NCBI GenBank assembly: GCA_902598305.1 | Contig: CACKBL010000003.1 | Location: 62,001 to 126,000 of the forward strand | Direction: 5' to 3' | Origin: an uncultured Bacteroidota bacterium | Lineage (GTDB): Bacteria; Bacteroidota; Bacteroidia; Flavobacteriales; Flavobacteriaceae | Length of the DNA: 64,000 nucleotides | Shown: positions 1-64,000 of the stretch, one piece after another | How positions within the stretch are numbered: position 1 is the first letter of the stretch | Layout: each line of letters opens with the position of its first letter | Made by a program: the position numbers and the translations under genes | The notes under the pieces: generated by a model | Seen by the model: only the letters and a program-made list of their open reading frames with translations | The model's database searches: none | Told to the model about the DNA's origin: nothing

Positions 1-1042
1 TATTATTAGCTAAATCAGAAACTAGATTTTTTGTAATATCAGACTGATCATTTGAAATAGTTATATTTATTGAGGATGGGAATTCATCCTTTTTCACTTT
101 TTCGACTAGTTCTCTTATTTTTTCTACGCTTTTGATCAAATTTTTTCCAGATCTTTTCTTTACATCCAAAACGATTGAATTTTTACCGTTTGATCTAGCG
201 TAGGAATTAATCTCCTTTTCTTTAAAAGTTATCTTAGATATATCCCCAAGAAAAACCGTCCCGTCTTGATTTTTAACCACAAAGTTTTCTAAATCTTCAG
301 GATTTTTAATTTCACCTATTACTCTGATATTTCTTCTAAGACCGTTACCTTCAATATTACCTGCTGAAATAGTATTATTTCCTCTTTGTATACAATTTAT
401 AACATCATCGAAAGAAACGGTTGCCGCAACCATTTTGATTAAATCTAATGATACTTCTACTTCAAAATCTTGAACACCCCGTAAGGAAACTTCCTTAATT
501 TCGGCCATTTGCTCAATTTTGTCCTTTAAAATCTCTCCATAAATTTTCATTTCTTTTCGAGGAATATTCCCACTTAATCCGATATTTAGAATAGGAACTT
601 CTTCGGAAATACTATACTCAAACACAGCAGGTTCTATTTTTGCCCCATTAAAAATTGGCCAATCAGCTTGAGCAGTTACTGCATCAACTTTGTCTTGGAC
701 ATCAATTTTTGCTTTCTCTTTTAAAATATTTTCATCAAACTCTATGGTTATTAAAGAAATATTCTCTTGAGATGTTGATTTAATTCCAACCAAATTTGAA
801 ACACCCTTCAGTTCTTCCTCTAAAGGGTCAGTGATTAATCTTTCAACGTCCTCAGCAGTATTCCCGGGATAAACTGAACTTACGAAAATAACATTGCTAT
901 TTATTTCTGGGAAGTTCTCTCTTGGTAAGCTTATATATGATGAAAATCCGAGTATAAAAAAAATGGAAATTAAAACATAAACTACAGTACTATGGTCAAT
1001 AGCCCATGAGGAGGGTAAAAATTCTTTAAAGCCTTTGTTCAT
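1..1042 (-). CDS. RND family efflux pump inner-membrane protein, partial (N-terminal ~347 residues)
   Basis: The reading frame stays open from an ATG at 1042 to the left edge, so only the N-terminal third of a pump of roughly 1000 residues is present. A short cytoplasmic N-terminus is followed by one hydrophobic segment (about residues 18-37). Next comes a porter domain with typical RND features, such as the stretch around residues 58-80 containing YPGNTAEDVE and DPLEEELKGV. It should be the proton-driven inner-membrane part of a tripartite exporter. It starts 7 bases after the stop of the adaptor gene and is last in the operon tetR, outer-membrane factor, adaptor, pump. Substrate cannot be read from the sequence; drug or organic-compound (HAE1-like) export is more likely than metal export, but this is inference. 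Confidence 0.9.
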   Translation of the reverse strand, partial: MNKGFKEFLPSSWAIDHSTVVYVLISIFFILGFSSYISLPRENFPEINSNVIFVSSVYPGNTAEDVERLITDPLEEELKGVSNLVGIKSTSQENISLITIEFDENILKEKAKIDVQDKVDAVTAQADWPIFNGAKIEPAVFEYSISEEVPILNIGLSGNIPRKEMKIYGEILKDKIEQMAEIKEVSLRGVQDFEVEVSLDLIKMVAATVSFDDVINCIQRGNNTISAGNIEGNGLRRNIRVIGEIKNPEDLENFVVKNQDGTVFLGDISKITFKEKEINSYARSNGKNSIVLDVKKRSGKNLIKSVEKIRELVEKVKKDEFPSSINITISNDQSDITKNLVSDLANN

Positions 1043-1049
1043 AATAAAC

Positions 1050-2225
1050 TTAAATTTTGGTAGAAATTACCTTTACAATTTGCCCATCTTCAACTTGCCT
1101 AAGACCATCATTAATGATTAAATCATTTTCTTTCAAACCAGAATTAATTTCAGTCATATTATTGTATGACTTTCCTTTTTGAATCATCACTTTGTTTGAT
1201 TTATAATTTTCATTGCTGTCAATAACCAATTTATATACGTAAAAATTTCCTTCTTCATCTTCTAGTATATCTTTAGATGGAATTAGGATGGCACTCTTAT
1301 TTTCATAATCATTGATTTCTAAACTAACCGTCATATTTGGTTTTAATTCATTTGACTTGTTCAATAATTTAATTTCAATACTAAAAGACCTATTATTAGG
1401 ATTTATGAAATTACCAACAGATGAAATTTTGCCTAAAATTTGTTTATCCAATATTGGGACATAAATTTTAACATTTTTATTCTGTTTAATGTAAGGGATG
1501 TGTATTTCAGGTATCTCTGCACTAACTTTCATTTGCTCAATATTAATTATTCTCAAAATTGGGGTTAAGCCTGGTGCCAAGTTACTTCCAATATCAGCAA
1601 TAACGTCGTCTATAGTTCCGTCAAATGGAGCTAAAATTCTTGTTTTGCCTTCTTGATCTCTCATTTGAGAAATTTTTTTCTCCAAACCTTTAAAATTTGT
1701 TTCTGCTTGTAAATATTGTATTTCGGAACCAATTTTTTGATCCCATAATTTTTTTTGTCGTTCAAAGGTTGTTTTAGCCAGATTTCTTTGAAGTTTTAAC
1801 TGTTCTAATTGATCAGTTAAGCCATTATCTGAAATTTTAGCGATTATTTGCCCTTTCTTTACTTTGTCTCCTTGTTTAACGTAAATATTTTTTAAAAGAC
1901 CAGGCAATTCAGGATAAATAACCACATTTTGATCTGTATCTAATGAACCTTGAAAATTTAAATAGTGGCTAAAGTTTTTGTGTTTCAATTTAATTGCAGA
2001 AACTAAAAATAAGTTTTTATCGGTATCAATTTTTTCAAGCACATTATCCAACCTGTTTAGTTCAAATTTTAAATCATTTATTTGGGTTTTAATTTCCCCC
2101 TTTCTTTTTTGAATTAAAGTATAATCATTAGTTGCTAAAATTTCTTCCGTTGATTTAGAATTTTTTGGTCCGCAACTAATAACTAATATTATACTAAGAC
2201 TTAAAATAAAATTTTTCATATACAT
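1050..2225 (-). CDS. HlyD/AcrA-family periplasmic adaptor lipoprotein of the RND pump
   Basis: A 391-residue membrane-fusion protein. Its N-terminus is a lipoprotein signal with Cys18 in the lipobox (VISCGPK), so it should be anchored by lipid in the inner membrane. The first half of a lipoyl-like domain lies near residues 101-131 (PELPGLLKNIYVKQGDKVKK). A coiled-coil hairpin covers about 132-195, and the second lipoyl half begins at about 197 (ILAPFDGTIDDV). A beta-barrel and membrane-proximal domain follow. It joins the RND pump to the TolC-like channel. It lies 1 base after the channel gene and 7 bases before the pump gene, so the three are surely one transcript. A start at the second ATG (residue 3) is equally possible. 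Confidence 0.93.
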   Translation of the reverse strand: MYMKNFILSLSIILVISCGPKNSKSTEEILATNDYTLIQKRKGEIKTQINDLKFELNRLDNVLEKIDTDKNLFLVSAIKLKHKNFSHYLNFQGSLDTDQNVVIYPELPGLLKNIYVKQGDKVKKGQIIAKISDNGLTDQLEQLKLQRNLAKTTFERQKKLWDQKIGSEIQYLQAETNFKGLEKKISQMRDQEGKTRILAPFDGTIDDVIADIGSNLAPGLTPILRIINIEQMKVSAEIPEIHIPYIKQNKNVKIYVPILDKQILGKISSVGNFINPNNRSFSIEIKLLNKSNELKPNMTVSLEINDYENKSAILIPSKDILEDEEGNFYVYKLVIDSNENYKSNKVMIQKGKSYNNMTEINSGLKENDLIINDGLRQVEDGQIVKVISTKI

Positions 2226-2226
2226 T

Positions 2227-3561
2227 TTAATTTTTGTTATTTAAGATATTTTCAAGATTTGTTTTCTCAATTATCACAGCACGCATACTTTGAATTTTAC
2301 TTTGCTGAGCCTGGTAAAGCTGTTGTTGGGCTTGTGTCAATTGAAAGCTTCCACTAACTCCTTCAAAAAACTTTATTATATTCTTTTTTTCAATTCTTTC
2401 AGCTAGCTTTAGATTATCAATAGCAGTTAAATAATTTTCTTTAGCTAGATTAAAATTGTTTTGAGCCTTTCTCATTTCGACATAAACTTTGGATTTAACC
2501 TCAGTTAAATTCTTTTCAGCTTGTTGCAAGCTAAGCTTGGCTTTTTGTGACTTCGCGTGTCTACCAAATGAACTAAAAATGGGAACTTCTAATCGTAATC
2601 CAAATGCCGAAGAACCAAACCATTTTTGTTCTTTATCAGTGAATGTAAATTCATTACTATTTCCCACATAACTTCCATTTAGAAAGGCGCTCAATGAAGG
2701 TAAGCCTTTTGCCTTTTCCAATCGAAATAAAAACTTCTCTTCTATGACTTTATTTTCTGCTAGTCGAATGTCTATGTTGTTTGAATAGTTACTGTCAATC
2801 GATTCATAATTCAAGTTTTTCATAGTCAAATACTCTAAAGAGTCTGAGAGGTTTACTTTATGGTCAAGTTCAACGCCTAATAAAAGTTTTAAAATATCAA
2901 AAGATAGTTTGTAAGATTCTTTTGCATATTTAAATTGGGTTCTAAGCTTAGAAATAGTTAGTTTAATTTGTTCTACGTCTTCCTCTTCACTAAATCCATT
3001 TTTGTAAACTGCAGTTATCTCTTTTAAATTTTTATTTAATGCTGATAAATTCTTCTCAATAACTGAAATATTTTCTTCAGCTACTAGTGTGTTTACGTAA
3101 GCAATAATTATCGATTTTTTAATTTCTATTTGTGATTTTTCTAATACATTTTTTGCTGTATCTATATAATGTTTTAATCCTTGCACACCAATTATATATG
3201 TACCATCAAATAGTAATTGATTTATTTCAGCAAATCCTATGGCTGTTTGCTCAGTTCCAAAAACCACCTCAGCATAATCACCTTTAGTACCTCCAAAAAA
3301 TTCAGCTGGTATAAGTGAAACAGGTTGTTCTAAAAAGTTTTGATAGCTTAAATTGGCTCTAATTTGAGGTAAGCCTATAGAAATGGTTTTCCATTTTTCC
3401 TTGTATGCTTTTTGCAATTCCAAATTGGATTTTTGAATGGTTTTATTATAATCCATGCCCCATTCGATAGCCGAACTAAGAGTAAAAGAATTGGGTATAT
3501 CTTGACATGATAAATAAAAATGTATCAGCACAAGAAAAACAGATATCGGTGTTTTTATCAT
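2227..3561 (-). CDS. TolC-family outer-membrane efflux channel
   Basis: About 444 residues with an N-terminal signal peptide and the long amphipathic helices of the outer-membrane factor family. The C-terminal half carries the family pattern of Ala/Gln-rich helices (for example LTQAQQQLYQAQQS near the end). It would form the outer-membrane exit of the tripartite pump with the adjacent adaptor and RND genes. Two starts are possible. An upstream ATG at 3573 would overlap tetR by 11 bases and place Cys and Glu before the signal peptide. I prefer the ATG at 3561, one base after the tetR stop, because it gives a clean Met-Ile-Lys signal peptide. Confidence 0.92.
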   Translation of the reverse strand: MIKTPISVFLVLIHFYLSCQDIPNSFTLSSAIEWGMDYNKTIQKSNLELQKAYKEKWKTISIGLPQIRANLSYQNFLEQPVSLIPAEFFGGTKGDYAEVVFGTEQTAIGFAEINQLLFDGTYIIGVQGLKHYIDTAKNVLEKSQIEIKKSIIIAYVNTLVAEENISVIEKNLSALNKNLKEITAVYKNGFSEEEDVEQIKLTISKLRTQFKYAKESYKLSFDILKLLLGVELDHKVNLSDSLEYLTMKNLNYESIDSNYSNNIDIRLAENKVIEEKFLFRLEKAKGLPSLSAFLNGSYVGNSNEFTFTDKEQKWFGSSAFGLRLEVPIFSSFGRHAKSQKAKLSLQQAEKNLTEVKSKVYVEMRKAQNNFNLAKENYLTAIDNLKLAERIEKKNIIKFFEGVSGSFQLTQAQQQLYQAQQSKIQSMRAVIIEKTNLENILNNKN

Positions 3562-3562
3562 T

Positions 3563-4168
3563 TCACAAAGCATTTTTAGATATAAATTTGTTTAAAACTG
3601 AAAGACCTTTATCTGTTACAATAGCCCTTGCATGATATTCTAAATAACTCTCAATTAAAATTTTAATATCAAAGTTTTCAGGAGGGAATACATCAATATC
3701 GCGAATTCCTCTCATTCCGTTCATATACAGTCTTGAGACAAAGTCTATATCAATATTTTTTCTAAACAATCCAGTTTCAATTCCTTCTTTTAAACTGGAT
3801 TTAACTAAAAATCCAAGTCTTGTATATTCCTTATTTTTAATATCATTATAAATTTCAGGATAATATTTTTGCATTTGATAAACCGGTGAACTTTTTTCAT
3901 TTTGAAAATACTTTAGAACTTCAGATTTAACACAATATAACTCTTCAATAGGGTGCTTTGCTGATTTTTTAATTCGTTCAATATCATTACAAGCATTTTC
4001 GAAAATGAGTTGAGTACTTTCTTTAACGAGTTCATATTTATTTTTAAAGTAGGAATAAATTGTTTTTTTTGAGATACCCATTTTTTCAGCGATGTCATCC
4101 ATCGTAACGTTTTTAAATCCTATTTCTAAAAATAGCTGGCTTGAAATGTTTAGTATATTATCTTTCAT
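3563..4168 (-). CDS. TetR/AcrR-family transcriptional regulator
   Basis: A 201-residue regulator with the N-terminal helix-turn-helix of the TetR family at about residues 23-48 (DDIAEKMGISKKTIYSYF). An all-helical ligand-binding domain follows. It is first in the operon with the efflux genes, the usual arrangement for a local repressor of an RND pump. A Bacteroidota-type promoter and a 9-base inverted repeat lie directly upstream (4179-4218), so it probably represses its own transcript and the pump genes behind it. The inducer is unknown. The start at 4168 is only about 10 bases from the -7 box, so the transcript would be nearly leaderless. Confidence 0.93.
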   Translation of the reverse strand: MKDNILNISSQLFLEIGFKNVTMDDIAEKMGISKKTIYSYFKNKYELVKESTQLIFENACNDIERIKKSAKHPIEELYCVKSEVLKYFQNEKSSPVYQMQKYYPEIYNDIKNKEYTRLGFLVKSSLKEGIETGLFRKNIDIDFVSRLYMNGMRGIRDIDVFPPENFDIKILIESYLEYHARAIVTDKGLSVLNKFISKNAL

Positions 4169-4178
4169 TTTAAGGGTG

Positions 4179-4209
4179 CAAATATAAAATGGAAACTTTA
4201 AATACCAAA
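4179..4209 (-). promoter_or_regulatory. Bacteroidota-type promoter of the tetR-efflux operon
   Basis: Read on the minus strand, a TTTG box (4209-4206) is followed by 19 bases and then TATATTTG (4186-4179). This matches the known Bacteroidota sigma pattern TTTG / TAnnTTTG exactly in both boxes and in spacing. Transcription would begin a few bases from the tetR start codon at 4168. Confidence 0.75.
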
Positions 4210-4218
4210 AAAGTTTCC
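4191..4218. promoter_or_regulatory. Probable TetR operator (inverted repeat)
   Basis: Two 9-base arms, GGAAACTTT (4191-4199) and AAAGTTTCC (4210-4218), form a perfect inverted repeat around a 10-base centre. The repeat covers the spacer and the -33 box of the tetR promoter, so a dimer bound here would block polymerase. Size and symmetry fit a TetR-family operator. That this protein binds it is inference. Confidence 0.6.
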
Positions 4219-4251
4219 TTAGTTTTTTTTATTAAAAAATCTTTTTTAAAT

Positions 4252-4259
4252 TATTTTTG
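4252..4259 (+). promoter_or_regulatory. Possible -7 promoter box before the prenyl synthase gene
   Basis: TATTTTTG matches TAnnTTTG. No TTTG is seen at the expected upstream distance; the region is only T-rich. If real, the transcript would begin near 4266 and translation must start at the TTG at 4275, not at 4257. Confidence 0.35.
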
Positions 4260-5243
4260 TTTCAAAAGAAAGTTTTGTCAAGCTCAATTAAAGAAATTTT
4301 TGAAAGTTTTTTAGAAAGTGAAATTGCTGAATATTCATCCAGCAGTTTGTTTGAACCCATTATATATAGTATGCAAAATAAAGGTAAAAGAGTTAGACCT
4401 ATATTAACTCTAATGGCGGCAGACTCTCTTGCAAATAATTTTGAAAAAGCTCTACCTGCAGCTTTAGCAATAGAAATCTTTCATAATTTTTCCTTAGTTC
4501 ATGACGATATAATGGATAATGCATTGTATCGACGGGGTAGATTATCAGTTCATAAAAAATGGAATAGAAATAGTGCTATTTTGTCAGGAGATGCTATGCT
4601 GATATTATCATACAAGTCACTTGAAACTTATAAATCAGAGACTTATGTTAAAATGAATAAAGTATTAACAGATAGTGCATTGGATGTTTGCAAGGGGCAG
4701 CAAATGGATATGAATTTTACAGATAAAATTGATATTAGCGAATCGCAATACTTTGAAATGATTAAGTTAAAAACTGCTGTATTAATTGGTGCTGCACTTA
4801 AAATGGGTGTACTCGCAGTTGGTGCTGATGAAGATGTAAGCCGATCCTTCTATGAATTTGGATTGAATTTGGGAATTTTGTTCCAATTACAAGATGATTA
4901 CTTAGATGTATTTGGCGAGGAAAACATTTTTGGAAAAGTCAGTGGTGGAGACATAAAAGAAAATAAAAGAACACTCTTTTTTATTCACTCTATTGAAAAC
5001 GGATCTAAGGAAGATGTAAAGTCTCTTCTAAATTTATATAGTTCGGAATCTAAAGATTTTGAGAAAAAAAAGCGCGAAGTCGTCAACATTTTTAAAAAAA
5101 ATAAATCTGACGTTTATTTAAGAAATATTATTGAAAATTATAACCAGAAGATTTTAAATTTAATAAATAACCTTCCTATTGAAATAAAAAAGCAAAAACA
5201 ATTTTTCGATCTTTTTAAAACTATATTAAATCGAAAATTATGA
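4257..5243 (+). CDS. Polyprenyl (probably geranylgeranyl) diphosphate synthase
   Basis: A trans-prenyl transferase of about 328 residues. It shows the first Asp-rich motif DDIMD (residues 83-87), the GKRVRP substrate-binding stretch (about 43-48) and the second Asp-rich motif DDYLD (213-217). It condenses isopentenyl diphosphate with allylic diphosphates in the cytoplasm. Chain length is not certain from sequence; the convergent lycopene cyclase neighbour suggests C20 for carotenoids. The start is weak. TTG at 4257 overlaps a TAnnTTTG-like box (4252-4259), and a second in-frame TTG at 4275 gives a protein beginning near SSSIKEIF, which also fits the family. The 3' end overlaps the cyclase gene by 6 bases. 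Confidence 0.92.
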   Translation: MFQKKVLSSSIKEIFESFLESEIAEYSSSSLFEPIIYSMQNKGKRVRPILTLMAADSLANNFEKALPAALAIEIFHNFSLVHDDIMDNALYRRGRLSVHKKWNRNSAILSGDAMLILSYKSLETYKSETYVKMNKVLTDSALDVCKGQQMDMNFTDKIDISESQYFEMIKLKTAVLIGAALKMGVLAVGADEDVSRSFYEFGLNLGILFQLQDDYLDVFGEENIFGKVSGGDIKENKRTLFFIHSIENGSKEDVKSLLNLYSSESKDFEKKKREVVNIFKKNKSDVYLRNIIENYNQKILNLINNLPIEIKKQKQFFDLFKTILNRKL

Positions 5244-6407
5244 TATTGAAAAGTTTTTAACTAAGGCTTTCACAAATTTACCTATCGGAAATGATAACAT
5301 AAGAAGCACATCCTCAGCGAAACTAGATTTCTCATCTAGAAATCTAAATATTCTTTGAGGGTTATTTTTTTTGAACATCCCTGAAAAAAGCGACATTCCT
5401 TTCTCGTTGTGGTGATATAGAACATCTAAAAAAAGCAAATCATAAAAATCAAATTTTGTTTTATATTCAAACTTATCAAGAGGCTTATTACTTTTTAAAT
5501 ACAGAATCAAATGTTCAATTTTATTTATAGACTTTTTAAAAGTAAATCCGGTACTCGCTTTCGTCCATCCGCCGGATGTTCCAATATGAAGGAGAGTCGA
5601 TTTATTATGTTTTGAAAAGTTGTACCCCGTCATAGGAATCGATCCTGCTTCTTTTTCAACAATCTTAAATGCACCTGCATTTTTATCCTTTAAATATTTT
5701 TTAATATTTTCTTCATATTCTTCTTTTTCAAGTATTTTTTTAGAAAATAAAGTATATTCAACAAGTGCAAAATTTTTATCAAAAGGTAAAATATACATGA
5801 ACCTAGTGTTGCCTTTTTGGGGAACACTAAAATCCATAAAAATTAATTTATTTGGGTCAAAAATTGAATTTTCTGTTTTAACAAACCAACCAATAAAATG
5901 TTGTTGTAAAACAGGAATAGATGTTTGATTTTTGTATTCTAAGTTTGGAATACTAGAGAACACTCTGGGTGCTTTATATTCTTTATTTAATGTTTTAACA
6001 TAACTAAAGCTATTATCTGACTTAATGTTTAAAATATTATCCCTTATTATTTTTAGGTTGTTTTTATTGTTTAAACTTTTTTTGAAATGATTGTAAAAGT
6101 CTATCCCTCGAATGGTTTTATAAGTGTAAGGTCTTAGTGCAAAAGAAGATTGATATTCATCTGAAATAAAATTTGCATTTTTCCAACTACCACAAATAAT
6201 ACTATCCCATTCTCCTTTACCTTCCTCCCAAAAGCTTATAGTTCTATCGTTTTTATTTTTCTCTTCTTTTTCAATTAATGCTATTTTATGATTTTTAAAA
6301 TAGATATCATCGGTTAGTTTTTTGGCTAACAATAAACCTGTGATACCACCGCCACAAATAATTATATCATAAAAATTTTTTTCACTCATGGACTCAAAAT
6401 TAAACAT
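5238..6407 (-). CDS. crtY: Lycopene beta-cyclase
   Basis: A 389-residue flavoprotein of the CrtY/Lcy family. It has an N-terminal dinucleotide-binding motif (IIICGGGITG, about residues 15-24). The family pattern QQHFIGWFV...DPNKLIFMDF sits in the middle and TSGGWTKASTGFTF follows. It cyclises both ends of lycopene to give beta-carotene, normally at the membrane. It faces the prenyl diphosphate synthase tail to tail with a 6-base overlap, so the two carotenoid genes have separate promoters. The phytoene synthase and desaturase genes usually needed are not in this window. An alternative start at the second Met (position 6389) is possible. Confidence 0.92.
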   Translation of the reverse strand: MFNFESMSEKNFYDIIICGGGITGLLLAKKLTDDIYFKNHKIALIEKEEKNKNDRTISFWEEGKGEWDSIICGSWKNANFISDEYQSSFALRPYTYKTIRGIDFYNHFKKSLNNKNNLKIIRDNILNIKSDNSFSYVKTLNKEYKAPRVFSSIPNLEYKNQTSIPVLQQHFIGWFVKTENSIFDPNKLIFMDFSVPQKGNTRFMYILPFDKNFALVEYTLFSKKILEKEEYEENIKKYLKDKNAGAFKIVEKEAGSIPMTGYNFSKHNKSTLLHIGTSGGWTKASTGFTFKKSINKIEHLILYLKSNKPLDKFEYKTKFDFYDLLFLDVLYHHNEKGMSLFSGMFKKNNPQRIFRFLDEKSSFAEDVLLMLSFPIGKFVKALVKNFSIS

Positions 6408-6464
6408 TTGCTTTTTAACTTATTTTAAATTTTAAATAAGTTCCTTAGATTAAAATAATTTTTT

Positions 6465-6472
6465 TAGTTTTG
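6465..6472 (+). promoter_or_regulatory. Possible -7 promoter box of the ZIP transporter gene
   Basis: TAGTTTTG matches TAnnTTTG and lies 25 bases before the ATG at 6497. The same octamer recurs at 6488-6495 against the start codon. No TTTG is seen at -33, so the call is tentative. Confidence 0.4.
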
Positions 6473-6496
6473 CGGTGGTGAACTTTTTAGTTTTGT

Positions 6497-7312
6497 ATGA
6501 ATCATATAATTAGTTTTTTTGAAAATCAACACCCAATTACTGGAGCCTTTTATGCTACAATTTTCACTTGGCTAATGACAGCATTGGGGGCATCCTTGGT
6601 TTTTTTTGTTAAAAAATTAAATAGAATGGTGCTTGATGGATTACTTGGTTTTACTGGAGGAGTAATGGTTGCTGCAAGTTTTTGGAGTCTTTTATCCCCT
6701 GGAATTGAAATGAGTCCCGGTGAAGGATTTATAAAGGTATTACCTGCATCAATTGGATTTGCACTAGGGGCATTGTTTATTTTTTTGTTAGATAAAATAC
6801 TCCCCCATATTCACATTAATTTTAAAGATAGTGAGGGTATTAAAACTCCTTGGCATAAAACAACATTACTAGTTTTGGCGATTACACTTCACAATATTCC
6901 TGAGGGTTTAGCAGTAGGGGTTTTATTCGGAGGAGTTTCCTTAGGTTTACCTGAGGCTACCATATCGGGTGCTGTTGTATTGGCCTTGGGAATCGGAATT
7001 CAGAATTTTCCAGAAGGGGTTGCCGTTTCAATGCCAATGAGAAGACTTGGAGCCAGTCGTATTAAATCTTTTTGGTATGGTCAGTTATCCGCAATTGTAG
7101 AACCTATAGCTGCTATACTAGGAGCATTTGCTGTAACTTTTTTTTCACCCTTATTACCTTACGCGCTGTCATTTGCCGCAGGTGCTATGATTTTTGTTGT
7201 TATCGAAGAAGTAATTCCTGAGACTCAACAGGACAAATACACCGATTTTGCAACAATGGGATTTATATTAGGGTTTATAATTATGATGTCTCTTGATGTA
7301 GCGTTGGGTTAA
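6497..7312 (+). CDS. ZIP-family metal transporter (ZupT/GufA-like)
   Basis: A 271-residue integral membrane protein with about eight hydrophobic segments. The family's metal-binding helices are clear: HNIPEGLAVG near residue 131 and GIQNFPEGVAVS about 40 residues later. Glu at VIEEVIPE lies in a later helix. ZIP proteins import divalent metals such as zinc, iron or manganese into the cytoplasm; which one cannot be told here. The gene stands alone with two possible -7 boxes upstream, and its stop is 2 bases from the convergent thiL stop. Confidence 0.93.
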   Translation: MNHIISFFENQHPITGAFYATIFTWLMTALGASLVFFVKKLNRMVLDGLLGFTGGVMVAASFWSLLSPGIEMSPGEGFIKVLPASIGFALGALFIFLLDKILPHIHINFKDSEGIKTPWHKTTLLVLAITLHNIPEGLAVGVLFGGVSLGLPEATISGAVVLALGIGIQNFPEGVAVSMPMRRLGASRIKSFWYGQLSAIVEPIAAILGAFAVTFFSPLLPYALSFAAGAMIFVVIEEVIPETQQDKYTDFATMGFILGFIIMMSLDVALG

Positions 7313-7314
7313 AT

Positions 7315-8349
7315 TTAGATTTTTGACCAACCTTGTGCTGTTAAATCAATAGCCTGTTCTAAACCAGTGATTAACTTATTACCATTTTCAATTTTTGTTA
7401 CATGACCGATAATGGTTACTAATTCGCTTTTTTCAACTAAATCATAATCTGACTGATCGATAGTGAACAAAATCTCATAGTCTTCACCTCCGTTAAGAGC
7501 AGCTGTTATCTCATTTAATTTAAATTCTTTACAAATTTTAATAGTCTCATTGTCTATAGGTATTTTATCTTCGTAAATATGAATACCTACTTTAGATTGT
7601 TCACTTAAATGTAATATCTCAGAGGATAAACCATCGCTAACATCTATCATGGAGGTAGGTGTAATTTTATTTTTTTTAAAAAACTGAAAAATATCATACC
7701 TAGCCTCTGGCTTAAGTTGTCTTTGAATGCAGTAGGTATATTTATCAAGATTAGGCTGTGATTGTGGATTAACTTTAAATACTTCCTTTTCTCTTTCTAA
7801 AATTTGAAGACCCATATATGCAGCTCCAAGATTACCTGTTACTGCAACAAGGTCATTTTTTTTTGCACCTGAACGATAAACCAATCTATTTTTTTCAGAG
7901 GAGCCAATTGCCGTTAGCGATATTATTAAACCTTTCTCAGAAGATGTAGTATCTCCTCCAACTAGATCAACTTTGTATTTTTCGCATGCTATTTTTATTC
8001 CACTATATAATTCATCTACTGCCTCAAGTGTAAATCTGTTTGATACAGACAAACTAACAGTTATTTGTTCTGGTTTTGCATTCATAGCAAAAATATCCGA
8101 TAAATTGACTACAACAGATTTATACCCCAAGTGCTTTAATGGGACATACATCAAATTAAAATGTATATTTTCAACTAGCATATCCGTAGATACAACGGTT
8201 TCATTTTTATTGTCTATAACAGCTGCGTCGTCACCGATACCAAGTATACTAGACTTATTTTTTAAATCAAAATTAGATTTGATTCTGCTAATTAATCCAA
8301 ACTCACCAATCGAGGATAAAGGAGTGTAATTATTTTTTTTTTTGGACAT
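7315..8349 (-). CDS. thiL: Thiamine-monophosphate kinase
   Basis: A 344-residue ATP-dependent kinase that makes thiamine diphosphate from thiamine monophosphate, the last step of cofactor biosynthesis. Family motifs are present in order: GIGDDAAVID near the N-terminus, STDMLVENIHF, GGDTTSS, GNLGAAYMGL, DVSDGLSSEI and NGGEDYEILF. The start ATG (8349) is only 36 bases from the divergent start of the next gene (8386), so both promoters must be compressed there or extend into coding sequence. No other thiamine gene is present in the window. Confidence 0.95.
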   Translation of the reverse strand: MSKKKNNYTPLSSIGEFGLISRIKSNFDLKNKSSILGIGDDAAVIDNKNETVVSTDMLVENIHFNLMYVPLKHLGYKSVVVNLSDIFAMNAKPEQITVSLSVSNRFTLEAVDELYSGIKIACEKYKVDLVGGDTTSSEKGLIISLTAIGSSEKNRLVYRSGAKKNDLVAVTGNLGAAYMGLQILEREKEVFKVNPQSQPNLDKYTYCIQRQLKPEARYDIFQFFKKNKITPTSMIDVSDGLSSEILHLSEQSKVGIHIYEDKIPIDNETIKICKEFKLNEITAALNGGEDYEILFTIDQSDYDLVEKSELVTIIGHVTKIENGNKLITGLEQAIDLTAQGWSKI

Positions 8350-8385
8350 TTTGAAATAAAGATTTAGTTAATTTAACATTAACTA

Positions 8386-9693
8386 ATGATAAAGTCCGTA
8401 AAAGTTAGGTATATATTCTCTAAAATTGAAATAAACTCAATTATCAATTTTATTCTGTTATTTATGTTTACTCAGTGCAGTAAAAATGATTTATCTACAG
8501 ATAATTTTGAAGAAGTTGAGAGAGTTCAAGAAGAAAATCAAAATAACTCAGAAAAAAAGGTATTTAATTTTGAGAAAATAGCTTGTGATGGAGGATTTGC
8601 AGATGAGTTTCCATGTAAAGAATATGATCTTTTAAATTGGATTCCGTTGTCTTTTTTTGATAGTGAATCAGCAAATGATAATTGGGGATGGACCGATTCT
8701 AAATCAAAAAGAGAATTTGTTTTACAGGGGTTAAACGATGGATTGGCATTCTTGGATATAACTGACCCACAAAAAGTAATTTATCTGGGTAAACTACTAT
8801 CAGCGACTGATCCGAGTGATTGGAGGGATGTAAAAATATATGGTGACCACGCATTCATTGTAAGCGAGGCATCTAACCATGGCTTACAGGTATTTGATTT
8901 AAATAATCTCCTTGCGTCAGATGAATTTAAAACCTTCAATGAAGATTATATTGCCAATGATTTCGGCAATGCACATAACATTGCAATAAACACCTCCTCG
9001 GGGTTTGCCTATGTTCTTGGTTCTGCATTGTATAAAGGAGGCCCGGTTTTTTATGATATCTCAATTCCCCAACAACCAATTTTTAGTGGTGGTTTCTCGG
9101 ATACCTCTTATATTCATGATGCTCAAATTGTAACCTACAAAGGTGAGGACCAAAACTATTTCGATAAAGAGATATTATTTGGCAGCAATAGTGATGGTGG
9201 GGAAACCAACCAACTAATTATTCTTGATGTGACAGAAAAAACAAATCCTGAACTTATTTCAACAATATCTTACAGTTATGGAGGATATACTCATCAAGGA
9301 TGGATTGATGAGAATCATCGATATTTTTATTTGGGAGACGAGTTAGACGAATTAAGGTATGGTAACAAAACAAGAATTATAACTTTCGACTTAAAGGATT
9401 TAAAAAATCCTAAAATACATTTTGTTTATGAAGGGAAAACTGACGCAATAGATCACAATCTATACGTTAAGTCCAACAAGCTTTATTTATCTAATTATAC
9501 AGCTGGATTAAGAGAACTTAATATTGAAAATATTGAAAATAAAGAAATTATTGAAGAAGCCTTTTTTGATACTCATCCAGAGAGTGATGATGCTTCTTTT
9601 GAGGGGGTTTGGAATAGTTATCCTTTTTTTGAAAGTGGTGTGATTGCTTTGAGTGATATTAAAAGGGGGTTGTTTTTAATCAAAAGAAAATAA
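8386..9693 (+). CDS. Choice-of-anchor B family lipoprotein (LVIVD-type beta-propeller)
   Basis: A 435-residue exported protein. An unusually long N-terminal region (about 30 residues) ends in a hydrophobic stretch and a likely lipobox (LLFMFTQCSKN). The mature part contains repeated short strands of the LVIVD kind (such as NDGLAFLDITDPQ and KIYGDHAFIVSE). It also carries the segment CDGGFADEFPCKEYDLL that is typical of choice-of-anchor B proteins. These are surface propellers of unknown biochemical function, often seen in marine Flavobacteria. It lies 2 bases before a second propeller lipoprotein gene, which suggests co-transcription and a joint role at the cell surface. Confidence 0.85.
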   Translation: MIKSVKVRYIFSKIEINSIINFILLFMFTQCSKNDLSTDNFEEVERVQEENQNNSEKKVFNFEKIACDGGFADEFPCKEYDLLNWIPLSFFDSESANDNWGWTDSKSKREFVLQGLNDGLAFLDITDPQKVIYLGKLLSATDPSDWRDVKIYGDHAFIVSEASNHGLQVFDLNNLLASDEFKTFNEDYIANDFGNAHNIAINTSSGFAYVLGSALYKGGPVFYDISIPQQPIFSGGFSDTSYIHDAQIVTYKGEDQNYFDKEILFGSNSDGGETNQLIILDVTEKTNPELISTISYSYGGYTHQGWIDENHRYFYLGDELDELRYGNKTRIITFDLKDLKNPKIHFVYEGKTDAIDHNLYVKSNKLYLSNYTAGLRELNIENIENKEIIEEAFFDTHPESDDASFEGVWNSYPFFESGVIALSDIKRGLFLIKRK

Positions 9694-9695
9694 TA

Positions 9696-11015
9696 ATGCT
9701 AAGAAATCTATTCATCTTTATTTTTTTTTGTGGATGTGTAAAAAGTGAATTTATCATTACCAATAAAAATTACGAATTAGATAATATTAAAACTTTTGGA
9801 GGAAGTGATGACGACGAAGCAAATGATATTATAAATACTTCAGATGGCGGGTTTATGGTAATAGGAAGCTCTAAAAGCAATGATGGACTGATTCAAAATA
9901 AAATGGATTTAGAATCAGATATTATATTAATGAAATTTGATAGCGACAAATCCATAGAGTGGGTTAAAAATTATGGTGGCTCAAGAGATGACAGGGGTCA
10001 ATCTGTTGTTGAAGTTTCTGGGATTGGATATGCTTTATTAGGGTACTCTATGAGTAATGATGGAGATGCATCCCGTAATGAAGGTTTTCACGACAATTGG
10101 GTTATATTGATTGATTCAATTGGTAATATTATTTGGGAGAAGAGCTATGGTTTTTCTGGGCACGATCATGCTTACAACATAATTAAAACAAAAGATGGTA
10201 ACTTATTTTTTAATGGTTTTTTGGATGTAACTGCCTCAAGGGGTTTGGGATCTACTGAAAAAGTGGAGAAGTCTATTAAACATGGAGTTGGAGAATTTTG
10301 GTGTCATAAAATAGATTTAGATGGAAATATTTTGTGGAGAAAATATTTTGGCGGAACAAATAATGATAGGTCATACGATTCAATTGAGACTGCTGATGGT
10401 GATTTTATAATAGTGGGATCGTCAGAAAGTAGTGATAATGACATTAGCTCTCCTAAAGGAAGTTATGATATTTGGGTAATTAAATTAAGTTCAAATGGAG
10501 ATTTTTTATGGGAACGTTCATATGGGGGGTCAAAATATGAGACAGCAAATTCAATAATCCAATCATCGGATAAAAAAATTCATATTCTTGGAAGCACTTT
10601 AAGTGATGATAAAGATATTTCATTTCAAATGGGGAGTTCTGATGTTTACTTACTGACAATAGATTCAGATGGCAATTTGTTAAGTGGACAAACTTTTGGA
10701 GGATCAAATTTTGATATGGGGAAAAAAATAGAAATAGACAATAAAGATAATTTATGGTTAACGGGTTATAGTAGGAGCTTAGATTTTGATTTAAGTTTTA
10801 ACAAGGGGAAAAATGATGCAGTATTGATTCAGTTATCAAAAAATAGAATTCTTAAAAAAGTTTTGGCAATAGGAGCAGAAGGAGAGGATATTGCTAATTC
10901 ACTTATTCATTTTAATGAAAATGAAATTATTGTAGCTGGATATAGTGATAGCAGGGGAGATTATTTTGTTGAAAACAAAGGTGGGAAAGACATTTTTTTG
11001 GCCTTTTTTAAATAG
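9696..11015 (+). CDS. Seven-repeat beta-propeller lipoprotein
   Basis: A 439-residue protein with a short lipoprotein signal (IFFCGCVKSE, Cys at 12 or 14). It is followed by seven repeats of about 58-67 residues, starting near residues 34, 93, 151, 218, 276, 333 and 391. Each repeat opens with a variant of (F/Y)GGSxxDxAxxI, continues with xDGGFxxxGSSxSxDGD, and ends with a strand like DIWVIKLSSNG. Seven such units are what one expects for a closed seven-bladed propeller. No enzymatic motif is visible; the Asp/Gly-rich turns could bind calcium. It sits directly behind the choice-of-anchor B lipoprotein gene. Function unknown; ligand or polymer binding at the surface is a guess. Confidence 0.85.
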   Translation: MLRNLFIFIFFCGCVKSEFIITNKNYELDNIKTFGGSDDDEANDIINTSDGGFMVIGSSKSNDGLIQNKMDLESDIILMKFDSDKSIEWVKNYGGSRDDRGQSVVEVSGIGYALLGYSMSNDGDASRNEGFHDNWVILIDSIGNIIWEKSYGFSGHDHAYNIIKTKDGNLFFNGFLDVTASRGLGSTEKVEKSIKHGVGEFWCHKIDLDGNILWRKYFGGTNNDRSYDSIETADGDFIIVGSSESSDNDISSPKGSYDIWVIKLSSNGDFLWERSYGGSKYETANSIIQSSDKKIHILGSTLSDDKDISFQMGSSDVYLLTIDSDGNLLSGQTFGGSNFDMGKKIEIDNKDNLWLTGYSRSLDFDLSFNKGKNDAVLIQLSKNRILKKVLAIGAEGEDIANSLIHFNENEIIVAGYSDSRGDYFVENKGGKDIFLAFFK

Positions 11016-11054
11016 ATTTCCTGAATAATAATATTAATTATATCTATGATTTCG

Positions 11055-11086
11055 CTTGATTAGAGCTTTAATTAAAATTATATTTG
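11055..11086 (+). promoter_or_regulatory. Promoter of the SUF operon
   Basis: CTTG (11055-11058), a 20-base spacer and TATATTTG (11079-11086) match the Bacteroidota pattern TTTG / TAnnTTTG with one mismatch. The first SUF gene starts at 11101, about 15 bases beyond the -7 box. It lies in the only gap of this part of the window. Confidence 0.55.
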
Positions 11087-11100
11087 CATAAAAAATATAA

Positions 11101-11430
11101 TTGATTAAAGTTTCAAATATTGCTAGAGAAAGAGTTTCTACACTTATGAAGGATGACGGTTTTAACCCAGTTCAAGACTTTGTTAGAGTTGGTGTTAAAA
11201 GTGGAGGATGTTCAGGGTTATCTTACGAATTAAAATTTGATTCGAATCAACTAAATGAAGACCGTTTATTTGAAGATAACGGTGTAAAGATTTTAGTCGA
11301 TAAAAAAAGTTTGCTTTATTTAGTTGGTACAACTTTAGATTATTCAGGTGGCTTAAATGGGAAAGGTTTTGTTTTCAATAACCCAAACGCAAATAGAACC
11401 TGTGGATGTGGTGAAAGTTTTTCTCTTTAA
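11101..11430 (+). CDS. sufA: HesB/IscA-type iron-sulfur carrier (SufA-like)
   Basis: A 109-residue A-type carrier. The three conserved cysteines are visible: Cys37 in GGCSGLSYEL, and Cys101 and Cys103 in the C-terminal TCGCGESF. It accepts Fe-S clusters from the SufBCD scaffold and passes them to target proteins. The start is TTG, chosen because it gives the family N-terminus MIKVSNIARERV and stands 15 bases after a good -7 box. It is the first gene of an eight-gene SUF operon, 9 bases before sufB. Confidence 0.92.
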   Translation: MIKVSNIARERVSTLMKDDGFNPVQDFVRVGVKSGGCSGLSYELKFDSNQLNEDRLFEDNGVKILVDKKSLLYLVGTTLDYSGGLNGKGFVFNNPNANRTCGCGESFSL

Positions 11431-11439
11431 TAATTAATT

Positions 11440-12885
11440 ATGGCGTATACAGAAGAAGAACTAAAAAAGGAATTAGAGACCAAGGAATACGAATATGGTT
11501 TTTATACAGATATAGAGTCTGATACCTTTGCTAAGGGCTTAAATGAAGAAATTGTTACTGCTATCTCCAAAAGAAAAGAAGAACCTGATTGGATGCTTGA
11601 GTGGAGGATTAATGCTTTTAATGCATGGAAAAAAATGGAAGAACCTGATTGGGCCAACATAAAATACAAAAAGCCAGATTATCAGAATATATCTTATTAT
11701 TCCGCACCTAAGAAGAAAGAAAAATATAAAAGTTTAGATGAAGTGGACCCTGAGTTAATTGAAACATTTAACAAACTCGGAATATCCATCGATGAACAAA
11801 AAAAGTTATCTGGTGTTGCTGTTGACGTTGTAATGGATTCTGTCTCTGTGGCAACTACTTTCAGAGACACTTTGGAAAAAAAGGGAATAATTTTTTGTTC
11901 AATATCTGAGGCTATTAAAGAACACCCAGAACTAGTAAAAAAATATTTGGGAACTGTCATTCCTCCGAAAGACAATTTTTTTGCAGCTTTAAATTCAGCT
12001 GTTTTTTCAGATGGCTCTTTTTGCTACATACCCAAAGGAGTTAAATGCCCAATGGAATTGTCAACCTACTTTAGGATAAATCAAGCTGGCACTGGTCAAT
12101 TTGAGAGAACCCTTGTAATTGCAGATAAGGGTAGTTATGTTTCCTACCTTGAAGGATGTACGGCCCCTTCAAGAGATGAAAATCAACTTCATGCTGCGTG
12201 CGTTGAGCTAATCGCCCTTGATGACGCTGAAATTAAGTATTCAACTGTTCAAAATTGGTATCCTGGCGACAAGAGTGGTAATGGAGGTGTTTTTAATTTT
12301 GTCACAAAAAGAGGTATCTGTCACAAAAATTCAAAGATTTCTTGGACTCAAGTTGAGACCGGATCAGCTATTACGTGGAAATATCCATCTTGTATTCTAA
12401 AAGGCAACAACTCCATAGGAGAATTTTATTCAATTGCAGTTACCAATAATTTTCAGCAAGCTGATACTGGAACAAAAATGATTCACATAGGTAAAAACAC
12501 TAAATCTACGATAATATCAAAAGGTATTTCAGCTGGAAAATCTCAAAACAGTTATAGAGGATTAGTAAGAGTAAATCCTGGTGCAAAAAACGCTAGAAAT
12601 TTTTCGCAATGCGACTCACTGTTAATGGGTAATTCTTGTGGAGCTCATACTTTTCCCTATATTGAAGCTAAAAATAATTCAGCCCAAATTGAGCACGAAG
12701 CAACTACTAGTAAGATTGGTGAAGATCAAATATTTTATTGCAATCAAAGAGGAATTGATACTGAAAAAGCCATTGCTCTTATTGTAAATGGATTCAGTAA
12801 AGAAGTTTTAAATAAATTACCCATGGAGTTCGCCGTAGAGGCACAAAAGCTATTAGAAATATCATTGGAAGGGTCTGTAGGATAA
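11440..12885 (+). CDS. sufB: Fe-S cluster assembly scaffold SufB
   Basis: A 481-residue SufB of normal length. The beta-helix core carries hallmarks such as [18 protein letters not shown] and the segment [20 protein letters not shown]. With SufC and SufD it forms the SufBCD complex on which Fe-S clusters are built from sulfur delivered by SufS-SufE. The N-terminal region (about residues 1-100) has the expected [12 protein letters not shown] and PDWMLEWR segments. It is followed 9 bases later by sufC in the same operon. Confidence 0.97.
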
Positions 12886-12894
12886 AATTAAAAT

Positions 12895-13632
12895 ATGCTT
12901 GAAATAAACAACTTGCACGCTAGTGTAGAAGACAAACAGATTTTAAAAGGGATAGATTTAAAAGTATCCCCTGGTGAAGTTCATGCAATAATGGGTCCAA
13001 ACGGATCAGGTAAAAGCACACTATCTACTGTTATAGCTGGACATGAAGATTTCGAAATCGATAAAGGTGAGATATTGTTTGAAGATGAAGATTTGGTTGA
13101 TTTTAATACTGAAGAAAGAGCACACAAAGGAATCTTTTTGTCATTCCAATATCCAGTTGAAATTCCAGGAGTAAGTGTAACAAACTTTATTAAAACTTCG
13201 ATAAACCAAATGAGAAAAGCCAATGGTTTGGACGAAATGCCTGCTAGTGAGATGCTAAAAAAGATTAGAGAAAAATCAGATTTATTAAAAATTGATTCAA
13301 AATTCTTATCTCGATCTCTCAATGAGGGTTTTTCCGGAGGTGAAAAGAAGAGAAACGAAATTTTTCAAATGGCTATGTTGGAGCCTAAACTTGCCATATT
13401 AGACGAAACAGACTCAGGTTTAGATATTGATGCATTAAAAATTGTAGCCAACGGGGTCAATATGCTGCGAAATGACGACACTGCAGTAGTTTTAATTACT
13501 CACTACCAAAGACTTTTAGATTATATAGTTCCTGATTTTGTCCATGTTTTATCTGATGGGAAGATTGTAAAGTCTGGTAACAAAAATCTTGCCATTGAAC
13601 TTGAAGCAAAGGGGTATGATTGGGTTAAATAA
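12895..13632 (+). CDS. sufC: Fe-S cluster assembly ATPase SufC
   Basis: A 245-residue ABC-type ATPase. Walker A is GPNGSGKST (about residues 34-42), the ABC signature region is [13 protein letters not shown], and Walker B is [14 protein letters not shown]-driven dimerisation of SufC reshapes the SufB-SufD core during cluster building. It is a soluble cytoplasmic protein despite its ABC-transporter ancestry. It sits between sufB and sufD, with 8 bases to the latter. Confidence 0.97.
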
Positions 13633-13640
13633 TATTTCCT

Positions 13641-14957
13641 ATGGATTTTAAAGAAAAACTAATTTCCTCTTTTATGGTTTTTGAGCAGGATATTGATTTA
13701 TCAAACCCAGTTCATGAAATAAGATCTAAAAGTCTTAAAAATTTTGAAGAAAAAGGATTTCCAAACAAAAAACAAGAAGCTTGGAAATACACTTCTTTGG
13801 CAAAAATTTTAAAAAGCGATTATGGAATTTTCCCCAAAAAAGAAGTTGCAATTGAATTAAAAGATGTTCAAAAATATTTTCTGTATGAAATCGACACATA
13901 TAAAATTGTATTTATAGATGGCATTTATAGTCCCTTTCTCTCCGATACCACACACGATGGTTTAGATGTTTGTCTTTTGTCGGCAGCACTTACAAAGCCA
14001 AAATATAAAAATCTCATAAATAAATATTTTGATAAAATTTCAGATAAAAAAGATTCCCTAACATTACTGAACACATCCTTTTCATTAGAGGGAGCATATA
14101 TTTATCTCCCAAAATCAGTTACTTCGGAAAAGCCGATAGAAATTATGCATTTTTCAACTGGTAAACAAGGTGATTTTTTTCTTCAGCCAAGAAATTTAAT
14201 TATTGTTGAAGAAAATGCAGAAGTTCAGATTTTAGAGAGGCACCAAAGTTTAAGTAATCATAAATCATTCACAAATTCAGTTACTGAGATTTATGCTAAA
14301 GATTCATCAAGAATAGATTATTATAAAATTCAAAACGATAGGGAGGAAGCATATCTAATAGATAATACTTATATATCACAAAACACAAAATCAAATGTGG
14401 ATGTACACACATTCTCATTTGGTGGAGAAATAACCAGGAATAATCTTAATTTTTACCAAAATGGAGAAAATTGTAACTCAACATTAAATGGTTTAACAAT
14501 TATAAATGCTAATCAGCATGTAGATCATTATACGCTTGTTAGTCATGCTCAACCTAATTGTGAAAGTCACCAAGAATACAAGGGTATTTTTTCTGACAAA
14601 TCAGTTGGGGTTTTCAATGGGAAAATTCTTGTAGACAAAATAGCTCAAAAAACCAATGCTTTTCAACAAAACAATAATATTGTCATAGACGATAGAGCTA
14701 CAGTAAACACAAAACCGCAGCTAGAAATTTTTGCTGATGATGTAAAATGTTCACACGGATGTACAATAGGACAATTAGATGAAGAAGCACTTTTTTACTT
14801 AAGAACAAGAGGTATTCCTATAAATGAAGCTAGAGGTCTGTTGACATACGCTTTTGCCAATAATGTATTAGATTCTGTAAAAATCCCAAAGCTTAAATCA
14901 AGAATAAACCAAATAATATCTTCCAAATTAGAAGTTAAAATACGACATGAGCTCTAA
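13641..14957 (+). CDS. sufD: Fe-S cluster assembly protein SufD
   Basis: A 438-residue paralogue of SufB. The conserved C-terminal core includes KCSHGCTIGQLDEEALFYL and the segment NTKPQLEIFADDV, which mark SufD. It pairs with SufB above the SufC dimer and is thought to help iron entry. The N-terminal half is more divergent, as is usual for Bacteroidota. Its last 11 bases overlap the start of sufS, indicating translational coupling. Confidence 0.95.
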   Translation: MDFKEKLISSFMVFEQDIDLSNPVHEIRSKSLKNFEEKGFPNKKQEAWKYTSLAKILKSDYGIFPKKEVAIELKDVQKYFLYEIDTYKIVFIDGIYSPFLSDTTHDGLDVCLLSAALTKPKYKNLINKYFDKISDKKDSLTLLNTSFSLEGAYIYLPKSVTSEKPIEIMHFSTGKQGDFFLQPRNLIIVEENAEVQILERHQSLSNHKSFTNSVTEIYAKDSSRIDYYKIQNDREEAYLIDNTYISQNTKSNVDVHTFSFGGEITRNNLNFYQNGENCNSTLNGLTIINANQHVDHYTLVSHAQPNCESHQEYKGIFSDKSVGVFNGKILVDKIAQKTNAFQQNNNIVIDDRATVNTKPQLEIFADDVKCSHGCTIGQLDEEALFYLRTRGIPINEARGLLTYAFANNVLDSVKIPKLKSRINQIISSKLEVKIRHEL

Positions 14958-16173
14958 TATTTTTGATGTTGAAAATATAAGATTGGATTTTCCAATACTT
15001 GATAAAAAAGTAAATGGGAAAAAGCTGATATATTTTGACAACGCAGCCACCTCTCAAACACCCAAACAAGTTATAGATGTTATTAGTGATTATTATTTGA
15101 ATTACAATTCAAATATTCACAGAGGCGTTCATTTCTTGAGTCAACAAGCAACTGAGCTATACGAGGGGGCTAGAGAGAAGTTAAAAAATCATTTTAATGC
15201 TAAATTAAATTCTGAAATAATTTTTACATCTGGAACAACTCACGCTATAAACATTGTTTCGTCCGGATATAGTGAAATTCTATCTGAAAAAGATGAGCTC
15301 ATAGTTTCCGAACTTGAACACCACTCAAACATTGTCCCATGGCAAATTTTGTGTGAAAAAACGGGTTCAAAACTTAAGGTGATTCCGATGAATGATATCG
15401 GTGAATTAGAGCTAGATAAATTTGAAGAATTGTTAAATGAAAATACCAAGTTAGTATTCGTTAATCACGTTTCGAATGCACTTGGTACTATTAATCCAAT
15501 TTCAGAAATAATTTCAAAAGCGCACAAATACGGCGCAAAGGTTTTAATCGACGGGGCTCAAGCATCCGCTCACTTTAAGATTGATTTGCAAAATTTAGAT
15601 GTAGACTATTATGTGACCTCAGCTCACAAATTATGCGGACCTACTGGGGTAGGAATGTTATATGGAAAAAAGGAGTTGTTGGAAAAGCTACCACCTTACC
15701 AAGGTGGGGGTGAAATGATTGATCAAGTAACTTTTGAAAAAACTACTTATGCAGATTTACCTCACAAATTTGAAGCAGGAACCCCAAACATTGCTGGCTG
15801 TATAGCCTTCGGTGCAGCGATTGACTATATTAATTCTATTGGACTAGATAGAATTAATAGTTATGAAAATCGTCTACTACAGTATGCAACTGAAAAACTC
15901 AATGGCATTGAAAATGTAAAGATTTACGGTGAATCCGCTAGTAAAACATCAGTCATTTCTTTTAATGTAAAAGGTATTCATCCATATGATATAGGTAGTA
16001 TCTTGGATAAAATGGGAATTGCCGTCCGAACAGGTCAGCATTGTGCTCAACCCATTATGGATTTTTTTAAAATTACAGGAACTTTGAGGGTTTCTTTTGC
16101 ATTTTACAATACTGAAAAAGAGATTGATATTCTAATAGATACACTAAGAAAAGCTATTAAAATTTTGTCTTAA
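14947..16173 (+). CDS. sufS: Cysteine desulfurase SufS
   Basis: A 408-residue class V aminotransferase-fold enzyme. It takes sulfur from cysteine, giving alanine and an enzyme persulfide. The pyridoxal phosphate lysine is Lys228 (SAHKLCGP). The active-site cysteine is Cys366 (RTGQHCAQP), in the short loop typical of group II desulfurases that need SufE. Other family marks are YFDNAATSQTP at the N-terminus and SELEHHSNIVPW. It overlaps sufD by 11 bases and is 10 bases ahead of sufE. Confidence 0.96.
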   Translation: MSSNIFDVENIRLDFPILDKKVNGKKLIYFDNAATSQTPKQVIDVISDYYLNYNSNIHRGVHFLSQQATELYEGAREKLKNHFNAKLNSEIIFTSGTTHAINIVSSGYSEILSEKDELIVSELEHHSNIVPWQILCEKTGSKLKVIPMNDIGELELDKFEELLNENTKLVFVNHVSNALGTINPISEIISKAHKYGAKVLIDGAQASAHFKIDLQNLDVDYYVTSAHKLCGPTGVGMLYGKKELLEKLPPYQGGGEMIDQVTFEKTTYADLPHKFEAGTPNIAGCIAFGAAIDYINSIGLDRINSYENRLLQYATEKLNGIENVKIYGESASKTSVISFNVKGIHPYDIGSILDKMGIAVRTGQHCAQPIMDFFKITGTLRVSFAFYNTEKEIDILIDTLRKAIKILS

Positions 16174-16183
16174 ATTTACAATT

Positions 16184-16606
16184 ATGAAAATTATTGATAT
16201 TCAAAGTCAGATAATTGACGAATTTGAAATTATGGATGATTGGATGGAAAAGTATGAATATATGATTAGTCTTGGGAAATCACTTCCTTTAATGGATAAC
16301 GATTTTAAAAATGATTCCAATCTAATTAAAGGTTGTCAAAGCAGAGTTTGGTTACATGCTGAATTAAAAAATGATAATATATTTTTTCATGCAGATAGTG
16401 ATGCAATTATTACTAAAGGAATAATATCAATTCTAATAAGAATTTACTCAGGACAGCCTCCAAAGGAAATCTTAGATTCCAGTTTTGATTTTATTAACAA
16501 AATTGGTTTAAAAGAGCATTTATCTCAAACCAGAGCAAATGGTCTTTCATCAATGATAAAACAAATAAAGATGTATGCTCTTGCTTTTCAAACTAAATTG
16601 AATTAA
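16184..16606 (+). CDS. sufE: Sulfur acceptor SufE
   Basis: A 140-residue SufE-type protein that takes the persulfide from SufS and passes it to SufB. The acceptor cysteine is Cys51 in LIKGCQSRVW. The rest follows the small alpha/beta SufE fold, including the stretch EHLSQTRANGLSSM near the C-terminus. It stands 10 bases after sufS and 1 base before the SufT-like gene. Confidence 0.95.
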   Translation: MKIIDIQSQIIDEFEIMDDWMEKYEYMISLGKSLPLMDNDFKNDSNLIKGCQSRVWLHAELKNDNIFFHADSDAIITKGIISILIRIYSGQPPKEILDSSFDFINKIGLKEHLSQTRANGLSSMIKQIKMYALAFQTKLN

Positions 16607-16607
16607 C

Positions 16608-16934
16608 ATGGGTGAAAAGGTCTTTGATCCTCAATTGTTAGGAGAGAAAATTATAAAAGTTTTAAAAACTATTTTTGATCCTGAAATCCCTGTAGATATT
16701 TATGAATTAGGTCTTATTTATGATGTTTTTGTAAATGAAGATTTTGATGCTAAAGTTTTAATGACCCTTACTTCTCCTAATTGCCCAGTAGCTGAATCTT
16801 TACCTGCTGAAGTTGAAGAAAAAGTTAAATCTATAAAGGGAATTAATCAGGTTGAAGTCGAAATGACTTTTGATCCTCCTTGGACTAAAGATTTAATGAG
16901 TGAAGAGGCAAAACTAGAACTTGGCTTTTTGTAA
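16608..16934 (+). CDS. sufT: SufT-like iron-sulfur maturation protein (DUF59/MIP18 family)
   Basis: A 108-residue MIP18-family protein with the conserved FDPEIPVDIYELGLIYDV (about residues 24-41) and LTSPNCPVAESLP, which holds the family cysteine. SufT-like proteins help insert Fe-S clusters into target enzymes; they are commonly the seventh gene of Bacteroidota SUF operons. Its stop shares one base with the start of the DUF2480 gene. Confidence 0.9.
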   Translation: MGEKVFDPQLLGEKIIKVLKTIFDPEIPVDIYELGLIYDVFVNEDFDAKVLMTLTSPNCPVAESLPAEVEEKVKSIKGINQVEVEMTFDPPWTKDLMSEEAKLELGFL

Positions 16935-17446
16935 TGGAAAAAGAAATTATAAATAAAGTTGCTAAGAGTCCGATTGTAACCTTTGATCTTGAGGAATATT
17001 ATCCTAATGGAGAAAGAGTAAAAATTGATATTTCTCAATGGCTTTACAAAGGAATTGTTTTAAAAGAAAAAGAATATAGATCATCATTAAAGTCATATGA
17101 CTTTTCAAAATTTAAGGATACTTATGTGGCAATACATTGTTCTACAAATGCAATTCTCCCATCTTGGTCAATAATGTTATTATCAACATATTTAAACCAA
17201 TATGTGAAAAAATGTGTCTTTGGTTCAATATTAGAACTAGAACAAAGCATATACGCAGATATTTTGCATAATTTAGATGTAACTCCATTTAAGAATCGAC
17301 CATTAATCATTAAAGGTTGCTCAAAAAAAAATATTCCCGAAACAGTTTTTTTATTAGCAATAGAGAAATTACAGCCTCATGTAAAAAGTATCTTTTATGG
17401 CGAGGCATGCTCTTCTGTACCTCTATTCAAGAAGAAAAATGATTAA
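16934..17446 (+). CDS. DUF2480 family protein
   Basis: A 170-residue cytoplasmic protein of the Bacteroidota-specific DUF2480 family, recognised by its fixed place at the end of SUF operons and by segments such as VTFDLEEYYPNGERVKIDIS and AIHCSTNAILPSWSIMLL. It has three or four cysteines but no known catalytic motif. Position suggests a role connected with Fe-S assembly; that is inference only. It overlaps sufT by 1 base and the glycosyltransferase by 8 bases. Confidence 0.85.
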   Translation: MEKEIINKVAKSPIVTFDLEEYYPNGERVKIDISQWLYKGIVLKEKEYRSSLKSYDFSKFKDTYVAIHCSTNAILPSWSIMLLSTYLNQYVKKCVFGSILELEQSIYADILHNLDVTPFKNRPLIIKGCSKKNIPETVFLLAIEKLQPHVKSIFYGEACSSVPLFKKKND

Positions 17447-18731
17447 AAAACTTGATAAAAAAGGTGGAGTTATCATTTTAACATATTATTGGCCACCCTC
17501 CGGTGGGTCTGGGGTGCAAAGATGGATGTATTTCTCAAAATATTTAAAGGAATTGGGATGGAAGCCTTTTGTAATTACAGTTGACCAAAAAAAAGCATCT
17601 TATCCTGTCTTAGATAATAGTTTAGAGAAGATTGTAAAAGATATTAAAGTAATAAAAACTTCAACTAACGAACCATTAAAATTTTTTTCCTTCTTAACAA
17701 CAGGAGGGTTTAGAAAGGGAATACCTCAAGGGGAGGTTAAAAATAGAGGGTTGTTTAACAAACTATCTAACTACATTCGTTCAAATTATTTTATCCCAGA
17801 TGCAAGACTAGGATGGGTAGATTTCGCCTATAGAGAATGCAAAAAGCTAATAATTAAAAATAACATTAAGCATGTAATAACTACTGGACCCCCTCATTCA
17901 ACCCATTTAATTGGATTAAAAATTAAAAAGGACTTCGAAATCAAATGGACAGTAGACTTTAGAGATCCATGGGTCAATATCTTTTACAACAAAAAGTTTC
18001 TGTTCACTAAAAAGTCCATTAATAAACAAAAGGAGTTGGAGAAAAAAGTTTTAAATAATGCCGATTTAGTTTTGACTACCATAGGTGGAGACTTAAAAAA
18101 ACAGCTTCAGTTAAAAGCTCCAAATCAAGATTTTGCTATAGTCCCTAATGGATATGATGATGTTTTAATTAATAAAATAAAAAGCGAAAAATCTAAAAAG
18201 TATTTCCATATTGTTTACACGGGGCTTTTAACAAAAAATCATCCTTATGCTTCTTTATTAAAAAATCTAAAATATAATTTTGGTAACACAAACTTAAAAT
18301 TATCTCTAGCTGGAAATATATCTAATGAAATAATAAATGAAATAAAAATCTTCTTGCCCCAAGTAAAAGTGAAGGATTGCGGATATTTAAATCATGAAGA
18401 TTCAGTTAGATTAATTAAAAGTGCTGACCTGCTTGTCAATTTTTTCTTTATTGGTGCTGAAAAAGAAATGATTTCTGGCAAAATAATGGAGTATTTGGCA
18501 ACAGAAATACCTATTCTTAGTATAGGCGATCCCAAAAGTGAAGCGGGAAAAATTTTATCTAAAGCAAGTTGCACCAAAATGATTCTAAGGGATTCTGACA
18601 AAGAAATAGAGCGTTTTCTAAAGAGAGTAATTCTTAACAAGGGGAAACTAACAAATAGATTTCCAAACCTAAATAATTGGTCAAGAAAAAAAATAACATT
18701 CCAATTAAGCAAACTTTTGTCTGATTTATGA
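17439..18731 (+). CDS. Glycosyltransferase family 4-like protein
   Basis: About 430 residues of the GT-B fold. The N-terminal donor-independent domain begins ILTYYWPPSGGSGVQRWMYF, typical of family 4 glycosyltransferases of Bacteroidota. The C-terminal half contains IPNGYDDVLI-like and EKEMISGKIMEYLATEIPIL segments, where the nucleotide-sugar site lies. It probably adds a sugar to a surface glycan or glycolipid in the cytoplasm. A longer frame exists from 17397, but ATG at 17439 places the conserved strand correctly and overlaps DUF2480 by only 8 bases. The 3' end overlaps nadD by 6 bases, tail to tail. Confidence 0.88.
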   Translation: MIKKLDKKGGVIILTYYWPPSGGSGVQRWMYFSKYLKELGWKPFVITVDQKKASYPVLDNSLEKIVKDIKVIKTSTNEPLKFFSFLTTGGFRKGIPQGEVKNRGLFNKLSNYIRSNYFIPDARLGWVDFAYRECKKLIIKNNIKHVITTGPPHSTHLIGLKIKKDFEIKWTVDFRDPWVNIFYNKKFLFTKKSINKQKELEKKVLNNADLVLTTIGGDLKKQLQLKAPNQDFAIVPNGYDDVLINKIKSEKSKKYFHIVYTGLLTKNHPYASLLKNLKYNFGNTNLKLSLAGNISNEIINEIKIFLPQVKVKDCGYLNHEDSVRLIKSADLLVNFFFIGAEKEMISGKIMEYLATEIPILSIGDPKSEAGKILSKASCTKMILRDSDKEIERFLKRVILNKGKLTNRFPNLNNWSRKKITFQLSKLLSDL

Positions 18732-19313
18732 TTTAATGAAATATTTATTTTTAATAATATATTCAAAAGATTCTTTGGGTAAATATTTTTTAACATCAAT
18801 TCCCTTAGATATATAATCTCTAATTTTCGTCGACGAAATATCAATCTTTGGAGCTGTCCTTAAAATTTTTAAATTATTATGAATTATGAAATCACCAACA
18901 TCTATTTTTTCATTTCTGGGATAAACGTAAATTGAGAAGTTGTCAAGTATATCAGCACTATTTTTCCATTTTTTAAAGGAGTGAAGGTTGTCCTCACCTA
19001 ATATTATCTTGAATTTATTTTTGGAATATGTTTTTTTAAAAAACTGTAAAGTCGAAATAGTGTAGTTTGGTTTAGGTAGTTTTAACTCGTCGAGACAAAT
19101 TTTTATCTTTTTCTTATTCGAAATAGATTTTTCAATAATTTTTATTCTTTCATAAATATTCAGTATATCAAGATTTTTTTTTAAAGGATTTTGAGGAGAT
19201 ATAACGAGCCAAATCTCATCAAAAATACATTCATTTAATAAATAATTTGCCATGAATAAATGACCATTGTGAAAAGGGTTGAATGTTCCAAAAAAAAGAC
19301 CTACTTCTTTCAT
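18726..19313 (-). CDS. nadD: Nicotinate-nucleotide adenylyltransferase
   Basis: A 195-residue nucleotidyltransferase that makes deamido-NAD from nicotinate mononucleotide and ATP. It has the GTFNPFHNGHL motif (residues 9-19), which contains the (H/T)xGH signature, and a C-terminal ISSTKIRDYI motif that contacts the phosphates. It is the last gene of a yicC-gmk-nadD string on the minus strand and overlaps gmk by 4 bases (ATGA). This three-gene string is common in Flavobacteria. Confidence 0.95.
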   Translation of the reverse strand: MKEVGLFFGTFNPFHNGHLFMANYLLNECIFDEIWLVISPQNPLKKNLDILNIYERIKIIEKSISNKKKIKICLDELKLPKPNYTISTLQFFKKTYSKNKFKIILGEDNLHSFKKWKNSADILDNFSIYVYPRNEKIDVGDFIIHNNLKILRTAPKIDISSTKIRDYISKGIDVKKYLPKESFEYIIKNKYFIKS

Positions 19314-19879
19314 TTACTATCTATAAATTCACTAACTATTCGAAAAGCCTCAATTTTAGTTTTATCTAGATCTTTATTCTCTAGAATGACATCGAACTTG
19401 TCTGCATAATCTAATTCAAATTCTGATTTTTTTAGTCTTTCCTGGATACTTTTTTGGGTATCAAGCGCTCTTTTAGTAAGGCGGTTGTCTAGTGACTTTA
19501 TTGAGGGTGGTTTAACAAATATTGAAAGAGCTTTTTTCTTAAAAATGGACTTAATTTTAAGTCCACCCTTTACATCCATGTCTAATAAAACTGTTTTACC
19601 GTTTTGCCATATTCTATCTATCTCAGAATTTAATGTTCCATAAAAAACATTATCATAAACTTCTTCAGATTCAATAAAATCATTGTTTTCAATTTTTTTT
19701 TTAAATGAATTAACAGATATAAAATAATAATCTATACCATTTTTTTCGTTCTCTCTTGGTTTTCTTGAAGTAGCAGATATTGAAAACTCGGTAGATAAAA
19801 TTTTATCCAATAAATATTTTATAATTGATGTTTTCCCAGCTCCAGATGGTGCAGAAAAAATAATGAGTTTTCCATCCAT
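19310..19879 (-). CDS. gmk: Guanylate kinase
   Basis: A 189-residue kinase converting GMP to GDP with ATP. The P-loop is SAPSGAGKTS (residues 9-18). The GMP-binding region SATSRKPRENEKNGIDYYF follows at about 36-54. Length is normal for bacterial guanylate kinases. It is tightly packed between yicC (2-base gap) and nadD (4-base overlap). Confidence 0.96.
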   Translation of the reverse strand: MDGKLIIFSAPSGAGKTSIIKYLLDKILSTEFSISATSRKPRENEKNGIDYYFISVNSFKKKIENNDFIESEEVYDNVFYGTLNSEIDRIWQNGKTVLLDMDVKGGLKIKSIFKKKALSIFVKPPSIKSLDNRLTKRALDTQKSIQERLKKSEFELDYADKFDVILENKDLDKTKIEAFRIVSEFIDSK

Positions 19880-19881
19880 TT

Positions 19882-20739
19882 TTAGAGTACATTTAATAGT
19901 TGTTCTTTTATCTTTTCCAACTCATCTTTCATTTCAACAACGATTTTTTGAATTTTTTCGTCATTTGCCTTTGAACCCAAGGTATTGATTTCTCTTCCAA
20001 TTTCTTGAGAAATAAAAGTAAGTTTTTTTCCGTTTGGAGCCTTTTCATTCATTATTTTCTCAAAATATTTCAAATTGCTTTTTAGTCGAACTATTTCCTC
20101 ATTAATATCGAGTTTTTCAATGAAGTAAAAAATTTCTTGCTCCATTCTTTTATTGTCGATTTCTTTCAAATTTTGTTTAGAAAGATTTTCAATTTTCTTT
20201 CTAATTTTATCTTTTCTTTTTGGAGCTAACTTATCTACACTTTTCACCAATTTATAAATAGTCTTAATCTTACTTTTGAAGTCTTTTTCAATTGATTTAC
20301 CCTCAGTAATTCGATATTGATTTAATTTTATAATTGCTTTATCAATTATTTTAAACAATACTTTTTTTTCTTCTTTTGAAATATCTTCCTTTTCAATTTT
20401 GATAGATTCAGGAAGTCTAATTGCCATTTTAAGAAGGTCCGATTCAGATGAATCGGATATTTTTTTTAATTCACCAATGTACTTTTTAATGACCGTGTGA
20501 TTAAGAGATGATATTTTGTCTTCATCTTGTAGGTCAATGCCGATTAATAAATCAATTTTTCCCCTTGATAATTCTCCGTTAATTTTTGCTCTAATTTTAG
20601 ATTCTATCTCTCTATATCTGTTGGGGATACGTAGATTAAGATCAATATTTTTACTATTTAATGATCTTATTTCTGCATTTAATTTTTTTCTCTGGAATTT
20701 GGTCTCTGATTTACCAAATCCCGTCATAGAAATAATCAT
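19882..20739 (-). CDS. YicC/YloC family endoribonuclease
   Basis: A 285-residue protein that begins MTGFGKSE after a few residues and ends with the C-terminal family domain containing FISQEIGREINTLGSKAND (about residues 243-260). Members of this family have been shown to have endoribonuclease activity. The centre is Lys/Glu-rich and mostly helical. It stands just 8 bases after the DUF1080 gene and 2 bases before gmk, so it may be read through from the sugar cluster, as no clear promoter is seen in between. Confidence 0.92.
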   Translation of the reverse strand: MIISMTGFGKSETKFQRKKLNAEIRSLNSKNIDLNLRIPNRYREIESKIRAKINGELSRGKIDLLIGIDLQDEDKISSLNHTVIKKYIGELKKISDSSESDLLKMAIRLPESIKIEKEDISKEEKKVLFKIIDKAIIKLNQYRITEGKSIEKDFKSKIKTIYKLVKSVDKLAPKRKDKIRKKIENLSKQNLKEIDNKRMEQEIFYFIEKLDINEEIVRLKSNLKYFEKIMNEKAPNGKKLTFISQEIGREINTLGSKANDEKIQKIVVEMKDELEKIKEQLLNVL

Positions 20740-20747
20740 ATTTTCTT

Positions 20748-21500
20748 CTAAAGTCTTTTAATTTTGATATTTCTAAACGAAACTCTATCTCCATGATCCT
20801 GAAGTCCAATTTTTCCAGTTTTATACTTCCCAAATTCTGGGGCCTCCGTATAATTGTATGTACTTTTATCTCTGAATTTACATGTTGATATTAATTCTTC
20901 CCATTCTGGTCCATTTATTGGGAATGACACTATTTCAGTTCCATTTAGCTTAACATTTGCATTATTTATTTCGTGATTAACACTTAGAAGAAAATGGTTC
21001 CACTCTCCAGCTGGGTTACATACATCCTTTGAGGGTTGAACTATGTCATATAATGCTCCTGCCTGATGATATTTAGGCTTCATAAAGGCATCGGAATGTC
21101 TCTCATTATCTAGTATCTGTATTTCTGGGCCAGTCAGGTATGGAGAAACAAATCTCTTATCCTCTTGAACCCCCCAAAAAAGACCACTATTTCCACATTC
21201 AGCAATTTTCCACTCAATAGATAAAACGAAATTGGTAAAGTTTTCGTTGGTTACAATATCAGACTTTTGGTCTTCTTCTTGGTTTCTTGGGTCAAAAGTT
21301 AGCACCCCGTCGTCTACAGTCCATTCACCCCCTAATTTTCCTCCATTGTAGTAATGCCAACCTTCCGTTGTTTTCCCATCAAAGAGTGAAATCCAGTCAT
21401 CTTTTTTGGAATCTACCGATTTTTTTTCTTCTTTTTTTGTTTGTCCCGAGCATGAGCTTATTACAAAGCTCAAGACGGTCATATAAATTAACTTATTCAT
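20748..21500 (-). CDS. DUF1080 lipoprotein, probable 3-keto-glycoside hydrolase/lyase
   Basis: A 250-residue exported lipoprotein (lipobox VISSCSGQ, Cys17). A jelly-roll DUF1080 domain covers most of the mature part: DWISLFDGKTTEGWHYYN at about 36-53, FVLSIEWKIAECGNSGLFWG in the middle, and GKIGLQDHGDRVSFRNIKIK at the end. Work on this family shows cleavage of glycosides oxidised at carbon 3 of the sugar. Gene context here fits: an exported flavin oxidase system and cytoplasmic sugar enzymes are linked. It should act in the periplasm or on the outer membrane. It is the last gene of the minus-strand sugar cluster, 1 base after an isomerase gene. Confidence 0.85.
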   Translation of the reverse strand: MNKLIYMTVLSFVISSCSGQTKKEEKKSVDSKKDDWISLFDGKTTEGWHYYNGGKLGGEWTVDDGVLTFDPRNQEEDQKSDIVTNENFTNFVLSIEWKIAECGNSGLFWGVQEDKRFVSPYLTGPEIQILDNERHSDAFMKPKYHQAGALYDIVQPSKDVCNPAGEWNHFLLSVNHEINNANVKLNGTEIVSFPINGPEWEELISTCKFRDKSTYNYTEAPEFGKYKTGKIGLQDHGDRVSFRNIKIKRL

Positions 21501-21501
21501 T

Positions 21502-22554
21502 TTAAATATTTAATATTTTATTAATCTGCTTTTTATCTGTGTCACCACCAGCAAAATCGTCAAATACTTTCTCGGTAGCTTCAATAATATGCTCTTGTAT
21601 AAATTTTGCTCCTTCAGTCGCACCTTGTTCAGGGCTTTTAACACAACATTCCCATTCCATCACAGCCCAAACATCACATCCGTATTCAGTAAGTTTAGTG
21701 AAAATTGTTTTGAAGTCAATTTGACCATCTCCAGGTGATCTGTATCTTCCAGCTCTATCCTTCCATGTTCCGTAACCTCCAAAGGCCCCTTTTTTTCCGT
21801 TTGGTTTGAACTCTGAATCTTTTACATGAAAAGCCTTAATAAATTCATGGTAATGGTCAATATAGGTTACGTAATCAAGTTGTTGCAAAACAAAATGACT
21901 AGGATCGTAAAGTATATTCGCTCTTTTGTGATTGTTTGAAGCTTCTAAAAACATTTCAAATGTTTCTCCGTCATGTATATCTTCACCAGGGTGAACTTCA
22001 AAGCAAGCATCGACATCGTTATCTTCAAAAACATTTAAGATTGGAACCCATCTTTTTGCTAATTCTTCAAACCCAGCTTTAACAAGTCCTTTGGGTTGTT
22101 GAGGCCATGGATGCCAATATGGCCAGAGAAGCGCACCACTGAACGTGGCGTGAGATTTGATCCCGAGATTTGAACTGGCTTTAGCTGCTTTTTTGACTTG
22201 TTCGATCGCCCATTTAGTTCTTTCTTTGGGTTTATTTCTCAACTCTTTGGGTGCAAAATTATCAAACATCAAATCGTAAGCTGGATGTACTGCAACAAGT
22301 TGTCCTTGGAGATGTGTTGAAAGTTCAGTAATCTCAAGCCCATAGGAATTTATCTTTCCTTTATACTCATCGCAATAGGTTTTACTTGATGAAGCTTTAT
22401 CTAAATCAAATAGCCATTTATCTAGAGTTGGAATTTGTATCCCTTTGTAACCCAGACTGGATGCCCATTCACATAATCCATCGAGAGAATTAAATGGTGG
22501 TTTGTTATCTATAAATTGGGCTAAAAAAATAGCTGGACCTTTGATTGTTTTCAT
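21502..22554 (-). CDS. Sugar phosphate isomerase/epimerase-family TIM barrel (cytoplasmic)
   Basis: A 350-residue xylose-isomerase-like TIM barrel without a signal peptide. The metal ligands expected of this fold can be placed: Glu in CFEVHPGE, Asp in NILYDPSH, His in KAFHVKDSEF and Glu in AVMEWECC. The family isomerises or epimerises keto sugars or related polyols. It is 5 bases behind the Gfo/Idh gene and 1 base ahead of the DUF1080 gene, so it likely processes the imported 3-keto sugar. The exact reaction is not known. Confidence 0.88.
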   Translation of the reverse strand: MKTIKGPAIFLAQFIDNKPPFNSLDGLCEWASSLGYKGIQIPTLDKWLFDLDKASSSKTYCDEYKGKINSYGLEITELSTHLQGQLVAVHPAYDLMFDNFAPKELRNKPKERTKWAIEQVKKAAKASSNLGIKSHATFSGALLWPYWHPWPQQPKGLVKAGFEELAKRWVPILNVFEDNDVDACFEVHPGEDIHDGETFEMFLEASNNHKRANILYDPSHFVLQQLDYVTYIDHYHEFIKAFHVKDSEFKPNGKKGAFGGYGTWKDRAGRYRSPGDGQIDFKTIFTKLTEYGCDVWAVMEWECCVKSPEQGATEGAKFIQEHIIEATEKVFDDFAGGDTDKKQINKILNI

Positions 22555-22559
22555 AAATT

Positions 22560-23693
22560 TTAATCTAATTTAATCCATTTATTTCCATTCTTGTTGGACT
22601 CCAAAACTTTTTCAATAAACATCATCCCTCTCACTCCTTCGTTAATTGATGGATACGAACCATCACTTATTTCAACTTCGTTTAGAGCTTTTGCCACTCC
22701 GTTATATATATTCCCCATAGCATCAAAAAATCCCTCTGGGTGTCCAGGAGGTAATTTGGATGATTTTAACGAAAAATCAGATAAGTATGAATTGCCGGGT
22801 TTTAAAATTTGTATTGGTTTCCCCTCAATGAGGTGGTAAAGATAATTAGGGTTTTCTTGGTTCCATTTAAAACAACCATTTTCTCCATAAATTTGAACTG
22901 TAAAACTATTTTCCTCTGCTGTAGCAATTTGGGATGCTCTAATAACCCCTTTACAATACTCTGAGAAACGAACAAGTATCGTACCATCAACATCCATTTC
23001 ATTGTCAGGGTAAAGATAATTCAAGTCAGCAAGAATTTTATCAATTTTCATACCTGTTAGAAATTCTGCCATATTAAAGGCATGTGTTCCAATGTCACCA
23101 ATGCAACAACTTAGCCCTCCTTTTTCAGGATCTAATCTCCAAACTGTTTTTCTCAGTTCAGGATCTTTAATTATTGGATTAATCCACCCTTGGTAATATT
23201 GCAAGTCAATTTTTTGAATTTTTCCAATTACCCCGTCTTTAATCATTTGCTTCATTTCTCTAACAATTGGATATCCTGTGTAGGTATAGGTTACCGCAAA
23301 AACAAGATTTTTCTTTTTCACCTCTAATTCTAATTCTTGGGCTTCAGAATATGTTGTTGTTAAAGGTTTTTCACATATTACACTGAAGTTATTTTGAATC
23401 AGTTTTTTAGCCATAGGATAATGAAGAAAGTTGGGGGTTAACACAGAAACAATTTGAATTCTCTCATTTTTTGGTAGAGAAAGTTCAGCCTCTATCAAAG
23501 ATTCAAAATTATCATAGATTCTTTTCTCATTAATTCCTATTTTAACACCAAACTCTTTATTTTCGTTGGGATTAGGGTTAAAACAACCTCCTACCAAATC
23601 AAACTCATCGAACATCCCAGATGCGATTCTGTGAACAATCCCAATAAGAGAATCTCCACCCCCTCCAAGTATTCCAAGACGTATTTTACTCAT
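22560..23693 (-). CDS. Gfo/Idh/MocA-family oxidoreductase
   Basis: A 377-residue NAD(P)-dependent enzyme without a signal peptide. The Rossmann motif is GILGGGGDSLIG (about residues 7-18). The catalytic region has SVICEKPLTTTYSEAQEL (Lys in EKP), and IGDIGTHAFNMAEFL carries the conserved GxxxxH. Such enzymes oxidise or reduce hydroxyl groups of sugars and inositols. In this cluster reduction of a 3-keto sugar to the normal sugar is the likely role. It overlaps the permease gene by 8 bases. Confidence 0.9.
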   Translation of the reverse strand: MSKIRLGILGGGGDSLIGIVHRIASGMFDEFDLVGGCFNPNPNENKEFGVKIGINEKRIYDNFESLIEAELSLPKNERIQIVSVLTPNFLHYPMAKKLIQNNFSVICEKPLTTTYSEAQELELEVKKKNLVFAVTYTYTGYPIVREMKQMIKDGVIGKIQKIDLQYYQGWINPIIKDPELRKTVWRLDPEKGGLSCCIGDIGTHAFNMAEFLTGMKIDKILADLNYLYPDNEMDVDGTILVRFSEYCKGVIRASQIATAEENSFTVQIYGENGCFKWNQENPNYLYHLIEGKPIQILKPGNSYLSDFSLKSSKLPPGHPEGFFDAMGNIYNGVAKALNEVEISDGSYPSINEGVRGMMFIEKVLESNKNGNKWIKLD

Positions 23694-24894
23694 TTTCTAA
23701 TTTTATTTTTTCGTCTTTAAACGTTAAAATGAAAAAAATCAACACAATGAAAGCAAAACCAGAGGGGATTAACCAAATTTGTGTCCAATCGTGCAATGAA
23801 CCTATTGAGTAAATATCGGTGATTTTTCCAGCTACCCTAAAACCAACTAGCATACCAAGTCCATAAGTGGCAAGAGTTATAAGTCCTTGTGCAGAACTTT
23901 TAAATTGACTTCCAGCTTTAAAATCGGTATAAATCTGACCGGAAACAAAAAAGAAATCATAACATATACCATGTAAAATTACACCTAAAATCAACATCCA
24001 AATTCCTCCTCCTACATCTCCGTATGCAAAAAGAATATACCTTAAAACCCAAGCAATCATTCCAACAACAAGGGTAGTTTTAATTCCATATCGTTTTAAA
24101 AAAATTGGTAATAATAAAATAAATAGGGCTTCTGAAATTTGACCTAGGCTCATAACTGCAGCAGCTTTTGGCATACCAATTTCATTTAAAAATTGATTGG
24201 CATGTTGGTAATAAAAAGCTAGCGGTATACATATCAAAATTGACGAAATAAAAAAGATTAGATATTTTCTATTATTAAGAAGTGAAAGTGCATCTAATCC
24301 TAATATTTTACTAATACTTAAATTCTCTTTATCCGCTGTTGGTGGAGTGTTAGGTAATGTGAAACTAAAAATCCCTAAAATCAGCGAAGCAGCTGCCGTC
24401 AAATAAAAAGTATTCTCTAAAATTTTTTGTGATTCCCATCCTAAAAATCCAATCGTAAGACCTGCAATAATCCAGCCGACAGTACCAAAAACCCTAATGG
24501 GCGGAAACTCTTTAGAAGGATCTTCCATTTGTCGGAATGCTACTGAGTTAACCAAAGCTAATGTTGGCATATATAGAATCATGTACAGAAAAATAAAAGG
24601 ATAAAAGGATACAAAATCATTTTGAACGCCTGCCTGGAATAAAAGAAAAGCACCAATTATATGTAAAAAACCAAGAATTTTTTGAGCAGAAAAATAACGA
24701 TCAGCAACAAGCCCAATAATAAATGGTGCGACTATAGCGCCAATGGATTGTGTTTCATAAGCCTGAGCAAGTTGGGATCCGCTCGCACTAAAATTTTGGG
24801 ATAAAAAAGTTCCCATAGTCACAAACCATCCTCCCCAAATAAAAAACTCAAGGAACATCATAAAAGAGAGTTGTATTTTAATTTTATTATTCAT
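23686..24894 (-). CDS. MFS transporter, nucleoside permease (NupG)-like
   Basis: A 402-residue inner-membrane protein with about twelve hydrophobic segments. The N-terminus (MMFLEFFIWGGWFVTMGTFL) is typical of the nucleoside:proton symporter-like permeases that Bacteroidota keep in sugar oxidation clusters. Despite the family name the neighbours suggest that it carries a sugar or keto sugar rather than a nucleoside. It is 7 bases behind a Tat-exported TIM-barrel gene and overlaps the Gfo/Idh gene by 8 bases. Confidence 0.88.
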   Translation of the reverse strand: MNNKIKIQLSFMMFLEFFIWGGWFVTMGTFLSQNFSASGSQLAQAYETQSIGAIVAPFIIGLVADRYFSAQKILGFLHIIGAFLLFQAGVQNDFVSFYPFIFLYMILYMPTLALVNSVAFRQMEDPSKEFPPIRVFGTVGWIIAGLTIGFLGWESQKILENTFYLTAAASLILGIFSFTLPNTPPTADKENLSISKILGLDALSLLNNRKYLIFFISSILICIPLAFYYQHANQFLNEIGMPKAAAVMSLGQISEALFILLLPIFLKRYGIKTTLVVGMIAWVLRYILFAYGDVGGGIWMLILGVILHGICYDFFFVSGQIYTDFKAGSQFKSSAQGLITLATYGLGMLVGFRVAGKITDIYSIGSLHDWTQIWLIPSGFAFIVLIFFILTFKDEKIKLENE

Positions 24895-24901
24895 GATAGT
24901 A

Positions 24902-25879
24902 TTAAGAAATCAATTTACCTTTATTTATAAGCAAGTTTTTTGTAGCTAGTATTCCATCTATTTCCGATAACCCAGTTCCTTCATATTCAACACCTATATA
25001 GCCGTTGTATCCAGAATTTTTTACAATTTTAAGCATTTTTAAATAGTCTGTATATACCTCATCTCCTTTATTGTTAAAACTATTTGATTTTGCACTTACA
25101 GCAAATGCTTTTGGCATCATTTCCTTTATGCCTTTGTATCTGTCATATTCCTTAACACAGTCAGATTCATATAGATCACCTTCTACTCTTTTTATACAAA
25201 AGTTTCCAAAATCAGGCAATGTGCCACAATTTTTGAGATTCACGTTATTTATTACTTGCATCAAAAGTTCTGCATTTGATGATAAGCTCCCATGATTTTC
25301 AACAATTACATTAATATTGTAATCTTTAGAGAATTCAGAAAGACTTGTAAGGCTGCTAGAGGAATATTCCATCCACTTCTTTTTTTGTTCAACGCCATAT
25401 AAATTGACCCTAACAGAATGGCAACCCATTTGAGATGCAGCATCAATCCACTTTTTATGATTTTCTATAGCAGCATTTCTTTTTCTAACATTAGATGTTG
25501 CGAGATCACCCTCACCATCTATCATAATCAATAAATTTTGAATACTGTTACGTTCAGCTTCATCGTTATTTTTTTTAATAAATTTTTTAATGGCTTGATG
25601 CTTATTTCTTGAGTCCATTACATCACTGTAAAGTTGATTAACATATTCTAAACCACTAAAACCTAGTTCTTTGGCTGTTTTAGCAAAATTATAGGGATCA
25701 AAGTCCCCAGAATAAATGCCCTTATTAAGTGACCACTGGGCAAGTGAAAGTTTAAAAAATAAATTATTATTAGTTTCATTGATAAGATTAAACCCAAAAC
25801 CTTTTTTGGGAATTGCTAATAGAGCAAATCCTAAACCTAATTTAAGTTGCCTTTCGATAAACTCTCTTCTTTTTATCAT
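24902..25879 (-). CDS. Exported sugar phosphate isomerase/epimerase-family TIM barrel (Tat signal)
   Basis: A 325-residue TIM-barrel protein preceded by a twin-arginine-like signal peptide (MIKRREFIERQLKLGLGFAL). A second protein of the same superfamily in this cluster has no signal, so the pair work in different compartments. Candidate metal ligands are Glu in VIVENHGS, Asp in TLPDFGNF and Glu in IGVEYEGT. The role is probably isomerisation or epimerisation of an oxidised sugar in the periplasm, which is inference. It is first in the minus-strand cluster; the 142-base gap upstream separates it from the divergent GMC oxidoreductase. Confidence 0.87.
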   Translation of the reverse strand: MIKRREFIERQLKLGLGFALLAIPKKGFGFNLINETNNNLFFKLSLAQWSLNKGIYSGDFDPYNFAKTAKELGFSGLEYVNQLYSDVMDSRNKHQAIKKFIKKNNDEAERNSIQNLLIMIDGEGDLATSNVRKRNAAIENHKKWIDAASQMGCHSVRVNLYGVEQKKKWMEYSSSSLTSLSEFSKDYNINVIVENHGSLSSNAELLMQVINNVNLKNCGTLPDFGNFCIKRVEGDLYESDCVKEYDRYKGIKEMMPKAFAVSAKSNSFNNKGDEVYTDYLKMLKIVKNSGYNGYIGVEYEGTGLSEIDGILATKNLLINKGKLIS

Positions 25880-26021
25880 AATTAAAAATGATTAAAATTT
25901 ACAAACCTTTTAAAAAATATTCTTTTATATTGTTAAATATAAAATATATACCATCTAAAAATACACATTATATAATTAATAATTAATTTTATATAACAAA
26001 GGATTAGAATTATAGAGTTTT

Positions 26022-27719
26022 ATGGAAAATATTGAAAATAACTACGATGCAATAGTTATTGGAACTGGAGTTAGTGGTGGATGGGCAGCAAAGGAGCTAA
26101 CCGAAAAGGGACTCAAAACACTTGTTTTAGAGAGGGGAAGAATGGTCAAGCATATTGAAGACTATACTACTATGAATATGGATGAATGGGATTTTCCTGC
26201 AGGTGACGTAAAAACCGCTGAAATAAGAAAAAGACAACCAGTACAGACTCGAACAGGTCAAGTTAAAGAACACTCAAAACATTTTTTTGTCGATGACCTA
26301 GACCATCCTTACAATGAAATAAAACCTTTCAATTGGTTAAGAGGCTATCATGTAGGGGGCAGATCTCTAACATGGGGTCGACAAGTTTATCGACTAAGTG
26401 ATTTTGATTTTGAAGCTAATGCAAAAGAGGGTATTGCTGTGGATTGGCCAATCAGATACAAGGATATTGCCCCATGGTATGACTATGTGGAAGAATATAT
26501 CGGAATTAGTGGGGAAAAACTAGGTTTAGCACAATTACCGGATGGTAAATTTTTGAAACCAATGGAAATGCATTGTGTTGAAAAAGATTTAAAAAAAGCT
26601 CTTCATGAAAATTATAATGACAGAACCCTAACTATAGGTAGAGTAGCTCACATTACTGAAGGAACAAAAAAAGGTTTAGGTAGAGTTTCCTGCCAGTACA
26701 GAAATAGATGTAGAAGAGGTTGTCCATTTGGATCTTATTTTAGCTCAAATTCATCGACTCTTCCAGCTGCAGAGCAAACTGGAAATTTAACTCTCAGACC
26801 CAATTCAATTGTATATGGAATTATTTATGATGAAAATCAAAAAAAAGCAACTGGAGTCAAAGTAATTGATACAGAAACCAAAAAAACTTATGAATATAAG
26901 TCAAAAGTTATTTTTTTATGTGCATCAGCAATTGCCTCAGCATCGATTCTCATGCAATCAAAATCAAATAGGTTTCCAAACGGGATGGGTAACGATTCAG
27001 GAGAGCTTGGACACAATTTAATGGACCATCATTTTCAAGTAGGAGCTAAAGGTGTTTCAGATAAGCATGAGGATAAATATTTTATTGGCAGAAGACCAAA
27101 TGGAGTTTATTTGCCCAGATTTCGTAATCTCGGTGGTAAAACAAACAGTAAAGACTTTTTAAGAGGATACGGTTACCAAGGGGGAGGAAACAGAGGTTCA
27201 CATAAACCATCATCAATAGAAAGCGCCTATGGGACTAAATTCAAAGAGGAATTATTAAAACCTAGAGAATGGGGAATATCTCTTGGTGCTTTTGGAGAAA
27301 TACTGCCGTATCATGATAACAAAATGATGCTGGATTACAATAAAACTGACAAGTGGGGGTTACCAACAATTTCGTTTGATGCAAAAATTAGGGAAAACGA
27401 ATTAAATATGCGAAAAGATATGAAGGACCAAGCTGTTGAAATGCTAGAAAAGGCTGGGTTTAAAAATGTAAAGGGACATGATAATAAATATGCTATGGGT
27501 CATGGGATTCATGAAATGGGGACAGCAAGAATGGGACGTAATCCTAAGACTTCTGTGCTAAATGGGAATAATCAAATTCATAGTGTACCAAACGTCTATG
27601 TAACAGATGGTGCCTTTATGACTTCAGCTGGATGCACAAATCCCTCTATTACATATATGGCGATGACAGCTAGAGCGGTAAGTCATGCTGTAAAAGAACT
27701 TAAAAAAATGAATATTTGA
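26022..27719 (+). CDS. GMC-family FAD oxidoreductase, probable glucoside 3-dehydrogenase catalytic subunit
   Basis: A 565-residue flavoenzyme. The FAD-binding motif VIGTGVSGGWAAKEL is at about residues 12-26. Three cysteines, Cys224, Cys230 and Cys234 (C-x5-C-x3-C, within CQYRNRCRRGCPFG), could hold an Fe-S cluster as in related sugar dehydrogenases. Near the C-terminus are the catalytic His region HGIHEMGTARMG and NPSITYMAMTARA. No signal peptide is present, but the next gene encodes a Tat-signal small subunit, so export as a folded pair is likely. The most probable substrates are glucosides or disaccharides oxidised at carbon 3; gluconate or glucose oxidation at carbon 1 or 2 is the alternative. 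Confidence 0.9.
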   Translation: MENIENNYDAIVIGTGVSGGWAAKELTEKGLKTLVLERGRMVKHIEDYTTMNMDEWDFPAGDVKTAEIRKRQPVQTRTGQVKEHSKHFFVDDLDHPYNEIKPFNWLRGYHVGGRSLTWGRQVYRLSDFDFEANAKEGIAVDWPIRYKDIAPWYDYVEEYIGISGEKLGLAQLPDGKFLKPMEMHCVEKDLKKALHENYNDRTLTIGRVAHITEGTKKGLGRVSCQYRNRCRRGCPFGSYFSSNSSTLPAAEQTGNLTLRPNSIVYGIIYDENQKKATGVKVIDTETKKTYEYKSKVIFLCASAIASASILMQSKSNRFPNGMGNDSGELGHNLMDHHFQVGAKGVSDKHEDKYFIGRRPNGVYLPRFRNLGGKTNSKDFLRGYGYQGGGNRGSHKPSSIESAYGTKFKEELLKPREWGISLGAFGEILPYHDNKMMLDYNKTDKWGLPTISFDAKIRENELNMRKDMKDQAVEMLEKAGFKNVKGHDNKYAMGHGIHEMGTARMGRNPKTSVLNGNNQIHSVPNVYVTDGAFMTSAGCTNPSITYMAMTARAVSHAVKELKKMNI

Positions 27720-27721
27720 TT

Positions 27722-28369
27722 ATGAATAGGAGAAAAGCACTTAAAAATATTGGATTTTCCCTCGGAGCTGTTTCTGCAACTCCTACTTTGGTTAGTCTGC
27801 TAAGTAGCTGCCAAAATGAATCAAACTGGAGTCCCAAACTTTTGTCAAATTCCCAAGTTGATTTCATTTCTAATTACATTGAACTTATAATCCCCAAAAC
27901 AAAAGATATTCCCGGGGGTATAGAGCTTGGATTGCATAAATGGGTAGATATTTGCGCCAAACTTATATTAAACAAAGAATCTCAAAGAAGTTATTTGTTT
28001 AGCCTAGATTGCCTAATTAATGATACTCTCAACTCAGCATTAAAAAATAAAATAGGGGAATTAAAAATCAATGATTACGAAAATCAGTTGAAGAAGTTCT
28101 TACTAGCTAAAAATTCTATAAATAAAAAATGGAATAAGTCAGCAAAAAAATATTGGTCAAAAAGACCGAAAGATTTAAATTTTTTAGATGCTCCTCAGGA
28201 GGCACTTGCATATTCTTCTTTAATAACCCTCAGACAGTGGACTGCTAAGGGATACAGATTTAATGAATATGTTGGTAAAAACGTGCTCGATTACAGACCT
28301 GTTCCTGGTGAACAAAAAGGATGTGTTGATTTAGAAGAAACTACTGGAGGTTTAATTTGGGCAATTTAA
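27722..28369 (+). CDS. Gluconate 2-dehydrogenase subunit 3-like protein (Tat-exported small subunit)
   Basis: About 215 residues. The N-terminus MNRRKALKNIGFSLGAVSAT is a clear twin-arginine signal, ending near LLSSC. The body is the helical small-subunit domain found beside GMC dehydrogenases, with RQWTAKGYRFNEYVGKNVLD and the C-terminal VPGEQKGCVDLEE. It lets the signal-less GMC subunit be carried across the inner membrane and may help electron transfer. I chose ATG at 27722; a TTG at 27716 is in frame but adds nothing. The gene is 2 bases past the GMC stop and ends 1 base from the convergent azurin-like gene. Confidence 0.88.
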   Translation: MNRRKALKNIGFSLGAVSATPTLVSLLSSCQNESNWSPKLLSNSQVDFISNYIELIIPKTKDIPGGIELGLHKWVDICAKLILNKESQRSYLFSLDCLINDTLNSALKNKIGELKINDYENQLKKFLLAKNSINKKWNKSAKKYWSKRPKDLNFLDAPQEALAYSSLITLRQWTAKGYRFNEYVGKNVLDYRPVPGEQKGCVDLEETTGGLIWAI

Positions 28370-28370
28370 A

Positions 28371-28871
28371 CTAGCTCACGATTAGAACACCTTTCATCAG
28401 TCCATAATGTCCAGGAAATGTGCATATATAAGTATAAGAGCCTTTTTCTGGAGCCGAAAAAGTAATTGTATCGCTCTCACCACCTCCAATAAGTTTTGTG
28501 TAGACAATGGTTTCGTCTCCATCAGGGATATATTCATTTTCTCTAGCAAGCATAGCTCTTTGAGCAAAATCATTCAAGTCAGTTTCTTTCTTTAAAAGAA
28601 CAAAATTATGTCCCATAATCTCCTTACTCATTTTACCTGTATGGTTTAGAGTCAAAGTTATTTCTTGCCCTTCAAAAACTCTTAGTTCATTTTGATCAAA
28701 TTTCATCAGATCACTCGAGTTTATAATAATGACAGCTTCTTTAGACTTTTTATCTGAGTTGATACCCTTTTTTTCTATTTTTTTGTATTCAAATTTGTTT
28801 TTTTTATTGTCGGCATTTTCACCGCATGAAACAAGAACAAAAACTAATAAAAAGAAAATTATTTTTTTCAT
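28371..28871 (-). CDS. Azurin-like cupredoxin lipoprotein
   Basis: About 166 residues: a lipoprotein signal (VFVLVSCGEN, Cys16), a 30-residue Lys-rich linker, and an azurin-type blue-copper domain. The four type 1 copper ligands can be placed as His88 (IMGHNFVLL), and Cys150, His155 and Met159 (CTFPGHYGLMKG). It should carry electrons at the outer face of the inner membrane or on the outer membrane. A possible start 18 bases upstream adds MQIIIF and is less likely. No partner reductase or oxidase lies nearby, although the neighbouring GMC dehydrogenase needs an electron acceptor. Confidence 0.92.
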   Translation of the reverse strand: MKKIIFFLLVFVLVSCGENADNKKNKFEYKKIEKKGINSDKKSKEAVIIINSSDLMKFDQNELRVFEGQEITLTLNHTGKMSKEIMGHNFVLLKKETDLNDFAQRAMLARENEYIPDGDETIVYTKLIGGGESDTITFSAPEKGSYTYICTFPGHYGLMKGVLIVS

Positions 28872-28890
28872 AAAAATTATTATCTGCAAT

Positions 28891-29793
28891 TTATGAATTA
28901 TTCGCTAATTTTTTTTTTCTTTTTGTTACTAAATAAACACCTGAGAAAACCATCAAACAAGAAAAAAATTTTATCCAGTCCAATTTATCATTACCCGTAA
29001 CGGAAGCATAGCCGACTGCAATAATTGGTTGAAAATAAGTAAATGAGCTAATGGTTGTTGCTTGGAGGTATTGAAGCGCAAACATGTTAAAAAGATATGC
29101 TAAAAAAGTAGTGCAAATGACAACAAAGCCCATTCTCCAAATTGCATGAAAAGGTAAATTGAACCAATCAATCAACATAAATTCATTTAAAGTAAAAGGA
29201 AGATTATACAAAATGCCTAAAGGAAACATCCACTTCATTAAAGTAATCGTATTATATTTTTTAACAAGAGGTTTGGATATAACCAAATAAGTTCCAAAGC
29301 TTAATGCGTTGCAAACCATCAATGTATTTCCTAAGGGAATGTTTGGGGCATTTAAAGTAAAAGAGTTTCCATATGCAATAAGTGTTACAGCTCCTGCAAA
29401 TCCCAGAATAATTCCTCCAAATTTTGTAAATGTTATTTTTTCTTTAAGTAAGATTGCAGATATAATTAATACAAAAAGAGGGGTTAAAGTAACTATAACA
29501 GCCCCATTAATTGGTGTCGATAAACTAAGCCCTTTGATAAATGCTAGCATGTTTACACACATTCCGAAGATCGAAGCTATAAAAAGCCTTGGGTAATCGC
29601 TAAATTCTATTCTCTCACTTTTTATAAATAAACTTGCAATCCAAAATAGAATGGTTGCTCCAATAACACGAAGTAATACCAATCCAAATGCTCCAATGTA
29701 ATTTGGCATGATAACTTTCGCAATAGTGTGATTTAGTGCATAAATGGTTGTTGCTCCAAGTGCTGCTAAAAAAGCAAAACGCCTCATATTCAT
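28891..29793 (-). CDS. DMT-superfamily (EamA) membrane transporter
   Basis: A 300-residue membrane protein with about ten hydrophobic helices in two EamA repeats (roughly residues 7-140 and 155-292). Recognisable stretches are YALNHTIAKVIMP, GLSLSTPINGAVIVTLTPLF and FTYFQPIIAVGYA. Members export amino acids or other metabolites; the substrate cannot be told. Its ATG overlaps the stop of the ArsC-like gene by one base (TAATG), so the two are translationally coupled. Confidence 0.88.
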   Translation of the reverse strand: MNMRRFAFLAALGATTIYALNHTIAKVIMPNYIGAFGLVLLRVIGATILFWIASLFIKSERIEFSDYPRLFIASIFGMCVNMLAFIKGLSLSTPINGAVIVTLTPLFVLIISAILLKEKITFTKFGGIILGFAGAVTLIAYGNSFTLNAPNIPLGNTLMVCNALSFGTYLVISKPLVKKYNTITLMKWMFPLGILYNLPFTLNEFMLIDWFNLPFHAIWRMGFVVICTTFLAYLFNMFALQYLQATTISSFTYFQPIIAVGYASVTGNDKLDWIKFFSCLMVFSGVYLVTKRKKKLANNS

Positions 29794-30134
29794 TAAAAAA
29801 TATTTTTAATTGCCTCTATATTTTTTTTACTATTGCCAATTAAAAGTTGACCATTGAAATGAAGAATAGGTCTTTTTAAATAAGTGTAATGTTCATTTAA
29901 TAATGAAAAAACTTTTTCTTCGCTTAAAGTTTTTTTGTCAATATTTCTAAGTTTTTGGGCTCGATTATTTAAAAGAGATCGAAAATTTCCAGTAATATTC
30001 TTAAATGATTTTAACTCACTTGGTTTAAGAGGAGTTTTCTTTATATCTCTTAGTATTATCTTTTTAGGAAGATTAACCTCTTTTAAAATACGCTTACATG
30101 TATCACAGGAACTTAGATATATAAATTGATTCAT
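29793..30134 (-). CDS. ArsC/Spx-family thioredoxin-fold protein
   Basis: About 113 residues when started at the ATG at 30134, which gives the family N-terminus MNQFIYLSSCDTCKRI; an upstream ATG (30152) would add six residues. Cys10 and Cys13 form a CxxC pair near the start. KRPILHFNGQLLIGNS matches the C-terminal ArsC consensus (R-P with the nucleotide-free thioredoxin fold). Annotated members are called arsenate reductases, but small CxxC forms of Bacteroidota may have a thiol-redox or Spx-like role instead. No arsenic resistance genes are nearby. Confidence 0.85.
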   Translation of the reverse strand: MNQFIYLSSCDTCKRILKEVNLPKKIILRDIKKTPLKPSELKSFKNITGNFRSLLNNRAQKLRNIDKKTLSEEKVFSLLNEHYTYLKRPILHFNGQLLIGNSKKNIEAIKNIF

Positions 30135-30151
30135 TCTGTTTTTTGAATCCA

Positions 30152-30180
30152 CAAATTAAATCAATTTTATTTAAATCAAA
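30152..30180 (-). promoter_or_regulatory. Possible promoter of the ArsC-DMT pair
   Basis: On the minus strand TTTG (30180-30177), 17 bases, then TTAATTTG (30159-30152) matches the Bacteroidota pattern with one mismatch in the -7 box. The gene start at 30134 lies about 17 bases downstream. Confidence 0.4.
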
Positions 30181-30200
30181 CAATAATTAAGGTATTGTAT

Positions 30201-30208
30201 TAACTTTG
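30201..30208 (+). promoter_or_regulatory. Possible -7 promoter box of the PLP-enzyme gene
   Basis: TAACTTTG matches TAnnTTTG and lies 13 bases before the ATG at 30222. I see no TTTG at the expected upstream distance. Confidence 0.4.
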
Positions 30209-30221
30209 TACATTAATCCAA

Positions 30222-31376
30222 ATGGTGAAGAAAAAGCTAAAGTTTAATTCAAAAACTATTCACGGCGGACAGATATTTGAAAAAGGATACGGAGCCGTTA
30301 TGCCGCCAATTTATCAAACCTCAACATATAAACAAGAATCTCCTGGGGTTCACAATGGGTTTGAGTATAGTAGAACACACAACCCAACTAGAGAAGCATT
30401 ACAAAACTCCTTAGCTTCAATTGAAAATGGCAAGTATGGACTTGCGTTTGCTTCAGGGTTGGCTGCAATTGATGCTATAATGAAGCTTCTTCAACCAGGA
30501 GACGAAATTATTTCTACATATGATCTTTATGGGGGTTCATACAGGCTATTTCAAAAAATATTTTCCAGATTTGGATTGAAATTTCATTTTGAAGATCTAA
30601 GCAGGGTAGAAAATTTAAAAAATAAAATTAATTCTAAGACCAAGTTAATTTGGATTGAAACCCCAACAAATCCGATGATGAATATAATTGATATTAAAAC
30701 AGTTTGTAGACTAGCCAAAACTAAAAATATTTTAACAGCCGTTGATAATACGTTCGCTTCACCATATATTCAACAGCCTCTTGATCTGGGAGCGGATATT
30801 GTAATGCATTCAGCCACTAAGTATCTAGCGGGACACAGTGACTTGATTTTGGGATCAATCGTTACAAATAATGATGAAATAGCAGAAAAACTTTCCTTTA
30901 TTCAAAATGCCTCTGGTGCTGTTCCAGGGCCTATGGATTGTTTTTTGACTTTAAGAGGAATAAAAACTCTCCATGTTAGAATGCAAAGACATTGCGAAAA
31001 TTGTAGAGAAATTGCAGAGTTTTTACAAAAACATAATAAAATTGATAAGGTTTATTGGCCAGGTTTTAAAAACAGCAGGTTCTTTGATGTTGCAAAAAAA
31101 CAAATGAAAGATTTTGGAGGAATGCTTTCATTTATCCCAAAAGGAGCAAATTATCAAATGGCTGAACAAATTATAAAAAAAATGAACGTTTTCACCTTAG
31201 CAGAATCTTTAGGAGGTGTTGAAAGCCTAGTTGGTCATCCCGCAAGCATGACTCATGCTTCTATTCCAAAAAAAGAAAGAGAAAAAAGTGGATTACTAGA
31301 CTCTTTAATAAGGCTCAGCGTTGGAATTGAAGACATTGGGGATCTTATTGATGATTTAGATAGAGCACTAAATTAA
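30222..31376 (+). CDS. Cys/Met metabolism PLP enzyme (cystathionine gamma-synthase or beta-lyase type)
   Basis: A 384-residue pyridoxal phosphate enzyme of the trans-sulfuration family. Landmarks in order are KTIHGGQIFEKGYGAVMPPI, EYSRTHNPTREALQ, the ligand region ETPTNPMMNI and DNTFASPY. The PLP lysine lies in HSATKYLAGHSDLILG. The C-terminal GVESLVGHPASMTHA is typical of the family. It could act as cystathionine gamma-synthase, beta-lyase or gamma-lyase; the sequence alone does not decide. It starts a set of four plus-strand genes with gaps of 15, 1 and 1 bases. Confidence 0.9.
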   Translation: MVKKKLKFNSKTIHGGQIFEKGYGAVMPPIYQTSTYKQESPGVHNGFEYSRTHNPTREALQNSLASIENGKYGLAFASGLAAIDAIMKLLQPGDEIISTYDLYGGSYRLFQKIFSRFGLKFHFEDLSRVENLKNKINSKTKLIWIETPTNPMMNIIDIKTVCRLAKTKNILTAVDNTFASPYIQQPLDLGADIVMHSATKYLAGHSDLILGSIVTNNDEIAEKLSFIQNASGAVPGPMDCFLTLRGIKTLHVRMQRHCENCREIAEFLQKHNKIDKVYWPGFKNSRFFDVAKKQMKDFGGMLSFIPKGANYQMAEQIIKKMNVFTLAESLGGVESLVGHPASMTHASIPKKEREKSGLLDSLIRLSVGIEDIGDLIDDLDRALN

Positions 31377-31391
31377 TTTTCTAGATAAAAG

Positions 31392-32162
31392 ATGGAAAAT
31401 AAAATTGCAATACCAAAAGGAAAGAAAGTTTATTTCGCCTCTGATAATCACTTAGGCGCTCCAAATGTAAATGAAAGTAAAATAAGGGAATCACATTTTT
31501 TAAAATGGTTAAATTATGTTGATAAAGACGTTGGGGCTCTTTTTTTACTCGGAGACTTATTTGACTTTTGGTATGAATATAAGACAGTTGTTCCAAAAGG
31601 TTTTGTAAGAGTACTAGGGAAAATTGCTGAGATTTCTGATAGAGGAATCCCTGTATATTTTTTTGTTGGGAATCATGATCAATGGATGATCAATTATTTT
31701 GAAGAAGAATTGGGAATCAAAGTGTTCTACCAAGCTAGAGAGTTTCAAATTGAAGGGAATACATTTTTCATTGGTCATGGAGATGGGCTAGGTCCTAACG
31801 ACATTGGTTATAAAATCATGAAAAAAATTTTTAGAAATTCGATTTTTCAAACAATATTTAGATGGGTACATCCAGATATAGGAATGAAATTAGGACATTA
31901 TTTTTCGGTTAAAAATAAAATCATATCGGGTAGGAGAAATGAAAAACTTCAAAAAGAGGAGAACAACTGGTTAATTGATTATGCAAAAATGAAAAATAAA
32001 TTAAAAAAGAGAGATTTTTTTCTCTTCGGACATCAGCACTATCCCTGTGATATAAAAATTGATAAATTCTCTAGGTACATTAATTTAGGAGATTGGATAG
32101 ATCACTATTCTTATGCTGAATTTGATGGTTTTGAATTAAAATTAAAATACTGGGATATCTAA
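31392..32162 (+). CDS. lpxH: UDP-2,3-diacylglucosamine diphosphatase (LpxH-type)
   Basis: A 256-residue metallophosphoesterase. It carries the metal-binding set in order: DxH in FASDNHLGAP (Asp18, His20), GDLFDFW (Asp55), GNHDQW, GHGD and FGHQH. It hydrolyses UDP-diacylglucosamine to lipid X in lipid A synthesis, at the inner face of the inner membrane, which means the cell has an outer membrane with LPS. Length and motifs fit the Bacteroidota LpxH form. It is 15 bases after the PLP enzyme and 1 base before hflX. Confidence 0.9.
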   Translation: MENKIAIPKGKKVYFASDNHLGAPNVNESKIRESHFLKWLNYVDKDVGALFLLGDLFDFWYEYKTVVPKGFVRVLGKIAEISDRGIPVYFFVGNHDQWMINYFEEELGIKVFYQAREFQIEGNTFFIGHGDGLGPNDIGYKIMKKIFRNSIFQTIFRWVHPDIGMKLGHYFSVKNKIISGRRNEKLQKEENNWLIDYAKMKNKLKKRDFFLFGHQHYPCDIKIDKFSRYINLGDWIDHYSYAEFDGFELKLKYWDI

Positions 32163-32163
32163 G

Positions 32164-33357
32164 ATGTTTGACATCAATAAAAAATCACTAGAAAAAGTCA
32201 TTATAGTCGGATTAATAAAAAAAGCAGATGACTTTAATCAAGCGATTGAATACCTTGACGAACTTGAATTTTTAGTTAAAACAGCTGGAGGAATAGTTAT
32301 AAGAAGAATAACACAAAAAATGAGAGTTCCTAATCCCAAAACATTTATTGGAAGTGGCAAATTGCATCACATCAAAAGTTTAATTAAACTTAATGAGGTT
32401 TCAAGTGTTGTTTTTGATGACGAGCTCTCTGCTACTCAACAATTTAATTTGGAAAAATTATTAAAATCTAAAATTATGGATAGAACAGCTTTAATTTTAG
32501 ATATTTTTGCACAAAGGGCTAAAACAAGTTACGCTAGAACTCAGGTAGAGCTCGCACAATACGAATATTTTTTACCAAGATTAAAAGGGCTGTGGACTCA
32601 CCTTGAAAGGCAAAGAGGAGGAATTGGAATGCGAGGCCCGGGTGAAACTGAAATAGAAACTGATAGAAGAATAGTCAGAGATAAAATCTCCATACTTAAA
32701 AAAAAACTAATCAGTATTGACAAGCAAATGAAGACACAAAGGAGTAATCGAGGAAGCGTAGTTAGGGTTGCTTTGGTAGGCTACACTAATGTTGGAAAAT
32801 CAACTTTAATGAATATATTATCAAAAAGCAATGTATTTGCTGAAAATAAATTATTTGCTACTCTTGATACTACTGTTCGGAAAGTGGTTATTGAAGATAT
32901 ACCTTTCTTATTAAGCGATACCGTGGGATTTATCCGTAAACTACCTACTCAGCTAATAGAGTCTTTTAAAAGTACTTTAGATGAAATACATGAAGCGGAT
33001 TTATTATTACACATTGTTGATATTTCTCATGATTGTTTTGAAAACCATATTAACTCAGTTAATTTAATTCTTAAAGAAATTGGATGTAGCGATAAAAAAA
33101 TTGTTTTGGTATTTAATAAAATTGATGCATATGTCCCAGAAATAATTGAAAAAGACGACCTAGTAACATGTAAGACCTCAAAGCATTATACAATTAAAGA
33201 ATGGGAAAAAACATGGATGTCTAGAATAAATGGTAGAGCTTATTTTATATCTGCATTAAAAAAGGAAAAAATTGATGATTTGAAAAAAAATATTTTCGAA
33301 GAAATTAAAAAAATTCATATTAAAAGATATCCGTTCAATAATCATTTTTTAAATTAA
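32164..33357 (+). CDS. hflX: GTPase HflX
   Basis: A 397-residue ribosome-associated GTPase. The N-terminal HflX domain ends with the conserved RGGIGMRGPGETEIETDRR (about residues 153-171). The G domain has G1 GYTNVGKSTL (about 206-215), G3 DTVGFIRKLP and G4 NKID. HflX splits stalled or stressed 70S ribosomes. It is 1 base behind lpxH and 1 base ahead of an esterase gene. Confidence 0.95.
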   Translation: MFDINKKSLEKVIIVGLIKKADDFNQAIEYLDELEFLVKTAGGIVIRRITQKMRVPNPKTFIGSGKLHHIKSLIKLNEVSSVVFDDELSATQQFNLEKLLKSKIMDRTALILDIFAQRAKTSYARTQVELAQYEYFLPRLKGLWTHLERQRGGIGMRGPGETEIETDRRIVRDKISILKKKLISIDKQMKTQRSNRGSVVRVALVGYTNVGKSTLMNILSKSNVFAENKLFATLDTTVRKVVIEDIPFLLSDTVGFIRKLPTQLIESFKSTLDEIHEADLLLHIVDISHDCFENHINSVNLILKEIGCSDKKIVLVFNKIDAYVPEIIEKDDLVTCKTSKHYTIKEWEKTWMSRINGRAYFISALKKEKIDDLKKNIFEEIKKIHIKRYPFNNHFLN

Positions 33358-33358
33358 A

Positions 33359-34327
33359 ATGAATAAAATATATAAATACCCCAACCCTAAAATAAATCCA
33401 AAATATCTCTTTGTTTTTATAATTACATTTTTTATCGGCTGTAGAAATGAGGAAAATAATTATAATTTAAAAGATTTAGAGTTAGAATTTGGTGTAAAGG
33501 CATCGGTTTCGAGAATTGATGATAATTCTATCTTTTTTGAAAATGTTGAATATGGAGAAAAATCTAGGAACAAATTGGACATTCACATACCAGATTTAGT
33601 AAGCCCGAAAGGCCTTTTAATTTTCTTCCACGGAGGTGCATTTGTCGAAGGAGACAAATCAGATATTTTTGAAGAATATTTATCAAATATTTTTTTAAAA
33701 TTTGTAAATGAAGGTATAATTATAGTGAGTGCTAATTATTCTTTTCTTGACTCTTATGGGTCGAAGGGAGTACTAACCTCTCTTGAAGATGGTAAAAATG
33801 TGGTTTCATTTTTAGAACAAAATAGAAATTTGTTAAACTTAAATGACAAAGATATTATTCTCTCCGGAGTTTCAGCAGGTGCTGGGATTTCACTTTGGAA
33901 TGGTCTTAGAGACAACAAATTTGAAAGTATTTCAGGTATCCTAGCAATAGAAGCTCAGTCTTCCTATAATGTGTACACATGGGAAAAAGTTTTTAAAGGA
34001 TTCAATATTGACGAAATGAGAAAATTGTATTCTGAACTAGATGAAATTTATTTAAATCTTTACAAAGGTAAACCAGACGGGAAATTATTAGAAATGCTGG
34101 ACTATTCATCGATGATAGACAAAATGGACCCACCTTTTTATATTTCAAATAGGGCTGGAAAAGATCTTATAAATTCAAATAATGAGATAGATTTTGATGT
34201 ACTCTATCATAGTTTTTTGCATGCTGACTATCTAAGAAAAAAAGCAATTGATGCAAACTTAAAGTTCTCAGGAGTTTATCAAGAAACCCCAGAGAATTTT
34301 GTTTTAAGAATGCTTGGAATTAAGTAA
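33359..34327 (+). CDS. Alpha/beta-hydrolase lipoprotein (esterase-like)
   Basis: A 322-residue protein with a long N-region and a lipobox-like end (FFIGCRNEENN). It has the hormone-sensitive-lipase type oxyanion motif HGGAFVEGD near residue 91 and a nucleophile elbow GVSAGAGIS near residue 168. The catalytic acid and His are in the last third (for example the HSFLHADYLR stretch). It is probably a surface or periplasmic carboxylesterase; substrate unknown. It ends 3 bases from the convergent SDR gene. Confidence 0.85.
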   Translation: MNKIYKYPNPKINPKYLFVFIITFFIGCRNEENNYNLKDLELEFGVKASVSRIDDNSIFFENVEYGEKSRNKLDIHIPDLVSPKGLLIFFHGGAFVEGDKSDIFEEYLSNIFLKFVNEGIIIVSANYSFLDSYGSKGVLTSLEDGKNVVSFLEQNRNLLNLNDKDIILSGVSAGAGISLWNGLRDNKFESISGILAIEAQSSYNVYTWEKVFKGFNIDEMRKLYSELDEIYLNLYKGKPDGKLLEMLDYSSMIDKMDPPFYISNRAGKDLINSNNEIDFDVLYHSFLHADYLRKKAIDANLKFSGVYQETPENFVLRMLGIK

Positions 34328-34330
34328 AAA

Positions 34331-35080
34331 TTATTTTCTGTTAATTATTGTTGCATTTGCTTGATCTGTAGCTAAAATTGTGAGATCAGAAATGGTAACT
34401 CTTAACGGAACATTTATCATATAATTGATAGCATTTGCTACATCAAATGGATTTAACGGTATAATATCTTTGTAAACTTTTTTCGATTTTTGCACATCAC
34501 CTTTGAATCTCACCATTGAAAATTCTGTTTCTACAAGTCCAGGATGTATTGCACAAACTCGAATATTAAATTTATTTAAATCAATTCTCAAACCTTTTGT
34601 GAATGCATCAACTGCAAATTTACTCGCACAGTAGATATTACCCTTTGGATAAACCTCAAACCCTGCAATTGAACCCATATTTATTATTTGGCCTTGATTT
34701 CTTTTTGTCATTATAGGGAGTAATGCTTTAGTAACGTACATAAGACCTTTTACATTTGAATCAATCATAGCATCCCAATCGTCAAGATCTGCTTCATGTG
34801 AAAAATCCATACCATGTGCATTACCAGCATTGTTTATCAATACGTCAATATTTTTTAGTTTATCGGGAATTGAAGATATAGAGTCAAATACTGATTTTTT
34901 ATCTCTGACATCAAAATTTAAAATGTGTACTTCACCATTAATTTGAGATCTTAATTTTTCAAGACGATCTTTTCTTCTTCCACAAATTATAAGCTTGTTT
35001 TTACCATCCCCTAGGACTTCTGCTGTGGCTCTACCAATTCCGCTGCTCGCGCCCGTAATTAAAATAATTCTTTCCTTCAT
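34331..35080 (-). CDS. SDR-family NAD(P)-dependent oxidoreductase (YdfG-like)
   Basis: A 249-residue classical short-chain dehydrogenase. The cofactor motif is TGASSGIG (residues 9-16), the structural NNAGNAHG motif follows, and the catalytic Tyr-Lys pair is in YCASKFAVDAF, with Ser in NMGSIAG. The pattern resembles YdfG-type enzymes that act on 3-hydroxy acids such as serine or allo-threonine, but the substrate is not certain. It is 3 bases behind the aldo/keto reductase gene. Confidence 0.9.
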   Translation of the reverse strand: MKERIILITGASSGIGRATAEVLGDGKNKLIICGRRKDRLEKLRSQINGEVHILNFDVRDKKSVFDSISSIPDKLKNIDVLINNAGNAHGMDFSHEADLDDWDAMIDSNVKGLMYVTKALLPIMTKRNQGQIINMGSIAGFEVYPKGNIYCASKFAVDAFTKGLRIDLNKFNIRVCAIHPGLVETEFSMVRFKGDVQKSKKVYKDIIPLNPFDVANAINYMINVPLRVTISDLTILATDQANATIINRK

Positions 35081-35083
35081 TTT

Positions 35084-35941
35084 TTAAGGTACCCTTTCTC
35101 CTTTTTGAGCTTCAAAAATACTAAACCAGTCTTCAATATCTAAATTAATCTTTAATGAATCACATGCATTTTCAATCCTCTTATCGATTGTAGTTCCAAT
35201 TATTGGGTGAATTCTTGATGGATGTTTTAAAATCCATGCTAGTAGAAGATTTTCTGAATTTGTGCCATATTTTTCTTTTAAACTTTCAAATATTTTCTTT
35301 ATTCTTTGATTTTCTGGACTATCTATTTTAAAAAAATCACCGAGTGGACTCCAAGCCATAGTACCTATTCCATTGATTTGGTGAAAGTCGATTGTACCGT
35401 CGAGCATTGGAGACGAATTTGAAATTGAATATTCAATTTGATTCCAAGAGATATTTATATTTTTTGAAAGTAGTTCAATATGCGATGGTTTGAAATTTGA
35501 TACACCAAAATCTTTTATTTTTCCTTGTTTAATCAATTCATCAACTGTGTCTGAAATTATGTCTGTATCCATTAAAGGGCTTGGACGATGAAGTAATAAT
35601 AAGTCTAAATAGTCGGTATTTAAATTAGATAATGAACTGTTAACAGAATTAATTATGTGCTGCCTTGAGTAATTGTAATGTTTAATGATATAATTTTTTG
35701 AATCACAAGGGTATTGTATACCACATTTACTTATAAAAAAAAGACTTTTTCTACTGATACCTGTCAATTTGAAAGCTTTTCCAAACTCACTTTCTGTGGT
35801 ATAGCCACCATATATATCTGCATGATCAAATGTGTTTAGTGCGTGATCATGGCAAAATTTTATTTTATCAGACATTTCTTTTATTGAAAGATTTTTCCCC
35901 CATTTTCCCCAAGTCATAGTTCCAACTATTATCCTATTCAT
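35084..35941 (-). CDS. Aldo/keto reductase
   Basis: A 285-residue TIM-barrel NADPH-dependent reductase. The catalytic tetrad can be placed: Asp and Tyr in DHADIYGGYTTE, Lys in FISKCGI, and His in LLLLHRPSP. The cofactor-binding C-terminal part contains IHPIIGTTIDKRI. The overall sequence is closest in style to the YdhF group. It forms a two-gene unit with the SDR gene. The divergent gap to moxR (136 bases) shows no clear promoter boxes for it. Confidence 0.9.
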   Translation of the reverse strand: MNRIIVGTMTWGKWGKNLSIKEMSDKIKFCHDHALNTFDHADIYGGYTTESEFGKAFKLTGISRKSLFFISKCGIQYPCDSKNYIIKHYNYSRQHIINSVNSSLSNLNTDYLDLLLLHRPSPLMDTDIISDTVDELIKQGKIKDFGVSNFKPSHIELLSKNINISWNQIEYSISNSSPMLDGTIDFHQINGIGTMAWSPLGDFFKIDSPENQRIKKIFESLKEKYGTNSENLLLAWILKHPSRIHPIIGTTIDKRIENACDSLKINLDIEDWFSIFEAQKGERVP

Positions 35942-36077
35942 CGTATTTAGTATTGTTTAAGGTTTTAGTTTAAAATAAAATAACCACTTTTAATTTTTAC
36001 GAATTAAAGACTTTTAACCAATTATTAACAAGATAAACTTAAAAAAAACAAGAATTTTGTTCCGCTAAAAATAAATT

Positions 36078-37079
36078 ATGGTTTCAAAGAAAGACATTGA
36101 TATTAAAAAAATAAATGAAAAAATAGAAAAGGATAGTGCTTTTATCGACTTGTTAGTACTAGAAATTAATAAATCAATTGTTGGTCAAAATAATATGATA
36201 GAGAGATTATTAATTGGTCTGTTGGGGCAGGGTCACATTTTACTTGAAGGGGTTCCAGGTCTTGCAAAAACATTGGCTATTAATACACTCAGTAAAGCAG
36301 TTAAAGCTGAGTTTAGTCGAATACAGTTTACACCTGATCTGTTACCTGCTGATGTTGTGGGTACAATGATTTACAATATTAAAGAGAATGATTTTTCAAT
36401 AAAAAAAGGGCCAATTTTTGCCAATTTTATTTTAGCAGATGAAATAAACCGTGCACCAGCAAAAGTTCAGTCTGCTCTCTTAGAGGCAATGCAAGAAAAG
36501 CAGGTTACCATTGGTGACACCTCATTCAAGCTGCAGCAACCATTTTTAGTTATGGCGACTCAAAACCCTGTGGAGCAAGAGGGAACGTATCCACTACCAG
36601 AAGCACAAATAGACAGGTTTATGTTGAAAACTGTTATAGATTATCCGGATATTAAAGACGAGCAAGATATAGTAAAACAAAATTTGGATTTAAAACCAAT
36701 TTCTATCAAGCCTGTAGCTACAACAAAGCAGATAATTACTGCTCAACAAACCGTTAGAGAAGTTTATATGGATGAAAAAATAGAGCGTTATATATTAGAC
36801 CTAGTTTTTGCTACTAGGTTTCCTGAAAAGTACAATCTAGAAAAATTAAAACCATTAATTAACTTTGGAGCATCTCCTAGAGGAAGTATTAACTTAGCTG
36901 TTGCATCAAAATGTTATGCTTTTTTAAAGCACAGAGGATATGTTATCCCTGAAGATGTAAGATCAGTTGTTTACGATATATTTCGACATAGAATAGGACT
37001 TACTTATGAGGCTGAGGCTGAAAATATTTCTTCCGAGGACATAATTTCAGATATAATTAATGAAGTTGAAGTTCCTTAG
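36078..37079 (+). CDS. MoxR-family AAA+ ATPase
   Basis: A 333-residue AAA+ protein. Walker A lies in LEGVPGLAKTLAINTL (about residues 56-71), Walker B in FILADEINRAPAKVQSALLE, and sensor 1 in VMATQNPVEQEGTYPLPEAQ. The sensor 2 region is GASPRGSINLAVA. MoxR proteins act as chaperone-like partners of von Willebrand A domain proteins, here the DUF58 and BatA/BatB products downstream. It opens the eight-gene Bat operon. A GAATTTTG sequence at 36052-36059 is one base from the -7 consensus. Confidence 0.95.
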   Translation: MVSKKDIDIKKINEKIEKDSAFIDLLVLEINKSIVGQNNMIERLLIGLLGQGHILLEGVPGLAKTLAINTLSKAVKAEFSRIQFTPDLLPADVVGTMIYNIKENDFSIKKGPIFANFILADEINRAPAKVQSALLEAMQEKQVTIGDTSFKLQQPFLVMATQNPVEQEGTYPLPEAQIDRFMLKTVIDYPDIKDEQDIVKQNLDLKPISIKPVATTKQIITAQQTVREVYMDEKIERYILDLVFATRFPEKYNLEKLKPLINFGASPRGSINLAVASKCYAFLKHRGYVIPEDVRSVVYDIFRHRIGLTYEAEAENISSEDIISDIINEVEVP

Positions 37080-37099
37080 TAAACATTTTTTTAAAATTT

Positions 37100-37966
37100 A
37101 TGGATACCAAAGAACTACTTAAAAAAGTTAGAAAAATTGAAATTAAAACTAGACGTTTAAGTGACAATGTCTTTGGTGGAGAATACCACAGTACTTTCAA
37201 AGGAAGAGGTATGACTTTTAGTGAAGTTCGCCAATATCAATATGGTGATGACGTTCGTTCAATAGATTGGAATGTTACTGCTAGATATAATGAACCCTAT
37301 GTAAAAATCTTCGAAGAAGAACGTGAGTTAACCCTCATGCTTTTAGTTGATGTAAGTGGTTCGGAATTTTTTGGAACAAGCACGCAATTCAAAAGAGATT
37401 TTATCACAGAAATTGCAGCTACTTTATCGTTTTCAGCTCTTCAAAATAATGATAAAGTAGGTCTAATTCTCTTTTCTAATCAAATAGAGCTATTTATTCC
37501 ACCCAAAAAAGGTAGATCACATATACTTAGAATAATTCGAGAACTGCTTGAGTTCAAGCCTTTAAATAAATCTACAAATATTTCTGTTCCTTTAGAGTTT
37601 ATATCCAGTATACTTAAAAAAAAGGCTATAGTATTTTTGTTATCTGATTTTTTGGATGATAAGTATGAAAAAAATTTGAGGATCGCATCTAATAAGCATG
37701 ATTTAACTGGTATTAGAGTTTTTGACAAATCTGAAGAAAGTATTATTAACTTGGGATTTGTTTCTTTTTTTGATATAGAGACAGGCAAGAATAGATTTAT
37801 AAATACCAGTTCTAAAAAAACACGTAGTGCTTTTTCAAAATATTTCTATGAAAAACAGTCTGAATTTCTAAATATTTTTAAAATGAATGGTGCCGGGACA
37901 ATTAATTGCTGTGTGGATGAAAGCTATGTAAAAAAACTTTTAGCATACTTTAAAGCTAGAGCATAA
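37100..37966 (+). CDS. DUF58 domain protein of the Bat operon
   Basis: A 288-residue cytoplasmic protein with the DUF58 hallmark GRGMTFSEVRQYQYGDDVRSID (N-terminal third; its first part is the recognisable REYxxGDDxRxIDW-like motif). A von Willebrand A-like domain follows with LLVDVSGSEFFG holding the metal-site DxSxS-like residues. It usually works with MoxR. It is 20 bases behind moxR and 1 base ahead of the next gene. Confidence 0.93.
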   Translation: MDTKELLKKVRKIEIKTRRLSDNVFGGEYHSTFKGRGMTFSEVRQYQYGDDVRSIDWNVTARYNEPYVKIFEEERELTLMLLVDVSGSEFFGTSTQFKRDFITEIAATLSFSALQNNDKVGLILFSNQIELFIPPKKGRSHILRIIRELLEFKPLNKSTNISVPLEFISSILKKKAIVFLLSDFLDDKYEKNLRIASNKHDLTGIRVFDKSEESIINLGFVSFFDIETGKNRFINTSSKKTRSAFSKYFYEKQSEFLNIFKMNGAGTINCCVDESYVKKLLAYFKARA

Positions 37967-37967
37967 A

Positions 37968-39566
37968 ATGAAAATTAAAATCGTTTTACTTTTAATATCA
38001 AATATTGTAATTGCTCAGAAGAGCAAGGAAATTTTTACAACTATTGATTCCACAAAGGTTAAAATTGGAGAAGAAATTAAATATGGTATAAAAATAAAAT
38101 CTGATTCACTATTCTTTGTTGAATTTCCTGCTAAACCTTTTTTCACCCCTTTTGAAATTATTGATGAAAAGCCAATTGATACCTTAAAGCTCAAAAATAA
38201 ATTTATTTTAACTAAGGAATATTCACTTATAAACTTTGATTCCGGAAGATATTGGATTCCTCCTCAAAAAGTTTTTGTTGATGGTAAGTCTTTTTTTTCA
38301 GATTCTCTTCAGGTACAAATAGCCAATGTCAAAGTAGATACACTCAAGCAGCCATTATTTGATATTAAGCCAATTGTAGAAGTGAAAAAATCTTATAAAG
38401 GTTTAATTGAAAATATATTTTTAATCATATGCCTTATTGCGTTAATTCTTGTACTCTATTTTTTATATATAAGATTCCAGAAAAAAATGGAAGAAATTAT
38501 TGATGAACAGCCTCCTTTTGAAAAAGCAATTAATGCATTAAAAAATATTGAAAAAGAAGACCTTGTAAAGCAAAAAGAATTTAAGATTTATTATTCCAAA
38601 ATAACAGAAGTACTAAGGAAATATTTAGAGGAAGATGCAAAAGTATCTGCTTTGGAAAGTACAACAGGCGAATTATTAAAAAGTTTGCGACAGCAAAAAA
38701 AAGAAGGAAAATTAGAATTGAAACCTGAGACACTTGAGACCTTAAAACATGTTCTTGAAAATGCTGATTTAGCAAAATTTGCTCTTTCTCAACCCAAAAG
38801 TGAAATTGCAATTAATGATAGAAATTTAATAGAAAAAGTTGTTTACGAAACCAAAGAAGCTATCCCTGAACCAACTCAAGAAGAAATAGAAGCAACCGCT
38901 GCATTTAAAAGGGAGCAACTAAAAAAAAGAAGAAAAAAAAGATTTCAATTAGTAGGTCTGGGATCTTTGATTGTATTGGTGTCAATTTCAATTGGCAGTA
39001 TTTTATACTTTGGATATACTCCAATTAAAGATACTATACTTAGAAAACCAACTAAATTATTATTGGATGGCAACTGGATAAAAAGCCAATATGGCACACC
39101 GCCAATTTCTATAGAAACTCCGAATGTTCTTCTAAGGGACGAATCTACAAATAAAGAATCCACTATCTATTTTTATGGTAAAAACTATGATGATTTCAGA
39201 ATAAATCTAGCTTTTTTAGAAGTTGAGAAACAAACTGATGAAAAAAAATCAAAGGAGGAGCAAGAGGCCTTACTAAGAAAGATAATGGATTTTGAAGTAA
39301 AATCACTCGAAGAAAAAGGAGCTGTTAATTTATTAGTGCAAAATGATACATTTAAAACCTTAGATGGAACCGAAACCCTTCGATTGTTTGGTTCTATGGA
39401 CTTGAAAAATGGAAACTCTTTTGACAGATATCGTTTTGTTTCGGTTGTATTTCCTTTAGACGAAGTAAAAATATCACTGCAAATTATTTTTTTACAAAAC
39501 GATATTTATGGTGAAAAGATTGAAAAGAGAATTTTTGATTCTCTGGAAATAATTAGAAAGATTTAA
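37968..39566 (+). CDS. BatD-like two-span membrane protein of the Bat operon
   Basis: A 532-residue protein of no named function. It has a signal peptide (ending near IVIAQ, residue 17), then an extracytoplasmic beta-rich domain to about 140 resembling the N-terminus of BatD. A membrane helix follows at about 146-168. Next comes a cytoplasmic helical region (about 170-320) with YYSKITEVLRKYLEED, which is shared with BatD and DUF4381 proteins. A second helix is at about 326-348, and the last 170 residues are a second extracytoplasmic beta-rich part. It lies 1 base after the DUF58 gene and 1 base before batA. The product probably scaffolds the complex; this is inference. Confidence 0.75.
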   Translation: MKIKIVLLLISNIVIAQKSKEIFTTIDSTKVKIGEEIKYGIKIKSDSLFFVEFPAKPFFTPFEIIDEKPIDTLKLKNKFILTKEYSLINFDSGRYWIPPQKVFVDGKSFFSDSLQVQIANVKVDTLKQPLFDIKPIVEVKKSYKGLIENIFLIICLIALILVLYFLYIRFQKKMEEIIDEQPPFEKAINALKNIEKEDLVKQKEFKIYYSKITEVLRKYLEEDAKVSALESTTGELLKSLRQQKKEGKLELKPETLETLKHVLENADLAKFALSQPKSEIAINDRNLIEKVVYETKEAIPEPTQEEIEATAAFKREQLKKRRKKRFQLVGLGSLIVLVSISIGSILYFGYTPIKDTILRKPTKLLLDGNWIKSQYGTPPISIETPNVLLRDESTNKESTIYFYGKNYDDFRINLAFLEVEKQTDEKKSKEEQEALLRKIMDFEVKSLEEKGAVNLLVQNDTFKTLDGTETLRLFGSMDLKNGNSFDRYRFVSVVFPLDEVKISLQIIFLQNDIYGEKIEKRIFDSLEIIRKI

Positions 39567-39567
39567 A

Positions 39568-40569
39568 ATGGAAGATATATATTTTGCTAATCCCGAATTT
39601 TTGTGGCTTTTAATACTTATTCCTCTATTATCTTTGTGGCATTATTACAACAAAGGAAAAGTAAAAGCTAAACTTAGTATTCCTACACTTAAAGCTTTCG
39701 AAAGTTTTCCTTCACTCATAGAAAAGTTACACCCCATTTTATTTATTTTTAGATTAATTGCATTATCGCTACTAATTCTAGCAATATCAAGACCGCAAAC
39801 TGTGGATGTTTCTTCTAAAACTAAAACAAATCGAGGAATTGATATTGTTATGGCCATTGATGTATCGTCAAGTATGTTGGCTCAAGATCTAAAACCAAAC
39901 AGACTAACTGCCTTAAAAAATGTTGCAAGTGACTTTATTAATCAACGCACGAATGATAGAATAGGACTGATTGTTTATGCTGGCGAGAGCTACACTAAGA
40001 CTCCAATAACGAGCGATAAACAAATGGTAAAAAACACTATGAACAAAATTAATTTTGATGGCGTTATTGATGATGGTACTGCAATTGGTATGGGTCTTGC
40101 TACTGCGGTTAACAGATTAAAGGACAGTAGGGCAAAAAGCAAAGTAATTATATTATTGACAGATGGTGTGAACAACTCTGGTTTTATTGATCCAAAAATT
40201 GCTGCTGAATTGGCATCGGAATTTAATATTAAAACCTATACCATTGGAATTGGTAGTAATGGAAACGCTAGAGCTCCAGTTGGAATTTTACCAAACGGAA
40301 AATTTCAATACGGAATTACCAAAGTTGAAATAGATGAAAAATTGCTAAAGGCGATTGCCGACAAAACAGGAGGTCTTTATTTTAGAGCAACGGATAATTC
40401 AAGTTTGGAATCGATATACAATGAGATTAATAAACTTGAGAAAACTGAAATAAATGAATTTAAATATTACAATTATAATGAAAAGTATAGGATTTTTGTT
40501 TTGATAGCTTTAATTATAATATTTACTGAATGGTTATTGAAAAACACATTATATAAAAGCTTTATTTAA
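39568..40569 (+). CDS. batA: BatA, von Willebrand A domain membrane protein
   Basis: A 333-residue protein with two N-terminal hydrophobic segments, a von Willebrand A domain and one C-terminal membrane helix. The metal site motif DVSSSM is at about residues 97-102 (MAIDVSSSMLAQD), with a further Thr/Asp set in LLTDGVNNSG. Bat proteins were linked to oxygen tolerance in Bacteroides fragilis; their molecular action is not known. It is 1 base from both neighbours. Confidence 0.93.
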   Translation: MEDIYFANPEFLWLLILIPLLSLWHYYNKGKVKAKLSIPTLKAFESFPSLIEKLHPILFIFRLIALSLLILAISRPQTVDVSSKTKTNRGIDIVMAIDVSSSMLAQDLKPNRLTALKNVASDFINQRTNDRIGLIVYAGESYTKTPITSDKQMVKNTMNKINFDGVIDDGTAIGMGLATAVNRLKDSRAKSKVIILLTDGVNNSGFIDPKIAAELASEFNIKTYTIGIGSNGNARAPVGILPNGKFQYGITKVEIDEKLLKAIADKTGGLYFRATDNSSLESIYNEINKLEKTEINEFKYYNYNEKYRIFVLIALIIIFTEWLLKNTLYKSFI

Positions 40570-40570
40570 A

Positions 40571-41608
40571 ATGTATCAATTAGACGAGCCAATTTATTTT
40601 TATATACTCTTCTCAATCCCTTTTATTTGGACGATTTTCTTCTTTTTGTCTTTATGGAAAAAGAAAACACAAAAACAATTTATTTCAAGCAAAATGTTAG
40701 AAAAACTTAGTCCTGAAAAGTCCAATTTTAAAGGTTTTTTAAAATTAATTATAATTTCTTTGGGAATTATTTCAATTTCATTTGGACTTGTCAACCCTAA
40801 AATAGGAACTAAATTAGAGACGGTAAAAAGAGAAGGGGTTGACATAGTGTTCGCAATAGATGTTTCAAAAAGTATGCTTACTGAAGATATAGCTCCAAAC
40901 AGAATTGAAAAGGCAAAAAGATTGGTTTCCGCTTTATTAAACCAATTGGTTAGTGACAGGGTTGGAATTATAGTATATGCAGCTAGTGCAGTTCCGCAAC
41001 TTCCCATAACCACTGATTATGGTGCAACAAAAATGTTTTTACAATCAATAAATACAGACATGTTATCATCTCAAGGCACAGCAATAGATGATGCAATAAA
41101 GTTAGGTATTAATTTTTTTGATGATGAAATGCAAACAAATAGGATACTTTTTATCCTATCTGACGGGGAGGATCATGCTGGTGAAAACACCATCAATGTG
41201 GCACAACAGGCAAATGCAAAGGGTATTAAAATTTTTTCAATTGGAGTAGGTACAGAAAAAGGTGGACCTATACCTATTAAATCTAATGGTGTTGTAGAAA
41301 GTTATAAAAAAGATGAAAACGGAGAAGTTGTTATTTCAAAAAGAAGCGATATAATTTTGACTTCAATTTCGGAATCAACAGATGGGGTGTATATAGACGG
41401 TAATGACACAAATTACGTTATTGATAAAGTAAAGGATGAGCTTCAAAAAATTGAAAAAAAGGAATTTGAGGCGAAAAAATTTGTTAGTTATAAGGATAGA
41501 TTTCAAATTTTTCTCATACTTGGATTTATTTTAATATTTATTGATCAAATTATTCTAGAAACCAAAACCAAATGGGTTGCAAGGTTAAACCTTTTTAACG
41601 AAAATTAA
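40571..41608 (+). CDS. batB: BatB, von Willebrand A domain membrane protein
   Basis: A 345-residue paralogue of BatA with the same plan: two N-terminal membrane segments, the von Willebrand A domain with DVSKSM (about 97-102), LSDGEDHAGEN near the middle, and a C-terminal membrane helix. BatA and BatB probably form a heteromer. The gene is 1 base behind batA and 3 bases ahead of batC. Confidence 0.93.
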   Translation: MYQLDEPIYFYILFSIPFIWTIFFFLSLWKKKTQKQFISSKMLEKLSPEKSNFKGFLKLIIISLGIISISFGLVNPKIGTKLETVKREGVDIVFAIDVSKSMLTEDIAPNRIEKAKRLVSALLNQLVSDRVGIIVYAASAVPQLPITTDYGATKMFLQSINTDMLSSQGTAIDDAIKLGINFFDDEMQTNRILFILSDGEDHAGENTINVAQQANAKGIKIFSIGVGTEKGGPIPIKSNGVVESYKKDENGEVVISKRSDIILTSISESTDGVYIDGNDTNYVIDKVKDELQKIEKKEFEAKKFVSYKDRFQIFLILGFILIFIDQIILETKTKWVARLNLFNEN

Positions 41609-41611
41609 CAT

Positions 41612-42406
41612 ATGAATTGGAAATACATTTTTATTATTATTAGTTTCTCTTTAAAGGCCCAGGCAGAGAAAGAGAATAATTATATATCAAAGGGAAATGG
41701 ACTACATGAAAATAAATCATATGTAGATGCAGAAGGGGAGTTTAGAAAAGCACTTTCTATAAATCAAGACAATCCAATAGCAAATCAAAATCTTGGGAAC
41801 ACTCTTTATAGGTCTGAAGATTATGACCAAGCAAACCAAAGATTTTTCAGGTCTCAAAAGGATAATCTAGATAAAAGCCAAAAACATTTAGCCTTTCATA
41901 ATATGGGCAACGTATTCATGAAAAAGAAAGATTATCCAAAGGCGGTTGAAGCTTATAAAAATGCTTTAAGGAATAATCCTAAAGATGATGAGACCAGGTA
42001 CAACTATGCACTTGCTAAAGAAATGTTAGAGAAAGAAAAAAAAGAGGATAAGAACAAGAAAGATCAAAATAAAGATCAAAATAAAAATCAAAATAAAAAT
42101 CAAAATAAAGATCAAAATAAAAATAATGAAAATAAACCTAATGAGAATGAGGAAAAGAATAACTCAAAAGGTGATAAAGAAAACAAAGGAGATAATAAAA
42201 AAAATAAATCTGACAAAGAAAACGAAAAAGAGGATAGCAGGGATAACACAAAGAAATCACAACCCAAAAGAAATCCTGGACAACTTTCCAAAGAGCAAAT
42301 TAAGAGCTTATTAGAGGCAATGAATCAACAGGAAAAAAATGTACAGGATAAGGTAAATGCAAAAAAACAAAAAGGTATACCAATAAAAAAGAAAAAGGAT
42401 TGGTAG
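41612..42406 (+). CDS. batC: BatC, TPR protein with a low-complexity Lys/Asn/Asp/Gln tail
   Basis: A 264-residue protein. A signal peptide (to about residue 18) is followed by TPR repeats (about 25-145), with units such as AEGEFRKALSINQDNPIANQ and YPKAVEAYKNALRNNPKDDE. A highly charged low-complexity stretch follows (about 146-228) built from KDQN/KNQN repeats and Asn/Lys/Glu runs, then a short conserved C-terminus (PGQLSKEQIKSLLEAM). The low-complexity part is probably a flexible linker in the periplasm. The repeat DNA (42059-42124) may vary in copy number. Confidence 0.9.
   Translation: MNWKYIFIIISFSLKAQAEKENNYISKGNGLHENKSYVDAEGEFRKALSINQDNPIANQNLGNTLYRSEDYDQANQRFFRSQKDNLDKSQKHLAFHNMGNVFMKKKDYPKAVEAYKNALRNNPKDDETRYNYALAKEMLEKEKKEDKNKKDQNKDQNKNQNKNQNKDQNKNNENKPNENEEKNNSKGDKENKGDNKKNKSDKENEKEDSRDNTKKSQPKRNPGQLSKEQIKSLLEAMNQQEKNVQDKVNAKKQKGIPIKKKKDW
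42059..42124 (+). repeat. 12-base tandem repeat inside batC
   Basis: Five and a half copies of AAAGATCAAAAT, with AAAAATCAAAAT as variant, encode repeated Lys-Asp/Asn-Gln-Asn. Since the unit is a multiple of three, a change in copy number would keep the reading frame. Confidence 0.85.
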
Positions 42407-42415
42407 AAATTTAAT

Positions 42416-44182
42416 ATGAAAAAATTATTCTACATATTGATTTTATTTTATACCACTCAATCTACATTTATTTTTGGGCAAGTTCAGTTTGAGACTGAGT
42501 TAAGTAAAAATCGACTTGGATTAAACGAAAGATTACGTGTTACTTTTAAAATGAATAAAAATGGAGATAATTTTCAGCCACCTTCTTTCAATGGATTTAC
42601 TTTGGTAGGAGGTCCAAATCAGTCGGTTAGTAACAGTTATGTAAATGGTGTTAGAAGTTTTTCAAAGTCATATTCTTACTTTTTAACTCCTAATAGGAAA
42701 GGCAGTATTGAAATAGGTCAGGCAAGTATTGAAATTGACGGAGAAGTCTATAAAACCTCTCCAAAGAGGGTGGAAGTAACGGAGGCTGTCAGTAAACCGA
42801 ATAGTCCCGAGTCTAAGGCAAATGCCATTGTTGACCAAAATTTACATTTGGTAGCTGAGATTTCCAACCAAAGGCCTTATCTAAATCAATCAGTAAATAT
42901 TATTTATAAACTATATTTTTCTTCTGAAATTAGTATTTCAAATGTAAATGAGGTTGAAATGCCAAAATACTCTGATTTTTGGAGTACTCTACTTCCAATT
43001 CCAAAGTTAGAAATCAAAAGAGGAGAATACAAAGGACAACCATATAATTATGTTGTGTGGCGAAAGGCTGTTTTATACCCTCAAAAAACAGGTAAACTTT
43101 CAATAGAGCCCCTAACTTTAAATGTGTCAGTCGATGTTCCTACAAATAGAAGAGATTTCTTTGGTAATAGAGTATATCAAAAAACCCCTAAAGTTGTAAC
43201 TGCTGGTAAAAGAATATTGAATGTTAAAGAACTTCCAATTGATAATAAGCCAAAAAACTTCACAGGTGCAGTTGGACAATTTGACTTCTCTGTAGATTTT
43301 AATAAAAATAAATTAAAATCATCTGAATCATTTCAAGCAACTTTAAAAGTGAGTGGTAATGGGAATCTTAAATTATTCTCTTTACCTAAACTAACAGCCC
43401 CTAGTTCCTTAGAAATTTATGATCCTGAGCATAAGGAAAATGTAAAAACAAATCTTTCTGGGATGAGAGGTAGCATTGAGGACATATATACGGTTGTTCC
43501 TCAATTAAAAGGAAACTATCCAGTTCCATCTATAAACTTTTCTTTTTTTGATCCTATTAAGGAAAGATATGTCACTTTAAAGTCGGATGAAACACTTATA
43601 AATGTAAATGAGGGGCCAACAGACTTAATATCAGAAAACCAGACTTCCAACTCAAGAAATAGCATCTCAAAAAATAGTGAATCCTATTTTAATTTCATTA
43701 AGACCAAAACAGATTTAAAGAAAATAAATTCAAAATTATTTTTTAATTCAAATCTTTTTTGGATTTTACTCACCCTGCCAATTTTGATTCTAATATCAGT
43801 AATTTTAATAAAGAGAAAAATTGAAAATAAAGTAATTAACCCTCTTGATGAGAGGAAAAAGAAAGCTAACTTTTTAGCAAAAAAATATTTCTCCGAAGCA
43901 AAAAAACTGATTGGTCAAAAAGAAGAGTTTTATAGTTCATTAGAAAAGGCTCTTCACAATTATATGAAATCCAAACTTAATGTTGAAACTACAGATTTGT
44001 CAAAGGATGTAATTTCAAATCTACTGCATGAAAAAAAATGTGAAATTTCTAGTATAGAGAGTTTTATATACATGTTAAAAAAATGCGAAGAAGCTAGATA
44101 TTCTCCAATTTCACAAGAAAACATGGGTCAGCATTATGAAAAGGCAATAGAAACAATAACCATTATTGATAAGCAAATATGA
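42416..44182 (+). CDS. batD: BatD, oxygen-tolerance membrane protein
   Basis: A 588-residue protein with a signal peptide. Repeated immunoglobulin-like beta domains follow, with BatD landmarks such as FQPPSFNGFTLVGGPNQS (about 57-74) and RKAVLYPQKTGKLSIEP. A membrane helix lies near residues 447-465 and a cytoplasmic helical domain ends the protein. It is the large extracytoplasmic part of the Bat system. Its last 4 bases overlap batE. Confidence 0.92.
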   Translation: MKKLFYILILFYTTQSTFIFGQVQFETELSKNRLGLNERLRVTFKMNKNGDNFQPPSFNGFTLVGGPNQSVSNSYVNGVRSFSKSYSYFLTPNRKGSIEIGQASIEIDGEVYKTSPKRVEVTEAVSKPNSPESKANAIVDQNLHLVAEISNQRPYLNQSVNIIYKLYFSSEISISNVNEVEMPKYSDFWSTLLPIPKLEIKRGEYKGQPYNYVVWRKAVLYPQKTGKLSIEPLTLNVSVDVPTNRRDFFGNRVYQKTPKVVTAGKRILNVKELPIDNKPKNFTGAVGQFDFSVDFNKNKLKSSESFQATLKVSGNGNLKLFSLPKLTAPSSLEIYDPEHKENVKTNLSGMRGSIEDIYTVVPQLKGNYPVPSINFSFFDPIKERYVTLKSDETLINVNEGPTDLISENQTSNSRNSISKNSESYFNFIKTKTDLKKINSKLFFNSNLFWILLTLPILILISVILIKRKIENKVINPLDERKKKANFLAKKYFSEAKKLIGQKEEFYSSLEKALHNYMKSKLNVETTDLSKDVISNLLHEKKCEISSIESFIYMLKKCEEARYSPISQENMGQHYEKAIETITIIDKQI

Positions 44183-44937
44183 CAAATAAAATAATAATAT
44201 TTCTGCTTTTTTCTCTTACAAGTTTATTTGCTCTTGATAAACCTTCTAATTCACTTTTTGAAAAAGGTAACACTCTTTATAACAAAGGAGACTATCAAAA
44301 TGCAATCGAAAGTTATTTAGGAATAATCGAAAACGGCTACCACAGCTCGGAGGTCTACTATAACCTTGGTAATGCAAATTATAAAATTGGAAATGTAGCC
44401 GAGGCAAATTTTTATTTTGAAAAAGCTAAGATGCTATCTCCAAACGACAAAATGATAATAAACAATTTGGAGTTTGCTAAAAACATGACAATGGATTCAA
44501 TTGAAACCCTTCCCCAAACTCAAATAAATATTTTTTTTAACGACCTATTAGCACTTATGACTACTGATAATTGGAGTGTACTAACCATGTTGACATTATG
44601 GATAGGATGCATTCTTTTTTTGATCTACAGTTTTAGTAAGTCTATTTTTACAAAAAGGATTTTTTTCTCATCTGGGATACTTTCATTTTTAATTTTTATA
44701 TTTTTTATTTATATAACTATTTCAAAGGATAGACAAGAAAATATTAAGAAAGGAATTATTTTTAGTAAGGAGATTGGAGTTTGGACTGAGCCCAATCAAA
44801 GAACGGAAGTTTTATTTTTTCTTCATGAGGGAACAAAATTTGAAATTACAGATGAGCTAGAAGGATGGTTAAAAATTTTAATTTCAAATGGTTCTGAGGG
44901 ATGGATAGAAAGCAATTCTACTAGATTGCTAAACTAA
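44179..44937 (+). CDS. batE: BatE, TPR and SH3 domain membrane protein
   Basis: A 252-residue protein. A signal peptide is followed by a TPR region (about 25-100; for example GDYQNAIESYLGIIENGYHS and EVYYNLGNANYKIGN). Two membrane helices lie at about 128-148 and 158-178, and the last 55 residues form an SH3-like domain (EIGVWTEPNQRTEVLFFLHE). It closes the Bat operon and overlaps the convergent cvpA-like gene by 9 bases, with no terminator hairpin. Confidence 0.9.
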   Translation: MTNKIIIFLLFSLTSLFALDKPSNSLFEKGNTLYNKGDYQNAIESYLGIIENGYHSSEVYYNLGNANYKIGNVAEANFYFEKAKMLSPNDKMIINNLEFAKNMTMDSIETLPQTQINIFFNDLLALMTTDNWSVLTMLTLWIGCILFLIYSFSKSIFTKRIFFSSGILSFLIFIFFIYITISKDRQENIKKGIIFSKEIGVWTEPNQRTEVLFFLHEGTKFEITDELEGWLKILISNGSEGWIESNSTRLLN

Positions 44938-45438
44938 TTTCTCTGGAATTTTTACCTCACTGCTTTCCAACAGTTGTAAAATATAATAACCTACATTTTT
45001 TAAAGATTCAAACATAACAGACCCATCTAAAATGTTTGATTCAAAAAACTCGAACATAAATGAAAATTGATCTACAAAAACGAACAAAAAACCAATCAAA
45101 AGAATATACTTTGAAACTCCAAAAACTCCTCCCAAAATTTTGTTTATTCCTCCAAGAGAAACCAGTTTTACAAACTTCGTTAAATTTCTTGCAAAAAAGT
45201 TAACACCAATAACGATTATGATCAATGAGGCAGTAAATATTATGATTGATGAAGGTAATTTATCATCGGTAAGAAAATACGACAATAAAGTTTCTATAAT
45301 TGGTGTAAAAGTAAGTGCTCCGAATATTCCTATAATTATTGACAATAGAGATGCAGCTTCTATAATTAAACCTCTTGTAAAACCTTTGAATAATCCATAA
45401 AATAAAACTAAGTTTATAATTATATCAAGATAATTCAT
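44929..45438 (-). CDS. CvpA family membrane protein
   Basis: A 169-residue inner-membrane protein with four or five hydrophobic helices and the CvpA pattern FYGLFKGFTRGLIIEAASLL near the N-terminus. Family members are linked to colicin V production and envelope stress tolerance in other bacteria; the role here is unknown. It is monocistronic; 134 bases separate it from the divergent pheS. Confidence 0.85.
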   Translation of the reverse strand: MNYLDIIINLVLFYGLFKGFTRGLIIEAASLLSIIIGIFGALTFTPIIETLLSYFLTDDKLPSSIIIFTASLIIIVIGVNFFARNLTKFVKLVSLGGINKILGGVFGVSKYILLIGFLFVFVDQFSFMFEFFESNILDGSVMFESLKNVGYYILQLLESSEVKIPEKLV

Positions 45439-45572
45439 AGATTAAAGATAAATAATTTCATTTCACCAAAATCAAATTTTTATTTTCAAAAAATCAATTT
45501 TAAGTGAGATTAATTTCAACCAAATAAATGTTGGAAAAATCATTTAAATATATTTAGTAATTTTAGACAACA

Positions 45573-46586
45573 ATGATTGAAATAATAAAAAAACATATTA
45601 GGGAGGTAGAAAATTTCAATGCTAAAACCAAAGAAAATTCTGAGTCGTTTAGAATAAAATACCTCGGTAAGAAAGGAATTCTTAATGAGCTCTTTAAAAA
45701 ATTTAAAGATATTGATGCAAATGAAAGGAAACTAATTGGGAAGGAGATAAATATTCTCAAATCACAAGTAAAGAAAAAAATACTTGAATTTCAATCAGAA
45801 AAAAAGGAATCGGGGAACAATTTAAATGAAGACTTATACAAACCAGGTTACCCTATAGAGTTTGGTTCGGAACACCCTTTAAATATTGTAAGAAAAAAAA
45901 TCATTGAAATTTTTGAGAAAATCGGATACTGTATTTCAGAAGGACCGGAAATAGAGGATGATTGGCATAATTTTACCGCATTAAACTTACCTAAACATCA
46001 CCCTGCAAGAGACATGCAAGATACTTTTTTCATAAAGAGAAATCCAGATATTTTATTACGCACACATACATCATCTGTTCAGATTAGGTATATGGAAAAA
46101 ACCCCTCCACCTATAAAAACTATATCTCCTGGTAGGGTTTACAGAAATGAGGATATATCTGCACGTTCACATTGTCTTTTTCATCAAGTTGAGGGGTTAT
46201 ATATTGACGAGGATGTATCCTTTGCAAATTTAAAACATACCATAGAATATTTTTGTAAATCCATGTTTGGAAAATCTCAAATCAGATTAAGACCTTCATA
46301 TTTCCCTTTCACTGAACCTAGCGCTGAAGTAGATATTTACTGGGGTCTTAAATCAGAGACTGATTATAGAATAACTAAAGGAACAGGGTGGTTAGAAATC
46401 ATGGGTTGTGGGATGGTTGATCCAAACGTTTTGAATAACTGTAATATTGATTCAGAAAAATATTCTGGCTTCGCATTTGGTATGGGGATTGAACGAATTG
46501 CAATGCTAATGTATCAAATTAGTGACATTAGATATTTTTTCCAAAATGATTTAAGATTTCTAAAACAATTTTCAAAAATAAATTAA
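45573..46586 (+). CDS. pheS: Phenylalanyl-tRNA synthetase alpha subunit
   Basis: A 337-residue class II synthetase subunit. An N-terminal tRNA-binding coiled coil (about 1-85) is followed by the catalytic core. The core has motif 2 in [20 protein letters not shown] and motif 3 in [15 protein letters not shown]. It charges phenylalanine together with PheT, which is not adjacent. Length is normal. The upstream 134 bases hold no clear TAnnTTTG box, leader peptide or attenuator-like hairpin. Confidence 0.96.
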
Positions 46587-46612
46587 TGTCATTGTAATTT
46601 TAAAAGTATTCT

Positions 46613-47617
46613 ATGAAAAAAAAATATATTTTAATTCTAGTATTTGGTTTTCTGATTTCGTGTTCTGAAGATAAGAAACAAAATGTTGACTTCTCAATTG
46701 TGATTCATGGAGGTGCAGGAACTATGGAAAGAGAAAAAATGTCAATGGAGAAGGAGTTAGAGTATAAAAAAAAGTTGGAAGAAGCACTAAATAAAGGATA
46801 TGAAATTTTAGAAAACAATGGAAGCAGTGAACAAGCAGTGATAGAAGCTATAAAAGTAATGGAGGATTCACCATTATTCAATGCAGGTAAAGGTGCAGTT
46901 CTTGACGAAAGGGGTGAGGCTTCTCTGGATGCCTCTTTCATGAGCGGTAAGAATTTAAATGCTGGAGCTGTTGCTGGGGTTAAAAAAATTAAAAATCCAA
47001 TAATTGCTGCATATTCTGTTATGAAAAACACTCCACAGGTATTGCTCATATCAGAAGGTGCCGATAAATTTGCAAAAGAACAAGGGCTTCATATGGTAGA
47101 TAACTCGTATTTTATTACTCAAAGAAGAAAGACTCAATTACTTAAAAATAAAAATCTGGTTCAACAAAAAAATAAAAAAGATTCATCATCTTCAATTTCT
47201 AAGTTTGGTACCGTTGGTTGTGTGGCATTAGATAAAAATGGAAATTTGTCTGCAGGGACCTCCACTGGTGGTAGGTCTAATAAAAAGTGGGGGAGAGTTG
47301 GTGATGTTCCAATTATTGGGGCAGGGAATTATGCTAACAATAACACTTGTGCTATTTCGGCTACTGGATGGGGTGAGTTTTTTATTAGAAATGTTGTAGC
47401 CCACGATATTTCCTCGTTATTAGAATATAAAAAATTAGATATAAGACAGGCGGCAAAAGTAAGCTTAGAAAAAGTGAAAAAATTAGGAGGTAGTGGAGGT
47501 GTAATTGCAATTGACAAATATGGCAATTACGCTATGGAATTTAATACTAGGGGAATGTATAGAGGTGTGAAAGATAGTAATGGTAATTTTAAAGTTTTGA
47601 TTTTTAAACATGATTAA
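46613..47617 (+). CDS. Isoaspartyl peptidase/L-asparaginase, lipoprotein
   Basis: A 334-residue Ntn-hydrolase. The lipobox is FLISCSEDK (Cys17). The substrate part opens with VIHGGAGTMEREKM, and the autocleavage nucleophile is Thr200 in KFGTVGCVALDKNG, followed by SAGTSTGGRSNKKWGRVGD. Processing would free the N-terminal chain bound to the membrane through lipid. It hydrolyses asparagine or isoaspartyl dipeptides. The gene is alone, 26 bases after pheS, and its end overlaps the CYTH gene by 4 bases. Confidence 0.92.
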   Translation: MKKKYILILVFGFLISCSEDKKQNVDFSIVIHGGAGTMEREKMSMEKELEYKKKLEEALNKGYEILENNGSSEQAVIEAIKVMEDSPLFNAGKGAVLDERGEASLDASFMSGKNLNAGAVAGVKKIKNPIIAAYSVMKNTPQVLLISEGADKFAKEQGLHMVDNSYFITQRRKTQLLKNKNLVQQKNKKDSSSSISKFGTVGCVALDKNGNLSAGTSTGGRSNKKWGRVGDVPIIGAGNYANNNTCAISATGWGEFFIRNVVAHDISSLLEYKKLDIRQAAKVSLEKVKKLGGSGGVIAIDKYGNYAMEFNTRGMYRGVKDSNGNFKVLIFKHD

Positions 47618-48102
47618 TACAGTCTAATTAAATTATTTACTTCATAGTCAGTCAATTTTGAAAGATGAGAATTATAGAAAGTCTTAACTCCAGTTACTTC
47701 CTCCCCAACCCAGTCTGGTAAATAAATTTTTTGAGATTTTGAATTTAATTCAATTTCAGCTAGTATTAGGCCCTCTAAAAAACCCTCGAAAACATCAACT
47801 TCTAAAAGTTGATTTTTATATTCTATTAAATATCTTTTCTTAAAAATGATTCTCGGTAAACTTAGTTTTAAAAGCTTAGTACCTTCAATTAAACTTATTT
47901 TTTTTTCAAATTCAAACCTACTAATTCCGCTTTTACAAGTTGGCCCCTTTATGCATAAGTAAGCTTTTTTATCAGAAATTCTAACTCTAACTGCTAGATT
48001 ATTATCCTTTGACAAATAGCCCTGCTTTATATTTATCACTTTGTGAGAAAAGGAAATAAATTTTTTTGATTTGACTTTAAATTTTCTTTCTTTTTCAATC
48101 AT
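47614..48102 (-). CDS. CYTH-domain protein
   Basis: A 162-residue protein with the defining ExExK motif at residues 3-7 (EKERKF). The CYTH tunnel-fold strands follow (for example VRVRISDKKAYLCIKGP and GLILAEIEL). Such proteins hydrolyse triphosphates or act as class IV adenylate cyclases; short single-domain forms are mostly triphosphatases. It is divergent from dinB with a 41-base gap. Confidence 0.88.
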   Translation of the reverse strand: MIEKERKFKVKSKKFISFSHKVINIKQGYLSKDNNLAVRVRISDKKAYLCIKGPTCKSGISRFEFEKKISLIEGTKLLKLSLPRIIFKKRYLIEYKNQLLEVDVFEGFLEGLILAEIELNSKSQKIYLPDWVGEEVTGVKTFYNSHLSKLTDYEVNNLIRLY

Positions 48103-48143
48103 ATATTGATATTATAAATTTTCAATATATGTAAATTTATAAA

Positions 48144-49232
48144 ATGGCTGTAACTCGAAAAATTATCCATGTTGATATGGATGCCTTTTATGCATCAGTT
48201 GAACAACTTGATAACCCATTAATTAGGAATAAACCGGTTGCAGTTGGTAGTTCTGACTCACGTGGAGTGGTCGCGGCCGCTAGTTATGAGGCTAGATATT
48301 TCGGGGTAAGAAGCGCTATGAGTAGTAAATTGGCTAAAAAGCTGTGCCCTAATTTAATATTCGCTAAACCAAGATTTGAAAGATATAAAGAGTTGTCAAA
48401 AATAATATCAAAAGTTTTTTTTTCATATACTGATTTAGTAGAAACTCTATCACTTGACGAAGCTTATCTAGATGTTACTCAAAATAAAAGAGGAATTATT
48501 TCGGCTTCAAAAACTGCAAGACTAATAAGAGAGGATATTTTTGAAAAAACAGGTTTAACTTCATCAGCCGGGATTTCTGTAAACAAATTGGTAGCTAAAA
48601 TTGCTAGTGATTACAATAAACCAAATGGTCAAAAAACAATCCCTCCTGAGGAAATTACAGCATTTATGGAGGATTTAGATGTTAGAAAGTTTCATGGTAT
48701 TGGTAAAGCAACTGCTAAAAAAATGTATCAAATAGGAATCTTTAAGGGCATTGATTTAAAAAAAAAAGGAGAAGATTTTCTAATTCAAAAGTTTGGTAAA
48801 TCTGGGAGTTACTATTTCAACGCAGCTAAAGGAATAAATTTGAGTCCGGTTTCTCCAAAAAGAAATTCAAAGTCGTTGGGTAGTGAACAAACATTCTCAA
48901 AAAACATTTCAAGTGAGATTTTTTTATTAGAAAAAATCAATACTATTTCAGATAAATTGTCGGATAGGTTAAAAAGACTTGGTATTTCAGGCAAGACAAT
49001 TACATTAAAAATAAAATATAGTGATTTTATTACTCAAACACGTTCAATCACAAAGCAGTTTTATATTTGTGAAAAAAGTTTAATTAGCAAAACATGCGAA
49101 GAACTTTTATACAAAGAAAAACTAAGGGACTCAGTAAGGTTAATTGGAATAACTGTTTCGAACTTCAAACAATTAAAAGAAAAAAAAATTATAAATAATT
49201 CAATAAAAGCTCAACTTAAAATTGATTTTTAA
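48144..49232 (+). CDS. dinB: DNA polymerase IV (Y-family)
   Basis: A 362-residue translesion polymerase. Catalytic acids are in HVDMDAFYASVEQ (Asp11, Asp13) and SLDEAYLDV (Asp105, Glu106). The thumb/HhH region includes KFHGIGKATAKKMYQIGI, and the little-finger domain follows after the linker with KSLGSEQTF. Length is normal for DinB. No lexA-like box is obvious in the 41-base upstream gap, which it shares with the divergent CYTH gene. It ends overlapping pyk by 4 bases. Confidence 0.96.
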   Translation: MAVTRKIIHVDMDAFYASVEQLDNPLIRNKPVAVGSSDSRGVVAAASYEARYFGVRSAMSSKLAKKLCPNLIFAKPRFERYKELSKIISKVFFSYTDLVETLSLDEAYLDVTQNKRGIISASKTARLIREDIFEKTGLTSSAGISVNKLVAKIASDYNKPNGQKTIPPEEITAFMEDLDVRKFHGIGKATAKKMYQIGIFKGIDLKKKGEDFLIQKFGKSGSYYFNAAKGINLSPVSPKRNSKSLGSEQTFSKNISSEIFLLEKINTISDKLSDRLKRLGISGKTITLKIKYSDFITQTRSITKQFYICEKSLISKTCEELLYKEKLRDSVRLIGITVSNFKQLKEKKIINNSIKAQLKIDF

Positions 49233-50659
49233 ATCATCGAAATTCTCAAAGTATTCACCATACCCTTTTTTTTGACGGGCATAGCTGCAAGATTAATTAA
49301 CATATCTCCTTTCTTAATAAAATTATTTTTGAGGGCTATATTATTTACTTGCACAACTGTTTTGTCAGTACTTTCAAATTTATCATAATAAAATGCTTTG
49401 ACTCCCCAAAGAAGATTTAATTGGGTTAATATCAATTCATTAGAGGTAAATACTAAGATATTTGCACTAGGTCTCCATGCTGATATTTGGAATGCGGTAT
49501 ATCCACTATTTGTTAGGGTGCATATGGCGGTGGCATCTATTTCATTTGCCATATTTGCAGCGTGGTAACATATTGACTTCGTAATGTATCGTTCACTCCT
49601 TACAGAAGGAGGTGATTGGGGTACCTTTATTAAAGGAGAATCCTCGACTGTTTTTAATATTGAAGACATTGCAGCAACTACTTTTATGGGATACTTACCG
49701 ACGGAGGTTTCTCCAGATAGCATTACCGCGTCTGCTCCATCCATTACTGAATTTGCAACATCATTTACTTCAGCTCTAGTGGGAGTTAAACTATTAATCA
49801 TACCTTCCATCATTTGAGTTGCAATAATTACTGGAATCCGAGACTTTTTTGCCTTATTTACTAGTTGTTTTTGAATTAATGGAACTTTAGCGGCCGAAAC
49901 TTCAACTCCTAAATCTCCTCTTGCAACCATGATTCCATCTGAATTTGAAATAATTTCATCTATGTTATCAAGAGCTTCAGGCTTTTCGATTTTTGATATA
50001 ATAGGTATTTTATGATTGGATTTTTCTGTAATTATTTTTTTTAATTCATTCAAGTCACTTCCATTTCTAACAAAAGAAAGGGCAATCCAATCTACTTTTT
50101 GATTTATTGAAAAAATAGCATCTTCGAGATCTTTTTCTGTTAGTGCAGGTAATGAAATTTTGGTGTTAGGCAGGTTAATTCCTTTTTTTGAAGATAGAGG
50201 TCCTCCCTGTATTACTCTGGCTTTTACATTATAAATATTATCAGTTTCTAATATCTTAAAAATTAATTTTCCATCGTCAATTAGAAGTGTTTCTCCAATT
50301 TTAACATCTTTGGCGAATCTCTTGTATTTGACATAAACTCTTTTACTATTTCCAATAAATTTTTTTTCAGAGCAAAATTTCACAATTTCATCTCTTACGA
50401 TATTTACACCTTCTTCAACATTTCCTATTCTTAATTTTGGTCCTTGTAAGTCTGCTAAAATCGAAGTGTATAAATTATTTTTTTTGTTGAGTGATCTAAT
50501 TGTAGAAATTACTTTTTCAATTTCCGAATGGTTAGCATGAGAAAAGTTTATTCTAAACACGTCAACTCCACTTAACATCATTTCTTCAATGGTAGTTGGC
50601 GAGGAACTTGACGGGCCCAACGTTGCTATAATTTTTGTTTTTCTTATTTTTTTCATCAT
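49229..50659 (-). CDS. pyk: Pyruvate kinase
   Basis: A 476-residue glycolytic enzyme turning phosphoenolpyruvate and ADP into pyruvate and ATP. It shows the N-terminal TKIIATLGPSSSSPTTI and the active-site region IPIISKIEKPEALDNIDEII, with SDGIMVARGDLGVEVSAAK. MLSGETSVGKYPI is next. The C-terminal domain is complete. It is last in the minus-strand operon acpP-fabF-IPExxxVDY-pyk and overlaps the preceding gene by 4 bases. Confidence 0.97.
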   Translation of the reverse strand: MMKKIRKTKIIATLGPSSSSPTTIEEMMLSGVDVFRINFSHANHSEIEKVISTIRSLNKKNNLYTSILADLQGPKLRIGNVEEGVNIVRDEIVKFCSEKKFIGNSKRVYVKYKRFAKDVKIGETLLIDDGKLIFKILETDNIYNVKARVIQGGPLSSKKGINLPNTKISLPALTEKDLEDAIFSINQKVDWIALSFVRNGSDLNELKKIITEKSNHKIPIISKIEKPEALDNIDEIISNSDGIMVARGDLGVEVSAAKVPLIQKQLVNKAKKSRIPVIIATQMMEGMINSLTPTRAEVNDVANSVMDGADAVMLSGETSVGKYPIKVVAAMSSILKTVEDSPLIKVPQSPPSVRSERYITKSICYHAANMANEIDATAICTLTNSGYTAFQISAWRPSANILVFTSNELILTQLNLLWGVKAFYYDKFESTDKTVVQVNNIALKNNFIKKGDMLINLAAMPVKKKGMVNTLRISMI

Positions 50660-51114
50660 TCAAAAATTAAGTTTTGAAGATTGTTTAATATTCTTTTATC
50701 AATTTCATAAACTAGCTGAATTCCTTCAATTTTTCTAATCTTCTTTACCCAATCGTTTATGATCTTGGATTTTGGAATTTTGAAGAAAAAATCCACAGAA
50801 TTAAAGGTAGGGATTAAACTTTTTTTATTCATTTCGTTTATGTTAAAAAGTAAGTTTTTTTTGGTAAAAATTTCGTCATTTTCGTAATGATTTGATATTA
50901 ATTCCCAGGTGTCTTTTGATATTTTTGATACATATTTAAATCTAGTATAAATATCACCAATAGATTTTTTTTCGGAATTATGAAGAAGGCATCCAAGATT
51001 TTTATTCAATCTATAGGCAACTAAATAGGCTTCCAAATTTGTATGAATAGCAACAACTGAAAAATCATCAATATCTTCAGGTTCTATATTTAAAAAAACT
51101 TTTTTAGTCTTCAT
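50656..51114 (-). CDS. IPExxxVDY family protein
   Basis: A 152-residue protein of a Bacteroidota family named for a short motif. Here the motif reads IPTFNSVDF near residue 108, with Thr in place of Glu and Phe in place of Tyr. The protein has no signal peptide and no known catalytic residues; function unknown. It lies between fabF and pyk with a 14-base gap to fabF. In most Flavobacteria the rnc gene stands in that gap. Confidence 0.85.
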   Translation of the reverse strand: MKTKKVFLNIEPEDIDDFSVVAIHTNLEAYLVAYRLNKNLGCLLHNSEKKSIGDIYTRFKYVSKISKDTWELISNHYENDEIFTKKNLLFNINEMNKKSLIPTFNSVDFFFKIPKSKIINDWVKKIRKIEGIQLVYEIDKRILNNLQNLIFE

Positions 51115-51128
51115 TTATGTCAGCGGTT

Positions 51129-52376
51129 TTAATCAAATTTTTTGAAAACTAAACATGCATTGTGACCACCGAACCCAAAGGTATTAGAAAGAGCTACTCT
51201 AACATTTTTTTCTTGAAATTTATTAAAAGTAAAGTTTAATTTAGGATCTATATTTTCATCTTTTGTGAAGTGATTTATTGTGGGTGGTATTTTGTTATTT
51301 TTAATAGATAAAATACAAGAAATAGCTTCAATTGCTCCAGCTGCACCTAAAAGGTGACCGGTCATTGATTTTGTTGAATTAATATTTATAGAATAAGCAT
51401 GGTTTTTAAAAACGTCAAGAACAGCTCTAGTTTCTGCGATATCTCCTAGAGGAGTTGATGTCCCATGCATATTTATATGATCAACTTCATCAATATTTAA
51501 TTTGGCATCCTGTAAACAATTTTCCATTACTTTTTTAGCCCCATTCCCTTCGGGATGTGGTGCTGTCATGTGGTGTGCATCTGCAGATAATCCACCGCCT
51601 GCCAGTTCACAATAAATTTTGGCATTTCTTTTAATTGCATGGTCCAAATCTTCTAAAACAATGCATCCTCCTCCCTCACCTAAAACAAAGCCATCTCTAT
51701 CACTATCAAAAGGACGAGATGCTTTGTCGGGCTCATTGTTTCTTGTAGATAAAGCATGCATTGCGTTAAATCCTCCTATTCCTGCACATGTGACAGCTGC
51801 TTCAGACCCACCTGCTATAATAATGTCTGCGTAACCTAATCGAATATAATTTAAACCATCTATAATTGCATTTGAGGAAGAAGCACAAGCAGAGACTGTT
51901 GTGAAATTTGGCCCCTTAAAACCGTATTTTATTGATATAAGGCCTGGTGCAATATCAGCAATTAGTTTAGGAATAAAAAATGGATTAAATCTTGGTTTTT
52001 TATTTGAGAAAAAATTTTCCATCTCATTTTGAAATGTTTCAATTCCTCCAATTCCTGCTCCCCAGATAACTCCAACTCTGTTAGAATCAAATTTTGAATT
52101 TATAAGACCTGAATCATTAATTGCCTCTTCGGAGCAGATAGTAGCATATTGTGAAAATTTATCCTGTCTTCGTATTTCCTTTTTCTCAATAAAATCAAGG
52201 ACGTCAAAATTTTTTAATTCACACGCAAACTTTGTTTTAAAATCCGATGTGTCAAAATAAGTAATTGGAGCAGAACCACTTTTACCATCTATAAGACCTT
52301 CCCAATATTCTGAAACAGAATTACCTATAGGTGTTAATGCTCCCAATCCGGTAACAACTACTCGTCTTGGATTCAT
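51129..52376 (-). CDS. fabF: Beta-ketoacyl-ACP synthase II
   Basis: A 415-residue condensing enzyme for fatty acid elongation. The catalytic Cys is in TVSACASSSNAIID (about residue 163). The catalytic His residues are in NMHGTSTPLGD and STKSMTGHLLGAAGA. It begins RRVVVTGLGALTPIGN, as expected. It lies 7 bases behind acpP, its substrate carrier. Confidence 0.97.
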   Translation of the reverse strand: MNPRRVVVTGLGALTPIGNSVSEYWEGLIDGKSGSAPITYFDTSDFKTKFACELKNFDVLDFIEKKEIRRQDKFSQYATICSEEAINDSGLINSKFDSNRVGVIWGAGIGGIETFQNEMENFFSNKKPRFNPFFIPKLIADIAPGLISIKYGFKGPNFTTVSACASSSNAIIDGLNYIRLGYADIIIAGGSEAAVTCAGIGGFNAMHALSTRNNEPDKASRPFDSDRDGFVLGEGGGCIVLEDLDHAIKRNAKIYCELAGGGLSADAHHMTAPHPEGNGAKKVMENCLQDAKLNIDEVDHINMHGTSTPLGDIAETRAVLDVFKNHAYSININSTKSMTGHLLGAAGAIEAISCILSIKNNKIPPTINHFTKDENIDPKLNFTFNKFQEKNVRVALSNTFGFGGHNACLVFKKFD

Positions 52377-52383
52377 TTAAAAA

Positions 52384-52617
52384 TTAACTAGCTTGTTCTA
52401 TATACTGAATAGCTTGGCCAACGGTTGAAATATTTTCAGCTTGGTCATCTGGAATTTGAATATCAAATTCTTTTTCAAATTCCATTATAAGTTCAACAGT
52501 GTCAAGGGAATCGGCACCAAGATCATTTGTAAAGCTAGCATCAGCAACAACTTCACCTTCATCAACACCTAATTTATCTACAATAATTGCTTTTACTCTT
52601 GAATTTATGTCAGACAT
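52384..52617 (-). CDS. acpP: Acyl carrier protein
   Basis: A 77-residue acidic carrier protein with phosphopantetheine attachment at Ser37 in [13 protein letters not shown]. It carries acyl chains for fatty acid synthesis. It is the first gene of the minus-strand operon; a 165-base gap separates it from the divergent purN. Confidence 0.97.
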
Positions 52618-52644
52618 AGTATTTTGGTTTTAAATTTTGTTTGT

Positions 52645-52652
52645 CAAAAATA
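52645..52652 (-). promoter_or_regulatory. Possible -7 promoter box of acpP
   Basis: On the minus strand TATTTTTG matches TAnnTTTG. It stands 27 bases before the acpP ATG. No TTTG is found at -33. Confidence 0.4.
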
Positions 52653-52782
52653 ACAAATCTTTGGACGATTTCACTTGATAATATGATTAAAATGTAATTT
52701 AAATTTCAAAAATCTATACCATAAACTTATTAAACCATTTATATTAGTATGATTTTATTTAAAAAATAATATCTATTATACA

Positions 52783-53349
52783 ATGAAAAAAGTATTGATA
52801 TTAGCATCAGGTAATGGCTCAAATGCTGCAAATATTTCTAAATTTTTAAAAAAAACTGATTCAAAAAATAAGATTAAAGTATTATGTAACGTAGAAAAAG
52901 CTGGCGTCTTTGAAAAAATGAAAAAATTAAAAATTCCTTGTATTCTGGTTCAAATAAGTAATAGTTTGTCTTTGCTTAAAGAATGTCTTAATTATCAGCC
53001 TGACTTAATAATATTGGCAGGATATTTAAAAAAAATACCTGCTGAACTAATTGTTGTTTTTAAAAAAAAAATTATAAACATACATCCTTCGCTTTTGCCA
53101 AAGTATGGTGGTAAAGGGATGTACGGTGATAATGTTCATAATCAAGTTCTAATGAACAACGAAAAAGAAACAGGAATAACCATCCATTATGTTAATGAAA
53201 AGTATGACCAAGGAGAAATTATTTTTCAAAAAAAAATTAATTTAAATAAAAATGAAACTTTAAGTACAATCAAAGCGAAAGTCAAAAGTTTGGAAATGAA
53301 GTACTTTCCAATTATAACATATCAGTTACTGTATGGAAGCAAGCATTAA
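52783..53349 (+). CDS. purN: Phosphoribosylglycinamide formyltransferase
   Basis: A 188-residue enzyme of purine synthesis that transfers a formyl group from 10-formyl-tetrahydrofolate to GAR. It has the N-terminal LILASGNGSNAANI for the ribonucleotide, the catalytic region IINIHPSLLPKYGGKGMYG, and ETGITIHYVNEKYDQGEII. The divergence from acpP is typical for Flavobacteria. It overlaps rnhA by 17 bases. Confidence 0.95.
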   Translation: MKKVLILASGNGSNAANISKFLKKTDSKNKIKVLCNVEKAGVFEKMKKLKIPCILVQISNSLSLLKECLNYQPDLIILAGYLKKIPAELIVVFKKKIINIHPSLLPKYGGKGMYGDNVHNQVLMNNEKETGITIHYVNEKYDQGEIIFQKKINLNKNETLSTIKAKVKSLEMKYFPIITYQLLYGSKH

Positions 53350-53812
53350 TATTTACACAGACGGCTCTTCACTGGGGAATCCTGGTCCTGGAGGTTACGG
53401 GATAATTTTAGAATGGAAAAATAAAAATTACATTAAAGAATACTCAAAAGGATTTAAATATACTACTAACAACAGAATGGAACTACTTGCAGTAGTAGTA
53501 GCACTTGAAAAAATAAAGATACAAAGAGGGAATGTTAAAGTTTTCACTGATTCAAAATATATTGTTGATTCGGTTGAACTTAAAAGAATATTTAAATGGA
53601 AAAATAATAATTTTAAAAATATTAAAAATCCAGATTTATGGATTCGTTTTTTAAAAATGAATGAAAAGCATAATGTCAAATTTAATTGGATTAAAGGGCA
53701 TAATAATCATCCACAAAATGAGAGGTGTGACGAGCTGGCGGTAAAAGCAGCAAAAAATAATTCTACTGAACATGACTTATATTATGAAAAACTCAATAAA
53801 AATGTAAATTAA
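53333..53812 (+). CDS. rnhA: Ribonuclease HI
   Basis: A 159-residue RNase HI that removes RNA from RNA-DNA hybrids. The catalytic acids are in NIYTDGSSLGNPG (Asp10), NNRMELLAVV (Glu), VFTDSKYIVDS (Asp) and NERCDELA (Asp). No hybrid-binding extension is present. Its start lies inside the end of purN (17-base overlap), and a 34-base gap follows. Confidence 0.95.
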   Translation: MEASINIYTDGSSLGNPGPGGYGIILEWKNKNYIKEYSKGFKYTTNNRMELLAVVVALEKIKIQRGNVKVFTDSKYIVDSVELKRIFKWKNNNFKNIKNPDLWIRFLKMNEKHNVKFNWIKGHNNHPQNERCDELAVKAAKNNSTEHDLYYEKLNKNVN

Positions 53813-53846
53813 AATAAAAACTGTTTAAAAAATAATAATTCTATTC

Positions 53847-54776
53847 ATGAACAAAAAAATTTTAGTAATTGGCACTTTAGCTTTTGATTCAATTCATACA
53901 CCTTCTTTAAATTCTGGAGTAATTTTGGGTGGAGCTGCTACATATATTTCTTTTGCAATTTCTAAAATTTCAAATAATTTTGGTATTGTATCAGTCGTTG
54001 GAGACGATTTTCCCTTAGAATATTTGAATAGAATAAAATCAACTGGTGCTGACATTTCAGGGGTTGAGATTATTAAAAATAAAAAAAGTTTTTTTTGGAG
54101 TGGAAGGTATCATGTGGACATAAATAAAAGAACAACATTAGACACTAAACTTGGAGTTTTGGAAAACTTTAATCCTATTATTCCAAAAAAATTTAAAGAC
54201 AGTAATATTGTTGTTCTAGGAAATTTACATCCTTCTGTCCAAAATAAAAGCATCAACCAACTATCGGGTAAAAATCAATTTTTGATATTGGATACTATGA
54301 ATTTTTGGATGGACAATAATTTAGAAGATTTAAATCAAGTTATTTCAAAAGTAAATTTAATATCTATAAATGATGAGGAAGCTTACCTTTTAACTAAAGA
54401 AAGATCTTTAGAAAATTGTGCTCACAAAATTATTAAAAAAGGGCCTCAATATGTGATTATTAAGAAGGGAGAATTGGGTGCAGAATTATATAGTAAAGAC
54501 GAAAAATTTTCTTTACCCTCGTTTAGAGTTGAACCAATTGACCCAACCGGTGCTGGTGATACTTTTGCAGGAGGTTTGGCAGCCTGCTTGTCTGAAATTA
54601 GGAAGGTGGATTTTAACAGTCTAAAAAAAGGACTTATTTTGGGAACAATTTTAGCCTCTTTCACGGTTGAGGGTTTGGGGACCAGTTCTATAGAAAAAAT
54701 TGTCAAAAAAAACATTATAGAGAGATTGGAAATATTTATAAATAAAAATAAAATTGACCTAACTTTGTCGATATGA
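53847..54776 (+). CDS. PfkB-family carbohydrate kinase
   Basis: A 309-residue ribokinase-fold kinase. The C-terminal signature DPTGAGDTFAGGLAACL (catalytic Asp in GAGD) is at about residues 232-248, and GGAATYISFAISKI near the N-terminus is typical. Its fixed position just ahead of the amidotransferase in Flavobacteria hints at a link to nucleotide or sugar phosphate metabolism, for example ribose or a nucleoside as substrate. This is inference. It overlaps the next gene by 4 bases. Confidence 0.88.
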   Translation: MNKKILVIGTLAFDSIHTPSLNSGVILGGAATYISFAISKISNNFGIVSVVGDDFPLEYLNRIKSTGADISGVEIIKNKKSFFWSGRYHVDINKRTTLDTKLGVLENFNPIIPKKFKDSNIVVLGNLHPSVQNKSINQLSGKNQFLILDTMNFWMDNNLEDLNQVISKVNLISINDEEAYLLTKERSLENCAHKIIKKGPQYVIIKKGELGAELYSKDEKFSLPSFRVEPIDPTGAGDTFAGGLAACLSEIRKVDFNSLKKGLILGTILASFTVEGLGTSSIEKIVKKNIIERLEIFINKNKIDLTLSI

Positions 54777-56665
54777 GTGATTTTATTAAGCACGAATGTG
54801 GAATAGCACTTTTAAAACTTAAAAAACCTCTTGAATATTTTCAAGAAAAGTACGGTTCAGCACTTTTCGGGATAAATAAAATGTATCTGATGATGGAAAA
54901 ACAGCACAATCGAGGACAAGATGGTGCGGGTTTTGCCAGTATAAAGTTTGATATGAATCCAGGAGAAAGATTTATGAGTAGAATTAGGTCAAGTGAACAA
55001 CAGCCTATTTATGATATTTTTCAAAAAATCAATACTACCATATCAAATGAAATAAATAAAAATCCTAGTCTCTCAAAAAATTTAAAATTATTAAAAAAAA
55101 GAGTTCCCTTTCTTGGGGAGTTAATGTTGGGACATGTCAGATATGGAACGTTTGGTAAAAATAGTATTGAGAGTGTCCATCCGTTTCTTCGACAAAACAA
55201 CTGGATGCACAGAAATTTAATCGTAGCTGGTAATTTTAATATGACCAATGTAGGAAAATTGTTTTCAAATTTAGTTCAACTTGGACAGCACCCCAAAGAA
55301 AATTCTGACACAATAACTGTGATGGAAAATATTGGTCACTTTTTGGATGACGCAGTTGCTAAAATTTATAAAAATTTAAAAAAAGAGGGGTTTAGTAAAT
55401 TTGATTCGTCACCTTTAATAGCAGAAAGACTAGATATTTCTAAAATTCTCAAAAAAGCATCTAAAGACTGGGACGGTGGATTCACTATTGCTGGAATGAT
55501 TGGTCATGGCGATGCTTTTGTTCTTCGAGACCCTTGTGGGATCAGACCAGCTTTTTATTTTGATAACGATGAATTTACTGTAGTTGCTTCTGAAAGACCA
55601 GTAATTCAAACGGTTTTTGATGTCAAATTCAACTCAATAAAAGAAATACCTCCGGGGAATGCAATGATTTTAAAAAAATCTAATAATATAGACATAGTTA
55701 AAATTTTTAGAGAAACTGAAAAAAAGCAATGTTCTTTTGAAAGAATTTATTTTTCTAGAGGTAGTGATTCTGATATTTATAAAGAGAGGAAAAAATTAGG
55801 ATATCTTCTGTTTGGTCAGATTATGGAATCTATAAAGGATGATTTAAAAAACACAGTGTTTTCATATATTCCTAATACTGCTGAAACCTCTTTTTATGGA
55901 CTTATAAGTTCGGTCCAAGATTACGTAAGAAATAAGGTTAGTGGTAAGCTAAACGAATCAAATTTTGATTTAATTGAGATTCAAAAAATTTTAGAGTTGA
56001 GACCTCGAATTGAAAAAATTGCAATTAAAGATGTAAAATTAAGAACTTTTATAACTGAAGATAATTCAAGAAATGAGTTGGTAAATCATGTTTATGATGT
56101 TACTTATGGCATAGTAAAGCCCTCTGATAATTTAGTAATCTTAGATGACAGTATCGTAAGGGGAACAACTCTTAGAGAAAGCATTTTGACAATGTTAAAT
56201 AGATTAAACCCCAAAAAGATAATAATCGTATCTAGTGCACCACAAATTAGATACCCTGACTGTTACGGCATAGATATGGCCAAACTTGAAGATTTTATTG
56301 CGTTCCAAGCTGCTATTAAACTTCATGAAGAAAATGGAACATCAGGTATGGTCAAGGAGGTTTACGATTTATGTGTCAACTCTTTTAAAAATAAAAAAGC
56401 AGAAGTTGAAAATCACGTAAAAGACATATACAAAAATTTCTCAGACAATGAAATATCAAATAAAATGTCCGATATGTTAACTAGTAAATTAAATAATATT
56501 CCTTTAAAAATAATTTTTCAAAAAATCGATGGACTGCATAAGGCGTGTCCTAATCACAAAGGTGATTGGTATTTTACAGGTAATTACCCAACACCTGGAG
56601 GAAACAGAGTTGTAAATCAGTCTTTTATAAACTATTTTGAAGGAAAATCTTCAAGAGCGTACTAA
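54773..56665 (+). CDS. PurF-like amidophosphoribosyltransferase (long form)
   Basis: A 630-residue class II glutamine amidotransferase joined to a phosphoribosyltransferase domain. The nucleophile would be Cys9 (HECGIALLKL), after an eight-residue stretch presumably removed. QHNRGQDGAGFAS and LGHVRYGTFGKNS are glutaminase-domain motifs. The PRPP site is NLVILDDSIVRGTTLRES (about 453-470). This Bacteroidota form is longer than PurF of other bacteria (about 500), so it may be either the purine enzyme or a paralogue. The segment after residue 500 is rich in charged residues. Confidence 0.88.
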   Translation: MSDFIKHECGIALLKLKKPLEYFQEKYGSALFGINKMYLMMEKQHNRGQDGAGFASIKFDMNPGERFMSRIRSSEQQPIYDIFQKINTTISNEINKNPSLSKNLKLLKKRVPFLGELMLGHVRYGTFGKNSIESVHPFLRQNNWMHRNLIVAGNFNMTNVGKLFSNLVQLGQHPKENSDTITVMENIGHFLDDAVAKIYKNLKKEGFSKFDSSPLIAERLDISKILKKASKDWDGGFTIAGMIGHGDAFVLRDPCGIRPAFYFDNDEFTVVASERPVIQTVFDVKFNSIKEIPPGNAMILKKSNNIDIVKIFRETEKKQCSFERIYFSRGSDSDIYKERKKLGYLLFGQIMESIKDDLKNTVFSYIPNTAETSFYGLISSVQDYVRNKVSGKLNESNFDLIEIQKILELRPRIEKIAIKDVKLRTFITEDNSRNELVNHVYDVTYGIVKPSDNLVILDDSIVRGTTLRESILTMLNRLNPKKIIIVSSAPQIRYPDCYGIDMAKLEDFIAFQAAIKLHEENGTSGMVKEVYDLCVNSFKNKKAEVENHVKDIYKNFSDNEISNKMSDMLTSKLNNIPLKIIFQKIDGLHKACPNHKGDWYFTGNYPTPGGNRVVNQSFINYFEGKSSRAY

Positions 56666-56772
56666 TTCAAATTTTTCAAAAATAAACCTAAAATAGTTTC
56701 TAATTATCAACATAAATAATAAATTTAAGATACCAGAACATAATTAGGTTAAGTTCATGGTGAAATTTGGGC

Positions 56773-56798
56773 AAAAGGAGGAATTTGTTCCTCCTTTT
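56773..56798. terminator. Bidirectional intrinsic terminator between purF-like gene and sod
   Basis: An 11-base perfect stem, AAAAGGAGGAA (56773-56783) and TTCCTCCTTTT (56788-56798), closes a TTTG loop and is flanked by A- and T-runs. It can serve both convergent genes. It is the only clear hairpin terminator I found in the window. Confidence 0.8.
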
Positions 56799-56808
56799 TA
56801 CTTTCAAG

Positions 56809-57420
56809 TTAACCAGTCGCTTCCTTATAGAACTTATCAACTGACTCCCAATCTATAATGTTAAAAAATGCTGATATGTATTCTGGCCTTCTATTTTGGT
56901 ATTTTAAATAGTAGGCATGTTCCCAAACATCAATACCTAAAATTGGAGTCCCTTCACAGCCAATATTTGGCATCAGGGGGTTGTCTTGATTTGCTGAAGA
57001 GCATACCTCCAAAACACCATCATTTTTAACACATAGCCATGCCCAACCTGAACCAAACCTTGAAGCGGCAGCTTTAGAAAATAATTCTTTAAATGAATCA
57101 AAAGAACCGAAACACTTGTTAATTTCACTTGAAAGGTCTCCAATAGGTGAACCTCCTTTATTAGGTCCAATTATTGACCAAAAAAGTGAGTGGTTATAAA
57201 AACCACCACCATTATTTCTTAGAGCAACATTATTCATATCCATTGACTTTAATAAATCAATTATATCCATTTTCTCAAAATTTGTCCCTTCAATTGCATT
57301 ATTTAAATTATTTGTATAACCTGCATGATGTTTTGAATGATGAATTTCCATTGTTTTAGCATCAACAAAAGGTTCTAGATCACTATATCCATAATTTAAA
57401 TCTGGTAGTTTAAAAGCCAT
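56809..57420 (-). CDS. Superoxide dismutase, Fe/Mn family
   Basis: A 203-residue enzyme. Metal ligands are the His in [14 protein letters not shown], His in [10 protein letters not shown], and Asp and His in [14 protein letters not shown]. It destroys superoxide in the cytoplasm. Whether iron or manganese is used is not decided by sequence. It lies between the hairpin terminator and the divergent AddA-like gene (58-base gap). Confidence 0.95.
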
Positions 57421-57478
57421 ATTTTTTTTATTTATAATTTATATTGTAAAGCTAAAGATTAATTACATTTATTTAGTA

Positions 57479-60400
57479 ATGTCAACAGTAAATAATTTAA
57501 ATGCATTTCTAATATTAAACGCTTCGGCTGGTTCAGGAAAAACTTTTTCAATTGTTCAGAACTATCTAGTTCATCTTTTTAAGGATAAATCTGATGAAGC
57601 TTTCAATAAAATGTTAGGAATAACCTTTACAAATGCTGCTGTTTTGGAGATGAAATCAAGAATTTTAGAACAGCTTTACAAATTTTCTAATAATAAGTTT
57701 GATAATATGGCCCAAAACATAATCAAAGAAGTTGATTTTGATAAAGATGAGTTGGCCAAAAAATCAGAAGTCATTCTGAATAAAATTTTAAATAACTACG
57801 GAACGTTTGATATAATTACAATCGACAGTTTATTTCACAGAATAATTAGAGGTTTTGCAAAAGAGCTCGAGTTGAGTTATAGCTTTGATGTTGAAATTGA
57901 ACCTGAAATTGTTTTAAATGAGTCTGCAGAGTACTTTATAAAAAAAGTAGGAGAAGACAAACAAATTTCAAATCTATTAGAAAGATTCACCTATCAAAAG
58001 ATAAATAATGAAGAAAATGACTGGAGATTGAAAGAAGACCTAGTGGACGTTGGTAGGCTAATATTAAATGAAAATGACCAACTTTATGCTACTCAACTAA
58101 GAAAAATTAATCTTAAAAAAAGAGATTCACATGAAAAGTATTTAAAACATGAATTAAATCTTTTAAAGAATAAAAACAAAGAAATTTCAACTAAGCTATT
58201 GGAAAAATTAGGATTAGAAGGGCTTAATGCAGATCTATTTACCTATAAATATGTCTATAAAGAATTAAAGGGTCTTTTAAATAAAGATAAAGAAATATTC
58301 GAAAAATTTTTAAGGTTAAATGATAAACTAAATGAGAAGAAACCTTTGCTTAAAGCTAGTGTAACAGACGATTTAGTCAATAAATTCAATCAAATTATAC
58401 CATATCTTAAATCAGATTTAACCAAGATTACAAATAACCTAATCTCGATTGACATAATTGAAAATATTCTTAGGGATTGGGTTCCTCTTACTCTTTTGTC
58501 AAATGTATCTTCAGTAATTGATAAAATTCAGTCAGAAAAAAATAAAATACTCATATCAACTTTTAGTAATAGAATACTAAAACAACTTTCAATTAATCCT
58601 TACCACAACATTATTTTTGAAAAATTAGGAAATAAATATCATAATTTCTTCATTGACGAATTTCAAGATACATCGGAGTCTCAGTGGATAATTTTAAAAT
58701 CTTTAATCCAAGATTGTTTGCAAAACTTCGGTGAAAATAAAAATTATGGAACCTTAACTTTGGTGGGAGATTCCAAACAATCCATTTATAGATGGAGGGG
58801 TGCTAAACCTGAACAATTTATTGAGATACAAAAATCTAAAGATTTACTTTTTTTAAAACCAAAAATTGAAGACTTAAAAACTAATTACCGAAGTCAAAAG
58901 GAAATTGTTGAGTTTAATAATTTTTTCTATTTAAAATTAATCGATCAGTTAGAACACGAGCAAACAAAAAAAGTCTACAACAAAAGCTTAGTTCAAAATG
59001 CAAAAAATAAACAGGGAGGTTATGTACAAATAGATTTTTTAAATAATAATGAAGACATAGATTCAGTCTACCTAAACAAAATCATTGAAAAAATTAAAAT
59101 TAGTTTGAAATCAGGATTTGATTATAAAGATATAGCTATTCTGGTAAGATATAATCGCGAGGCCAGAGAAATCAGTATTAAATTCCAAGAAGAATCTATT
59201 CCACATTTTGTTTCGGATGCTTTATTATTTGCGGATTCTAACCAAGTCCAATTTTTAATTAACCTAATAGAATTATTTTTAAATCCTAATGTTTTATCGC
59301 TAAAAATTCAACATCTAAAACTTTTGTATCATTATCTAAATAAAGATGAAGAGGTTCATTACTTTTTAAGTAAAAATTTGAATAAATCTTTTAATCAAAT
59401 TTTCAAGGAAAATAATTTGAATTTTAATTTCGACGACTTTAATAAATATTCTTTATTTTATTGTATAGAAAAAGCATGTTTTGACTTTCCGTGGATAGAT
59501 TTAAAAAATACTTTTGTAAATAGTTTTTTGGATAAAATTCTACATTTAGAAAACTCGGAACAAATTTCAAATCCACTTGATTTTTTAAAAATTTGGCAAG
59601 CGAATATTTCAAAATGGTCTGTTGCTTTGAATGATGAAGTAAATGGAGTAAAAATTAGTACTGTTCACAAAGCAAAAGGGTTGGAATTTCCGGTAGTTAT
59701 CGTTCCTTTCTCAGATAAACAAATATATAATCGACAAGCAAAAAAAGTTTGGTTTAATAGCTCTGAATTTTTGGAAACTGATGTCGGATATGCAAGGATA
59801 AAATTTACAAAAAAAACATCCCAATTTGGAAATTATTGGAAGGGTATCCATCAAAAAATAAAGGCTGATGAGGAAACCGATGCCTGGAATTTTTTTTATG
59901 TAGCAACAACCAGAGCAGTCAATCAACTATTTATTATATCTAGCAATAAAAATCAAAATTCATATTCGTTTTCCAGGGTCATAAAAAACATATTGCAATC
60001 AAAAAAATCAAATGAAGAGGGAATGTTTGAATGGGGTAAAATTAAAAATAAAAAAAGTTTAAAAAGGAGTAAAGCTAAAATTGTAACTGAGGAAATAACA
60101 TATGATGTAGAGAAGAGCAATTTTGAAGAAAAACTTTTTTATCCCAACACTTCAAACAAAAATTCTAAAAAAGGGTCTAGAAGGAAAGGAGATTTGATTC
60201 ATGAATTGTTATCTCATATTTACTCTTTGGAAGATATTCAAATTGTTTTGGACAAGTATTATTTAAAAGGGAAAATTGATAAAGTTGAAAAAGAATATTT
60301 TATAAAAATTTTCAAAAGAATTCACCTCCATCCCATGATTAAAAAATATTTTTCAAAAAATTATTTGTCAATCAACGAGAAAAGTATACTTCTGCCAGAT

Positions 60401-60622
60401 AAAAAAATTCTAAGGCCAGATCGCATTTCTTATGACGATAAAACATGCGTTGTAATCGATTATAAAACAGGATCAAAAAAGGAAAAAGATAATCTGCAAG
60501 TGATTGAATATATGAAATATATGGGGGAAATTTTAAATAGGGAAACTTTGGGTTTTATTATTTATATAGGAGATAATAATCTGTCAGTTAAACAAATTGA
60601 TTTTCAAACTAATAAAAATTAA
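57479..60622 (+). CDS. AddA/RecB-like helicase-nuclease (UvrD superfamily)
   Basis: A 1047-residue protein. The superfamily 1 motifs are in order: Walker A NASAGSGKT (about 14-22), motif II FIDEFQDTSES (about 392), motif III GDSKQSIYRWRGA (about 430), TNYRSQ, TVHKAKGLEFPVVIVPF (about 728) and VATTRAVNQL (about 809). The C-terminal nuclease domain has GDLIHELL and CVVIDYKTG (about 990). It should process double-strand DNA ends for recombination. The AddB-like gene follows 12 bases later. Confidence 0.9.
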   Translation: MSTVNNLNAFLILNASAGSGKTFSIVQNYLVHLFKDKSDEAFNKMLGITFTNAAVLEMKSRILEQLYKFSNNKFDNMAQNIIKEVDFDKDELAKKSEVILNKILNNYGTFDIITIDSLFHRIIRGFAKELELSYSFDVEIEPEIVLNESAEYFIKKVGEDKQISNLLERFTYQKINNEENDWRLKEDLVDVGRLILNENDQLYATQLRKINLKKRDSHEKYLKHELNLLKNKNKEISTKLLEKLGLEGLNADLFTYKYVYKELKGLLNKDKEIFEKFLRLNDKLNEKKPLLKASVTDDLVNKFNQIIPYLKSDLTKITNNLISIDIIENILRDWVPLTLLSNVSSVIDKIQSEKNKILISTFSNRILKQLSINPYHNIIFEKLGNKYHNFFIDEFQDTSESQWIILKSLIQDCLQNFGENKNYGTLTLVGDSKQSIYRWRGAKPEQFIEIQKSKDLLFLKPKIEDLKTNYRSQKEIVEFNNFFYLKLIDQLEHEQTKKVYNKSLVQNAKNKQGGYVQIDFLNNNEDIDSVYLNKIIEKIKISLKSGFDYKDIAILVRYNREAREISIKFQEESIPHFVSDALLFADSNQVQFLINLIELFLNPNVLSLKIQHLKLLYHYLNKDEEVHYFLSKNLNKSFNQIFKENNLNFNFDDFNKYSLFYCIEKACFDFPWIDLKNTFVNSFLDKILHLENSEQISNPLDFLKIWQANISKWSVALNDEVNGVKISTVHKAKGLEFPVVIVPFSDKQIYNRQAKKVWFNSSEFLETDVGYARIKFTKKTSQFGNYWKGIHQKIKADEETDAWNFFYVATTRAVNQLFIISSNKNQNSYSFSRVIKNILQSKKSNEEGMFEWGKIKNKKSLKRSKAKIVTEEITYDVEKSNFEEKLFYPNTSNKNSKKGSRRKGDLIHELLSHIYSLEDIQIVLDKYYLKGKIDKVEKEYFIKIFKRIHLHPMIKKYFSKNYLSINEKSILLPDKKILRPDRISYDDKTCVVIDYKTGSKKEKDNLQVIEYMKYMGEILNRETLGFIIYIGDNNLSVKQIDFQTNKN

Positions 60623-60634
60623 AAATTAAACATT

Positions 60635-63325
60635 TTGAAAACATTTTTAAATGAATGTATTGCAAGAATTTTAAAAGAGAATAAAGACTTAAGTAAAATA
60701 ACTGTAATACTTCCTACTCAAAGATTATGTTCGATTTTTGTTAGCTTGTTAAGTAAAGAAATAAATTCCCCGCAATTTTCTCCAAATATCTATTCTATAA
60801 GGGACTTTGTTTCTAATTTGTCTGATTTAAGCAAGGCTTCCAAAACGGAAGAATACTTAAACCTCTACAAAGTTTATAAGGAGGTTTTTAAAAATAATGC
60901 TACTGAAGATTTTGAAAATTTTATAAAATGGGCACCTACATTAATTTCCGATTTTAACAAAATAGACTCCAACATGATTGATTCTAAGTTGATTTTTAAG
61001 GATCTCTATGAGTATCAAAAAATGGAGAACCTTTTTGAAAATAATTCAGATGGAAATGATTTAGGCTTTTGGAATTTAATTGACAAGCTTCATCAAGAAT
61101 TTTCTAAAATTTTGCTTGCTAAAAGAATAGGTACTAGCGGAATTTTATATCGTGAGGCAGTAAAAAAATTTAAAAACTATATTAAAAATAAAAATCAATT
61201 TTATTATATGATTGGTTTTAATGCTCTTAATAATTCAGAAAAACTGATTTTTCAAACATTATTAGATACTAAACAAGGTTCTGTTTTGTGGGATCTTGAC
61301 AAATATTTTTTTGATAAAGACTCACATTCGTCTGCCAAGTTCATAAAAGAATATCAAAGGGAATGGAATTATTATAAAAAAACCCCTTTCATTTTTAATG
61401 CTAACAATTACACTCAAAACAAGAGAATTATTTCCATATCAACTAATACAGATTATGAACAAGCTTTAAAAGTTTCTGAAATAACGAGGAACCTAAGTGA
61501 TAATACCGTAATTGTTTTAGGTGAAGAAGGAATTTTATTTCCACTTTTATCCAACTTAAAGATTGCGGATAAAAAGTGGAATGTTACAATGGGATACAAA
61601 TTAACACAGTTACCAATTGTAAGGTTTTTTTTAGCATATTTTAATTTACATTCAAGCTCCCCAAACAATAATTTGAAAACTATCCCTTTGTCTCAAATAA
61701 TTGGTAGTCCATTCTCTAAAAATCTAATTTTTAAAAATGAGATTGATAAAATAGAAAATTTAAATAGAATTTTATTTTCCAACTTCGATGAAATTAGTTT
61801 TGAAAAAATTAAGAGTTTGTGTAACACGGAAATATTACTTAAAGTTTTACATCCAAAAGAAGACGCTTTTATATGTATTGAAGACTCAATTTCGATTTTA
61901 AATTTTATAAGAAAAAATAAAAATTTAGATGAATTCAATATTTCAGTATCAGAGATTTTGTTAGACACATTTGAAGAAATGAAGATTAAATCTGAAAGCA
62001 ATAACTTCAAAATTCCAAAAGATGCACTGTATTATATAATGAATGAGTTACTTAAAACTAAGAAACTTGACTTTAAAGGAGATAAAATGAATGGTATTCA
62101 AATTATGGGGATTTTACAGACTAGAGCACTTGACTTTGAAAATGTAATAGTCACTCATGTAAATGAGGGTACTTTTCCACAGAGTAAACGTGATGAGAGT
62201 TTTTTGCCATTTAATTTAAGAAAAGCTTATGGAATTCCAACTTTTCTAGAGAAAGATTCGGTAAACTCCTATCATTTTTTTAGAATTCTTCAGAGAGCTA
62301 AAAATATTTTTCTCCTAAATAATGGATCTGCAGGAGTCGGATTTTTACGTGAAAAAAGCAGATATATAAGACAAATTTCATTCTCAAAAATTCCATCTCA
62401 TAATTTTCAAGAAGTAATTATAAGTCAAAATATTAAAAAATCAGTTATCAAAGAACCAAGTATTAATAAAACAAGTGAAATAATTAAAAAATTAAAATAT
62501 ATTTCAAAAAATGGATTTTCAGCTACTTCACTTCGAAAATACCTAAGCAATCCAATTGATTTCTATAGTAGGTATATTCTAGAAATTCCCGATTATATTC
62601 CCCAAACAAATACTTTAAATGATATGGAAAGAGGAATAATTATTCATAAGACTTTAGAAGAACTCTATACCCCATATCTAAAAAAGCAAATGAAAATTCC
62701 ATATTATGATAAAATTTTAAAAAAAATTAAATTCACCCTACATTATTATTTTAAAAAGTATTATGGCAATAAATATGACTTAACTGGCGAGAATTTTTTG
62801 ATTATTTCTGCATATGAGAGAGCTATTAGACTATTTATAAACAAAGAAAAAAAACTAGTTATAGATAATAATCGAATTTTCATCTTAGATATTGAAAAGG
62901 ACTTTAAAGTAAATCTAAATTCAAAAAATGAGGTGTTTTTAAAGGGGAAAATCGATAGGTTAGATAAATTTAATGATGTATATAGGGTAATAGATTATAA
63001 AACCGGATATATGAACCCTGATTACTTAAAATACACAAGCGATTTTCAGCGTTTTAAAGGAGATTATAAATTACATAATCAATTTCAACTCTTAATATAT
63101 TTGTTAGCGTTAAAAATTGATGGGGAAAAAGTTGAAAACTTTCAAGCCGGAGTAATTTCATTACATTCACCTTTAACAACGATCATCCCATTAAAGAATA
63201 AATCAGCCCCAAAAAATAAAGGAGATAATTCGTTAGACCCATATATATTGGATGAATTTCATGAATTTTTAAAGTCAGTTATTTTAGAAATATTTGACAA
63301 AAAAAAGTCTTTTGTATCTTTGTAA
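60635..63325 (+). CDS. AddB-like PD-(D/E)XK nuclease
   Basis: An 896-residue partner of the preceding helicase-nuclease. The N-terminus is an inactive helicase-like domain (TVILPTQRLCSIF, no P-loop). The PD-(D/E)XK nuclease domain covers the last 270 residues with SATSLRKYLSNPIDFYSRY (about 629-647) and YRVIDYKTGY (about 783). The start is TTG at 60635. The usual Fe-S cysteine of AddB (RCPF) is replaced by Asn-Pro in SNPIDF, so a cluster is unlikely. The role is end resection with the AddA-like protein. Confidence 0.88.
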   Translation: MKTFLNECIARILKENKDLSKITVILPTQRLCSIFVSLLSKEINSPQFSPNIYSIRDFVSNLSDLSKASKTEEYLNLYKVYKEVFKNNATEDFENFIKWAPTLISDFNKIDSNMIDSKLIFKDLYEYQKMENLFENNSDGNDLGFWNLIDKLHQEFSKILLAKRIGTSGILYREAVKKFKNYIKNKNQFYYMIGFNALNNSEKLIFQTLLDTKQGSVLWDLDKYFFDKDSHSSAKFIKEYQREWNYYKKTPFIFNANNYTQNKRIISISTNTDYEQALKVSEITRNLSDNTVIVLGEEGILFPLLSNLKIADKKWNVTMGYKLTQLPIVRFFLAYFNLHSSSPNNNLKTIPLSQIIGSPFSKNLIFKNEIDKIENLNRILFSNFDEISFEKIKSLCNTEILLKVLHPKEDAFICIEDSISILNFIRKNKNLDEFNISVSEILLDTFEEMKIKSESNNFKIPKDALYYIMNELLKTKKLDFKGDKMNGIQIMGILQTRALDFENVIVTHVNEGTFPQSKRDESFLPFNLRKAYGIPTFLEKDSVNSYHFFRILQRAKNIFLLNNGSAGVGFLREKSRYIRQISFSKIPSHNFQEVIISQNIKKSVIKEPSINKTSEIIKKLKYISKNGFSATSLRKYLSNPIDFYSRYILEIPDYIPQTNTLNDMERGIIIHKTLEELYTPYLKKQMKIPYYDKILKKIKFTLHYYFKKYYGNKYDLTGENFLIISAYERAIRLFINKEKKLVIDNNRIFILDIEKDFKVNLNSKNEVFLKGKIDRLDKFNDVYRVIDYKTGYMNPDYLKYTSDFQRFKGDYKLHNQFQLLIYLLALKIDGEKVENFQAGVISLHSPLTTIIPLKNKSAPKNKGDNSLDPYILDEFHEFLKSVILEIFDKKKSFVSL
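63293..63322 (+). promoter_or_regulatory. Bacteroidota-type promoter of the terminal membrane protein gene
   Basis: TTTG (63293-63296), an 18-base spacer and TATCTTTG (63315-63322) match both boxes exactly. The -33 box lies inside the end of the AddB-like gene. The downstream ATG is at 63353, about 30 bases from the -7 box. Confidence 0.7.
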
Positions 63326-63352
63326 ATACTTAAAATCAATTAACATAAATAA

Positions 63353-64000
63353 ATGTCCAACAAAGAAAAAGGAGTAAAAAAGGAAAAGGTAAATTGGTTT
63401 CTCCAACTAATTACCCTAGGAGACCGGTTTTCCTGGCGCGATTTTTATGATAGATTAAAAAAAGGTATTGTAGATTTTTCAATCGTTTTTTTTGGTGTTT
63501 TGCTTTCATTTGGTGTTGAACAAAAAGGTATGAGAGATGATGAAAGAGATGATGGAATTGAGAATTTGTACAAGTTGAGAGATGAAATAGAGGAAATGAT
63601 TCAATACACTGATATTTATGCTGATGAATTAAAGTGGGTTTCAGAAATTTTTAGAAAACAATTTTATAGATGGGAAAAAGATTCTGACTCAGCTTTCATT
63701 GATTGGTATGAAGAGCCAGAGGATGAAAATGGAGGATTTTATTTTACTCCAATGGCAAATTACAACCAAAGAAACCCTTTTGACCCACCAAGAACAACTT
63801 TTGAAGCCATAAAACTTGATGGAACTTTTAGGCTTTTACCTGACATAGTTGGAAGAAGAATGACAGATGCATACGAGGGACAAGATGTTAGGTATTTGAT
63901 AGAAAATACCGGTAAAAATGGCATAGAGGAAAGATATGTAAATCAATTTATTGATAGGGTAGCTACTAAATGGGTTTATGACCTTCCTCCATTTGATTTA
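63353..64000 (+). CDS. Unknown protein with one N-terminal membrane segment, partial
   Basis: The frame is open from ATG at 63353 to the right edge (216 residues), so the C-terminus is missing. About 35 mostly charged residues come before a membrane helix (about 39-55, FSIVFFGVLLSFGVEQ). A long helical, acidic region with many Glu, Asp and Trp follows. The layout of one helix then helices resembles DUF6090 proteins of Bacteroidota, but I do not recognise a firm match. Function unknown. It has its own strong promoter and is probably independent of the nuclease genes. Confidence 0.8.
   Translation, partial: MSNKEKGVKKEKVNWFLQLITLGDRFSWRDFYDRLKKGIVDFSIVFFGVLLSFGVEQKGMRDDERDDGIENLYKLRDEIEEMIQYTDIYADELKWVSEIFRKQFYRWEKDSDSAFIDWYEEPEDENGGFYFTPMANYNQRNPFDPPRTTFEAIKLDGTFRLLPDIVGRRMTDAYEGQDVRYLIENTGKNGIEERYVNQFIDRVATKWVYDLPPFDL

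Follow-up and report, generated by a model that had tools for sequence, protein, structure and literature searches.

We identified a conserved DNA element directly upstream of a tetR gene in the 64,000-nucleotide stretch of Flavobacteriaceae DNA analysed here (hereafter the window). Taken as a whole, it is best explained as the operator through which the adjacent TetR protein would repress its own transcription, overlapping the promoter of an efflux operon, and we put the probability of this reading at roughly 87%. By sequence it comprises a series of putative AAAC/GTTT half-sites, an array whose accessory positions differ between families.

The element contains a perfect inverted repeat of two 9-base arms around a 10-base centre, and on the minus strand it overlaps an exact TTTG-N19-TATATTTG promoter that ends 10 bases 5' of the tetR start at 4168. 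Both had been claimed in the preliminary description, together with the position in front of tetR and the RND genes, and both are confirmed by the coordinates and the gene order:

1-1042, minus strand: N-terminal portion of an RND permease of 1147 amino acids, the remainder of which lies before the window
1050-2225, minus strand: RND periplasmic adaptor (HlyD/RND_mfp; NCBIfam TIGR01730 above cut-off)
2227-3573, minus strand: tolC, outer-membrane efflux channel (Pfam OEP), overlapping the end of tetR
3563-4168, minus strand: tetR, TetR/AcrR-family regulator of 201 amino acids (Pfam TetR_N, E 1e-13)
4179-4186, minus strand: -7 box TATATTTG of the tetR promoter, assigned by sequence; the box is kept across Flavobacteriaceae loci
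4191-4199, minus strand: half-site d, the palindrome arm proximal to tetR (GTTTCC at 4191-4196 on the minus strand)
4202-4205, minus strand: half-site c, the inner one, which reads GTAT in the window and GTnT in relatives; its centre is 11 bases from that of b
4206-4209, minus strand: TTTG at -33, inside the palindrome centre and outside both arms
4210-4218, minus strand: half-site b, the palindrome arm distal to tetR (GGAAAC at 4213-4218)
4222-4225, minus strand: half-site a, the outer AAAC, lying 9 bases past b and outside the coordinates of the preliminary description
4252-4259, plus strand: TATTTTTG, probable -7 box for the divergent synthase gene, present in 6/6 genus sequences
4275-5243, plus strand: divergent polyprenyl diphosphate synthase gene (Pfam PF00348)

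The two boxes of the tetR promoter fit the Bacteroidetes -33/-7 consensus TTTG/TANNTTTG, as given in PMC6847099. With the -7 box placed at -12 to -5, the position reported for F. psychrophilum in PMC9723704, transcription would start about 6 bases before the tetR ATG and the array would cover about -17 to -51 of the tetR promoter.

The repeat by itself is only mildly unusual and proves little. The GC content of the window is 30% and perfect 9-base inverted repeats are not rare there: with gaps of 3-20 we counted 25 distinct centres, compared to 12-22 in eight dinucleotide shuffles, and 8 matches with at least three G/C per arm (nested counts of one repeat included), compared to 1-6. Such numbers would suit a chance product of AT-rich DNA, or the stem of a transcription terminator, but the bases of the site, their spacing and their placement with respect to the -7 box are kept across families, and this conservation at orthologue loci rules out either origin for practical purposes, leaving it a negligible probability. 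The significance of the repeat therefore lies in its conservation across loci and not in the palindrome itself.

Conservation was assessed at 86 tetR orthologue loci, consisting of 70 best-per-genome loci and 16 named contigs, by searching the 260 bases upstream of each gene for the best match to GGAAAC-gap-GTTTCC with gaps of 10-21 allowed. Altogether 99 genomes were examined and 81 of them had a TetR match; of the 11 matched genomes outside the 70, two were inspected as L100 and L101 and nine were not fetched (G028, G067, G069, G079, G080, G087, G089, G091 and G092). Before counting, L001 was dropped because it repeats the site of L002, L032-L036 because they duplicate L003-L007, and L053 because only its helix-turn-helix matched. 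L047 and L048 are identical around the site. The core GGAAAC-N16/17-GTTTCC was found with at most one mismatch in 82 of the 86 loci. Mismatches numbered 0 in 70 loci, 1 in 12 and 2 in three (L045, L074 and L079, with the site 174 nt upstream in one of them), always with a gap of 16 or 17, and at L073 no site was found in the 260 bases searched. Within the genus of the window all 28 bases are identical in 6/6 sequences (the window and five relatives) and the flanking bases vary; a sixth relative, G004 (67% complete), had no tetR match. The arms are thus kept in close relatives that retain the operon, which the preliminary description had named as a check of its proposal. Even in Chitinophaga the exact 18 arm bases are present, although the TetR proteins are only 26-31% identical to that of the window. 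As a control we inspected 20 more distant TetR genes, 19 of which lacked the site (at least two mismatches). At the remaining gene, L100, which is the sole TetR match of its genome, the site is present with a 15-base gap; at L101, also the sole TetR match of its genome and 25% identical, the site is absent.

The position of the site relative to the promoter is conserved as well. In all 56 Flavobacteriaceae loci (47 genomes of distinct genera and nine named contigs whose genus, and for two also the family, is unchecked) the -7 box starts 4-7 bases past the palindrome, reading TAnnTTTG in 53 and TAnnTTTA in three. At ten loci from other families of the order (L080, L084-L087 and L089-L093) it lies 14-16 bases past the palindrome, about one helical turn further. 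Both spacings would put a bound repressor on or against the promoter.

Searches by pattern, independent of the TetR search, led mostly to TetR genes. Of 395 genomes sampled across the phylum, 29 contained the exact 18-base pattern and none the reversed one. Among 27 newly fetched sites, 24 had a TetR start less than 70 nt downstream and the remaining three had a YceI gene between operator and TetR. In 149 family genomes we found 166 core sites, distributed over 125 genomes, compared to 73 sites for the reversed pattern; the other 24 genomes had no exact core. Of 141 fetched core sites 115 lay less than 130 nt before a TetR gene (family f1 36/42, f18 29/34, f22 24/35, f23 26/30). An accessory half-site was present at 101 of these 115 sites, compared to 2 of the 26 away from TetR, both of the YceI type, and the sites away from TetR mostly look like chance, with the exception of three YceI loci. 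The genome of the window itself (an assembly of 1.8 Mb, 88% complete) contains the 18 arm bases, with gaps of 8-12 allowed, only once, and with up to three mismatches 5 places were found compared to 4 for a reversed control. A genome-wide regulon is not supported by this single exact site and the lack of a clear excess at three mismatches.

The regulator itself is a well recognisable member of its family. Its TetR_N helix-turn-helix scored 51.1 bits against a Pfam cut-off of 24, and the predicted structure (pLDDT 87.1) shows a TetR fold with a C-terminal helical domain. The best match of this predicted model among solved TetR-family proteins had a Z score of 17.8 (rmsd 2.7 over 180 residues), and the QacR-DNA complex 1jt0 matched it with a Z score of 16.0 (rmsd 3.6 over 178 residues). 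The AcrR equivalog model NF007949 scored 37.2 bits, below its curated cut-off of 271. In the window the tetR, tolC, adaptor and RND genes overlap or are separated by gaps of a few bases, and this order is widely kept, with tolC downstream of tetR in 85 of 86 loci and the adaptor in 52 of the 54 loci that were long enough. The first 50 TetR residues, which comprise the helix-turn-helix, were compared with those of the window in 140 relatives; averaged within each of five groups they are 46-60% identical, compared to 20-42% for the rest of the protein. Residues S33, K34, K35, T36 and Y38 are invariant in 141/141 TetR proteins. SKKT is present also in TetR proteins without the site; the helix alone can therefore not explain the specificity, and other residues must contribute.

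That a DNA-binding protein other than the adjacent TetR reads the site is very unlikely. One locus would agree with it, an exact 18-base site (L174:2533-2560) from outside the 141 core sites, around which the fetched 5.5 kb showed no TetR gene. On the other hand, the site goes with the orthologous TetR rather than with distant TetRs or with other genes, and the best conserved part of TetR is its DNA-binding domain. The site at L174 overlaps the end of a uvrC-like ORF and precedes a patatin-like ORF (both identified by eye), and it is possible that it is a distant member of a regulon.

When 54 Flavobacteriaceae loci were aligned on the core, further bases proved to be fully or nearly fully conserved. 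Offsets are given in tetR orientation, relative to the initial G of GGAAAC. The outer half-site a, AAAC at -7, is present in 53 of the 56 Flavobacteriaceae loci, and the inner half-site c, GTnT at 13, in all 56. A scan of 100 offsets in five groups showed that, beyond the core arms, frequencies of at least 20% are reached only by AAAC at -7 and 11 and by GTTT at 13 and 31, which gives the following layouts:

Family f1: AAAC at -7 (78/82 sites) and 2; GTTT at 13 (63/82 sites, the sole GTTT peak outside the arms) and 22
Chitinophaga: AAAC at 2; GTTT at 13 (4/5), 22 and 31 (5/5)
Family f18: AAAC at 2; GTTT at 22 and 31 (29/29); AC at 13 (21/29)
Family f22: AAAC at -7 (19/24) and 2; GTTT at 22 and 31 (16/24); inner half-sites absent
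Family f23: AAAC at 2 and 11 (9/26); GTTT at 22

The loci of f18, f22 and f23 and 26 of the 82 f1 sites were found via the core pattern, so that conservation of the core (offsets 2 and 22) is there by construction, whereas that of the accessory half-sites is not. Each accessory half-site is a direct repeat of an arm, displaced by 9 bases inward or outward. The f18 layout is approximately the mirror image of that of f1, with the outer half-site located within the -7 box (TAGTTT in 29/29) and just the AC of the inner AAAC retained. The accessory half-sites follow a less regular pattern in f22 and f23. The preliminary description had proposed that the palindrome is the operator; an operator-like site is indeed kept beside tetR, but its extent has to be revised, as the array (4191-4225 in the window) exceeds the palindrome with extra half-sites.

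The palindrome could also be a simple site for one dimer, with the other conserved bases being part of the promoter (its -33 box and an A-tract upstream) instead of the repressor site. The exact TTTG-N19-TATATTTG of the window would fit this, as would the outer AAAC, which is placed where an upstream promoter element could be. However, TTTG with a spacer of 18-20 bases occurs in only 26 of the 56 Flavobacteriaceae loci (TTG in 35), while GTnT occurs in every one of them. A -33 box can therefore not be the sole reason why the centre is conserved, and the covered -33 box of the preliminary description, exact as it is in the window, corresponds across the family chiefly to an inner half-site. In addition, none of 12 further TTTG/TAnnTTTG promoters of the same loci (a small sample) had AAAC at the respective offset, and in f18 the centre carries AC, of the opposite strand, and the -7 box includes a GTTT half-site. 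Taken together, these observations make a one-dimer site unlikely and favour an array of repressor half-sites.

The spacing of the half-sites gives an indication of how such an array might be occupied. The DNA-reading helices of a TetR dimer are 34-48 angstrom apart according to PMC6018408. The arms of the palindrome, 20 bases or about 68 angstrom apart, exceed that range, while half-sites b and c, 11 bases apart, have the span expected for one dimer (37 angstrom). By these distances more than one TetR dimer is favoured, as in QacR, and the operator is probably occupied in this way. The 9-base offset, however, predicts a rotation of about 51 degrees between dimers, unlike the 130-145 degrees quoted for QacR-type pairs in PMC6018408. 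In f1, the family of the window, the half-sites form two overlapping palindromes as on QacR-type operators (-7/13 and 2/22), each pair being N16-spaced. Elsewhere, f18 has 2/22 and 31 with just the AC of the half-site at 11, and f22 has no inner half-sites.

From these features a model of repression can be proposed. TetR, probably with two or more dimers, would bind the array over about -17 to -51 of the promoter of the tetR-tolC-adaptor-RND operon, and would thereby block RNA polymerase and repress its own operon. Release of TetR by a ligand that the pump exports would then make the induction self-limiting. The "simple autorepression of a drug-efflux operon" of the preliminary description is likewise what we infer from anatomy, conservation and known TetR repressors.

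In the genus of the window the array ends beside the promoter of the divergent polyprenyl synthase gene, and this gene may, with less certainty, be co-repressed. Its probable start is a TTG at 4275, with no ATG near the expected start (by eye), and 39-40 bases separate its probable -7 box from the start of half-site b in 6/6 genus sequences. In 25 of 55 other loci TAnnTTTG was found within 200 bases, in 16 of them at 63-70. Given this difference in distance, co-repression of the synthase is plausible here but not in general. That the synthase is directly repressed throughout the family is not supported, the distance of the box being variable among loci. The gene itself is divergent and less than 350 nt from tetR in 48 of the 56 Flavobacteriaceae loci, and in the window it is followed by a lycopene cyclase gene (5238-6407, minus strand), so that isoprenoid/carotenoid genes neighbour the efflux operon. 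A further motif, TTAACAT, occurs in many Flavobacteriaceae loci but not in the genus of the window, at a near-fixed distance of about 24 bases from half-site b in the direction of the synthase; it is present also where the synthase is not adjacent.

YceI proteins are isoprenoid-binding. In one genus, g151 (L175-L178), a YceI-family gene is inserted between operator and tetR, as identified by Pfam for three loci and by similarity for L176. The operator copies of this genus precede the YceI gene, and in L177 and L178 they also precede tetR. The YceI-TetR module was also found before TolC and adaptor proteins that are just 21-24% identical to those of the window, and one genome of the genus contains two YceI modules about 9 kb apart with different TolC/adaptor types.

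To our knowledge, few repressor sites have been mapped in Bacteroidota. The array might represent an ancient modular code of the Bacteroidota, made up of the core and of half-sites added in 9-base steps and switched between families among inner-left, inner-right and outer positions, which would be read by a TetR assembly that senses isoprenoids or similar lipids and whose geometry would match no TetR-DNA complex known to us. We consider this broader proposal tentative and rather doubtful. Its lipid-sensing part is based on the polyprenyl synthase gene adjoining the site in Flavobacteriaceae and on YceI being inserted behind its own operator copy in one genus; both links suggest a lipid-related role of the pump beyond drugs. 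The array offers a specific and searchable operator code for a widespread efflux regulator of Bacteroidota, and lineages with the same core and different accessory half-sites are natural variants from which the number of TetR dimers could be worked out.

AcrR, TtgR and SmeT are local TetR-family repressors of RND pumps. The TetR protein of the window resembles TtgR by sequence, SmeT by fold and AcrR weakly by model, with a score far below the curated AcrR cut-off. We found no description of the operator in the open-licence literature, where 566 papers contain one of the two 9-mers and 30 of these were covered; this does not prove that there is none. Within the Bacteroidota, BmeR5 of Bacteroides fragilis, also of the TetR family, is reported in PMC4790292 to bind the intergenic region before the RND operon bmeABC5, which likewise places a TetR repressor before an RND operon. 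The genes FJOH_RS06575-06590 of Flavobacterium johnsoniae show the TetR-TolC-adaptor-permease order of the window and are likened to it by gene order alone; TolC was mutated in four of five lines coevolved with an antibiotic producer, as reported in PMC10197871. On QacR-type operators dimer pairs occupy overlapping palindromes of about 28 bp, as described in PMC6018408. The site studied here shares with them a 28-base palindrome over an efflux promoter, the one-dimer span between half-sites and a similar fold of the regulator, and differs in its accessory half-sites, which lie on a 9-base lattice at family-specific places, and in the implied offset between dimers. The class of mechanism is ordinary; the comparison adds the depth of conservation and the 9-base lattice of half-sites.
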